Shown here: piece after piece, positions 1 through 35,051 of the stretch | How the letters are laid out: each line of letters starts with the position of its first letter | Numbering within the stretch: position 1 is the first letter of the stretch | DNA from: Candidatus Coatesbacteria bacterium | GTDB taxonomy: Bacteria > RBG-13-66-14 | Direction: 5' to 3' | DNA: 35,051 nt | NCBI GenBank assembly: GCA_014728225.1 | Contig: WJLX01000004.1 | Coordinates: forward strand, 1-35,051 | Translations under genes and position numbers: made by a program | The notes under the pieces: generated by a model | Seen by the model: the letters and a program-made list of their open reading frames with translations, nothing else | Told to the model about the DNA's origin: nothing | The model's database searches: none

Positions 1-157
1 GCAGCGGTAGTTGCATCTGGGACGGTTGACGCGCCGCTCCCCCGACCCGCTCTTCCCCGCCACATTGCCCCCCCTCGTCGGTGGCGGAATGACAGACCCG
101 TTCACGCCGCTGGAAGTACCCAACTGCAATAGCTGCTGTTCTGCTTCTGTGATGAGC
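1..157 (-). mobile_element. IS1595-like insertion sequence fragment, left copy (cut by the window edge)
   Basis: Read on the minus strand, this segment matches plus-strand 3354-3514 without gaps at roughly 88% identity by eye, so the two are inverted copies. The right copy continues into recognisable IS1595/ISXO2 transposase sequence, which is how this one is identified. Near the window edge one frame reads RVNRPRCNYRC, compatible with the end of the zinc-ribbon region of such transposases. The homology begins abruptly at a GGG(A/C)TCATCACAGAAG boundary ten bases beyond the nrdJ stop. The rest of the element, intact or not, lies outside the window. Confidence 0.55.
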
Positions 158-166
158 CCTTAGGAA

Positions 167-2416
<2,250 letters not shown>

Positions 2417-2452
2417 AATCGGGTCTCCCGGTGCTTGATTGGGTCTGCTGCG

Positions 2453-2501
2453 AAAAAAGATGACGGGACGGCGGTTCCCGCTGGGGGAGACGGCCGTCCC
2501 G
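2453..2501 (-). terminator. Intrinsic terminator between the small ORF and nrdJ
   Basis: On the minus strand a 9-bp perfect stem (CGGGACGGC / GCCGTCCCG, arms 2493-2501 and 2464-2472) is followed by a short spacer and six T at 2458-2453. It begins three bases after the stop codon of the small ORF. It would end that transcript, or act as an attenuator in front of nrdJ. Confidence 0.7.
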
Positions 2502-2504
2502 GTG

Positions 2505-2576
2505 TTACTTCTTACCCTTGCCGCTGGAACTGCTCGTCGTCGGCTTGGGGGTCTTCTTTTTCTTCTTGCCCGGCAT
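2505..2576 (-). CDS. Small lysine-rich protein, 23 residues, function unknown
   Basis: The peptide starts [10 protein letters not shown], has a TTSSSS centre and ends GKGKK; it is strongly basic and probably disordered. Support for translation is the purine-rich AAAGGGGGG seven bases before the ATG at 2576. An in-frame ATG at 2582 is too close to that site. It sits between a good promoter (2688-2715) and an intrinsic terminator (2453-2501), so it has the layout of an independent small gene. I know of no family for it. Nucleic-acid binding would fit the charge but is only inference. The alternative is that the ORF is a by-product of a noncoding leader or small RNA. Confidence 0.5.
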
Positions 2577-2687
2577 GCTCATTCCCCCCTTTCGCCTGCG
2601 CCACAGGGCGGGAATGCCGGACCACCGGCGATGTCGGCGGAGTGAAGGCGCTGTAACGGCGCTCGGGGGTCCACTCCGCCCGACCGT

Positions 2688-2715
2688 ATTATCCCACAAA
2701 ACTTTTTTTCGTCAA
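2688..2715 (-). promoter_or_regulatory. Sigma70-type promoter for the small ORF (and possibly nrdJ)
   Basis: On the minus strand TTGACG (2715-2710) and GATAAT (2693-2688) are separated by 16 bp, five of six matches in each box. The spacer holds an A-run and a T-run. Transcription would start near 2681, about 105 bases before the small ORF. Confidence 0.6.
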
Positions 2716-2800
2716 GTTGTTTTTTGCGGTCGCTCTCCCGGTTCGAGTATCGCATCCCTTTAGCATTCCAGACGATACGACTAGGATGCTATAAAACTCT

Positions 2801-2836
2801 GAACTAAACCGACTAACTAAACCGACTAACTAAACC
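2801..2836. repeat. 13-bp tandem repeat, about 2.7 copies
   Basis: Two exact copies of GACTAACTAAACC (2811-2823 and 2824-2836) follow a partial copy GAACTAAACC (2801-2810). The repeat runs over the stop codon of the minus-strand membrane protein gene at 2830. A GGATGCTA / TAGCATTCC hairpin lies just beyond, at 2761-2791. Confidence 0.85.
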
Positions 2837-3315
2837 ATGAACACGGTCAGCACCAGGGCGGCCAGCCCCGTGACGAAGGCTCCGGCCCAGAGTAGCAGGC
2901 CCACACGCCAGCTTCGCCGTAAACGCGCCAGATAGCCCTCCAGGGCGCTGATGCGGATCGGGATCGTGTCGTCCTTGCCCGTCAGGCTCGGCGCGGCGGT
3001 CAACAGGCCGTACAGGCAGGCGGCCAGCGAGCCCAGCAGACTCAAAGCCCCGAGGACAACCAGTGCCAGACAGACGGGACAGTCCCGCGCCGCTCCGATG
3101 TAGAAGACCGCGGCCATCGCCGCCAGCAAAAGTCCGGCGCCGTCGAGGATCAGCAGCAGACGCAGGCGGCCCTCGAAGACGGCCAGCCGGGTCAGCCGCA
3201 GCTCGAGCTCAGGGTCGTTACGCTCGGCCCGGCGCTCCAGCAGCGGCGCCAGGCGTACCAGATAGGGCAGCGTCCGCTGCAGGTAGACGAGGAGTTTTTT
3301 CCAGAGCTCGGGCAT
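2830..3315 (-). CDS. Small integral membrane protein, unknown function
   Basis: The 161-residue protein has a basic, amphipathic N-terminal part (about 1-50, many Arg and Leu) followed by three likely membrane segments at about 52-72, 81-107 and 138-160. A conserved-looking cytoplasmic stretch with RISALEGYLARLRRSWR precedes the last segment. The layout recalls small DUF2721-like membrane proteins, but I cannot confirm that family. No strong ribosome binding site is visible before the ATG, so the start is uncertain. Its end overlaps a 13-bp tandem repeat, and its 5' side abuts an IS remnant 38 bases away. It reads towards the small ORF and nrdJ but is separated from them by the promoter at 2688-2715. 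Confidence 0.7.
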   Translation of the reverse strand: MPELWKKLLVYLQRTLPYLVRLAPLLERRAERNDPELELRLTRLAVFEGRLRLLLILDGAGLLLAAMAAVFYIGAARDCPVCLALVVLGALSLLGSLAACLYGLLTAAPSLTGKDDTIPIRISALEGYLARLRRSWRVGLLLWAGAFVTGLAALVLTVFMV

Positions 3316-3353
3316 CGACGATCCAGCGAAAAAGAGTGGAGATTAAGTTTGGG

Positions 3354-3880
3354 ATCATCACAGAAGCCGAACATCAGCTGTTGCAGTTGGGTTCTTCCAG
3401 CGGCGTAAACGGCTCTGTCATCCCGCCACCGACGAGGGGAACAATGTGGCGGGCAAGAGCGGGTCGGAATACCGGCACGTCAACCGTCCCAGTTGCAGCT
3501 ACCGCTATCACTACCGCCGCGGCGCGGGTCGCCAAGGACCTGGACAGCCGGCGCAATACGGCTTATCGCTACTGCAAGAGAATCCGCCGGCGCCTCACCG
3601 CCGCTCGCCAGGCCGCGCTGGACTCTATCGTCTACACCGATGGCTACAAGGCCTATAACAAGCTTCACTCAACGGCTTCCACCACAGGCGCATCAATCAG
3701 GACAAGACACTGGTTGACGGCAAAGTGCATATCAACGGCCTCGAGAGCTTCCGGGGCTACGCCAAGCGCCGCCAAAAAGCCCACCATGGAGGATTCAAGC
3801 TTAACCACAGACTGTTGATCACTGAAAGGTCGTTCAGCTTCAACCATCGAGACGACGAAAACGCGCTTACTACCTCAGGA
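3354..3880 (+). pseudogene. IS1595-family (ISXO2-like) transposase remnant, right copy
   Basis: Pieces of an ISXO2-type DDE transposase remain in order but not in one frame. A zinc-ribbon-like end (YRHVNRPSCSYRY, about 3467-3505) is followed by a helix-turn-helix piece (RVAKDLDSRRNTAYRYCKRIR) and the core motif IVYTDGYKAYNKL. After a frame change near 3665 come HINGLESFRGYAKRR (about 3728-3772) and a tail ending SFSFNHRDDENAL. The central part of the core with the first catalytic Asp is missing, so an internal deletion and a frameshift have killed it. The first 160 bases match the inverted copy at 1-157. There is no intact transposase in this window to mobilise it. Confidence 0.75.
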
Positions 3881-4175
3881 GTAGACTTCGCGCTTGGTCA
3901 TAATCAGGTGATAACCCTTGAAGTTTCGTTGTAAAGCGACTGCCGGAACGTTGGCGGTGGACCCGGTCGGCGCTTCATTGAAGATGACGGGCTCGTCGTC
4001 CTGTTATCCGGCATCGTCGCCCGCCGAGACCTAGCCCTTAACCGCAGCAGAGAACCCCGAAGACCAGCCCTTCGCCCGGCATCCTTTCCGACGCCGGCGC
4101 TGCACACCCGCGCTATCTGCAAGCGGGACACAGCGTTTCAGGCCGCCTGCCGGCAGCGAAGATGGCGCGGGAAAA
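3881..4175. other. Intergenic stretch between the IS remnant and queE, no gene recognised
   Basis: This stretch lies downstream of queE on the minus strand. It holds short ORFs only on paper, with arginine-rich translations and no ribosome binding site or known motif. It may be more decayed IS or host sequence. I see no clear hairpin terminator for queE in it. Confidence 0.5.
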
Positions 4176-4931
4176 TCACCGCACCGCCAGCAGTTTGTGC
4201 ACCTGGGGGATCAGCCGCACGTCGTGCTGGAGCCGCGAGGCCCGGATCAGCGTCTCCAAAAGCTCCGGGCCGGAGAGGTCGGGCAGGCCGCCGGGGCCGT
4301 GGACGGGCTGCAGGATTACGCCGACGCCGGGCGCGGCGCCCCGAGCCAGCTCGAGGCCGGCGACCAGCTCCTCCCAGCTCGAATCCCGGCCGAAGATGAC
4401 CTTGAGCGACAGCTCGACGCCGGCCGCCACGCAGAGCTCCAGGGAGCGCCGGGTCGCGGCGGAGAGGTCCCGGCCGGCCAGGCTCGGCGGCTTGACGTCG
4501 CAGGAGACGGCGGCGCAGTAAGGCAGGAGCCGCTCCAACTCCGCGGGCAAGGCGCCCGAGTACTCGAGGTGGACCGGCAGGCCGAGGTCGGCCTCGACGC
4601 CCGGCAGCAGCTCCAGCAGGAAGTCGGTATGCAACAGCGGCTCGCCGCCGGTCAGGGCCAGTCGGCGGTGGCCGGGGAAGGCCTCGTGCAGCCGCCGCAG
4701 CAGCTCCAGGACCGTCGCCGCGCCCAGGGGGTTCTCGTAAGCCCGCTGGACGCCGGAGCCCGGCGGGTCCTCGACCAGACAGGGCCGTGTCGGATCCGTC
4801 GGCGTGTCGCAGTACACGCACTCCAACGGGCAGCCCGCCGTGCGTAAAAAGAGCTGCCGCTCGCCCACACGGGGGCCTTCCCCGGCCAGGGAGCTGAAGA
4901 CCTCGGCGATGGGGGCGCGCAGCTCGCTCAT
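4176..4931 (-). CDS. queE: 7-carboxy-7-deazaguanine synthase (QueE-like radical SAM enzyme)
   Basis: QueE converts 6-carboxy-tetrahydropterin to 7-carboxy-7-deazaguanine, the ring-contraction step towards queuosine. The 251-residue protein starts with VFSSLAGEGP, the equivalent of the family's substrate-binding QGEG region. The radical-SAM CX3CX2C follows as Cys34, Cys38 and Cys41 in CPLECVYCDT, then the LALTGGEPL motif at about 92-100 and SCDVKPPS further on. The start at 4931 gives normal family length and has GGGTAGGG directly upstream; a longer frame to 4979 adds a basic, non-conserved leader. The gene has its own promoter (4997-5024). No queC, queD or other queuosine gene is nearby, so the substrate must come from elsewhere in the genome. 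Confidence 0.9.
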   Translation of the reverse strand: MSELRAPIAEVFSSLAGEGPRVGERQLFLRTAGCPLECVYCDTPTDPTRPCLVEDPPGSGVQRAYENPLGAATVLELLRRLHEAFPGHRRLALTGGEPLLHTDFLLELLPGVEADLGLPVHLEYSGALPAELERLLPYCAAVSCDVKPPSLAGRDLSAATRRSLELCVAAGVELSLKVIFGRDSSWEELVAGLELARGAAPGVGVILQPVHGPGGLPDLSGPELLETLIRASRLQHDVRLIPQVHKLLAVR

Positions 4932-4996
4932 CCCTACCCGACTCCCAGTCAGAGTCCACCGTCGTCGCTTACAGCACATCTTGGGGCTGCCGGTCT

Positions 4997-5024
4997 AGTA
5001 TACCACTAGATGGAGGGGTGTCAA
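4997..5024 (-). promoter_or_regulatory. Strong sigma70-type promoter for queE
   Basis: On the minus strand TTGACA (5024-5019, full match) and TATACT (5002-4997, five of six) are 16 bp apart. Transcription would start near 4990, leaving a leader of about 60 bases in which I do not recognise a preQ1 riboswitch. The -10 region lies in TAGTGGTATACTA, which has TAGT...ACTA symmetry and could be an operator. Confidence 0.75.
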
Positions 5025-5105
5025 TGGTATATCGCGGGTAAATCTGACTGTCGAGGCGGGGGCGGGTTCGGCGCAGCGGGCGGGGAAGGCAACAGCGCCT
5101 GTATT

Positions 5106-5391
5106 AAGACAGTTTGTCAATCGTCTTGTCTGAGCTGTCTGGGCGGACCCTTGGTCCGCCCGTGATTGATCGGCTCGGGGTAAGGAGCCACCGACCGGCG
5201 GCTAGATTGCCTTACACCGCCGCGGGCGCTCCCTAACGCTGCGAAGGCCAACAGACACGAGGCCCGGCGCGCTTGTTGCGCCGGGTTTGACGCTGCTCAA
5301 ACCCGGCTTGCAAGAAGCGTGCCGGGCCGGCGGGCCGCCGGGATGGCTGGGCGGGATTATCCGCCGCCGACGGCTCGTGTATCGTCGAGCC
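5106..5391. other. Hairpin-rich intergenic region between queE and pilQ
   Basis: There is no gene between 5025 and 5477. Within it I count successive inverted repeats: AAGAC/GTCTT (5106-5127), GGGCGGACC/GGTCCGCCC with a 3-base loop (5141-5161), GTAAGG/CCTTAC (5180-5215), a two-level hairpin (5261-5328), GGCGG/CCGCC (5350-5365) and GGCTCG/CGAGCC (5372-5391). None is followed by a clear T-run. It lies downstream of pilQ and could be its structured 3' end or a separate RNA. It matches no RNA family that I recognise. Confidence 0.45.
5261..5328. repeat. Two-level hairpin, possible degenerate relative of the nested palindrome family
   Basis: The outer arms 5261-5274 and 5315-5328 pair at 13 of 14 positions, and the inner arms 5280-5290 and 5297-5307 pair perfectly over 11 bp. 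Read from the right arm, the sequence is CCGGCACGCTTCTTGCAA, close to the CCGGCACGGTTTTTGCA of the three large elements. As in those, the two arms are unequal just after TTGC (GCAA on one side, GC on the other). Confidence 0.55.
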
Positions 5392-5477
5392 CCGCCTGGA
5401 TTCGACCCAACTCCAACCAAGACAAAGGGCCGGCGCAAACGACCGACCTTCGACAGGTTAAGAAAACTCGTCCCGGA

Positions 5478-7514
5478 CTACTCCGCCCGGACCAGGTGCG
5501 GGGTGACGAAGATCAGCAGCTCCCGGGTCTCCTCGGAGTCCGTCGAGCTCTTGAACAGCAGTCCGATGACGGGGATGCTCGACAGCAGCGGCACGCCGGT
5601 CTGGACGGATTCGTTCTTGCGCCGCAGCAGACCGCCGATGACGCCGGTCTCGCCGTTGCGCAGCAGGATCGAGGTCGAGGCCTCGGTGGTGTCGACCTGG
5701 AACTCGAGACCGGGGGCGGGGGTACTGGACATCTCGCTGATCTCGGGCTGGATGTCCAGGGTGATCTCGTTGACGGAGTTGACGTGGGGGGTGACGGCGA
5801 GCTTGATGCCGACCTCGTAGAACTCGGTGTAGGAGTTGCCGCTCTCGTCGAGGAGGGTGACGGGGACGCGGCTGCCGACGAGGATGCGGGCCTCCTGGTT
5901 GTCCAGGGTGGTGATCCGCGGGGCGGAAAGGATCTTGGTGTCGGTGTCGGTGGCGTTGGCCTGCAGGGTGGCGGCCAGGGTGGCGGCGTCGATGGCCACC
6001 TGACCCGAGGCGGTCAGAGTACCGGTGTTGGCTGGGGTGTCGATCAGCACCTGGTTGCCGTTGAGACCGAACTCCCAGTCGATGCCCAACTCCTGCAGGG
6101 TGCCGGTCTTGACGTCGAAGATCTTGGTCTCGATCATCACCTGGGCGGTACGGGCGTCGAGCTGCTCGACGAGGCGGCGGATGCGATCGCGCCGCTCCAG
6201 TGTATCGGTGATGATGATCGAGTTGGTCCGTGGCTCGATCTGGATTTGGCCCCGCTCGGAGAGCATCGATTCGAAGCTGGGCTTCAGGCTGGCCGCGGTG
6301 GCGTAGCGCAGGGTGATGATCTCTGTGCCCAGGGGCGAGGCTTCCTCGGCCTCGGCCATCTTGACCAGCTCGTCGGGGGTGTTGACGCGGATGATCGAGC
6401 CCTCGACGCGGTAGGACAGGCCGTGGGAGGCCAGGATGACGCGCAGGGCCTCGTCCCAGGGGACGTCTTGCAGGGCGACGGTGACCTTGCCGGTGACGTT
6501 GGGTCCGGCGACGATGTTCATCCCGGTCTCGAAGGCCAGCAGGCGCAGGACGTTGCCGATGTCGGCGTCCTTCAGGTCCATCGAGATGCGCTTGGCGGCG
6601 TAGACGGGTTCACCCGTACCGCCGGCACCGCTGTAGCTCTCGCTGGTGTGGTATGTTTCGGAGCCGACGGCGCTTTCGGCGACCTCGGTGGTGACGAAGG
6701 TCTCGGCGTTCTCGACGTCGTAGCTGGCCGGCTGGTAGCCGTAATCCAGCCCGGCGAAGGGGTCTGCTTGTTCGGTGACCACGTCGAGGTACAGTACGCT
6801 GCCCCGGCGGGTGATCAGGTAGGGGTAGTCGGCGGAGACCGTGGTGACCACGCGGACGATCTTGGGGTTCTCAGAGTGCTGGGTGACCGAGACCTTGGCC
6901 ACGCCGCCGGAATCGACGTACAGTGTCGGGGTCTCGAGCTCGTTGACGGCGCCGATCAGGTCTAGGACGAAGGTCCGCGGGCTGAGGGTCTTGGAGAAGT
7001 CGAACTCGAGGGGCGCGTCGCCGACGATCTCGATCCGCGTCTTGCCCAACAGCTCGTCGACGGTCACGCGACGGATGCCGGTGGGCTCCGTCGAAGGGGC
7101 CGTGGTTTGGCCGCGGCCGCCCGGCGGCGCCGGGAAGCGCACGGTGATGCTGTTTTCCTGCTTGGTGAGGTAGTAGGGTTCGTAGTCCTGCAGGTCGAGC
7201 ACGACGCGGACGATGCGGTTAGGGATCTCCCGGTACTGGCTGGAGCGCACCCGCTCGACGTTATAGCCCCGCTCGACCTGGAGGGTGGCGGGGCAGGCGT
7301 GGACGGCGTCGCGGATGTCGACGATCACCCGGGTGGGGTCCTCGAGGGCGAAGACGTCGTAGGCCAGAGAACCGCTGCCGCTGATGGTGACGACCTCGGC
7401 ACCCTCGTCGTCGGTGTCGTGGACGATCGAGGTGACCCGGACCTGGGCCGCCGCCGCGGCGGCGAGACAGAGCAGACCGCTGAGTATCGCCTTGACTGTT
7501 GATCCGGTTTTCAC
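5478..7514 (-). CDS. pilQ: Type IV pilus secretin PilQ
   Basis: PilQ forms the outer-membrane channel through which type IV pili pass. With a GTG start at 7514 the protein has 678 residues. GAGAG lies seven bases before that codon, and it places a signal peptide (VKAILSGLLCLAAAAAAQV) at the very N-terminus; the ATG at 7553 would add 13 arginine-rich residues. In order I see two AMIN-type domains (about 25-110 and 140-230), a secretin short N-terminal domain beginning ISMDLKDADIGNVLRLLA, a secretin_N domain ending in RTNSIIITDT, and the C-terminal secretin barrel with ILVGSRVPV and the closing RELLIFVTPHLV. The usual pilMNOP genes are not adjacent, so this is a detached pilQ. A good promoter lies at 7677-7705. 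Confidence 0.93.
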   Translation of the reverse strand: MKTGSTVKAILSGLLCLAAAAAAQVRVTSIVHDTDDEGAEVVTISGSGSLAYDVFALEDPTRVIVDIRDAVHACPATLQVERGYNVERVRSSQYREIPNRIVRVVLDLQDYEPYYLTKQENSITVRFPAPPGGRGQTTAPSTEPTGIRRVTVDELLGKTRIEIVGDAPLEFDFSKTLSPRTFVLDLIGAVNELETPTLYVDSGGVAKVSVTQHSENPKIVRVVTTVSADYPYLITRRGSVLYLDVVTEQADPFAGLDYGYQPASYDVENAETFVTTEVAESAVGSETYHTSESYSGAGGTGEPVYAAKRISMDLKDADIGNVLRLLAFETGMNIVAGPNVTGKVTVALQDVPWDEALRVILASHGLSYRVEGSIIRVNTPDELVKMAEAEEASPLGTEIITLRYATAASLKPSFESMLSERGQIQIEPRTNSIIITDTLERRDRIRRLVEQLDARTAQVMIETKIFDVKTGTLQELGIDWEFGLNGNQVLIDTPANTGTLTASGQVAIDAATLAATLQANATDTDTKILSAPRITTLDNQEARILVGSRVPVTLLDESGNSYTEFYEVGIKLAVTPHVNSVNEITLDIQPEISEMSSTPAPGLEFQVDTTEASTSILLRNGETGVIGGLLRRKNESVQTGVPLLSSIPVIGLLFKSSTDSEETRELLIFVTPHLVRAE

Positions 7515-7676
7515 GGCGGGTCTCTCGCGTTGACGGGCGTTGCGCCGTGGCATACTCTCAAGCGCCAGCGGCGTCCGAGGTAACGTCGCTGGTTAACCCC
7601 GGGTGAATACGCCCCGGTTGCGACTAGACAAATTCAGTATTGGCTAACATGAACCTTTAGTTTCACAGTTTAGTCT

Positions 7677-7705
7677 AATGTATAACATAATTGCGGCTTA
7701 GTCAA
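7677..7705 (-). promoter_or_regulatory. Sigma70-type promoter for pilQ
   Basis: On the minus strand TTGACT (7705-7700) and TACATT (7682-7677) are 17 bp apart, in an AT-rich island that contrasts with the GC-rich surroundings. It starts directly after the stop codon of the upstream lipoprotein gene and leaves a leader of about 155 bases before the GTG of pilQ. Confidence 0.6.
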
Positions 7706-9454
7706 CTAGTTGCGCTGGTTTTTCCGTCGGCGGCTGCGGACGAGGGCGCGGATGGCGAAGAACAGCCCTGTGAGCACCAGCACACCGCCGATGGACAGCC
7801 ACAGCCACCAGGGCCAGGGGGTGACGACTTCGCTGGTCATCAGCGAGGCGGCGGGTTGGTGGTCGCGCCTGCAGAGGACGACCTCGACCTCGGTCAGCTC
7901 GCCGCCGTTGTCCATCCCGACGGCCAGCAGTTCGTAGACCTTGGCCAGTTCACGGGCCGCCGCCGGGATACGCAGCAGGGGGGTGGCGTCGACCAGGCGG
8001 GCCGTTTTGTCGATGGAGCAGAAGCTCAGCACCCGTTCCGTGGTCAGCTTCTCCCCGGCCAGGCGATAATCGGCGGGCAGGTCGTCCGTGGTGTTGCCGC
8101 TGTGGAGCAGGCGGCGGATCTGGGGCAGCCGTTCACGCATGGCGGTGAAGACGAAGTGGTCGCCGATAAAGGCCACGGCGGGCTGCAGGTGGAGCCGCTC
8201 CAGGGCGGCGATATCGAAGATGTCGACCAGGCCGTCCACGGTTTCTGTGCGCAGGATGCGGAACTCGGTCAGATACTCGGACAGTTTCAGGCGCATCAGC
8301 GGCAGAACGGCGGCCTCGTAGAATTCGCGCGCTCCAGCCGGGTCCGCCAGCTTGACGGCGAAGTAGCCCGTGGGGAATCCCCCCCCATCGTAGACATTGA
8401 AGCGCAGACCGTCGATCAGGCTGTTGCCGAATTCCTCCAGACCGGCCAGTTGCTCCCGGGTGGCGCCGTGGGTCAGGCGTTCGCCCGCCCAGCCCAGCAG
8501 GGAGCCCAGGTGGCTGCCCTGGAGGGGTAAATCGGCGTAGAACAGGGCGTCATCGCTGACGGCGGGTGCCGTGTCGGCGGCGATGTCCAGTCGGCCGTCG
8601 TGGACCGAGCACAGCCGTAGGCGCAAGCCCCTTGGCTGGATGCGCAACCCCAGGGAGACGCCCCGGGTCAACAGCAGTTGTTCGACGGCGGTTTCGGGCA
8701 GTCCGAAACCCTGGGCCAGGGGTTCGAGCAGGGCGCGAAAACGCTTGACGTCCAGGTAGGCGCCCAGATGGGCGTCGGCCTGGGCCAGATGCAGCCGTCG
8801 GTGGTCGGCGTCGTCGAAGAAGCGGCCCTCCCGGGCCAACAGGGCGTCCAGGCCGGCGGTGACCAGCTCGAGGTCGTCGCCGAGGAGCAGCACTCCGCGG
8901 TGGTGGGCGGCGAACAGGCCCGAAGAGCTGCGCCTTAACTGAACCCCGTGGTGTTCACCCAGCTCCTCGGCCTCGCGGCGGTCCTCGCCGAGGAGTTCGT
9001 CGATGAAACCCTGAAAGCGCAGGGGATCGTGGAGGGGCAGGCTGAGCAGAAAGGAAGCCGTCGGCCCGCGCAGGCTCAAGCCCAGCTTGAGTCCCAGCGC
9101 GGTGGTGCGGGTCACGTCGAGGCCGGTGTCGTGGATCTCCTGCAGGGTGGTCAGCTCGGCGGGATCCAACCGGTGGGTCAGCAGGCTCTTGACCTCCTCC
9201 ATGTAGAGGAGCAGCTCCTCGGTCAGCTCGGGGCTGACGTCGCGGATCTCGGCCAGCAGTTGATCGCCGCCGTCCCAGACCTGCTGCAGGGCCGGGGTGG
9301 TGAAAACGAGCTGGCAGCGGTCCGGGAGGGCGTCGGCGGCGTCGTCGGGGTTCTCCGCGCAACCGCAAAGGAGCAGCGCCAGCGCCGACAGGAGGGGGAC
9401 GAGACTTCGCAGCGAACGTCCGGGATGGCTGTTAGAAACCGAGGGGGTCGGCAC
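7706..9454 (-). CDS. Lipoprotein with a C-terminal membrane anchor, unknown function
   Basis: I do not recognise a family, although the make-up recalls DUF3352-type surface proteins. The frame is open from 9499, but the GTG at 9454, preceded by AAGGGAAG, is the more likely start and gives 582 residues. The N-terminus has a hydrophobic stretch ending in LALLLCGC, a lipobox with the acylated Cys in GCAEN. The long middle part (about 40-540) is soluble, leucine-rich and without obvious repeats. Near the C-terminus WWLWLSIGGVLVLTGLFFAI forms a membrane segment, followed by a basic RSRRRKNQRN tail. The protein may thus be held at both ends. It overlaps the RqcP-like gene by 23 bases and is probably translated with it. 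Confidence 0.75.
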   Translation of the reverse strand: MPTPSVSNSHPGRSLRSLVPLLSALALLLCGCAENPDDAADALPDRCQLVFTTPALQQVWDGGDQLLAEIRDVSPELTEELLLYMEEVKSLLTHRLDPAELTTLQEIHDTGLDVTRTTALGLKLGLSLRGPTASFLLSLPLHDPLRFQGFIDELLGEDRREAEELGEHHGVQLRRSSSGLFAAHHRGVLLLGDDLELVTAGLDALLAREGRFFDDADHRRLHLAQADAHLGAYLDVKRFRALLEPLAQGFGLPETAVEQLLLTRGVSLGLRIQPRGLRLRLCSVHDGRLDIAADTAPAVSDDALFYADLPLQGSHLGSLLGWAGERLTHGATREQLAGLEEFGNSLIDGLRFNVYDGGGFPTGYFAVKLADPAGAREFYEAAVLPLMRLKLSEYLTEFRILRTETVDGLVDIFDIAALERLHLQPAVAFIGDHFVFTAMRERLPQIRRLLHSGNTTDDLPADYRLAGEKLTTERVLSFCSIDKTARLVDATPLLRIPAAARELAKVYELLAVGMDNGGELTEVEVVLCRRDHQPAASLMTSEVVTPWPWWLWLSIGGVLVLTGLFFAIRALVRSRRRKNQRN

Positions 9455-9707
9455 CGCTGTCTTCCCTTTCGAGGATGCTGTAGAGCTCGTCGGCCTCACT
9501 CTTGCGCACGGTCTTGGCCAGACGCTCGACGCGCACGGTCAGCCTGATCCGGCCGAGGCTGACGGCGATGACGTCCCCGACCTTGAGCTGCTTGCCGGCG
9601 TCGGCCGTATTGCCGTTTACCTTGACCTTACCACCGTCGCAGGCCTGCTTGGCCAGGGGGCGGCGCTTGATGATCCGCGAGACCTTGAGGAATTTGTCCA
9701 GGCGCAT
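9432..9707 (-). CDS. rqcP: S4-domain RNA-binding protein, RqcP/HslR-like
   Basis: The 91-residue protein begins MRLDKFLKVSRIIKRR and continues with AKQACDGGKVKVNG and LKVGDVIAV, the complete S4 RNA-binding fold in its first 65 residues. Size and sequence match the RqcP (YabO)/HslR group. These bind the 50S subunit carrying stalled peptidyl-tRNA and help in ribosome-associated quality control or heat-shock rescue. Which of the two roles applies cannot be told from the sequence. The short tail (ADELYSILERED) is not conserved. The ATG at 9707 has no strong ribosome binding site. Upstream lies a 485-base intergenic region with an 11-bp repeat array and a large nested palindrome. Confidence 0.88.
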   Translation of the reverse strand: MRLDKFLKVSRIIKRRPLAKQACDGGKVKVNGNTADAGKQLKVGDVIAVSLGRIRLTVRVERLAKTVRKSEADELYSILEREDSGADPLGF

Positions 9708-9798
9708 GATGGATTGGGTTGGGGTTTTAAGGGACCTGTCGTCCGTTGGACCAAGAGGGTGGGACGCTTCCCGTTAAAGTCGTAGTAGGCTTCTTCTG

Positions 9799-9853
9799 CG
9801 TTTAAAACATGTCTCTTGCACGTTTCTTGTGCGTTTCTAATACGTTTCGATAA
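9799..9853. repeat. Five tandem 11-bp repeats
   Basis: Units run without gaps: CGTTTAAAACA, TGTCTCTTGCA, CGTTTCTTGTG, CGTTTCTAATA, CGTTTCGATAA. The (C/T)GTYT start is shared by all five. A period of 11 bp puts each unit on nearly the same face of the helix, as in arrays of protein-binding sites. It lies 92 bases upstream of the RqcP-like start codon. Confidence 0.6.
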
Positions 9854-9965
9854 TCCGGGAGGTTGCTTATTGTTCGGTCGCCATTAAACACCGACCGGAG
9901 ATCGTCCCGCAACGTTTTATCGCGCCAGACCAGGCTGCCTGGTTGGCCGGTGTCGTCCTGCGGGA

Positions 9966-10162
9966 CGGATACGGCGGCGCAATTTGAACGCCCGTCAGCC
10001 GCGGTGTCGCCGTTGCGCCCGGAACCGGCACGGTTTTTGCATCTCGGCGGCCGCTGACGGCGCCGATAACCGTCCGCCTCCGCAAAAACCGTGCCGGTTC
10101 CGGGCGGGGGTGGGGTGGACGGCGTCTTGGGGTTGCGCCGTTGGATTGCGCCGCCGTATCCG
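9966..10162. repeat. Nested palindromic element 1
   Basis: The outer arms 9966-9983 and 10145-10162 are an 18-bp perfect inverted repeat (core ACGGCGGCGCAAT). The inner arms 10017-10040 and 10082-10105 are a 24-bp perfect inverted repeat containing GGAACCGGCACGGTTTTTGC. The 41-base loop starts ATCTCGGCGG and ends CCGCCTCC. The inner arm and the loop ends are shared with elements 2 and 3, the outer arms are not. It lies 30 bases downstream of the stop of the metallo-hydrolase gene. The rest of 9708-10192, apart from the 11-bp array, shows no gene. Confidence 0.9.
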
Positions 10163-10192
10163 CCGCCGTCGCCGCTGGTGCGTCGTTGGGCT

Positions 10193-11059
10193 TCAGTCGC
10201 GCCGGTAGGTGTTCTCGTAGATCCGCAGCAGGTTGAGTTGATGCAGCCGTCGGACCCAGTCCGGCGCAGGTTTTTTGAGGAAGCCCTCGAGGGGCAGGGC
10301 GTTTTTCCACTCGGCGGGCGGTTCGTCCCAGGCTGGTTTTTCGGCCTCGCGGGAGAGCGTTTCTGTGCCGTCGAGCAACCAGTCGATGTAGCGTCGATGG
10401 TTGTCCAGGGCGGCGAACGAGTGTTCGGCTTCCAGGACGGCCCCGTGACCGGGGACCAGCCGCCGGGGGGATAGAGAGTGTATCAGGGCCAGGGAGCCGG
10501 TGAGCCGCCAGGGGTCGCCCCAGTAGAGGTAGGGGATGGCGGGCTTGTCGGGTCGGGGTCCGGCCAGGACGTTGTCCGAGGCGATGATCAACTCCCGGGC
10601 CGGGAGGCGGACGATGGTCAGTTCGGGACAGTGGCCGGGGGCGTGGATCAGCTCCAGGGTCAGTCCGCCGCAGCGCAGCGACGCTCGGCCTTCGATGAGG
10701 ACGCCGGGCGTGGGGATGGCGTCGTAATCGATCAGCGCGGGGCGGCGGGAAACCATGGTGTACTCGGTGTGCAGGGTTCGGCGCCAGCCGCGGTGGGCGA
10801 TGATCGGGGTGTCGGCGCCGGCGGTCCCGGCGTTGCCGCCGCAGTGATCGGAGTGGCCGTGGGTGTTGACCACGGCGAGGAGGCGGCAGTCCAGCTCGTC
10901 GCGGGCGAAGCGGGCCAGCTCGGCGCCCTGGGAGCGGCTGCCCGTGGTGTCGACGATCACCGCCTCGCCGGCGTCGGCGATGACCACGGCGTTGACGGCC
11001 AGGGGCGAGCCGGTGAAGACGTGGACGCCGGAAGCGGGGCTGGTCGGCGGACGGCGCAT
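10193..11059 (-). CDS. Metallo-beta-lactamase-fold hydrolase
   Basis: This 288-residue protein has the MBL-fold metal-binding motif as NTHGHSDHCGG (His67, His69, Asp71, His72). Further metal ligands are likely in HAPGHCPE, IIASDNVL and VPGHG. The N-terminal strand pair (VNAVVIADAGEAVIVDTTGS) is typical. This suggests a soluble, binuclear-metal hydrolase of the broad glyoxalase II-like group; the substrate cannot be inferred. The C-terminal 60 residues (WDEPPAEWKNALPLEGFLKK) look lineage-specific. Its ATG shares one base with the stop codon of the GH57 gene (TGATG), so the two are translationally coupled and may act in the same process. Confidence 0.85.
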   Translation of the reverse strand: MRRPPTSPASGVHVFTGSPLAVNAVVIADAGEAVIVDTTGSRSQGAELARFARDELDCRLLAVVNTHGHSDHCGGNAGTAGADTPIIAHRGWRRTLHTEYTMVSRRPALIDYDAIPTPGVLIEGRASLRCGGLTLELIHAPGHCPELTIVRLPARELIIASDNVLAGPRPDKPAIPYLYWGDPWRLTGSLALIHSLSPRRLVPGHGAVLEAEHSFAALDNHRRYIDWLLDGTETLSREAEKPAWDEPPAEWKNALPLEGFLKKPAPDWVRRLHQLNLLRIYENTYRRD

Positions 11060-13011
11060 CAGGTTACTACCCTCAGGGTGTGGGTGCTCGTCGACAGCCG
11101 CAGGCGCCAGTCACCGGCTTGTTCGAGATAGCCGGCCTCGGCGCGGCGGGTGACCGGCAGGCCCATCACCCCGCCCAGGGGCCGGGTGGACAGGCGGCGG
11201 GTTGCGCCGTCGGGAGCGACGAGAGTTGCGCTCTGTTCGTCGGTCTGGACGAAGAGGCGCGTGCGTAGGGGTATCGTAACATCGCCGCGGTCGGGAGTCC
11301 AGACGAAGTAATCGCCGGCGATGGGCCGCTGGAGCGCCTCCGGAGCCTCGAGACCCGCCGCTCGATAGGCGGCGCGCAACTGGGCGCGGAACAGGCGGTC
11401 GAACTCGCGCTCGGCCTTGGGCGCGGTGGCCTGATCGGTTCCGAACCACCAGAACCAGTCCGAGCCCTGGGCGGCCTGGAGCAGCTCGAAGACCCGGGGG
11501 TGGCTGTCGGGATCGGCACCTAATTCGTCCAGGCGCTCACGCAGCTTGCGGACGGCGTCCCAGGCGCGGTTTTCCTCGGGCTCGCCGATCCAGGTGCCCA
11601 GGTCGTTGCCGGGTTCGGAGCCGAACTCGTCGATCCAGCTGGCGTGGGGCAGCTCGTCGATGAGCGGGGCGCTATAGCCCGCGGCCTCCAGCTCGTCGAG
11701 CAGCCGGGAGGGTAGCACGGTTTCGAGATCGTCGGCGGCGGCCAGCTCGGCGTAGAGGCGCAGCAGGAAGGGTCGGCCGTCAGCGGGATAGGCGCCCCAG
11801 GCGTTCTCACCGTCGAGGATCACCGCGGCGATCGGGTTGTCTATCCCGGCGTAGCGCCGGCGCAGGCCCCAGAGGAAGTCGTCGACGGCGCGCTGCGGGC
11901 TCAGCTTGCTGTAGTGGAAGCCGACGGCGTCGGACAACGGATGGTCGCGGAAGAAGAGGTACCAGCCGTGATCACCGTCGCCGACGCGGTGGGGCCGGGC
12001 CAGCTCCCGGGGCGTCGGCTCGCGGCCCAGGAGCAGGGCCAGGACGCCTTCGTCGGTGGCGGCCCAACGGGCCCCGGTCCGGGCCAGGGGAACGACGATG
12101 TTCTGTCCCACGGCGCCCTCGGCGGGCCACCAGCCCCGCGGGCGTCGGCCGAACTCGCGCTCCAGCACGGCCAGGCCGCGTTCGAGCTGGCGCTCGGCGT
12201 CGACGGGGTAGCTGTAGCGTTGGGGATGGCCGCAGCCCTCCCGGTCGATGATCGCCCGGTCCGAATCCACCAGCAGGGGCAGGATGGGGTGGCTGTAGGG
12301 GGTGGCGGTCAGCTCGATCTGCCCCCGCTCGAGCAGGTCCCGGTGCAGGGGGATGACGGCGGCCAGGGTCCGCCGCTGGATCCGCTCCAGTTCGGCGATG
12401 TCGGCGGCGGTGAAGCCGCGGTCTTTCTCGACCAGCCGCGCGACGGACAGTTCCGCGCCCCGGGGCGTCCTCCAACCGTGGCGGCGCAGCTCGACGGGAA
12501 ACCAGGCCAGGTTGAACCACACCGCCAGATCGACGAGGTCGGCGGGGGGGATCCCGGCGGCCCGGGCCCGCAGCTCGGTCAGGCGCGGATCGTCGCGCTC
12601 CAGCCACAGGTCCAGTTCATCCAGGGCGGCCGACAGGGGTTGATAGTTCTCCAGCAGCTCGGCGTAGCGCGGATGGGGGCGAATCTGCCGCTCCCAGTCG
12701 GCGTCGAAGGCGTCGCGCAGCAGCTCCAGGCGTTCGTCGGCGATCAGGCCCGCCGGTGAGCGGCGGGTGAGTTCCCACAGCCGGTCCGTGGCGCCGTCGC
12801 GGTAGTCCGCCAACTGGTCCAGCAGGATCGGCGTCAGGTTGATGCAGCAGCGCACCCCCGGCGACTCCCACAGCCGGGCCGCCATGCCGAAATAGTCGCG
12901 CAGGGCGTGGAGCCGGACCCAGGGCAGGCGGAAGGAGCCCCGGGGACCGTCGGCTCGGGGGTCGCGGTAGTCGGGCTGGTGCTGGTGCCAGAGCAGGATC
13001 AGTCTCAGCAT
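11059..13011 (-). CDS. Glycoside hydrolase family 57 protein (alpha-glucan-active)
   Basis: GH57 enzymes cleave or transfer alpha-glucans (amylase, pullulanase and branching activities). The ATG at 13011, with GGAAG upstream, gives a 650-residue protein starting MLRLILLWHQHQPDY, the diagnostic N-terminal HQHQPxY. Other family blocks are TPYSHPILPLL (about 237-247), GWWPAEGAVGQ with the candidate nucleophile Glu298, and ILDGENAWGAY with the candidate acid/base Asp400. GSDWFWWFG follows near 530. There is no signal peptide, so it should act in the cytoplasm, for instance on glycogen. The longer frame to 13290 is low-complexity and overlaps the neighbouring glycosyltransferase, so I reject it. 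It is coupled to the MBL-fold gene downstream. Exact activity is unknown. Confidence 0.9.
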   Translation of the reverse strand: MLRLILLWHQHQPDYRDPRADGPRGSFRLPWVRLHALRDYFGMAARLWESPGVRCCINLTPILLDQLADYRDGATDRLWELTRRSPAGLIADERLELLRDAFDADWERQIRPHPRYAELLENYQPLSAALDELDLWLERDDPRLTELRARAAGIPPADLVDLAVWFNLAWFPVELRRHGWRTPRGAELSVARLVEKDRGFTAADIAELERIQRRTLAAVIPLHRDLLERGQIELTATPYSHPILPLLVDSDRAIIDREGCGHPQRYSYPVDAERQLERGLAVLEREFGRRPRGWWPAEGAVGQNIVVPLARTGARWAATDEGVLALLLGREPTPRELARPHRVGDGDHGWYLFFRDHPLSDAVGFHYSKLSPQRAVDDFLWGLRRRYAGIDNPIAAVILDGENAWGAYPADGRPFLLRLYAELAAADDLETVLPSRLLDELEAAGYSAPLIDELPHASWIDEFGSEPGNDLGTWIGEPEENRAWDAVRKLRERLDELGADPDSHPRVFELLQAAQGSDWFWWFGTDQATAPKAEREFDRLFRAQLRAAYRAAGLEAPEALQRPIAGDYFVWTPDRGDVTIPLRTRLFVQTDEQSATLVAPDGATRRLSTRPLGGVMGLPVTRRAEAGYLEQAGDWRLRLSTSTHTLRVVT

Positions 13012-13156
13012 GGGTCTTCCACTGGTGGGACGAGCTGGTGTGCCTGTGGCGGCTTGCTGCGCTGCGGTGCGTCGGATATGGCGGGCGAGCGGGGTGAGAC
13101 GGTGTATGTCCCAGGTTATGCCGGGTCCGGCGTCGTGCAACAACCTGCTCGCGTCC

Positions 13157-14224
13157 TCAGCCGGTCGGCCCCGTCTCGACCAGGTCCTCCCAGGCCCGGG
13201 CGATGCCGCCGAGGTTGCAGCCCAGCTCGCCGCGGCGCTCGATGGTTCGCCGGTTGAGCTCGACGGCGGCCCGGCGTTCGGCGGTATCATCGAGGGCGGT
13301 CAGGATCCGCCGCGTCAAGGCCTCGACATCGCCGGCGGGATAGAGGCCGCCCCGGCAGCCGTTCAGGACCTCACGGTTCGAGGCGTGATCGGGTACGATG
13401 GGATAGGCTCCGCAGGCCAGGGCCTCGACCAGGGAGAAGGCGTAGGCGTCGACGGGCACGGTGACCACGTACAGCGCCGCCCGCCCCAGGGCCGCGCCGA
13501 CGACGCCGGGCGGTTGCGGACCGTGGAAGCGCACCGCTTCGCTAATGTCCAGTTCGGCGGTCAAGCAGCGGAGTTCATCCTCGGCGTTGCCCGCGCCCAG
13601 CAGTTCCAGCCGCAGCTCCGGTCGGCTTCGCCGCGCCCGGGCCAGGGCCCGCAGCAGGACCTCGACCCGGTAGAAGCGATCCAGGGTTCGGGTGTGGACG
13701 ATGGTCGGTTCCCGCTCCTCCAGCCGGCGGCCCGGCGGGAAAGCGTGGGGGTCGATCCCCTTGGGCCAGACGGCCAGCCGCTCGGGTCGGACCCCGTAGC
13801 GCCGCAGGTAGGGCAGCATCGCCCGGCCGGCGGCGGTGACATGGTCGGCTCGGCGGCAGACGAAACGGGCGCGCAGCCGGTCGGCCGCACTGCGCTCGGT
13901 GATCAGGGGCACCTCGGGTCCCCAGCAGGTCAGCGTCCACGGGTGGCGGTCGAGCAAGGCGGCGATCAGGCCGTAGTTGGTCAGGTAGTGGGCGCTGACC
14001 AGATCCGGTCGGGTGCGGGCGATGTAGCCGCGCACGGCTGGCAGAGCGCGCAGACTGTCCAGCAGCGTCGCCCGCCGGTCGTCGCGCAGGTTGAGTTGGC
14101 CCTCGACGAGGCGCGGACCGGCCTGGATGCTGATCAGGTGGCACTCGTCGCCGCGCCGGCTGAAGAAGTCCAGCCAGCGGCGGGTATGGATGCTGTCGCC
14201 CGAGGAGAGGAACAGAAGGCGCAT
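13157..14224 (-). CDS. GT4-type glycosyltransferase
   Basis: The 355-residue protein begins MRLLFLSSGDSIHTRRWLDFF, a common N-terminus of GT4 (GT-B fold) enzymes. The C-terminal half is a Glycos_transf_1 domain: VWPKGIDPHAF, the TRTLDRFYRVEVLLRA stretch, LELLGAG, and SLVEALACGAYPIV, which holds the conserved Glu that contacts the nucleotide sugar. It should transfer a sugar from an activated donor to a surface polysaccharide or lipid acceptor at the inner membrane; neither donor nor acceptor can be read from the sequence. The ATG at 14224 was chosen because the family N-terminus starts there. It is followed by a 145-base gap with nothing recognisable and then by the GH57 gene. Confidence 0.88.
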   Translation of the reverse strand: MRLLFLSSGDSIHTRRWLDFFSRRGDECHLISIQAGPRLVEGQLNLRDDRRATLLDSLRALPAVRGYIARTRPDLVSAHYLTNYGLIAALLDRHPWTLTCWGPEVPLITERSAADRLRARFVCRRADHVTAAGRAMLPYLRRYGVRPERLAVWPKGIDPHAFPPGRRLEEREPTIVHTRTLDRFYRVEVLLRALARARRSRPELRLELLGAGNAEDELRCLTAELDISEAVRFHGPQPPGVVGAALGRAALYVVTVPVDAYAFSLVEALACGAYPIVPDHASNREVLNGCRGGLYPAGDVEALTRRILTALDDTAERRAAVELNRRTIERRGELGCNLGGIARAWEDLVETGPTG

Positions 14225-14334
14225 GGCAAGCCGGTCTCGCTCCGTTGGGAGAGTTGCTTGGTTGAGGGGGGCGGCGTGTCGGGTGTCGGTTGAGCACGTC
14301 TCCATCGGTCTTCGCGCCGCGGATCCGGGGGAGC

Positions 14335-14361
14335 AAAAACCGGGCCCGGCGTGAGAGCCCG
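14335..14361 (-). terminator. Probable intrinsic terminator after the TPR gene
   Basis: On the minus strand a CGGGC/GCCCG stem with a long loop is followed by G and TTTTT (14339-14335). It lies about 40 bases after the TPR stop codon. A TATAAT (14367-14362) directly before it could be a -10 box for the glycosyltransferase gene, but I see no matching -35. Confidence 0.4.
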
Positions 14362-14398
14362 ATTATAGCACGTAGGCCGTCACCGCACCCCGGTCCGC

Positions 14399-15994
14399 TC
14401 AGCCGGTGCGCAGGCGTCGCAGTTGGAGGGCGCCGCAACCCTCGGCCAGGCTGCGATAACGCTCGGCGGCCAGGTCGGCGAAGGCGGCGTTGTCTACCTT
14501 GCGGTAGAAATCGACGGAGGCCCGCCAGGCCAGGGCGGCCTCATAGGGCATCTCCAGGGCCTCGAAGGCCTTGCGGGACTCGTTGAGCTGTTCGTCGGCC
14601 TGCTCGATCCAGCCGGCGGCGAGCAGGGCCCGGCCGTAGGCCAGGGAAGCCAGGGCCGCGATCGGCGGTTCGGCGAACTGCTCCGAGAGCTTGACCGCCC
14701 GGGCCCCCGCCGACAGGGCGCCGTCGCGTTCGTCGTTGTTGAGCCGCCACCAGCTCAATACGGCGGCCTGATACTGAGGTTCCATCGGCTCCCCGATGGT
14801 CCGGGCGTGGGACTCGGCCCGCGCGAAGAGCTTTCCGGCCACTTCGAGGCGGCCGGAGATGGTCAGGTAGAGGCCGTACTCGAGTAGATAAAGGTGGGCC
14901 CGGCGCAGTTCGCCGAGGTCCTCTTTAACGGCGACGGCCTCATCGGCCAGCCGCCGGCCCCGTTTCTCATCGCCGACACGGAAGGCGACGGCAGCCAAAC
15001 CCATCAGTGAGCCGGCCAGCCCAGAGCGATATTCCAGGCGCCCGTACATCTCGACGGCCCGTTCCAATAGCTCGCGGGCCGCCGGAAAGCGCCCGCGGTG
15101 CAGGGCCACCATGCCCCGCCCGTGGTGGGCGTTGGCGGCCCAGCGCTCCTCGCCGATCTCGTCGAACACCTGCAGGGCCTGGTCGAAGGCGTCCTCGGCG
15201 TCGGCGAAGCGACTCTGGCGGGTGTAGAGCAGGCCGAGGTTGGTCAACGCGCCGCCGTGCTCGCGGCGTTGTCCGGTGTGGGTGGTCAGCATCAGACAGC
15301 GCTGGTAGCAGCTCAGGGCCGCCGCATGCTCACCCATGCTTTTGTAGATGTTGCCCAGATTGAGCCGGGAGACGGCCTCCCGTTTTTCATCGCCCAGGGC
15401 CTCGAAGCACTCCACGGCCCGGCGCTGGGCCAGGCGGGCTTCGATCGTGCGGCCGGTGCGTTTGAACAGCACCCCCAGGTTGGCCCAGGCCACGGCCTGG
15501 CTGCGCTCCAGGCCCAGGTCGCCGGCCCGTTCGAGGTTCCAGCGCAGCAGCCGCTCGGCCTCCCCGTAGCGTCCCAGATGCCGTAAGGCGGTGCTGAGGG
15601 CGACATTGGCCTCCAGCACACCCGTTAGATCGCCGACCGCGGTGAGGCGCTCCCCGGCAGTTTCCAGCAGCTCCAGCGCCCGGTCGTAGCGCTGGGCGTC
15701 GCGCTCCAGCAGGCCGCTTTCCAGCATCACCCGGCCCAGCAGGGCTTCGTCGGCGCAATCCTCGGCCAGGCGGCGGGCCTGGATCAGCAGCTCGGCGGCC
15801 CGTACCGATTCACCTTTGCGGCGGGCGGTCAGGCCGCGGTAGAGGTAATAGCGAGCCTCCAGGGGACGGGGGGCCTCGTCGGTCAGCCCCGGGGCGAAGC
15901 GTTCCTCGAGTAGGGCCAGGTCGCGTTCGCGCAGGGCGGCGTCCAGGTCCGCCAGAGCCGCGGTTCGACCTTCGTCGGGCGGTCGTGATTCCAT
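14399..15994 (-). CDS. Tetratricopeptide repeat protein
   Basis: This 531-residue protein consists almost entirely of TPR units. Typical motifs are LRHLGRYGEAERLLRWNLE, ANLGVLFKRTGRTIEARLAQ, LNLGNIYKSMGEHAAALSCY and TNLGLLYTRQSRFADAEDAF, with about ten units between residues 50 and 520. There is no signal peptide or membrane segment, so it should be a cytoplasmic protein-interaction scaffold. The regular spacing of the middle units resembles the TPR_12 arrangement found in regulators and in NB-ARC-type proteins, but no other domain is attached. The ATG at 15994 is preferred; an extension to 16117 is arginine-rich and runs through a likely promoter region. The partner is unknown. Confidence 0.88.
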   Translation of the reverse strand: MESRPPDEGRTAALADLDAALRERDLALLEERFAPGLTDEAPRPLEARYYLYRGLTARRKGESVRAAELLIQARRLAEDCADEALLGRVMLESGLLERDAQRYDRALELLETAGERLTAVGDLTGVLEANVALSTALRHLGRYGEAERLLRWNLERAGDLGLERSQAVAWANLGVLFKRTGRTIEARLAQRRAVECFEALGDEKREAVSRLNLGNIYKSMGEHAAALSCYQRCLMLTTHTGQRREHGGALTNLGLLYTRQSRFADAEDAFDQALQVFDEIGEERWAANAHHGRGMVALHRGRFPAARELLERAVEMYGRLEYRSGLAGSLMGLAAVAFRVGDEKRGRRLADEAVAVKEDLGELRRAHLYLLEYGLYLTISGRLEVAGKLFARAESHARTIGEPMEPQYQAAVLSWWRLNNDERDGALSAGARAVKLSEQFAEPPIAALASLAYGRALLAAGWIEQADEQLNESRKAFEALEMPYEAALAWRASVDFYRKVDNAAFADLAAERYRSLAEGCGALQLRRLRTG

Positions 15995-16168
15995 CGGCGC
16001 AATCAGCCTTTCGCTGGCCCGTAATCTCGTCTGTTGAACAAAAGGCAAGATAAGTCTCACGTTCAGTATACCAGCCGTCCGGCCTCTTTTCAGGCGCCGC
16101 GGTTCCCGAGGGCGCAACGAAGCGGGGGCCGCCGCGGCGACCCCCGGTGTTTACGCTCGCTGACGGGT

Positions 16169-18313
16169 TTAGCGGTTGACCACCAGCCGGCGGTGGACGT
16201 CGAGGTCCGGTGTGCTCAACCGGTAGAGGTAGACGCCGTTGGTCAGGCCGGCGGTGTTGAGAGTGCAGGTATGCCGACCGGCGCTCAACGGCTGGCTCTC
16301 GATGAGGCGGCGCAGGAGTCGGCCGCTGACATCGAACAGCTCCAGGGAGACGGTCTGGGCCTCGGGCAGCTCGAAGGTGATGGTGGTCAGGCCGACGGCC
16401 GGATTGGGGTGGCTTTGCAGCAGCGCGGCCTGGGGCGGCAGGCTGCCGTCGTGGTGGGCGGCGAAGACCGGACCGTAGGTCGCGGTCTTGCCGTCCTGAT
16501 CGACGACGCGGACCTTGTAGGCGTAATCGAGACCGCCCCGAACCCCGCGATCGAGGAACCGCTGGCTGGGTTCGCCGGGCAGCGGCCGGTCGTTGAGCTT
16601 CTGGTAGGCCATCTCCAGCTCGGCGTCGACGGCGGGAGCCCGCAGCAGGTCGTAGGAGGCCGCCGTGCCTTCGTTGGTCCAGTTGACCAGCAGGCCCTCG
16701 TCGCGGTCATCGACCTCGATGGTCAACGGGTCGGCGGCCAGGAGGTCGGTGTAGTAGACGTCGACGGTGAACAGCGTGGGTGAGTAATCGGCATCGTTGG
16801 AGGTGAGCTCCACCTGGTATTGCAGATAGCGCAGGCCGTCGTCGACGGCCGTGGAAAGGTCGAAGCTCTGGCTGAAGGGCCCCTCCCAGGCGGCGGCGAT
16901 GCAGTCGTCGTAGGACGCGCCGGCGCGGACGTAGAATTCGATGTCGGTGTCCGGACGCAGGTACTCGTCCCAGATGAACATCCGCCAGTCAGGCTCCTCG
17001 ACGACGGCCTCGAGCACGGAGCTGGTCAGTACGCCCGACGCCTGGAAGCCCTCGGTGATCTGCCACCAGTCGATGCTGTCGCCGGTGTTGGCGGTGGAGA
17101 GGCCGACGGGGGCGCGGGTGTCGGTGAAGCTGGAGGTGACGACGCCGTGGGCGCCGCCGTAACCGGTGGCCCAGCTGAGCTGGGTGAAGTTCATCGAGCC
17201 GTCGTTGTCCCACCAGTCGAGGGTGTTGCCGGACTGGGAGGCCGAGAGGATGTCGATGTCGCCGTCGTAGTCGGCGTCGATGGGGGTGACCTCACGACAA
17301 CCCGAGTAGCCGGTGGTGACGGCGTGGTGGGTGAAGCCGCCGACGCCGTCGTTCTCGAACCAGTCGATCCGGCCGTTGCGGCTGCTGGTTACCAGGTCGA
17401 GGTCGCTGTCCCAGTCCATATCCTTGGCGACGCAGCTGTAGGCCTCGGTCATCCCGGTGTAGATGACGTGCTCCAGGAAGGCCTGGGTGGGATCGGTCCA
17501 GTTCTCGTCGTACTCCCACCAGACGATCTCGCCGTTGTTGCGGCAGGAGAAGGCGACGTCGGTCCAGCCGTCGTCGTTGAAGTCGCCCTGGGCCAGGCCG
17601 ATGTTCTCGGCGCCGGAGTGACCCGAGGCCACCAGGACGTGGATCTCCCAGTCGAAGTCACCCTCGCCGGCGTTCCAGCCCAGGTTCTCGAACCATTTCA
17701 ACGGTGAACTCTGATAGGCGCCGGCGAAGATATCCAGATCGCCGTCCTGGTCGAAATCGACGGCCACGCCCATGTCGACCTGGGGGAAGCTGGGATCGAT
17801 GACGTGCTCGGTGAAGTTGCCCGCGCCGTCGTTTTCGAACCACACGAAGCGGTTGGAGCCCTGGTCGATGCCCATCAGGAGATCGCCGTCCTCGTCGAAA
17901 TCAAGGTCGCAAACCGTGAAGGCGACGTAGGCGCTGTTCTCCAGGATGACCTGGGAGTCGCCGAAGACGCCGTCGCCCAGGTTTTCGAACCAGACGAAGT
18001 CCTCGGAGACCGAGGAGGAGACCAGAACGTCGTTATCGCCGTCGCCGTCGACATCGCCGGGCTTGGCATAGTAGGCGGCGTTGTGCGAGCCGATGTTTTG
18101 CTGTTCCGGAGCGGAGCTGGGCAGGAAGGCCAGCCAGAGATCGCCCCAGTAGTAGAAGTTGACATTGGAGCTCGAGGCGAAGGTGTTGCCGAACTGTTGG
18201 ATCGGTCCGGGCTCGAGGGGGCCGCCGCCCCAGGTGTCCTGGGTGACGACGTAGGCCGCGGCGGGCAGCGCCGCGAGTAAGGTTACGAGAAGAAAGCCGA
18301 GAAAACGTTTCAT
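16169..18313 (-). CDS. Secreted FG-GAP/VCBS repeat protein with a C-terminal sorting-like domain
   Basis: The second of two adjacent ATGs (18313) has GGGGAGGG at the right distance and gives 714 residues. It starts with a signal peptide (MKRFLGFLLVTLLAALPAAAYV). Residues 50-430 carry at least six calcium-binding FG-GAP/VCBS motifs such as DVDGDGDND, DFDQDGDLD, DFNDDGWTD and DADYDGDID, predicting a beta-propeller. A discoidin- or Fn3-like region follows. The last 85 residues (HPNPAVGLTTITFELP, LELFDVSGRLLRRL, LTNGVYLYRL) form a FlgD-like/T9SS type A domain, which suggests export and possible attachment to the cell surface. No T9SS gene is in this window. The role may be adhesion or environmental binding. 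Confidence 0.9.
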   Translation of the reverse strand: MKRFLGFLLVTLLAALPAAAYVVTQDTWGGGPLEPGPIQQFGNTFASSSNVNFYYWGDLWLAFLPSSAPEQQNIGSHNAAYYAKPGDVDGDGDNDVLVSSSVSEDFVWFENLGDGVFGDSQVILENSAYVAFTVCDLDFDEDGDLLMGIDQGSNRFVWFENDGAGNFTEHVIDPSFPQVDMGVAVDFDQDGDLDIFAGAYQSSPLKWFENLGWNAGEGDFDWEIHVLVASGHSGAENIGLAQGDFNDDGWTDVAFSCRNNGEIVWWEYDENWTDPTQAFLEHVIYTGMTEAYSCVAKDMDWDSDLDLVTSSRNGRIDWFENDGVGGFTHHAVTTGYSGCREVTPIDADYDGDIDILSASQSGNTLDWWDNDGSMNFTQLSWATGYGGAHGVVTSSFTDTRAPVGLSTANTGDSIDWWQITEGFQASGVLTSSVLEAVVEEPDWRMFIWDEYLRPDTDIEFYVRAGASYDDCIAAAWEGPFSQSFDLSTAVDDGLRYLQYQVELTSNDADYSPTLFTVDVYYTDLLAADPLTIEVDDRDEGLLVNWTNEGTAASYDLLRAPAVDAELEMAYQKLNDRPLPGEPSQRFLDRGVRGGLDYAYKVRVVDQDGKTATYGPVFAAHHDGSLPPQAALLQSHPNPAVGLTTITFELPEAQTVSLELFDVSGRLLRRLIESQPLSAGRHTCTLNTAGLTNGVYLYRLSTPDLDVHRRLVVNR

Positions 18314-18879
18314 CATCCCTCCCCTGCGTTGATCCGCACACGAGCCGCAGCCGGGGTGCGGTGATCCATGGTTGTCCTGAGCGCTGCTTCGAGTAACATC
18401 GCTGGACGCCGGCCCGGGGCGCCACTCTGATCGGGTAACCTGGCGGGCCGGCGGCTCAACCGTGGCAATTACCGGCTCGCAGCCGGTCGGTTGAGCGGCG
18501 GTCTGTACGAGGCTCAGCACCGAGCCGGTGCGAAGCTGGAAAATGAACGTGAGGTACGGTGCCGATTTCTCTACGCATTCGTTGGCGAACGGCGGATTAG
18601 CACGGACACCTGGTCATGTTGAAGCCACCCCACGGGACGGCCCGCGACAGAGCTCGTGGTGGACGGACAGGACAGCACGGCCCAATTGTTCAGGCCGGCG
18701 TCGGAAAACCAGGCGGGGGACTGGATTAAGCCGGCTCCGAGCTAATGAACCCGGAACTGTTGACAATACTGATCTACGAACAGATTGCAGAACAGATTGC
18801 AGTTTAACTTACCGATAGCTTCTTCTACAACTAATATACATCCAAAAGCCCCCGACGGCAAACATTTTTTCGCCTTTTC
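18314..18879. other. Divergent intergenic region between the FG-GAP gene and rplS
   Basis: About 570 bases without a convincing gene separate the two divergently transcribed genes. Short ORFs here have no ribosome binding site or family features. I note a perfect 7-bp hairpin (18471-18487) and a directly repeated GAACAGATTGCA at 18779-18802. The right part (18740-18880) is markedly richer in A and T and leads into the rplS promoter. A promoter for the FG-GAP gene is not obvious. Confidence 0.5.
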
Positions 18880-18908
18880 TTGCCAGTGGGGGCGAAGTAT
18901 GGTACGAT
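18880..18908 (+). promoter_or_regulatory. Sigma70-type promoter for rplS
   Basis: TTGCCA (18880-18885) and TACGAT (18903-18908) are 17 bp apart, with an AT-rich upstream region containing a T-run. Transcription would start near 18915, giving a leader of about 150 bases. The leader begins with a small TACCC/GGGTA hairpin (18912-18927). Confidence 0.6.
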
Positions 18909-19063
18909 GCCTACCCGCCTTTGGGTAACAAGAAGTGACAAAACGAAGTGCCCGACACACCGCGTCCAACACGCCGCGTCGAACACGAATCGAAGCCGCG
19001 GCGACCGGGCGTCGGCAGAGGCTTTGCTCCAGAAGCGAAGAATCAACGAAGAGGTTTGAAGCG

Positions 19064-19417
19064 ATGCAGCGCATCCAACGTCTGGAACAGGAACAGCTCC
19101 GCGAGAACGTTCCCGCCTTCAACGTCGGCGACACCATCGAGGTGGCGGTCAAGATCACCGAGGCCTCCAAGACGCGCATCCAGAAGTTCCAGGGTATCGT
19201 TATCGCCAAGAAGCACGGCGGCCTGCGCGAGACCTTCACCGTCCGCCGGACCACCGGGACGGGCAACATCGGCGTGGAGCGCATCTTCCCGCTGCACTCC
19301 CCCAACGTCTCCGATATCAGGGTCGTGCGTCGGGGCTCGACCAAGCGCGCCAAACTCTACTATCTGCGCGAGAAGATCGGCCGCGCGGCCCGGGTCAAGG
19401 ACAAGCGCCTTCACTAG
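19064..19417 (+). CDS. rplS: 50S ribosomal protein L19
   Basis: L19 sits at the interface between the 30S and 50S subunits. The 117-residue protein has the full family pattern: PAFNVGDTIEVAVKI, IQKFQGIVIAKKHGGLRETFTVRR, GVERIFPLHSPNV and the C-terminal RRGSTKRAKLYYLREKIGRAARVK. The start at 19064, preceded by GAAGAGG, gives normal length. The frame stays open upstream to 18935, but that part has no conservation and belongs to the leader. In many bacteria rplS follows rpsP-rimM-trmD; here it stands alone behind its own promoter and is followed by a terminator-like hairpin. The long leader could carry autoregulation, which I cannot show. Confidence 0.97.
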   Translation: MQRIQRLEQEQLRENVPAFNVGDTIEVAVKITEASKTRIQKFQGIVIAKKHGGLRETFTVRRTTGTGNIGVERIFPLHSPNVSDIRVVRRGSTKRAKLYYLREKIGRAARVKDKRLH

Positions 19418-19459
19418 CGGACGCCGCGCGTCGACCGCCAGCACCGAGTAGCATCCGAT

Positions 19460-19487
19460 GGGCCACGGCGTCTGACGTGGCCCTTGT
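19460..19487 (+). terminator. Terminator-like hairpin after rplS
   Basis: An 8-bp perfect stem GGGCCACG/CGTGGCCC (19460-19467 and 19476-19483) with an 8-base loop is followed by only a short TTGT. It sits 42 bases after the rplS stop. The weak T-tract keeps confidence moderate. Confidence 0.45.
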
Positions 19488-19539
19488 CGAACCCAGCGCC
19501 GACAACCCGCCGCGACTTTCCCCCGAGCGCCCCAGCGGT

Positions 19540-19545
19540 TATAAT
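19540..19545 (+). promoter_or_regulatory. Possible -10 box giving a leaderless glycosyltransferase mRNA
   Basis: A perfect TATAAT ends six bases before the ATG at 19552, so transcription would start at or next to the A of the ATG. There is no ribosome binding site before that ATG (the bases are CCCCCC). A -35 box is not evident. Confidence 0.4.
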
Positions 19546-19551
19546 CCCCCC

Positions 19552-20847
19552 ATGAACCAGCCGGATCGCCAGCCGCGCCGACTCCTCGTCATCGCCTACT
19601 ACTACCCGCCCTTGGGGATGGGTGGGGTCAAGACGGTCATCCCCTATGTGCGCTATCTGGCCGACTACGGCTGGCGGCCCGAGGTGCTGACGGTCAAGCC
19701 GATCGCCTACTACGCCCATGACAAGGCGCTGGCCGACGAGCTGCGGCCCTACGCCCCGGTCCATCGCTGCGGCTCCCTGGATCCGGCCCGGCTGCTGCGT
19801 CTGGTCAAGGGACCGGGCTACCGGGTCGCCCTGGGGGCCGGGGCCCTGCGCCACGGCGGCCCGCTATCCCGCTTGCAGCACGCCCTGCTGACCCCGGATC
19901 CCAAGGTTCTCAGCGCGCCCTTCTTCTACGCCGCCGGGCGGCGCCTGGGACGGGGCGGGCGCTACGCCGCCCTGTTGGTGATCGCCCCGCCCTTCAGCCA
20001 CCTGGCCCCGGCCGACGCCCTGGCCCGCAGCCTGCACATTCCCTGGATCGGCCATCTGGGCGATCGTTGGGTCGGCGGCTGGGTCAGCGACACGTCGTCG
20101 CCGCTGGCCAAACCGGCCGCCGAGCGCGGCGAGCGCCGGGCCGTCGCGCGCTCCCGGGCGCTGCTCTGCGCCTCGCCCCTGGAGACGGAGCTGCTGCGCC
20201 GGCGCTATCCCGAGCACCGCCGCAAGATCCTGACCGCGCCGCTGAGCTTCGATCCCGCCCTGCACGACCTGGACCTCGAGCCCGATCCGCGACGCTTCAC
20301 CGTGGCCATGGTGGGCACCCATCGGGCCGACGAGGGCCTGACGCCGGTGCTGCGGGCGCTCAAACGGCTGGCTCAACATGGCGGGCGCCCGCCGCTCCTG
20401 CGCCACCTGGGCTCCAACCGCGGACCGACGGTGCGCGAGGTCGCCGCGGGGCTGGGCTGCGCCGAGCTGGTCGAGGAGCCGGGACAGGTCGATTACCGGG
20501 CCAGCCTCGCCGCCATGCATCGGGCCGACGTGCTCCTGTTGACCGTGGCCGGGGACAATCCCCTCGGCCTGCCCGGCCGGACCTCGGACTACGTCGGCGC
20601 GGGACGGCCGATCCTGCTGGTGGCCGACAACCACGCCGCCCGCCGCGTCGTCGAGGGCTACGAACTGGGCGCCTGCTGCCGCCCGGACGAGGCGGAGAGG
20701 GTCTGCGAATTGCTGCGGGCCGCCCGGGACGGAGCCGGCCCCCTGGCTGTAAGTCCACCCGACGCGTCGAGGGAAAGCTTCGCCGCGCCCCGCCGGGCCC
20801 GGCAATTGAGCGAAATCCTCTCCCACTGGTACCCCGATGAACACTAG
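19552..20847 (+). CDS. GT4-type glycosyltransferase, first of a tandem pair
   Basis: The 431-residue GT-B enzyme starts (after ten residues) with LLVIAYYYPPLGMGGVKTVIPYVRYL, the FPP/GG acceptor-side motif of many GT4 family proteins. Later blocks are HIPWIGHLGDRWVGGW, LLCASPLETELLRRRYP, FTVAMVGTHRADEGL, and a donor-site region around LGLPGRTSDYVGAGRPILLVA. It probably adds a sugar during synthesis of a cell-surface glycan. The ATG at 19552 is where family similarity begins, and the usual ribosome binding site is absent (see the -10 box at 19540). Its last 11 bases overlap the start of the second glycosyltransferase, so the two form an operon. Confidence 0.88.
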   Translation: MNQPDRQPRRLLVIAYYYPPLGMGGVKTVIPYVRYLADYGWRPEVLTVKPIAYYAHDKALADELRPYAPVHRCGSLDPARLLRLVKGPGYRVALGAGALRHGGPLSRLQHALLTPDPKVLSAPFFYAAGRRLGRGGRYAALLVIAPPFSHLAPADALARSLHIPWIGHLGDRWVGGWVSDTSSPLAKPAAERGERRAVARSRALLCASPLETELLRRRYPEHRRKILTAPLSFDPALHDLDLEPDPRRFTVAMVGTHRADEGLTPVLRALKRLAQHGGRPPLLRHLGSNRGPTVREVAAGLGCAELVEEPGQVDYRASLAAMHRADVLLLTVAGDNPLGLPGRTSDYVGAGRPILLVADNHAARRVVEGYELGACCRPDEAERVCELLRAARDGAGPLAVSPPDASRESFAAPRRARQLSEILSHWYPDEH

Positions 20848-22135
20848 CCGACCTCCGCGCCGGGTCCTGATGACGGCCTACCACTTCCCGCCCCTGGGCG
20901 GCGGCGGGATGCTGCGGGCCCTCAAGCTGGCCCGCTACCTGCCGGCGTGCGGCTGGCGGCCGACGGTGCTCAGCGCCGACGACCCGGCCTTCCACCTGCG
21001 GGACCCGGCGGCCCTGGACCAGGTCGACTGCCCCGTCATCCGCGCCCCGGCGCGACGCTACCCCAGCCTGGGCCGCCTGCTCGGGCTCAGCGCCTCCAGC
21101 GGCGCCCAACGGAGCTCCGGCGGAACGTCCCCCGGCGGCGGAGCTCTGCGTGCCCGGTTGCGACGCTGCGCCGCCCGCCTCGGCGACCTGCCCGACGCCC
21201 AACGGCGCTGGGCCCGGGGCGCCGCGGCGACGGCCGTCGCCCTGCAGCACCAGCGACCCCACGACCTCATCTGGACCACGGGGCCGCCCCAATCCAGCCA
21301 CCTCGTCGGCCTGCGCCTCAAGGAGCGCTACGCTGCGCCCTGGGTCGTCGACCTGCGCGACAGTTGGACCGTGGGACCTTTCTTCGAGCCCATCTCCGGC
21401 TTCCACCGCGCCCTGGCCCGCCGGCTGGAACGCCGCGTCGTCGAGGCCGCCGACGCCCTGGTCTGCGTCAGCCCGTCGATGGCCGAACTCTACCGCCGCG
21501 CCTTTCCCGCCGCCGCCGACAAGCTGAGCGTGATCACCAACGGCTACGACGAGGCCGATTTCGCCGGACTGGAGCAGCTCAAACCAGAGCCCGCCAGTAT
21601 CGGCTACGCCGGCAGTTTCTACGGACCCCGCCGCCCCGACGTCTTCCTCGACGCCCTAACCCGGCTCCACGGCGAGCATCCCGCCCTGCGCTGGCGCTTC
21701 ATCGGCAGCGCCGGACCCGAGGCCGCCGCCGCGATCGACGACTGCTCCGCCGCCCATCCCGGCCTGCTCGAACGTCGCGGCTCCCTGCCCCACCGCGCCG
21801 CCCTGAGCGAACTCGCTCGCTGCGCGGTGCTGCTGCTGGTCATCGCCCCCCAGCCCGGAGCCCAGACCGTCCTGACCGGCAAGCTGTTCGAATACCTGCG
21901 CTTGGGACGGCCGATCCTGGCCTGCTGCCCACCCGGTGACGCCGCCCGGTTGATTACCGAGCTCAACGCCGGCAACATCGCCGATCCGCGGGACCCCGCC
22001 GCCGTCGGCCGGGCGCTGGCCGCCCTGCTCGAAAACCCGCCCCCTCCCGTCAGCCGTTGCGCCGTCGAGCCCTACGAGCGCCGCCGCCTGGCCGAGCGCA
22101 CGGCGCGGCTCTTCAACGAACTGGTCGACGATTAG
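20837..22135 (+). CDS. GT4-type glycosyltransferase, second of a tandem pair
   Basis: The 432-residue protein shares the overall plan of its upstream neighbour: VLMTAYHFPPLGGGGMLRALKLARYL at the N-terminus, WVVDLRDSWTVGPF in the middle (DLRDxW is frequent in this subgroup), LVCVSPSMAELYRRAFP, IGYAGSFYG, and a donor site around TGKLFEYLRLGRPILAC. The two genes probably arose by duplication and act on successive sugars of one glycan, but the specificities are unknown. Translation is likely coupled, since the ATG lies inside the end of the first gene. An alanine/glycine-rich insertion at about 80-110 (SASSGAQRSSGG) is not part of the usual fold. Confidence 0.88.
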   Translation: MNTSRPPRRVLMTAYHFPPLGGGGMLRALKLARYLPACGWRPTVLSADDPAFHLRDPAALDQVDCPVIRAPARRYPSLGRLLGLSASSGAQRSSGGTSPGGGALRARLRRCAARLGDLPDAQRRWARGAAATAVALQHQRPHDLIWTTGPPQSSHLVGLRLKERYAAPWVVDLRDSWTVGPFFEPISGFHRALARRLERRVVEAADALVCVSPSMAELYRRAFPAAADKLSVITNGYDEADFAGLEQLKPEPASIGYAGSFYGPRRPDVFLDALTRLHGEHPALRWRFIGSAGPEAAAAIDDCSAAHPGLLERRGSLPHRAALSELARCAVLLLVIAPQPGAQTVLTGKLFEYLRLGRPILACCPPGDAARLITELNAGNIADPRDPAAVGRALAALLENPPPPVSRCAVEPYERRRLAERTARLFNELVDD

Positions 22136-22199
22136 TGACGCTCGGGGCCGCCCTCGTGTCTTATCGCTGCCGAGGGACCGCAGACCGCAGGGGCCGGCG

Positions 22200-22265
22200 C
22201 GGTTCTTGCGACGCCGGATCCCCAGCGGGTCCGGCGTCGATGCAAGAACCGTGACGGACCCGCTG
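22200..22265. repeat. Two overlapping, mutually exclusive hairpins; possible relative of the nested palindromes
   Basis: Hairpin A pairs CGGTTCTTGC (22200-22209) with GCAAGAACCG (22242-22251) and then GACGCCGGA (22210-22218) with TCCGGCGTC (22230-22238), with GAT unpaired on one side. Hairpin B pairs CAGCGGGTCCG (22223-22233) with CGGACCCGCTG (22255-22265), 11 bp perfect. Both use 22230-22233, so only one can form. The arm CGGTTCTTGC and the one-sided extra AT resemble the large palindromic elements. Confidence 0.6.
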
Positions 22266-22283
22266 AAACGGCGGAGATTGACA

Positions 22284-22313
22284 AAACGGCGGGGTCGCCG
22301 GACCCCGTCGTTT
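22284..22313 (+). terminator. Probable terminator of the glycosyltransferase pair
   Basis: A 13-bp stem with one G-U pair (22284-22296 and 22301-22313, core GGCGGGGTC/GACCCCGTC) and a 4-base loop ends in TTT, followed by GAGTT. It is the last strong hairpin after the tandem glycosyltransferases. The T-tract is partly inside the stem. From here to 22518 I see no gene; an open frame at 22326-22601 has no recognisable features. Confidence 0.5.
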
Positions 22314-22518
22314 GAGTTATCAACCTCAGTTAGCCTGAACGAAGTAGAACTGACCGGCTGCGACAGGTTGCCCGGAGACTCGGGATTGCTCGAGCTGCAC
22401 TACCATCAGCAAGGCAGTACCTACCGAACAGGCCGCTTGTCGAGGACCTAGCGGCTTCAGTTGGTGTCGAAACAGGCTCCCCGTCGTCGGCTCAATCAAG
22501 GGGACTGCACCAGCATAT

Positions 22519-22556
22519 TGTAACTGGGCGGTCCTGCTCTGGACCGCCCAGTTACA
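22519..22556. terminator. Perfect 16-bp hairpin at the end of the ten-gene minus-strand run
   Basis: The arms TGTAACTGGGCGGTCC (22519-22534) and GGACCGCCCAGTTACA (22541-22556) pair perfectly around TGCTCT. It lies 46 bases after the stop of the O-methyltransferase gene, where the long minus-strand transcript should end. There is no T-run on either side, so it may be a processing or stability hairpin and not a true intrinsic terminator. Its GGGCGGTCC core resembles the GGGCGGACC hairpin at 5141-5161. Confidence 0.5.
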
Positions 22557-22602
22557 GTTGAGCGCGGTCAACCGAGGCCAGGCCTCGCCGCCGACCGCCA
22601 CT

Positions 22603-23265
22603 TCAGCGCTTGCGGGCCAGCAGCAGGCCGTCGGCGACGGGGATCAGTGTCATCGTCACCCGCTCGTCGTCGCGCACCTTGCGGTTGAGCCGGCCGATGG
22701 CCGCGACGGTGGGGTCTGTGTTCTCCGGATCGGCCACCCGGCCGCCCCAGAGGGCGTTGTCGACGACGATCAGCCCGCCCCGGCGCAGCAGGTGCAGCGC
22801 CTCTTCGTAATAGTGGTCCTCGTTGTCTTTGTCGGCGTCGATGAACACCAAATCGAACCCGCCGTCGCGGCCCTCGGCGCGCAGGGCGGCCAGTCCGGCG
22901 GCGGCCTCGCCCAGCCGCAGCTCGAGGCGTTCCCCCACACCCGCCCGGGCCCAGTAGCGCCGGGCGACGGCGGTGTACTCGGCGCTCTTGTCGAGGCAGA
23001 CGATCCTGCCGTCCGGCGGCAGAGCGAGGGCCATCGAGAGCGAGCTGTAGCCGGTGAAGGTGCCCAGCTCGAGAATCCGGCGGGCGCCGGTCAGTTCGAC
23101 CAGCAGAGCCATGAAGCGGCCCTGGACCGGCGAGATCTGCATATCGGGATTGTCCAGCGCGGCGGTCTCGGCGCGCAGCTCGGCCAGCAGGGGCGGCTCG
23201 CGCAGGGTCTGCTCGAGCAGGTAGCGCCAGATCCGCTCGGTGATCTGAATGGTGCGGCGGCTCAT
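22603..23265 (-). CDS. SAM-dependent O-methyltransferase (catechol/caffeoyl-CoA type)
   Basis: The 220-residue protein is a compact class I methyltransferase. The SAM-binding motif is ILELGTFTGYSSLSMAL, followed by DGRIVCLDKSAEYTAVA and by FDLVFIDADKDNEDHYYEEAL and GGLIVVDNALWGGRVADP. The DADK and DN residues are the metal ligands of the divalent-cation-dependent O-methyltransferase_3 family. The N-terminal helix with QTLREPPLLAELR is also typical. The substrate is probably a small catechol-like molecule, but bacterial members vary. It overlaps the secreted-protein gene by four bases (ATGA) and is the last gene of the long minus-strand run. Confidence 0.92.
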   Translation of the reverse strand: MSRRTIQITERIWRYLLEQTLREPPLLAELRAETAALDNPDMQISPVQGRFMALLVELTGARRILELGTFTGYSSLSMALALPPDGRIVCLDKSAEYTAVARRYWARAGVGERLELRLGEAAAGLAALRAEGRDGGFDLVFIDADKDNEDHYYEEALHLLRRGGLIVVDNALWGGRVADPENTDPTVAAIGRLNRKVRDDERVTMTLIPVADGLLLARKR

Positions 23266-24035
23266 CGATCCTCCAGTTCGCGGCGTAGACGCTCTAGGCC
23301 TGCATCGCGCTCCTCAGGGTCCATGCTGCGCAACTCCGCGAGACGCAGCCCGAGGATGTCGGCCAGGATGACGGCGGCGTAATCGCAGACCCGGTGGGCG
23401 TACATCGAGCCCAGGGTGGCCTCCTCGGAGCCCTCGATGAAGACCGCGGTCTCGTCGTCCAGCAGCAGGGCGAGTTCCGCAACGACGGCCCGGCCGTAGC
23501 CGGCCAAACGGCCGGCCAGGCTGTCCGTATAAACCAATCCGTCCTCACCGTAGAGATAGAGCATCCAGTGGTTGTGGGTCACATCGGCGCGCAGGCGCTG
23601 GAGCAGGTAGGCGCGCTCGGTCAGCACCTCGAAGGCCAGGCGGTCAGCGCCGTAGTCGTTGCGCCACTCCAGGCGGTAGCGACCGAGGGGCTCGAGGTCG
23701 AACAGTTCGCCCAGCTCGATCACGGCGGCGCCCCAGTGACCGGCCTCGACCACCGCGGGATGCTCGGCCGGCTCGAGCAGCTCCGCGCCGGAGAGACGAA
23801 TCTCGGTGTGGTCCGGGGTTTCCAGGATCAGGGGCGCGGTACCCCAGACGACCTCGGCCGGCAGTTCCTCCGCTCCGGTGTTGTGGAACTGCAAGCGGAT
23901 GCTGAGACCGTCGACGGGCGAGAGGACGGGCTCCGGCGGACCCCAACAGGGCTGGATGATCAGCGGGCCGTCGACGGCGCAGGCCGCGGAGGCGAGGGCC
24001 AGGAACAGGACGAGGGCGCTGCATCTAGGCATCAC
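23262..24035 (-). CDS. Secreted protein of unknown function
   Basis: This 257-residue protein has a clear signal peptide (MMPRCSALVLFLALASAACAVD), whose Cys could make it a lipoprotein, although the lipobox is not ideal. Residues 20-135 look like an Ig-like beta domain (IRLQFHNTGAEELPAEVVW, GRYRLEWRNDYG), of the kind that limits hydrogen-bonded ligands or proteases. The C-terminal half is helical and acidic (SMDPEERDAGLERLRRELEDR). I recognise no family. It overlaps the PHP gene by 11 bases and the methyltransferase gene by four, so it is part of the same transcript. It acts outside the cytoplasm, unlike its two neighbours. Confidence 0.75.
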   Translation of the reverse strand: MMPRCSALVLFLALASAACAVDGPLIIQPCWGPPEPVLSPVDGLSIRLQFHNTGAEELPAEVVWGTAPLILETPDHTEIRLSGAELLEPAEHPAVVEAGHWGAAVIELGELFDLEPLGRYRLEWRNDYGADRLAFEVLTERAYLLQRLRADVTHNHWMLYLYGEDGLVYTDSLAGRLAGYGRAVVAELALLLDDETAVFIEGSEEATLGSMYAHRVCDYAAVILADILGLRLAELRSMDPEERDAGLERLRRELEDR

Positions 24036-25140
24036 GGCCTCCCGGGAAAAAGCGCAGGGCGTTGGTGAACACCCAGGGCTTGGGGGCGCCGAGGCGGCGG
24101 CGGTGGACCTCGAGGCGGTAGGCTCCGGGTTGGCGAACGGTATGGTAGAGGCGGCGGGCCTTACGCCGCTTGACGATCCGCCCGTCGCCGACCAGGGTCA
24201 GGCGGGCGGCGGCGGGCAGCTCGACGAAGATCGTCCAGGGGCCGTCGTCGACGTCAGCCGTCGCGCCGAGCTCGAGGCGGTCGCCCCGGGGGTTCTCGGC
24301 CCAGACCCGCGCGCCCCGGGAGTCCCACCAGTAGTCCTGGGCGATGAAGCTGCGTCCGGCGACCAGGCAGTCCAGCAAGCGACGCTCGGCCGCCGCGGCC
24401 TCGAGCTGCCCCAGCGGTTCGCAGAAGGCGTGGGTGTGCATCGTCGCCAGGGCCAGGGGATAGGGCAGCAGGGGCACCTTGAAGCCGAAGACGTTGTAGG
24501 GGCGGCCGTGGTTGTCGTTGCAGCCGACGACGGGAGCCGGCCCTTGGCGCAACTGCTCGTCCCAGCGCAGCAGGGTCATCCGCTTGGGACCCTTGAGCAC
24601 CCAGGCCGGGAACAGCACGGCCTGCAGCGCCGAGGGCAACCCGCGCAGGTGGTCCTGCCAGTCAGTCATCAGGTCCCAGATGTCGACCAGATCGTAACCG
24701 GTGACGCTCCAGTCGCGCCAGGCGTAGCAGCCGATGCCGAAGCGCTCGTTGCCGCGGTGGTCGGGATGGGCGATGACGCCGACGCCGCCGTGTCTATTCA
24801 CTTCACGGATAAACCCCGCGGGCGGTAGCTGGGACAAATCCTCGGGACCGTCGTAGCCCAGGGCCAGGTAGTGGTTCTGGTCGGGGGTGATCTCGTCGCC
24901 GACGCAGAGCAGCAGGGATTGCCGGTCGCCGGGGCGCTCGACCCGGCGGGGACCGTCGTCGCCGGCGACGTACCAACCGTCCCAGCCGTCGCGCCGCGGC
25001 TGGAGGGTGTCGTGATCGGTGAGGATGATGAAATCGAGCCCAAGTTCCAGCCCGCAGGCGATGATCCGCCCCACGGACCAGGCGCCGTCGGAGTAGGTCG
25101 AGTGGAGGTGGATGACACCGCTGTACTCGCGCAGGCTCAC
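24025..25140 (-). CDS. PHP-domain metal-dependent hydrolase
   Basis: The 371-residue protein starts at GTG 25140, which shares one base with the stop of the Yip1-like gene. It reads VSLREYSGVIHLHSTYSDGA, giving the first PHP metal motif HxHxxxSDG at once. The other motifs are IILTDHDT, VIAHPDHRGN and GCNDNHG. PHP proteins are trinuclear metal phosphoesterases, often acting on nucleotides, phosphosugars or nucleic acids. The last 100 residues (LELGATADVDDGPWTIFVELP, YRLEVHRRR) look like a beta domain, as in CehA/McbA-like two-domain PHP proteins. The substrate is unknown. An extension of the frame to 25338 runs inside the neighbouring gene and is not used. Confidence 0.87.
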   Translation of the reverse strand: MSLREYSGVIHLHSTYSDGAWSVGRIIACGLELGLDFIILTDHDTLQPRRDGWDGWYVAGDDGPRRVERPGDRQSLLLCVGDEITPDQNHYLALGYDGPEDLSQLPPAGFIREVNRHGGVGVIAHPDHRGNERFGIGCYAWRDWSVTGYDLVDIWDLMTDWQDHLRGLPSALQAVLFPAWVLKGPKRMTLLRWDEQLRQGPAPVVGCNDNHGRPYNVFGFKVPLLPYPLALATMHTHAFCEPLGQLEAAAAERRLLDCLVAGRSFIAQDYWWDSRGARVWAENPRGDRLELGATADVDDGPWTIFVELPAAARLTLVGDGRIVKRRKARRLYHTVRQPGAYRLEVHRRRLGAPKPWVFTNALRFFPGGRDA

Positions 25141-25880
25141 TACATCGGACCGCCGAAGATGAAACTCAGGCCGTACATCGCCGCGGCCCAGATCGCCCAC
25201 AACACCCCGACGATGCCGAAGGCTTTCTTCTTCGGGATATCGACGATCTCGCTCAGGGCCACGGTGTAGAGGAACACCGTCCAGATGGAAAACAGGTCGA
25301 TCCGGTCGGCCAGCGATCTCAGCAGCCGCATGTACCATTCGGTCTGTCCCGGCGGAATCAACACCCCCAGGCTGGTCCCGGTGTGGAAGCTCCCCGTCAC
25401 CCGGAACAGGATCACGTGGACGATGCTCGAGGCGGCGTAGGTCACCAGCCCCAGGGAGGCGACGGCCAGGCCGCGTTTGAAGCCCAAGTGGCGGCCGGTT
25501 ACGCCGACGGCGACGTTGAGCGCCCCGGCCGCGGCCAGCAGGTAGAGGGTGATCTGGACCAGGGGCACGCCGAAGAAGAAGACGTAGAACAACGGACCCC
25601 GGCCGATCTGTTCGCGCCGCTGCTGCAGCATCTCCAGTTGCTGCTCCGGGATCTCGTCGCGGTGCTCGGCGATGTAATCATCGATCTGCTGCCGGCCCTG
25701 CTCGATCGCCATGTCCATGATGAAGACCGAGGCGCCCAGGGCGACGACCACGCAGACCAGGGCGAAGACGAACCAGCGCGGACGCTCCTTGAGCGCGCCG
25801 AAGGCGTCCTCGGGCGCCGTCACGGCGTCCAGCAACTGGTTCAGCGGGTTCTTGTAGCTGACCGGGGTTTCATTGTCCAT
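25140..25880 (-). CDS. Yip1-like integral membrane protein
   Basis: This protein of 246 residues begins with NPLNQLLDAVTAPEDAFGALKERPRW, the usual lead-in of bacterial YIP1-domain proteins. About five membrane segments follow (near 37-57, 97-122, 135-160, 195-215 and 222-243). A soluble glutamine-rich loop (IEQGRQQIDDYIAEHRDEIPEQQLEMLQ, given here in part) lies between the first two. Bacterial members have no firmly known role; some are linked to envelope or membrane organisation. The ATG at 25880 has AAAGGTG at a good distance; a GTG at 25889 overlaps that site. Its stop overlaps the PHP start. Confidence 0.8.
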   Translation of the reverse strand: MDNETPVSYKNPLNQLLDAVTAPEDAFGALKERPRWFVFALVCVVVALGASVFIMDMAIEQGRQQIDDYIAEHRDEIPEQQLEMLQQRREQIGRGPLFYVFFFGVPLVQITLYLLAAAGALNVAVGVTGRHLGFKRGLAVASLGLVTYAASSIVHVILFRVTGSFHTGTSLGVLIPPGQTEWYMRLLRSLADRIDLFSIWTVFLYTVALSEIVDIPKKKAFGIVGVLWAIWAAAMYGLSFIFGGPM

Positions 25881-25958
25881 CGCACGCACCTTTCGCTTGC
25901 GGTCGTAATCGGCTGGGAGCGCAAGACCCGCGCCGCTCTCCGGCGCACCGTCCGCGCG

Positions 25959-26501
25959 TCAACTCCAGATCAGGGGCAGGGGGGTCAGGGCCCAGGCGGG
26001 CAGGAAGCCGCTGAGGTTGACCACCCAGAGGATCAGGACGCTGTAAGCCCCGGCGACGAGATCGTCGATCATGATCCCCCAGCCGCCGGGCAGCTTCTCC
26101 GCCGGCCGCGCCGGCCAGACCTTGGCGATGTCGAAGAAGCGGAACAGCAAAAAGGCCAGCGCCAGGTTGAACCACGTCCGCGGCAGATAGCTCAGCACCA
26201 GCAGCATCACCGCCCCCTCGTCGACGGTGGCCTGGGAGGGATCCGGGTGCTCGTAGCGCTCGGCCAGCCAGCCGCAGGCCGGCACGCCGAGCAGGAACAG
26301 CAGTGCCCCCAGGGCCGGCACCAGCCAGGGCAGCTCCGGCGGCAAAACGACGTAGACGGCGCAGGCCGCCAGACTGGCCACGGTTCCCGAGGCGACGGGG
26401 AAGTAGCCCGTCAGGCCGAAGGAGCCGAGCAGCACGGCGGGGAGCTGGACGAGGCGCAGCTTGGGCGGTTTCTTCAGCTTGGTGCGCTTGATAATGCTCA
26501 T
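25959..26501 (-). CDS. pgpA: Phosphatidylglycerophosphatase A
   Basis: PgpA removes the phosphate from phosphatidylglycerol-phosphate to give phosphatidylglycerol, at the inner membrane. The 180-residue length is normal for the family. Signature blocks are FPVASGTVASLAA, ATVDEGAVMLLVL (family vDE), LFRFFDIAKVWPARP and GGWGIMIDDLVAG, where the paired Asp residues bind metal. Four membrane segments are visible. A GGGGA site lies eight bases before the ATG at 26501, inside the end of the PLD-like gene, whose stop is three bases upstream. The enzyme of the preceding step, PgsA, is encoded 1.1 kb upstream, separated from pgpA only by that PLD-like gene. Confidence 0.93.
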   Translation of the reverse strand: MSIIKRTKLKKPPKLRLVQLPAVLLGSFGLTGYFPVASGTVASLAACAVYVVLPPELPWLVPALGALLFLLGVPACGWLAERYEHPDPSQATVDEGAVMLLVLSYLPRTWFNLALAFLLFRFFDIAKVWPARPAEKLPGGWGIMIDDLVAGAYSVLILWVVNLSGFLPAWALTPLPLIWS

Positions 26502-26504
26502 GGC

Positions 26505-27626
26505 TTAATCCCCAAAGGCTTCGTCTAGGAGTTGTTTGCGGTAGTCGAGATCCACGGCGGCGCGATAGACGAGGGGGTTGTGAACTGCTTTAACATTTGG
26601 CAATGGTGAGTATCCCATTTGCGGTTGAGCCTTAACAATAGTTTCCCATTTAGCTAATAACTCATTAGAGATTAGATTAATATCATTATAATCCATTACA
26701 AAGCTAACATATATATAAGGATCAGAGCCCTTACTTTTTGTTATCAGCTTAAAGGGTTCTTTGTTATAATGTTTCTTAGTCATGCTTTCGTAACTATCTG
26801 GATCTATATCTTCTGGTAAGATGAATCCAATAGAATTGATATGTTGATGATTAGCTGTAAGGGAAAAACCTCTATTGATCGTAAGATTGATTGATAATCC
26901 TTTAGTGCAACTTGTTACAAATCTTTCTGGATATTGGTCTAGGTTTGCTATTTCTATTGCCCTTTTCATTAAATCGAAATATCCCTCAATCCATTCCTTT
27001 GATGGTGACCTTCTAATCGCCGCCAACAATCGTTTCCGGTGCTCGGCTTCTGTTGTCGGCGTCTTAGTCGCCTTCTTCTTCGAACGCTGATGCAGCTTGG
27101 TCTGCGTTCGATGGTTATTCTTCGAGAAGAGAGGCTCGGAGGTGGTGCGTTCGCTGACAGATCTTTCTTTAATCCTCGTTATTCTTTTAGCATCTATAGG
27201 TATCTCTTCTGATTCGTTCCATAGATTGGAATACCATTCCCTTAATTCAATGACAATATCGCCTTCGAAAAGTACCGCCGCTTCGTCACGTCTTCCAAAT
27301 CCCAGATCAGTTAAATTGGCCGAGCCCAGAAGCGCCTTCTCTTTCCCAATGAACACCTTGGCGTGCAACAAATCCTTGTGATGTATTTGATTGTGGTTAT
27401 TCTTACAGAATTCAATCAAACGCTGTTTGCTTCTGTCAGTTAAAGCATTGAAGCATTCATTGCAATCCGTTATCAAGCGCCATTCTTTGCCTTCGATCAA
27501 TCGTAATAATATATCAGGATTGAAGTAGGGCACAACTATCGACAAGGAGCCATCCGCGGCGACTTCCTCGATTGCATCCCAAAACGCAGTCGAAGCTTTA
27601 TCGCCCTCATGCACGATCAGCCGCAT
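26505..27626 (-). CDS. PLD-like (HKD) nuclease-family protein in an AT-rich insert
   Basis: The 373-residue protein has one PLD-superfamily catalytic motif, LLHAKVFIGKEKALLGSANLTDLGF (residues about 91-115; His93, Lys95, Asn108), with the GSxN part complete. A single motif suggests a dimeric active site, as in nuclease-type members and unlike cardiolipin synthases, which have two. Residues 1-60 (VPYFNPDILLRLIEG) fit the N-terminal PLD fold. A lysine-rich linker near 170-195 leads to a C-terminal domain of about 180 residues that I do not recognise. There is no membrane segment. The gene is AT-rich (parts near 25-40% GC by eye) amid GC-rich neighbours, pointing to transfer. Its ATG overlaps the pgsA stop (TGATG). 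A defence or nucleic-acid role is more likely than lipid metabolism, but this is inference. Confidence 0.85.
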   Translation of the reverse strand: MRLIVHEGDKASTAFWDAIEEVAADGSLSIVVPYFNPDILLRLIEGKEWRLITDCNECFNALTDRSKQRLIEFCKNNHNQIHHKDLLHAKVFIGKEKALLGSANLTDLGFGRRDEAAVLFEGDIVIELREWYSNLWNESEEIPIDAKRITRIKERSVSERTTSEPLFSKNNHRTQTKLHQRSKKKATKTPTTEAEHRKRLLAAIRRSPSKEWIEGYFDLMKRAIEIANLDQYPERFVTSCTKGLSINLTINRGFSLTANHQHINSIGFILPEDIDPDSYESMTKKHYNKEPFKLITKSKGSDPYIYVSFVMDYNDINLISNELLAKWETIVKAQPQMGYSPLPNVKAVHNPLVYRAAVDLDYRKQLLDEAFGD

Positions 27627-28243
27627 CACTCCTCCTCGGCCTCCAGGCCGGAGCGGATCAGCGCGCGGCCCTTGACCAGGTAGTCGACGCCGGAAACCAG
27701 GCTCTGCAGGGCGGCCAGACCGACCAGAGACAGGTAGACGATCCGGCAGATGCGGTCGATTTCCGGCGTCCAGGCGCCGCCGGCCTCGACGACGAGGGCG
27801 CGCACGGCCAGGAAGGCCACCACAGCGACCACGGCGGTCAGCTGCAGCAGGGTCTTGGCCTTGCCCAGCTTGCTGGAGGGGACCTCGACACCGCGGTGGG
27901 CGGCGTAGGCCCGCAGGGCGGTCACCAGCAGCTCGCGCCAGATGACGACGAGGGCGATCCAGAAGGGCACCAGGGGGGTGCCGGGGGTGTGCTCGACCAC
28001 GGCGAAGGTCACCAGGGCGCCGGCGACGAACAGCTTGTCGGCCAGGGGATCGGCGAAGCGGCCGAAGGCCGAGCCGCTGTCCCGGCGCCGGGCGACGATG
28101 CCGTCGACCAGGTCGGTCAGGGCGGCTATCAAAGCCAGGGCCAGGGCGGCGATGTACAGCCCGGTCCCGCCCAGAGCCAGACAGGCCGTGAAGGGAACGG
28201 TCAACACCATGCGCACCAGGGTCAGTTTGTTGGGCAGGGTCAT
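27626..28243 (-). CDS. pgsA: CDP-diacylglycerol--glycerol-3-phosphate 3-phosphatidyltransferase
   Basis: PgsA makes phosphatidylglycerol-phosphate from CDP-diacylglycerol and glycerol-3-phosphate in the inner membrane. The 205-residue protein starts MTLPNKLTLVRMVLTVPF, the family N-terminus. It contains the CDP-alcohol phosphotransferase motif as DLVDGIVARRRDSGSAFG (about 44-61) followed by RFADPLADK. The spacing DGxxAR...G...DxxxD is intact. WRELLVTALR and SKLGKAKTLLQ are further family blocks, and about five membrane segments are visible. It overlaps rimO by four bases (ATGA), and its stop shares a base with the start of the PLD-like gene. Confidence 0.95.
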   Translation of the reverse strand: MTLPNKLTLVRMVLTVPFTACLALGGTGLYIAALALALIAALTDLVDGIVARRRDSGSAFGRFADPLADKLFVAGALVTFAVVEHTPGTPLVPFWIALVVIWRELLVTALRAYAAHRGVEVPSSKLGKAKTLLQLTAVVAVVAFLAVRALVVEAGGAWTPEIDRICRIVYLSLVGLAALQSLVSGVDYLVKGRALIRSGLEAEEE

Positions 28244-29643
28244 GCTTCGGTCGGGGGTTCAGCGGCGGCGGGCTCGGCGCGTAGATCGTAGGGCAGGGCC
28301 TCGGTGTAGATGATGCGGCGGAACTCACCGGGGAGCCAGTCATGGCCCCGGGGCAGGACGACCTCGACGAAGCCGTCGACCTCGGGGCAGTGGCGGGCGG
28401 CGCGACAGACGGCGCCCTCCTCGGCGATGAAATCGACCAGCACCTGGTCCTCGGTGCCGACGAGGGCGCTGTTCTTCTCCAGGCTGACGGCCTCTTGCAG
28501 CTCGTAGAGGGCGCGGCGCCGCAGCTCCTTCTCGGCGGGGGTGACGTCGTCGTCCAGGGCGGCGGCCGGGGTGTTCGGCATGGCGGCGAAGGCGAAGACG
28601 CCCAGATGGTCGAAGCGCACCTCGTCGACGAACCTGACCAGTTCGTCGAAGGCGGCGGCGTCCTCACCGGGAAAGCCGACCAGGGCGGTGCCGCGCAGAA
28701 CGAGATCGGGCACCAGCTCCCGGGCCGCTTCGAGCGTCGCCCGCAGCTCCACGGGACCGCCCTCGCGGTTCATCGCCCGCAACACCCCGGCGTCGGCGTG
28801 CTGGAAGGGGAAGTCCAGGTAGGGCACGAACTGGGGCTGGGCGTCCAGGGCGCCGAGGAAAGCCTCGTCGATGCGGGCGGGGTTGGGGTAGAGAACGCGC
28901 AGCCAGAGGTCGTCGACGGGCAAGTTGAGGGCCAGCTCGCCGAGGAGGTGTGCCAGGGACGGTTCACCGTAGAGATCGCGACCGTAGGCCGTGGTCTCCT
29001 GGGCGATCAGGATCAGCTCCCGGGCGCCGGCCTGGACCAGACCGGCGGCTTCGCCGACGACGGCTTCGAGTTCGCGGCTGCGCTGGGGGCCGCGCAGGCG
29101 GGGGATGGCGCAGAAGGCGCAGCCCAGGTCGCAGCCTTCGGCCAGTTTGAGGTAGGCCGTGTGCGGCGGGGTCAGGGCGATGCGCTGGGGCAGGACGTCG
29201 GGGTTGCCGTCGTAGGCGCCGCCGGGCTCGCCGAAGCTCACCACGGGGGCTTCGGCCGTTTCAGCGGCTGTTCCGCCGAAGAGTCCGTCGACCAGCTCTC
29301 CCAGCCGGGGCAGGGCGCCGGTGCCCGCCAGCAGGTCGATCGCTGGGTACTCGTCGAGCAACCGCTCGCGCAGCTCCTCGACGGCGCAGCCGATCACCGC
29401 CAGCCTCGAACCGCCGAAGCGGTCGCGCAGCGAAGCCAGCCGCTCCAGCTCGACCCGTGTCTCCTCGAGGGCCTCGGGCAGAAAGCCGCAGGTGTTGATC
29501 AGGTACAGCTCGGCCTCGTCGTCGTCGGTCAGCTCCCAGCCCCGCCGGGACAACTGACCGAGGACGACCTCGGAATCCACCAGGGCCTTGCTGCAGCCCA
29601 GGGAGACCAGGTGAACCCGGCGCTGTCGGTGTCGCTCAGTCAT
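28240..29643 (-). CDS. rimO: Ribosomal protein S12 methylthiotransferase RimO
   Basis: RimO adds a methylthio group to an aspartate of ribosomal protein S12, using two [4Fe-4S] clusters and SAM. In this 467-residue protein the N-terminal MTTase cysteines are Cys17 (SLGCSKALVDSE), Cys52 (INTCGF) and Cys86 (VIGCAVEE). The radical-SAM triad is Cys171, Cys175 and Cys178 (GCDLGCAFCAIPRLRG). A TRAM domain closes the protein, with the RimO-like CPEVDGFVEV stretch. The family's usual GCPKN is GCSKA here, so the Asn after the Lys is replaced. It overlaps the zinc-ribbon gene by eight bases and pgsA by four, and so belongs to the long minus-strand run. Confidence 0.95.
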   Translation of the reverse strand: MTERHRQRRVHLVSLGCSKALVDSEVVLGQLSRRGWELTDDDEAELYLINTCGFLPEALEETRVELERLASLRDRFGGSRLAVIGCAVEELRERLLDEYPAIDLLAGTGALPRLGELVDGLFGGTAAETAEAPVVSFGEPGGAYDGNPDVLPQRIALTPPHTAYLKLAEGCDLGCAFCAIPRLRGPQRSRELEAVVGEAAGLVQAGARELILIAQETTAYGRDLYGEPSLAHLLGELALNLPVDDLWLRVLYPNPARIDEAFLGALDAQPQFVPYLDFPFQHADAGVLRAMNREGGPVELRATLEAARELVPDLVLRGTALVGFPGEDAAAFDELVRFVDEVRFDHLGVFAFAAMPNTPAAALDDDVTPAEKELRRRALYELQEAVSLEKNSALVGTEDQVLVDFIAEEGAVCRAARHCPEVDGFVEVVLPRGHDWLPGEFRRIIYTEALPYDLRAEPAAAEPPTEA

Positions 29644-31024
29644 CGTCGACCGTTTCCCGGTCTGCGGGCGGCGCCTCGTCGAGGAGGAAGACGATCGAGC
29701 GCTCGTTGCGCGGCGCCCGAGCTCGCAGCTTCCACTGCGTCCCGTCGGCGAGTTCGACGTACAGGTGATCGGCGCTGAAGCGCACCCGGTGCAACCGATC
29801 CAACCGGCAGCGCTGAAGGCGCCGCTTGTCGTAGGCCAGGACCTCGTCGCCGCGCAGGGCCAATCCGGCCGCGGCGTTCTGGTTGAAGGACAGGTCGGCG
29901 AAGGCCGTCAGTTCGTCGGGGTCCAGCTCCAGCCGCCGGGCGACGCGGTTGCGCCGGGCGCCCTTGAGCCGGGAGGAGGCGAAGCGCTGGAGCAGCTCGC
30001 CGCGCGCCTCCTCGTCCAGGTGACTGGAGACGACGCCGGGGGCCAGCTCGGCGGCCAGGCGGTAGAGGGGCTCCGGCTCTTCGACACTGTAGATGCCGGG
30101 CGCCAGCCAGCGGTCCTGAGCCCGCATGGCGGCGGCGTCGACACTCCAGCGTTCGCCGAAACCCGGATGCTCGGCGAGTTTGTGTTGCAGCCGCAGAACC
30201 TCGGCGACGGGGAAATCGGCCTCGACCTCGCCGTCGCGCATGACCAGGGAGCCGATGATGTCCAGGTAGCGACCCCAACCGTGGAACAGCCGGGCGGCCT
30301 GGTTCTTCAGCTCCGGCCAGCAGTCCGGAGCCGCGGTGATCGCACCCGCCTCCACGGCCCGGACCAGGGAGCGGAGGGCCTCGGCCAGGGCGCGGGTGCG
30401 GGCGGCCAGCTCCCCGTGGACGACGACGAGCTTGCGCTCTTGCAGCATCTGCGTCAACTGGCGGGCCAGCCAGAGCTCACCGGCGGGCCGGCGCACGGCG
30501 CGCCGCAGGGCCGAACGCTCGCCGTAGAATTCGCCCCGGGGGGTGAAATCACGCAGCTCGGGCAGACGGGTCGCTTCCTCCATCGGGAACACCTCGCCGC
30601 CGACGACGCGGTGCAGGCGGCCGCAGTCCGGACAGGCCAGGCCGTCGCCGTCGGCGTCGCCGCAGGCGAAATCGGCGCCGCAGCGCTCGCAACAGCCGAG
30701 GACCAGCTTGTCGCCCGGGGTCAGCAGGTGCGGCAGACCGCACTCACCGCAGGGGGCATGGGGCAGCTCGCGCAGGTGGGTCTGTTCCGTCCGGCAGCGC
30801 GGGCAGTAGACCCGGCGGCCCGGGATCAGGCCGTAGCGCACCAGGCCCGTCAGCCCGAAGCCCAGGGCCACCGCACCCCCCGCCGCCAGGGGAATACCGA
30901 TGAAGATCCCCAGGGGACCGCCGCCGATGATCAGCAGCGCACCCAGCGCCGCCACGGCCAGGCCCAGGCCGCCGTCGCGCAAGGCCCGCTTGAGCCGCTG
31001 ACTCCGCGTCACCACCCCGCTCAT
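29636..31024 (-). CDS. Zinc-ribbon membrane protein of unknown function
   Basis: The ATG at 31024 overlaps the stop of the LolA-like gene (ATGA) and gives 462 residues. Two membrane segments (about 16-35 and 40-62) are followed by a Cys-rich region of about 65 residues with CPRC, CGEC, CERC and CPDC pairs, enough for two zinc ribbons. The remaining 330 residues are soluble, helical and rich in Arg and Glu. They include ALAEALRSLVRAVEAGAI and, near the end, a beta stretch (RVRFSADHLYVELADGTQWKL). I recognise no family. The likely picture is a membrane-anchored protein with a cytoplasmic zinc-binding head. It is placed between a lipoprotein carrier and rimO. Confidence 0.78.
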   Translation of the reverse strand: MSGVVTRSQRLKRALRDGGLGLAVAALGALLIIGGGPLGIFIGIPLAAGGAVALGFGLTGLVRYGLIPGRRVYCPRCRTEQTHLRELPHAPCGECGLPHLLTPGDKLVLGCCERCGADFACGDADGDGLACPDCGRLHRVVGGEVFPMEEATRLPELRDFTPRGEFYGERSALRRAVRRPAGELWLARQLTQMLQERKLVVVHGELAARTRALAEALRSLVRAVEAGAITAAPDCWPELKNQAARLFHGWGRYLDIIGSLVMRDGEVEADFPVAEVLRLQHKLAEHPGFGERWSVDAAAMRAQDRWLAPGIYSVEEPEPLYRLAAELAPGVVSSHLDEEARGELLQRFASSRLKGARRNRVARRLELDPDELTAFADLSFNQNAAAGLALRGDEVLAYDKRRLQRCRLDRLHRVRFSADHLYVELADGTQWKLRARAPRNERSIVFLLDEAPPADRETVDDD

Positions 31025-31668
31025 CGCTCCATCCTCAACAGCTCGACGCCCGCCGGGGCCTCGAAAGTGAACTGGCCGTCGGCCAGCGCAATATCCAGCT
31101 CGATGTCGGACAGACGGTAGCTGAGCTCGTTGCCCTGCTCGTCGACGAGTTCGATCTGCAGCGGCAGCCAGCGCTCCGTATCGATCCACAGCCGACCGGC
31201 GGGGTAGGCCTCGGCCGGGTCCCGCGCCGTCATCCGCAGCCGGACCGTCGCCACGCCGTTGACCTCCTCCTCGCCGTCCAGCTCGTAGGCGTAGTCGCGC
31301 TCGAAGTAGCCCACCAGGTCCGTCAGCATCGTCTGCTCGGCGAAGTCCGCGACGGGGCCGTAGAGGCACTGGCCGTTCTTGACCGTGTACAACCAATACG
31401 TCTCACCATCGCAGACCAGAATCTGCTCGTAAGGCGTGTGATACTCGATGCGGAAGCGGTCCGGCAGGTCCATCCGCAGGACCCCGAGCAGCACGCGGCG
31501 CTGGCCCAGGAGACCCGAAACCGTCACCCGGCGCAGATCACAGGTCAGGGTGTCGGCGTCGGCGTAGGCGGCCTTGACCCGGGCGACGACGTCGTCGACG
31601 GTCAGGGCGACGGTCAGGCTTGCCGTCAGGACAAGCAAGAGTAAAAAGGCGGATCGAAAAAGTTTCAT
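31021..31668 (-). CDS. lolA: LolA-like outer-membrane lipoprotein carrier protein
   Basis: The 215-residue protein has a signal peptide (MKLFRSAFLLLLVLTASLTVAL) and then the LolA-type fold. VDDVVARVKAAYADADTL matches the family start, and GVLRMDLPDRFRIEYHTPYEQILVCDGETYWLYT is the central block given in part in all LolA proteins. A long beta-rich half ends in GQFTFEAPAGVEL. LolA carries lipoproteins across the periplasm to the outer membrane, though the superfamily also includes relatives with other cargo. GGGAA precedes the ATG at 31668. It is the first gene of the ten-gene run; nested palindrome 2 lies 77 bases upstream. Confidence 0.87.
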   Translation of the reverse strand: MKLFRSAFLLLLVLTASLTVALTVDDVVARVKAAYADADTLTCDLRRVTVSGLLGQRRVLLGVLRMDLPDRFRIEYHTPYEQILVCDGETYWLYTVKNGQCLYGPVADFAEQTMLTDLVGYFERDYAYELDGEEEVNGVATVRLRMTARDPAEAYPAGRLWIDTERWLPLQIELVDEQGNELSYRLSDIELDIALADGQFTFEAPAGVELLRMER

Positions 31669-31744
31669 CGGTTTCCCGGTTGGAGGGCTTACTGGGGTAC
31701 GTGGAGGTAAGGTTGGGGGTTCCGCTATCGCGCTTGATTTGCGG

Positions 31745-31932
31745 GCTGAGACCTTTGAAAAAACCGATGAGGAACGCCGGCGGCTCGACGATCCGGAGCG
31801 CCGGAACTGGCACGGTTTTTGCGGAGGCGACACCGTCGGGTCGTTGGCTGCTTCGCCGAGATGCAAAAACCGTGCCAGTTCCGGCCGGTGCGGGTTTGGA
31901 CCGTCGGGCGGCCGGTTTTCAAAGGTCTCAGC
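31745..31932. repeat. Nested palindromic element 2
   Basis: The outer arms begin at 31745 (GCTGAGACCTTTGAAA...) and end at 31932; 16 bp pair perfectly, apart from two extra A further in. The inner arms 31801-31822 and 31863-31884 are a 22-bp perfect inverted repeat with GGAACTGGCACGGTTTTTGC. The 40-base loop starts GGAGGCG and ends CGCCGAGAT, so this copy is reversed relative to elements 1 and 3. Its inner arms differ from those by a paired change (C to T and G to A) that keeps the stem. It begins 12 bases after the ftsK stop. Confidence 0.9.
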
Positions 31933-31944
31933 CGTCGGTTGGTT

Positions 31945-33768
31945 TTAGGGTCGCGCCCGCCAATGCCGGACCACGGCCAGGACCGCCCCTTCGTCGACGT
32001 AGCCCGCCTGCAGGCGCAGCGGCTCGGCGGCGCCGACGGGCAGGAACAGCAGGTCCCCGCGGCCGAGGAGTTTCTCCGCTCCGCCCTCGTCGAGGATGAC
32101 CCGGGAGTCGACGGCGGAGCGCACCTTGAAGGCGGCCCGGCTGGGGAAGTTGGCCTTGAGTACTCCGGTGACGACGTCGACGCTGGGCCGCTGGGTGGCC
32201 ACCAACAGGTGGAGGCCCACGGCGCGAGCCATCTGGGCCAGACGGGCCAGTGGGGTTTCGACGGATTTGCCGGTGGCGGCCATCAGCTCGGCCAGCTCGT
32301 CGACGGCGATCACGATCCAGGGCAGCGGTTCGAGTTCTTTGTCCTCGGCGGCGGCCAGTTCGTTGTAGGTCTCGATGGAGCGGCGCTGGGCCTTGGCCAG
32401 CACGGTGTAGCGGCGGTCCATCTCGGCGACCAGTTTCTCCAACTCGACGAGGGCCTTCTGCGGGTCGGTGATCGGCGCGCCGATCAGGTGGGGCAGACCG
32501 GCGTAGGGCGCCAGCTCGACCCGGCCGGGATCGATCAGCAGCAGGCGCAGGGTCTGTGGGCCGACCCGGGAGAGCAGGGACAGCAGCACGGCGTTGAGGA
32601 AGACGCTCTTGCCCGAGCCGGTGGTGCCGGCGATCAGCAGGTGGGGCAGTTTGGCCAGATCGGCGATGACGACGGCACCGTCCTGGCCCAGGCCGACGGG
32701 GAAGGCCAGGGGGCTGGCGTGGCGTTGCCAGGCCTCGTCCTCCAGCAGCTCGCGCAGGGCGACGATGCGCCGTTCGCTCAACGGAATCTCGAGGTTGACG
32801 GTGCCGGCCTCGGAACGCGGCACTACGCGCACCGCCGGGCTTTTCAGCGCCAGGGACAGCTCCGGCGTCAAGCGCTCCAGGCTCTTCAGCCGTTCGCGGG
32901 GGGCCAGGCGCAGTTCGAAGACGCCCAGGCTGGGTCCGCGACGGTAGCCGATGATGTTGGCGGCCACCCCGTGCTGTTCGAGGAAGCGGCGCAGCAGCTC
33001 GGGGCGCTCGTCGGGCTCTTCCCGGGTCGGCTGGACGGCGGCTTCGGCGCCCAGGGTATCGAGGGGCGGCGGGGCGGCGGCGGCGGGCGCGGCCGGTTCC
33101 AGACCGGCGTCGACGGGCTGCTCGATGGATGACGTAGGTTGCTCCCCGTCCGGCGGTCGTTCGCACTTCTCCGACGACGGCGGCTTGGCGGCGCCTTGAT
33201 GATGCTTATCTCGACCCCGTTTGACCGCCGCGGCCATCCGCTTCCCGCCGCGGCCGAAGAACGCGCCGATCTCGCGCAGCCGCAACCCCGTCGCCAGGGT
33301 GAAGCCGAACAACAGCAGCAGGCTTCCCAACAGAACGGTGCCGAAACCCCCCAGGACACTCGTCAGGGAGCCGGAGATCCAGCGGCCGAGCCGACCGCCG
33401 TAGAGCGGCCAGGCCCGCTCGGCGCCGACAAGATCGAAGAATAAGGCCAGGGAGCCGATCAACAGCAGGAAACCCAACAATTGACGGCCCAGGCGTTCCG
33501 TGGCGGCGCGGATCAACGCCTGACCAGCGTAGATCACCACCAGGGCCAGGGCGAAGCCCAGGTAGCCCACCAGCCAGAGCTGGGCGCGACCCCAACTCAG
33601 GCCCCAGGCGCCGACGAAAGACGAGTCTGTGTCTGTCAACGTGGGCGGGGCGCCGGCGTTAAGGTAGGCCGCCAGGCAGACGAAGCTGAACAGTCCGGCC
33701 AGGATCAAGACGATCCCCCAGCCGAGGCTGCGTTCACTGCGCTTGCGCTTCTTGCGACGTTTGGCCAT
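31945..33768 (-). CDS. ftsK: FtsK/SpoIIIE-type DNA translocase lacking the gamma domain
   Basis: FtsK pumps DNA through the closing septum during chromosome segregation. The 607-residue protein has a basic start (MAKRRKKRKR), four membrane segments (about 17-35, 64-84, 97-113 and 141-160), a Pro/Ala-rich linker to about 250 and then the alpha and beta motor domains. Walker A is GTTGSGKS (381-388) and Walker B ends in Asp490-Glu491 (WIVIAVDELAEL). ATQRPSVDVVTGVLKANFPSR and GRGDLLFLP are family blocks. The common DPK of the motor is DPG here (413-415). The sequence stops right after the motor (VVRHWRARP), so the winged-helix gamma domain that reads KOPS and contacts XerD is missing. Palindromes lie on both sides. 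Confidence 0.94.
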   Translation of the reverse strand: MAKRRKKRKRSERSLGWGIVLILAGLFSFVCLAAYLNAGAPPTLTDTDSSFVGAWGLSWGRAQLWLVGYLGFALALVVIYAGQALIRAATERLGRQLLGFLLLIGSLALFFDLVGAERAWPLYGGRLGRWISGSLTSVLGGFGTVLLGSLLLLFGFTLATGLRLREIGAFFGRGGKRMAAAVKRGRDKHHQGAAKPPSSEKCERPPDGEQPTSSIEQPVDAGLEPAAPAAAAPPPLDTLGAEAAVQPTREEPDERPELLRRFLEQHGVAANIIGYRRGPSLGVFELRLAPRERLKSLERLTPELSLALKSPAVRVVPRSEAGTVNLEIPLSERRIVALRELLEDEAWQRHASPLAFPVGLGQDGAVVIADLAKLPHLLIAGTTGSGKSVFLNAVLLSLLSRVGPQTLRLLLIDPGRVELAPYAGLPHLIGAPITDPQKALVELEKLVAEMDRRYTVLAKAQRRSIETYNELAAAEDKELEPLPWIVIAVDELAELMAATGKSVETPLARLAQMARAVGLHLLVATQRPSVDVVTGVLKANFPSRAAFKVRSAVDSRVILDEGGAEKLLGRGDLLFLPVGAAEPLRLQAGYVDEGAVLAVVRHWRARP

Positions 33769-33804
33769 GGTGGGTAGGTTCGTGCTTAATGGTATCGACG
33801 ATGA

Positions 33805-33833
33805 ATCATAGGAGGGGGCGTCAGGGGCGTCAC
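33805..33833 (-). promoter_or_regulatory. Possible ftsK promoter with its -35 box in nested palindrome 3
   Basis: On the minus strand GTGACG (33833-33828) and TATGAT (33810-33805) are 17 bp apart. The -35 hexamer lies in the outer arm of element 3. Transcription would start near 33798, 30 bases before the ATG. Confidence 0.4.
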
Positions 33834-34028
33834 CTTTGAAAATTTAGCTAATCGTTGTTTCGTAGCGCTCCCGTGGGTGTTGGCGCCGGAACCGGCACGG
33901 TTTTTGCATGTCGGCGCGGCGGCGGGCGTCTCGCGGGTTGCGCCTCCGCAAAAACCGTGCCGGTTCCGGCGCCGAGGTTGCGGAGGTAGGCGGGGCGGGT
34001 GTGGCCGTAATTTTTCAAAGGTGACGCC
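33826..34028. repeat. Nested palindromic element 3
   Basis: The outer arms 33826-33842 and 34012-34028 are a 17-bp perfect inverted repeat (GGCGTCACCTTTGAAAA), sharing ACCTTTGAAAA with element 2. The inner arms 33882-33907 and 33948-33973 are a 26-bp perfect inverted repeat containing GGAACCGGCACGGTTTTTGC. The 40-base loop starts ATGTCGGCG and ends GCGCCTCC. It begins 11 bases after the uppP stop and reaches to 57 bases before the ftsK start. Confidence 0.9.
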
Positions 34029-34039
34029 GGCGGTCCTGA

Positions 34040-34882
34040 TCAGGCGATGGCGATGGTCACCACGCCGGCGATCAGGCAGTAGAAGCCGAAGAGCCAGAAG
34101 CGTCCGCTCTGCACGGTGCCCATGACCACGCGGATGGCTCCCAGGGCGGTCAGGAAGGCGGCCAGGCCGCCGACGAAGTAAACGGGCCAGGACAGCCAGT
34201 CGGCGCTTTGCAGCACCCCGCCCAGTTCGAGCAGGTTGGCGCCGAGGATCGCCGGCAGGGAGAGCAGGAAGCTGAACTCGGCGGCCCGGCGCTGTTGGAT
34301 GTCGAGGTGGAGTCCGGCGGCGATAGTTGAGCCGCTGCGGCTGATGCCGGGCAGGATCGCCAGGGCCTGGGCGCCGCCGATGGCGAGGGCGCGCCACCAG
34401 TTGGGCGCCGGCGCCGTGTCGTCTTCCGGGCTGTTCTCGGGTTTGCGCTGGCGGCGCAGGCGCAGGCTGAAGAGGATCACCGCCGTCACCAGGAGCATCC
34501 AGCCGGCCAGCTCGGGCGACTGGAAGGCCCGTTCGATGTCGCTCTTCCAGAGCAGGCCGACGGCCACCGCGGGGAGGGTGCCGATGATGATCCCGACGAG
34601 GAGTTTGCCCAGGCGCTTGTCGCCGGAGGGTAGATCCTTGCCGGTCACGGCGCGCCAGGGGTTGGCGACGAGAACGCGCAACAGGTTGATGAAGCGCCGG
34701 CCGAAGTAGACCATCACGGCCAGGGCCGTGGCGAAGTGCAGAAAGACGCCGAAGGCCAGGTTGCCTTCCGGGGTGACGCCCAGCAGTTCGCCGACGATGA
34801 CCAGATGCCCCGAGCTGGAGATGGGCAGGAACTCGGTGGCGCCCTGGACGAAGCCCAGGGTCGCCGCCTGGAAGAGGTTCAA
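34040..34882 (-). CDS. uppP: Undecaprenyl-diphosphatase
   Basis: UppP (BacA) recycles the undecaprenyl carrier lipid needed for peptidoglycan and other surface glycans, by removing one phosphate at the membrane. The 280-residue protein has both signature regions: VQGATEFLPISSSGHL (12-27, with Glu17) and LPGISRSGSTIAAGL (about 181-195), plus seven or eight membrane segments. The start is TTG at 34882, supported by GGAAGGA eight bases upstream and by the family N-terminus. A charged loop (RRQRKPENSPEDD) at about 144-156 is longer than usual. It is followed by nested palindrome 3 and then ftsK. Confidence 0.94.
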   Translation of the reverse strand: MNLFQAATLGFVQGATEFLPISSSGHLVIVGELLGVTPEGNLAFGVFLHFATALAVMVYFGRRFINLLRVLVANPWRAVTGKDLPSGDKRLGKLLVGIIIGTLPAVAVGLLWKSDIERAFQSPELAGWMLLVTAVILFSLRLRRQRKPENSPEDDTAPAPNWWRALAIGGAQALAILPGISRSGSTIAAGLHLDIQQRRAAEFSFLLSLPAILGANLLELGGVLQSADWLSWPVYFVGGLAAFLTALGAIRVVMGTVQSGRFWLFGFYCLIAGVVTIAIA

Positions 34883-34944
34883 GGGGTTTTCCTTCCAATG
34901 GGGCTGTTAAAAGGATACAACAAAGGGCGTCGGGATGACAGCAC

Positions 34945-35051
34945 TCAAGCCAAGCCGCGGGCGCGGAGCAGCGCGGTGTAGAGCGCGATGTGCTCGGCGG
35001 CCAGTTCGGTGAAACTGGTGCGGCGGACGAACTCGTCGCGGGCCGGACCGC
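34945..35051 (-). CDS. C-terminal end of a probable glycosyltransferase (cut by the window edge)
   Basis: Only the last 34 or so codons are inside the window, ending at the TGA at 34945. The translation includes DEFVRRTSFTELAAEHIALYTALL. This ending resembles the closing helix of GT4 glycosyltransferases, where F-x-E-L-A-x-x-x-x-x-L-Y is frequent. The assignment rests on this short tail alone. The gene lies 62 bases upstream of uppP in the same direction, which would fit a surface-glycan context. Confidence 0.45.
   Translation of the reverse strand, partial: GPARDEFVRRTSFTELAAEHIALYTALLRARGLA

Follow-up and report, generated by a model that had tools for sequence, protein, structure and literature searches.

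Background

ERIC, BIME and other intergenic repeats are dispersed and palindromic and lie between genes. The family described here differs from them in sequence and architecture, the comparison at sequence level having been made through Rfam. REPINs are doublets of REPs that RAYT transposases mobilise. Inverted and hairpin-forming, they occur as hundreds of intergenic copies whose arms are conserved and whose interior is variable and often paired, and their hairpins also show compensatory changes (PMC3116915); the stems of REPs are adjoined by a GTAG or CGTC tetranucleotide, according to PMC3733652. The sites bound by σ54 (RpoN) are another point of comparison, and many of them are located away from operon starts (PMC3844500). 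Finally, template switching during replication homogenises the arms of inverted repeats, as outlined in PMC8604942, PMC7202029 and PMC8794818.

The repeats reported here share features with each of these systems. Like REPINs, they are intergenic, multi-copy inverted doublets able to form a hairpin. With σ54 promoters and binding sites they have the core GGCACG-N4-TTGC in common, and one of the four site types reaches a score (19.7) in the range of Salmonella promoters. As in the template-switch quasipalindromes of these sources (PMC8604942, PMC7202029, PMC8794818), the arms are identical within a copy whatever their letters. Unlike with REPINs, however, no RAYT was detected in two of the genomes that carry the repeats (G000 and G001), their arms are σ54-type sites, and they carry an extra outer inverted repeat of copy-specific sequence within a fixed span of 194 bp. 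MITEs differ in that here the outer arms match within and not between copies, and no target-site duplication was seen. Compared with σ54 sites, these are arranged face to face in perfect palindromes, number hundreds per genome, are located at gene ends and often have C at -26 and G at -11. Template switching is a mutational mechanism and no repeat family, and it leaves the core, the outer motif and the length unexplained. Among the described repeat families we found none with a nested palindrome of facing σ54-type sites.

Results

Three nested palindromes in the window

The window, a stretch of 35,051 nucleotides, is contig 4 of a Candidatus Coatesbacteria MAG (source genome, G000; 2.96 Mb, 181 contigs, 96.8% complete). 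It contains three elements, in all of which the inner arms form perfect inverted repeats (25, 23 and 26 bp). The outer arms of element 1 are copy-specific; the left one, CGGATACGGCGGCGCAAT (9966-9983, + strand), is 18 nt long and 100% complementary to the right one (10145-10162, - strand), which is located 30 nt from the stop of a gene for a metallo-beta-lactamase-fold protein (10193-11059, - strand). Of the two 25-bp inner arms, the left (10016-10040, + strand) holds a rightward σ54-type site of the C variant (CGGCACG-GTTT-TTGC) on the ATCTC side and the right (10082-10106, - strand) a leftward one; they enclose a polar loop of 41 nt in + direction (ATCTCGGCG...CGCCTCC, 10041-10081).

In element 2 the left outer arm GGCTGAGACCTTTGAAAA (31744-31761, + strand) fits the family motif GACCTTTGAAAAAC and is paired over 18/18 bp with the right outer arm (31916-31933, - strand), 11 nt from the stop of ftsK (31945-33768, - strand). 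The left inner arm (31800-31822, + strand; 23 bp) is a T variant (TGGCACG-GTTT-TTGC) on the GGAGG side and scored 14.2 on a Salmonella σ54 matrix. Across a 40-nt loop in - direction (31823-31862) follows the right inner arm (31863-31885, - strand), a T variant on the ATCTC side; its score of 19.7 falls among those of the training promoters, and it is the best σ54-like site in any of the three elements.

Element 3 has a left outer arm of 21 bp, GGCGTCACCTTTGAAAATTTA (33826-33846, + strand), which is 95% paired with the right outer arm (34008-34028, - strand), 11 nt from the stop of a BacA-family gene (34040-34882, - strand). Its inner arms of 26 bp (33882-33907, + strand, C variant; 33948-33973, - strand) flank a 40-nt loop in + direction (ATGTCGGCG...CGCCTCC, 33908-33947). 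Folded as single-stranded DNA, elements 1, 2 and 3 gave z values of -8.6, -10.6 and -9.2 relative to shuffled sequence.

The sequence-only reading of the window had described perfect inner repeats of 22-26 bp, a loop of 40-41 bases whose asymmetric ends give each copy a direction, an inverted repeat at the outer edges and a placement 11-30 bases after stop codons. The measured values agree with all of these, elements 1 and 3 pointing in + and element 2 in - direction. The coordinates given there hold for elements 1 and 3; the edges of element 2 are 31744 and 31933 rather than 31745 and 31932. A degenerate facing pair (CCGGCGCGGTTCTTGC ... GCAAGAACCGTGACGG), the loop of which is itself a hairpin, was seen at 22190-22261 of the window, and a similar pair at L089:4274-4341; these may be copies in decay or may form a second class.

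A family of fixed length in the source genome

With up to 2 mismatches allowed, the 20-base arm had 281 forward and 265 reverse matches in the source genome and the reversed control pattern none, far more than chance would give, so that the family proposed from three copies extends over the genome. A stricter paired-arm pattern matched 244 times. Since some arm matches are halves of copies cut at contig ends, the family size is given as about 250-280 copies; nine arms in the first 745 kb were unpaired, each of them at a contig end.

Copies were studied in detail in extracted stretches totalling 1.05 Mb. Of the contigs examined in this work, L087 and L159 are entirely or almost entirely masked as N. 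The length from outer arm to outer arm had a median of 194 bp (interquartile range 190-199, 5-95% range 180-203). The inner arms measured 22-32 bp in nearly every copy, with few intermediate lengths, and the cores are homologous and polar, with identities of up to 96%. The spacers that separate the outer from the inner arms (about 30-45 nt) were unrelated among copies except for a few short matches, and recent transposition as a 194-bp unit was rejected on these grounds. Spacers that are unrelated, together with a fixed length, a conserved core and pairing of the arms, suggest old, constrained copies and not a recent burst. Only 11 other inverted repeats (arm of at least 14, loop of more than 12 nt) were detected in the 1.05 Mb, several of them diverged elements.

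Expectation-maximisation (EM) returned the outer motif GGGCGACCTTTGAAAAACAG in the source genome and GGCGAGACCTTGGCCAAACC in a genome of the same family and a different Coatesbacteria genus (G001). The distance from the outer site to the inner GG peaked at about 55 and 64 in the source genome and at about 54 and 66 in G001, where the outer distances on the two sides are usually 8-17 bp apart, with a total of about 120. Such distances are suggestive of helical phasing, the Rayleigh values being near-equal for neighbouring periods and therefore compatible with two peaks as well as with a true period. One copy of the source genome (L073:1894, contig 10) has an arm and loop of the G001 type (GGCACGTTTCTTGC, ...CCCCGCCCTGCT), both types being present in one genome.

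Inner arms resemble σ54 sites

The inner arm GGAACYGGCACGGTTTTTGC holds the σ54 core GGCACG-N4-TTGC, and GGAACTGGCACGGTTTTTGCA includes TGGCACG-N4-TTGCA; the T-variant arm fits the core consensus. The inner palindrome thus consists of two σ54-type sites that face each other at a distance of about 40 nt. This likeness, the matching of arms copy by copy and the relatives in another genus and another phylum go beyond the sequence-only reading of the window. Attention was drawn to σ54 by two genomes of the same family, in which near matches to the arm precede a gene that was read by eye as hypA. All typical arms hold GGCACG-N4-TTGC, and with it GG at -25/-24 and GC at -13/-12 as in σ54 promoters. 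A matrix was built from 27 Salmonella sites (PMC3844500), of which the weakest scored 16.7. Over 1.05 Mb of the source genome it gave 47 matches of at least 18 bits, 38 of them within elements and none inside genes. One of the four site types, the T variant on the ATCTC side, reached the training range (19.7); the others scored 14.2, 13.0 and 7.5, and the latter two, the C variants, are below every training site. C occupied position -26 in 60 of 104 copies, whereas unpaired sites of the source genome carry T there, and on the GGAGG side position -11 is a G.

Unpaired σ54-type sites were few in the source-genome stretches and were mostly located directly upstream of genes; the N-terminal residues, read by eye, suggest that these include response-regulator, small heat-shock, Clp-like and sigma-factor-like proteins. 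A motif-free scan for inverted repeats in the G001 stretches recovered almost only TGGCAC-N5-TTGC arms. The rpoN gene was found in G000, G001 and G041, and enhancer-binding proteins (PF00158) showed no expansion, with 10 matches in G000, 9 in G001 and 10 in the element-free G003. We also considered that the outer motif is an activator site in common with ordinary σ54 promoters; upstream of such promoters its best scores (9.9 and 9.5) did not exceed a random 95th percentile of 9.9, and the idea was dropped. On contig 26 of the source genome, a copy (L044:11060-11140) is located about 95 bp after an rpoN match (10493-10966); the gap after rpoN measures 376 bp there, element included, and 88 bp at the orthologous position of G001, which is without an element.

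Arms match almost perfectly within each copy

When the C/T position of the arms was compared in 104 copies, 60 were CC, 44 were TT and none was CT. Departures from the arm consensus were identical in both arms in 39 cases and confined to one arm in 15, the latter clustered in a handful of diverged copies. The outer inverted repeat was loosely conserved across copies and near-perfectly paired inside each, the pairing score averaging 18.9 within a copy and 7.6 across copies, and complementarity fell to background straight past the stem. Over 1796 bp of outer arm, 25 mismatches were counted, of which 9 were transitions and 16 transversions; as arms were defined by matching, this absolute rate is biased downwards, whereas C/T concordance and the comparison across copies are unaffected. 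Selection on an RNA structure should leave wobble pairs, and these were not enriched, which points to palindromes that are kept at the DNA level rather than as RNA structure.

Elements are mostly located at gene ends

Genes were called with a simple codon-based caller, with approximate starts. Every sampled copy was intergenic. Among gaps of at least 150 bp, elements were present in 60 of 214 tandem, 21 of 66 convergent and 10 of 79 divergent gaps. The depletion of divergent gaps (odds ratio 2.8, p = 0.003, one of several analyses chosen after seeing the data) upholds the link to gene ends noted in the window. Loop polarity was unrelated to gene strand: among the 60 copies in tandem gaps, 24 had the sense direction (p = 0.16), and loop polarity as promoter direction was discarded. 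Spacings below 2 kb made up 4.6% of element spacings and 15.6% of those between random intergenic slots, a difference to which MAG contig filtering may contribute.

The suggestion that elements form transcript ends or stabilise transcripts was not supported, considering the terminator-like stems little above shuffled level, the lack of wobble enrichment and the polarity that is unrelated to gene strand. Outward intrinsic terminators in the spacers were convincing by eye (L033, L037), but their frequency was 0.43 as compared to 0.36 in shuffled sequence. Terminators were less frequent at element-bearing tandem ends (2 of 61) than at other tandem ends (32 of 249), a pattern that convergent ends did not mirror (10/42 and 23/114); as a sign that elements replace terminators this is a weak hint, limited to tandem gaps, and the idea was rejected. 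Likewise, a pair of small RNAs starting at the loop stem was rejected, as the stem was not found in G001.

Known repeat families, mobile elements and relatives

The RAYT transposase (Y1_Tnp, PF01797) had no match in the source genome (96.8% complete) or G001, as against nine of the phylum's 14 genomes that did have matches. No Rfam family matched the window at gathering score. Both results are in line with the earlier statement that the elements match no known repeat family. Inspection of the invariant arm GGAACYGGCACGGTTTTTGC showed no apparent GTAG or CGTC. Direct repeats flanking the outer arms were near expectation, giving no sign of target-site duplication, and in the sampled stretches no larger element sharing these ends was seen, unpaired arms being located at contig ends only. 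Outer arms as pre-existing hairpin targets were considered and rejected, with almost no core-less outer repeat in 1.05 Mb of the source genome and one in G001. The latter (L152:3345-3438) is an outer-type inverted repeat, GCGGAGACCTTTGCCC, with a loop of 62, and may be an empty site or the product of an excision.

G001 contains at least 135 cores, with the same core motif, a different N4, arms such as GGCGTTGGCACGTTTCTTGC and outer arms of its own; the remaining genomes of the same family have no or one paired core each. Three G001 cores (L172:7089-7205, L110:293-407, L171:2151-2263) have loops of 73-75 nt instead of the usual 41-44, about three helical turns more. In about 65 syntenic gene pairs of the two genomes, one element site was shared, five were specific to G001 and five to the source genome, so that element positions turn over.

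Outside the phylum, a scan of public genomes identified 15 copies in the Gemmatimonadales MAG Dive96_bin10.104, among the matches listed, and one of five relatives searched has 14 copies. The N4 varies from copy to copy and is the same in both arms in 29 of 29; as these copies were found by a motif search with N4 left free, the conservation of the motif itself is not independent evidence. Their arm scored 5.2 on the Salmonella matrix, no outer arms were detected in the copies found by this search, and 7 copies were located in convergent, 6 in tandem and none in divergent gaps. No copies of the source-genome type were found in the plasmids, phages and viral contigs searched. Some IMG/VR viral contigs (L323-L398; e.g. 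L337:3662-3778, L339:419-595, L362:293-599) contain clustered facing GGCACG-N4-TTGC sites whose N4, unlike that of the bacterial elements, is usually unmatched between arms (mostly 10-12 of 14 identical).

Discussion

We favour, at a probability of about 0.38, the reading that the element is a symmetric docking site for σ54 polymerase that would bound gene ends and whose arms template switching would keep identical. The inner sites would be occupied by σ54 RNA polymerase or its DNA-binding domain and the outer sites by a partner protein. Judging from its location, the symmetric complex would mostly not fire and would act as a two-way transcription boundary or roadblock, and it may also be a source of conditional antisense RNA. 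Template switching would copy one arm onto the other, so that the nested palindromes stay perfect while the spacers drift. Ordinary promoters are unlikely, because in a convergent gap neither of the two sites would have a gene to drive. The wider claim, a new genome-wide class of boundary in which facing σ54 docking pairs with phased partner sites mark gene ends in at least two phyla and have their symmetry rewritten by template switching, appears rather unlikely in this full form.

A non-autonomous mobile palindrome of REPIN or MITE type comes close behind the docking site, because positions turn over and the polar cores are homologous. Possible, if doubtful, it would involve an enzyme that recognises the inner hairpin, the likeness to σ54 sites being incidental or hitch-hiked and the location at 3' ends a matter of tolerance. 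Core identities of up to 96%, one shared against five plus five unshared sites in the syntenic pairs, random orientation, the core-less outer repeat of G001 and the compensatory hairpin changes that REPINs show too (PMC3116915) are in agreement with mobility; it is less easily reconciled with the lack of a Y1/RAYT transposase in G000 and G001, of target-site duplications, of recent sibling copies with related spacers and of a longer element with the same ends (unpaired arms being seen at contig ends only), or with outer arms that vary among copies and match inside each.

If the T-variant site on the ATCTC side, which scores as known promoters do, were active, the element could be a working bidirectional σ54 promoter producing short RNAs both ways from within the loop, where starts would be expected at the stem CCGTTA/TAACGG of the source genome. 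This is quite improbable in view of the convergent gaps without a downstream sense gene, the G at -11 on the GGAGG side, outward terminators barely above shuffled level, the absence of the loop stem in G001 and a sense orientation in only 24 of 60 cases. Still less probable is a structured RNA that serves 3' untranslated regions as a terminator, a stabiliser or a processing site, which the adjoining stop codons and the strong predicted folding would fit; the arms are perfect in Watson-Crick terms without enrichment of wobble pairs (9 transitions and 16 transversions among the outer-arm mismatches), orientation does not follow gene strand, there is no enrichment of terminator-like stems and the window has no Rfam match. 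We give equally little credence to a chromosome-organising or nucleoid-associated site independent of σ54: hundreds of copies that avoid close neighbours would suit such a role, but the neighbour gap can arise from MAG contig filtering and the σ54 core would be left unexplained.

Quite apart from what it does, the family offers a clean record, made by nature, of how arms are homogenised. As its letters vary from copy to copy and yet agree near-perfectly within a copy, selection and template switching can be tested against each other across strains. If the arms bind σ54 polymerase, a single bacterium with some eight to ten activator genes would have several hundred docking pairs outside its promoters, and the known use of σ54 would be extended.

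Follow-up and report, generated by a model that had tools for sequence, protein, structure and literature searches.

Insertion between pgsA and pgpA of an AT-rich, nuclease-like PLD-superfamily gene whose C-terminal domain is unnamed

In this study, we analysed a 35,051-nucleotide stretch of DNA (the window) in which a PLD-superfamily gene separates two genes of phosphatidylglycerol synthesis. The window genome (G000) belongs to genus g1 and was compared with relatives including four genomes of genus g3 (G009, G010, G011 and G012) and one of genus g4 (G013). The locus contains the following features, in the direction of transcription.

28240 to 29643, minus strand: rimO-like gene, at the head of the conserved ancestral order rimO-pgsA-pgpA-yip1 (UPF0004, Radical_SAM and TRAM_2 domains; order the same in relatives).
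27626 to 28243, minus strand: pgsA, CDP-diacylglycerol-glycerol-3-phosphate 3-phosphatidyltransferase, the upstream neighbour (PF01066 and TIGR00560 above cut-off).
26505 to 27626, minus strand: PLD-superfamily gene, 373 aa, 41.7% GC, between pgsA and pgpA (open reading frame and translation, PF13091 above cut-off, composition).
27174 to 27626, minus strand: N-terminal PLD-like catalytic domain, residues 1-151, with the pattern HxK(x)10GSAN(x)10E and residues H88, K90, N104 and E115 (AF2 model, Foldseek and BfiI profile alignment).
27051 to 27191, minus strand: basic linker, residues 146-192, with a pI of 11.7 and a net charge of +11; its first residues are also the last of the modelled PLD stretch.
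26508 to 27050, minus strand: residues 193-373, an unnamed C-terminal domain (approximately 180 aa) with a conserved SP...K...HNP..Y...LLDEAF block at its end.
25959 to 26501, minus strand: pgpA, phosphatidylglycerophosphatase A, the downstream neighbour (PF04608).
25140 to 25889, minus strand: Yip1-domain gene downstream of pgpA (PF04893; order the same in G009, G010, G012 and G013).

The PLD gene is inserted precisely. Its ATG overlaps the pgsA stop codon (GAGTGATGCGG), and its own TAA is followed by GCC and then by the pgpA ATG, a gap of three bases. The open reading frames, the Pfam and TIGR matches and both junctions bear out the initial annotation, which had seated the gene between pgsA and pgpA without a break in the operon. 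The genes near it are rimO, pgsA, pgpA, the Yip1 and FtsK genes and two encoding proteins without Pfam matches; no methyltransferase, helicase-type restriction partner or defence gene is present among the adjacent genes. Searches around the gene gave no tandem repeats, nor any flanking pair of direct repeats that would suggest a target-site duplication.

The composition of the gene is strikingly unlike that of its surroundings, as had been claimed from the sequence: GC computed along the operon gave a GC3 of 0.43, against 0.89 for rimO, 0.93 for pgsA, 0.93 for pgpA and 0.92 for the Yip1 gene. Within the gene, GC is 55-57% in the linker, in the 25 codons at the start and in the 24 at the end, and only 24-35% in codons 226-325. 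The host median is 67% GC (500-bp windows over approximately 217 kb of the genome), and these 217 kb contain just three further islands with less than 47% GC, a masked contig that reads as N being excluded. These islands (L053 4000-4966, L055 500-1500 and L057 3250-5000) have 32-42% GC; one contains a PIN-like open reading frame (PF01850, E 0.0091, below the cut-off), and those tested from the remaining two have no Pfam match.

The order rimO-pgsA-pgpA occurs in several genomes beyond the family, and rimO-pgsA-pgpA-yip1 within it. When the pgsA-pgpA spacing was compared in relatives, as the initial annotation had proposed, pgsA was found to run straight into pgpA at an empty site in all four g3 genomes. 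In G013, contig C170 carries the C-terminal portion of the PLD gene immediately before pgpA, with 42-45% identity to the window copy. The contig ends inside the gene, with loss of its 5' half, and one internal codon of this copy is TAA; its GC3 is 46%, AT-rich like the window copy. The pgsA gene of G013 lies after rimO at the end of another contig, C154, and we infer that C154 and C170 probably adjoin each other. PgpA of the window shares 76% identity with that of G013 and 62-64% with that of g3; based on these values, g1 and g4 appear to be sister genera. At fourfold sites, the window and G013 are 65% identical in pgpA (43% expected by chance) and 40% identical in the PLD gene (21% expected, over only 30 sites), and the PLD gene is therefore not visibly younger than its neighbours. 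The recent insertion implied earlier is not supported, since G013 has the same gene, equally AT-rich, in the same place, and the insertion is probably old because a related genus carries a damaged copy there. Homologues of the same composition in the same place throughout the phylum had been named as the mark of an old resident gene; they were found in two of the eight genera, and a third has the empty site.

A REPIN-like hairpin lies elsewhere in the window (31800-31885), whose arms, CCGGAACTGGCACGGTTTTTGC and its complement, measure about 22-26 bp and enclose a mostly variable centre of about 38-45 nt. This copy folds at -61.5 kcal/mol (z -7.3), and Rfam gave no match in the window. It occurs 106 times in the window's genome, 128 times in G013, at most once in each of the other 12 phylum genomes and not at all in 47 others. 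Y1_Tnp (RAYT-type) transposases were matched in nine of the 14 phylum genomes, none of the nine being hairpin-rich; neither of the two hairpin-rich genomes gave such a match. The pgsA contig of G013 ends inside one copy (L047, G013:C154, 3210-3288), shortly after the pgsA stop, and this repeat may be the cause of the missing 5' half of the PLD gene in the assembly. One arm of this copy holds a perfect sigma-54-like TGGCACGTTTCTTGCA; a sigma-54-like promoter after pgsA was rejected because the site is an arm of the dispersed hairpin.

The PLD protein exceeded the cut-off of PF13091 (PLDc_2; 32.8 against 27 bits), with one PLD stretch in its 373 aa. The initial call of a single-HKD PLD-family protein holds for the family and the single motif, but 'HKD' should read HxK...N...E: the Asp of HxK(x)4D is absent, position 95 being Lys (N, R, P or H in homologues). 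BfiI also lacks this Asp, and its loss is therefore a variant within the PLD superfamily and not a ground for exclusion. H88-A-K90 and G101-S-A-N104 are invariant in alignments A5 and A6, and the quartet H88, K90, N104 and E115 is invariant in the five-member alignment A5 and kept in the plasmid homologues described below. BfiI (2c1l) was found at E 0.0025 with a profile built from the window, Halobacterium and Leptospira proteins, and H105, K107, N125 and E136 of BfiI, its catalytic residues (review, PMC4081073), align with the quartet. An AF2 model of the N-terminal domain, folded with four relatives from the fetched loci, reached a pLDDT of 83.3 and a pTM of 0.82. Foldseek matches of this model included NucT, Nuc, Zucchini, BfiI and the NgoAVII R-protein, with FAM83 domains, TrmBL2 and E. 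coli phosphatidylserine synthase likewise among them; the best structural match from viral models was a NucT-like nuclease. The modelled fold thus places the domain in the PLD superfamily and, given the synthase match, would by itself also accommodate a lipid substrate. The protein looks soluble, with a highest 19-residue hydropathy of 1.15 and no membrane segment.

The C-terminal domain, described earlier as about 180 residues of unfamiliar sequence, did prove to be without a Pfam match, and it gave no profile match to the B3-like DNA-binding domain. The full-length protein, modelled by AF2 from one sequence, had a pLDDT of 33.5. The domain is common to the Halobacterium, Leptospira and G013 homologues.

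Two full-length homologues are encoded on plasmids: WP_176705247 from a megaplasmid of Halobacterium sp. GN101 (24.5% identity over 99% of the query) and WP_105096173 from Leptospira interrogans plasmid pDO5_2 (23% identity over 69% of the query). They have the same two-domain architecture as the window protein and, unlike it, are encoded outside any lipid operon; their annotated flanks contain no lipid genes. Both (P0002 and P0003) pass the PF09565 RE_NgoFVII cut-off (26.1 and 29.8 against 23.8 bits), and the window protein falls below it (13.5 against 23.8 bits). An unannotated fragment of the C-terminal domain is present on a Haloferax plasmid, in a region where restriction and methyltransferase genes also occur. 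No close relatives were found by peptide pattern in genome or viral contigs, and phage records gave no match. An alignment scan of contigs found only PLD-domain relatives, L040 and L041, and a scan with the N-terminal domain found L095 and L096; the C-terminal domain was not detected in 399 genomes of the phylum of L040 or in 397 of that of L041, searches that had no positive control there. An EVE domain guessed in the C-terminal half of L041 was dropped for want of Pfam support. PLD-domain relatives with other C-termini are encoded on two viral contigs and on plasmids of Acidovorax and Polaromonas, there just behind HipA genes. The plasmid proteins (L004 4995-7874 and L005 4968-7325) have 785-959 aa and are encoded directly downstream of HTH and HipA genes. 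One viral contig encodes a similar protein of 1040 aa (L095 1-3123); in the other, a 437-aa PLD-domain gene (L096 2761-4074), possibly a phage accessory gene, adjoins a tail-tape-measure-like open reading frame on the opposite strand.

The insertion into the lipid operon is thus real, and the inserted gene is of PLD type and nuclease-like, with a C-terminal domain that has no name. We propose that the gene was acquired horizontally and encodes a homodimeric BfiI-like nuclease whose C-terminal domain picks the target, probably in a restriction- or defence-type role; we regard this reading as reasonably probable. The active-site pattern, single motif, soluble character, +11 linker and relatives all point to a nuclease. 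The protein would be soluble and metal-independent, with the two HxK motifs, one from each subunit, forming one active site as in BfiI; one histidine would attack the phosphodiester and the other protonate the leaving group. The basic linker would connect this core to a C-terminal domain that probably recognizes a nucleic-acid target, such as foreign or modified DNA, so that the protein acts like a one-gene restriction- or defence-type enzyme. Because no methyltransferase gene is adjacent, a modification-dependent (Type IV-like) or conditional role would fit better than a classical restriction-modification pair. The gene would have entered by horizontal transfer, most likely once and before the g1/g4 split, replacing the pgsA/pgpA junction with translation unbroken. 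The gene would be co-expressed with pgsA, whose end provides a Shine-Dalgarno-like GAGGAGGAG for it to use, and its 3' end would supply the region just ahead of the pgpA start. The constitutive housekeeping expression suggested in the initial annotation may follow from this gene coupling.

The initial annotation had offered a captured defence-type nuclease or an unusual lipid enzyme, and of these the nuclease is the better option, based on the BfiI-type active site, the plasmid relatives above the NgoFVII cut-off and the lack of a membrane segment. A PLD-family phosphatidyltransferase, cardiolipin-synthase-like enzyme or phospholipase, recruited to the operon because it acts on the same lipids, would account for the position between two phosphatidylglycerol genes and for the Foldseek match to E. 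coli phosphatidylserine synthase (19-20% identity). However, the E. coli synthase chains have about 440 aa, and the window protein has only one HxK, no Asp at the HKD position and no hydrophobic segment, and conserves the N and E residues of the BfiI type. Its nearest full-length relatives are on plasmids with no lipid genes in their annotated flanks, and four g3 genomes have pgsA and pgpA without the PLD gene, making a lipid enzyme very unlikely. The internal TAA and missing 5' half in G013, together with the PIN-like open reading frame in another AT-rich island of the window's genome, would suit a toxin, a decaying relic or a selfish passenger without present host function. The stop codon also speaks against the nuclease reading, as the gene is either dispensable in G013 or affected by an assembly error. 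The same direction is taken by the NgoFVII score of the window protein, which is below the cut-off, by the lack of partner genes among its neighbours and by a C-terminal domain with no known relative. The window copy, in contrast, is intact, shares its conserved catalytic quartet with the plasmid homologues and keeps start and stop coupling with both neighbours, and we therefore consider such a relic, toxin or passenger improbable. It is similarly doubtful that a BfiI-like nuclease whose target-recognition domain is of a new kind has resisted GC amelioration during long residence in an essential lipid operon, and that its expression is thereby tied to membrane phospholipid synthesis, as, for instance, with a defence enzyme that could not be silenced without harm to pgpA expression.

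For the history of the gene, it is most parsimonious to assume that it was inserted once, before g1 and g4 split, and has remained AT-rich. The junction might instead have been invaded separately in g1 and g4, or a resident allele might have recombined with AT-rich donors, and the present copies would then be younger than the split. Such repeated acquisition would explain why GC3 is still 43% and 46% in hosts of about 92% GC3, although much of the synonymous identity of pgpA has been lost, and why the 5' junction in G013 differs, with at least 79 bp of other sequence after pgsA. On the other hand, the operon position is the same, the 3' junctions are nearly identical (LLDEAFG and one to three further residues, then the pgpA ATG), and a profile of the C-terminal domain, run against 386 diverse bacterial genomes, found it in only two, G013 and the genome of the window. 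Repeated acquisition is accordingly unlikely, though to be taken seriously. Either the gene resists amelioration or it was replaced from AT-rich donors, the comparison being between two copies, one of them broken; as both have stayed AT-rich across genera, they can serve to test whether, and in what way, foreign genes ameliorate.

If the nuclease reading is correct, the locus presents a PLD-type nuclease with an undescribed C-terminal domain, common to plasmids of haloarchaea and Leptospira and to two genera of a phylum that has been little sampled, and would be an example of a stand-alone defence-type gene that became fixed within a housekeeping operon. Compared with known systems, the PLD-type cardiolipin and phosphatidylserine synthases have two HKD motifs per chain, whereas the window protein has a single HxK. 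The defence-associated PLD proteins DrmC (DISARM) and DpdK (Dpd) gave weak local matches around HxK (best E 7.7e-07), and PADLOC likewise reported weak matches to DrmC, DpdK and ZacB. The NCBIfam cut-offs were not reached for DpdK (NF041068, 25.9 of 100 bits) or DrmC (NF038319, 18.6 of 133 bits), and no DISARM or Dpd genes lie near the window gene. The R subunits of NgoAVII, NgoFVII and CglI (PF09565) have a PLD nuclease domain in common with the window protein; unlike them, the window gene has no adjoining helicase/ATPase partner, and its C-terminal domain has no detectable match. The Type IIS restriction endonucleases BfiI and BmrI differ in having a methyltransferase partner, and the window C-terminal domain has no detectable similarity to the B3-like DNA-binding domain of BfiI, the profile match to which covers only about 70 residues around the active site. 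BfiI has one active site at the homodimer interface and a separate C-terminal DNA-binding domain (PMC4081073), and the PLD nuclease dimer of the Type IV enzyme SauUSI has been described as reminiscent of that of BfiI (PMC7913695). BfiI/BmrI and the window protein share the N-terminal single-HxK PLD domain, the catalytic H/K/N/E quartet, a separate C-terminal domain and a similar length (358 and 373 aa). The gene is unusual, yet built from largely known parts.
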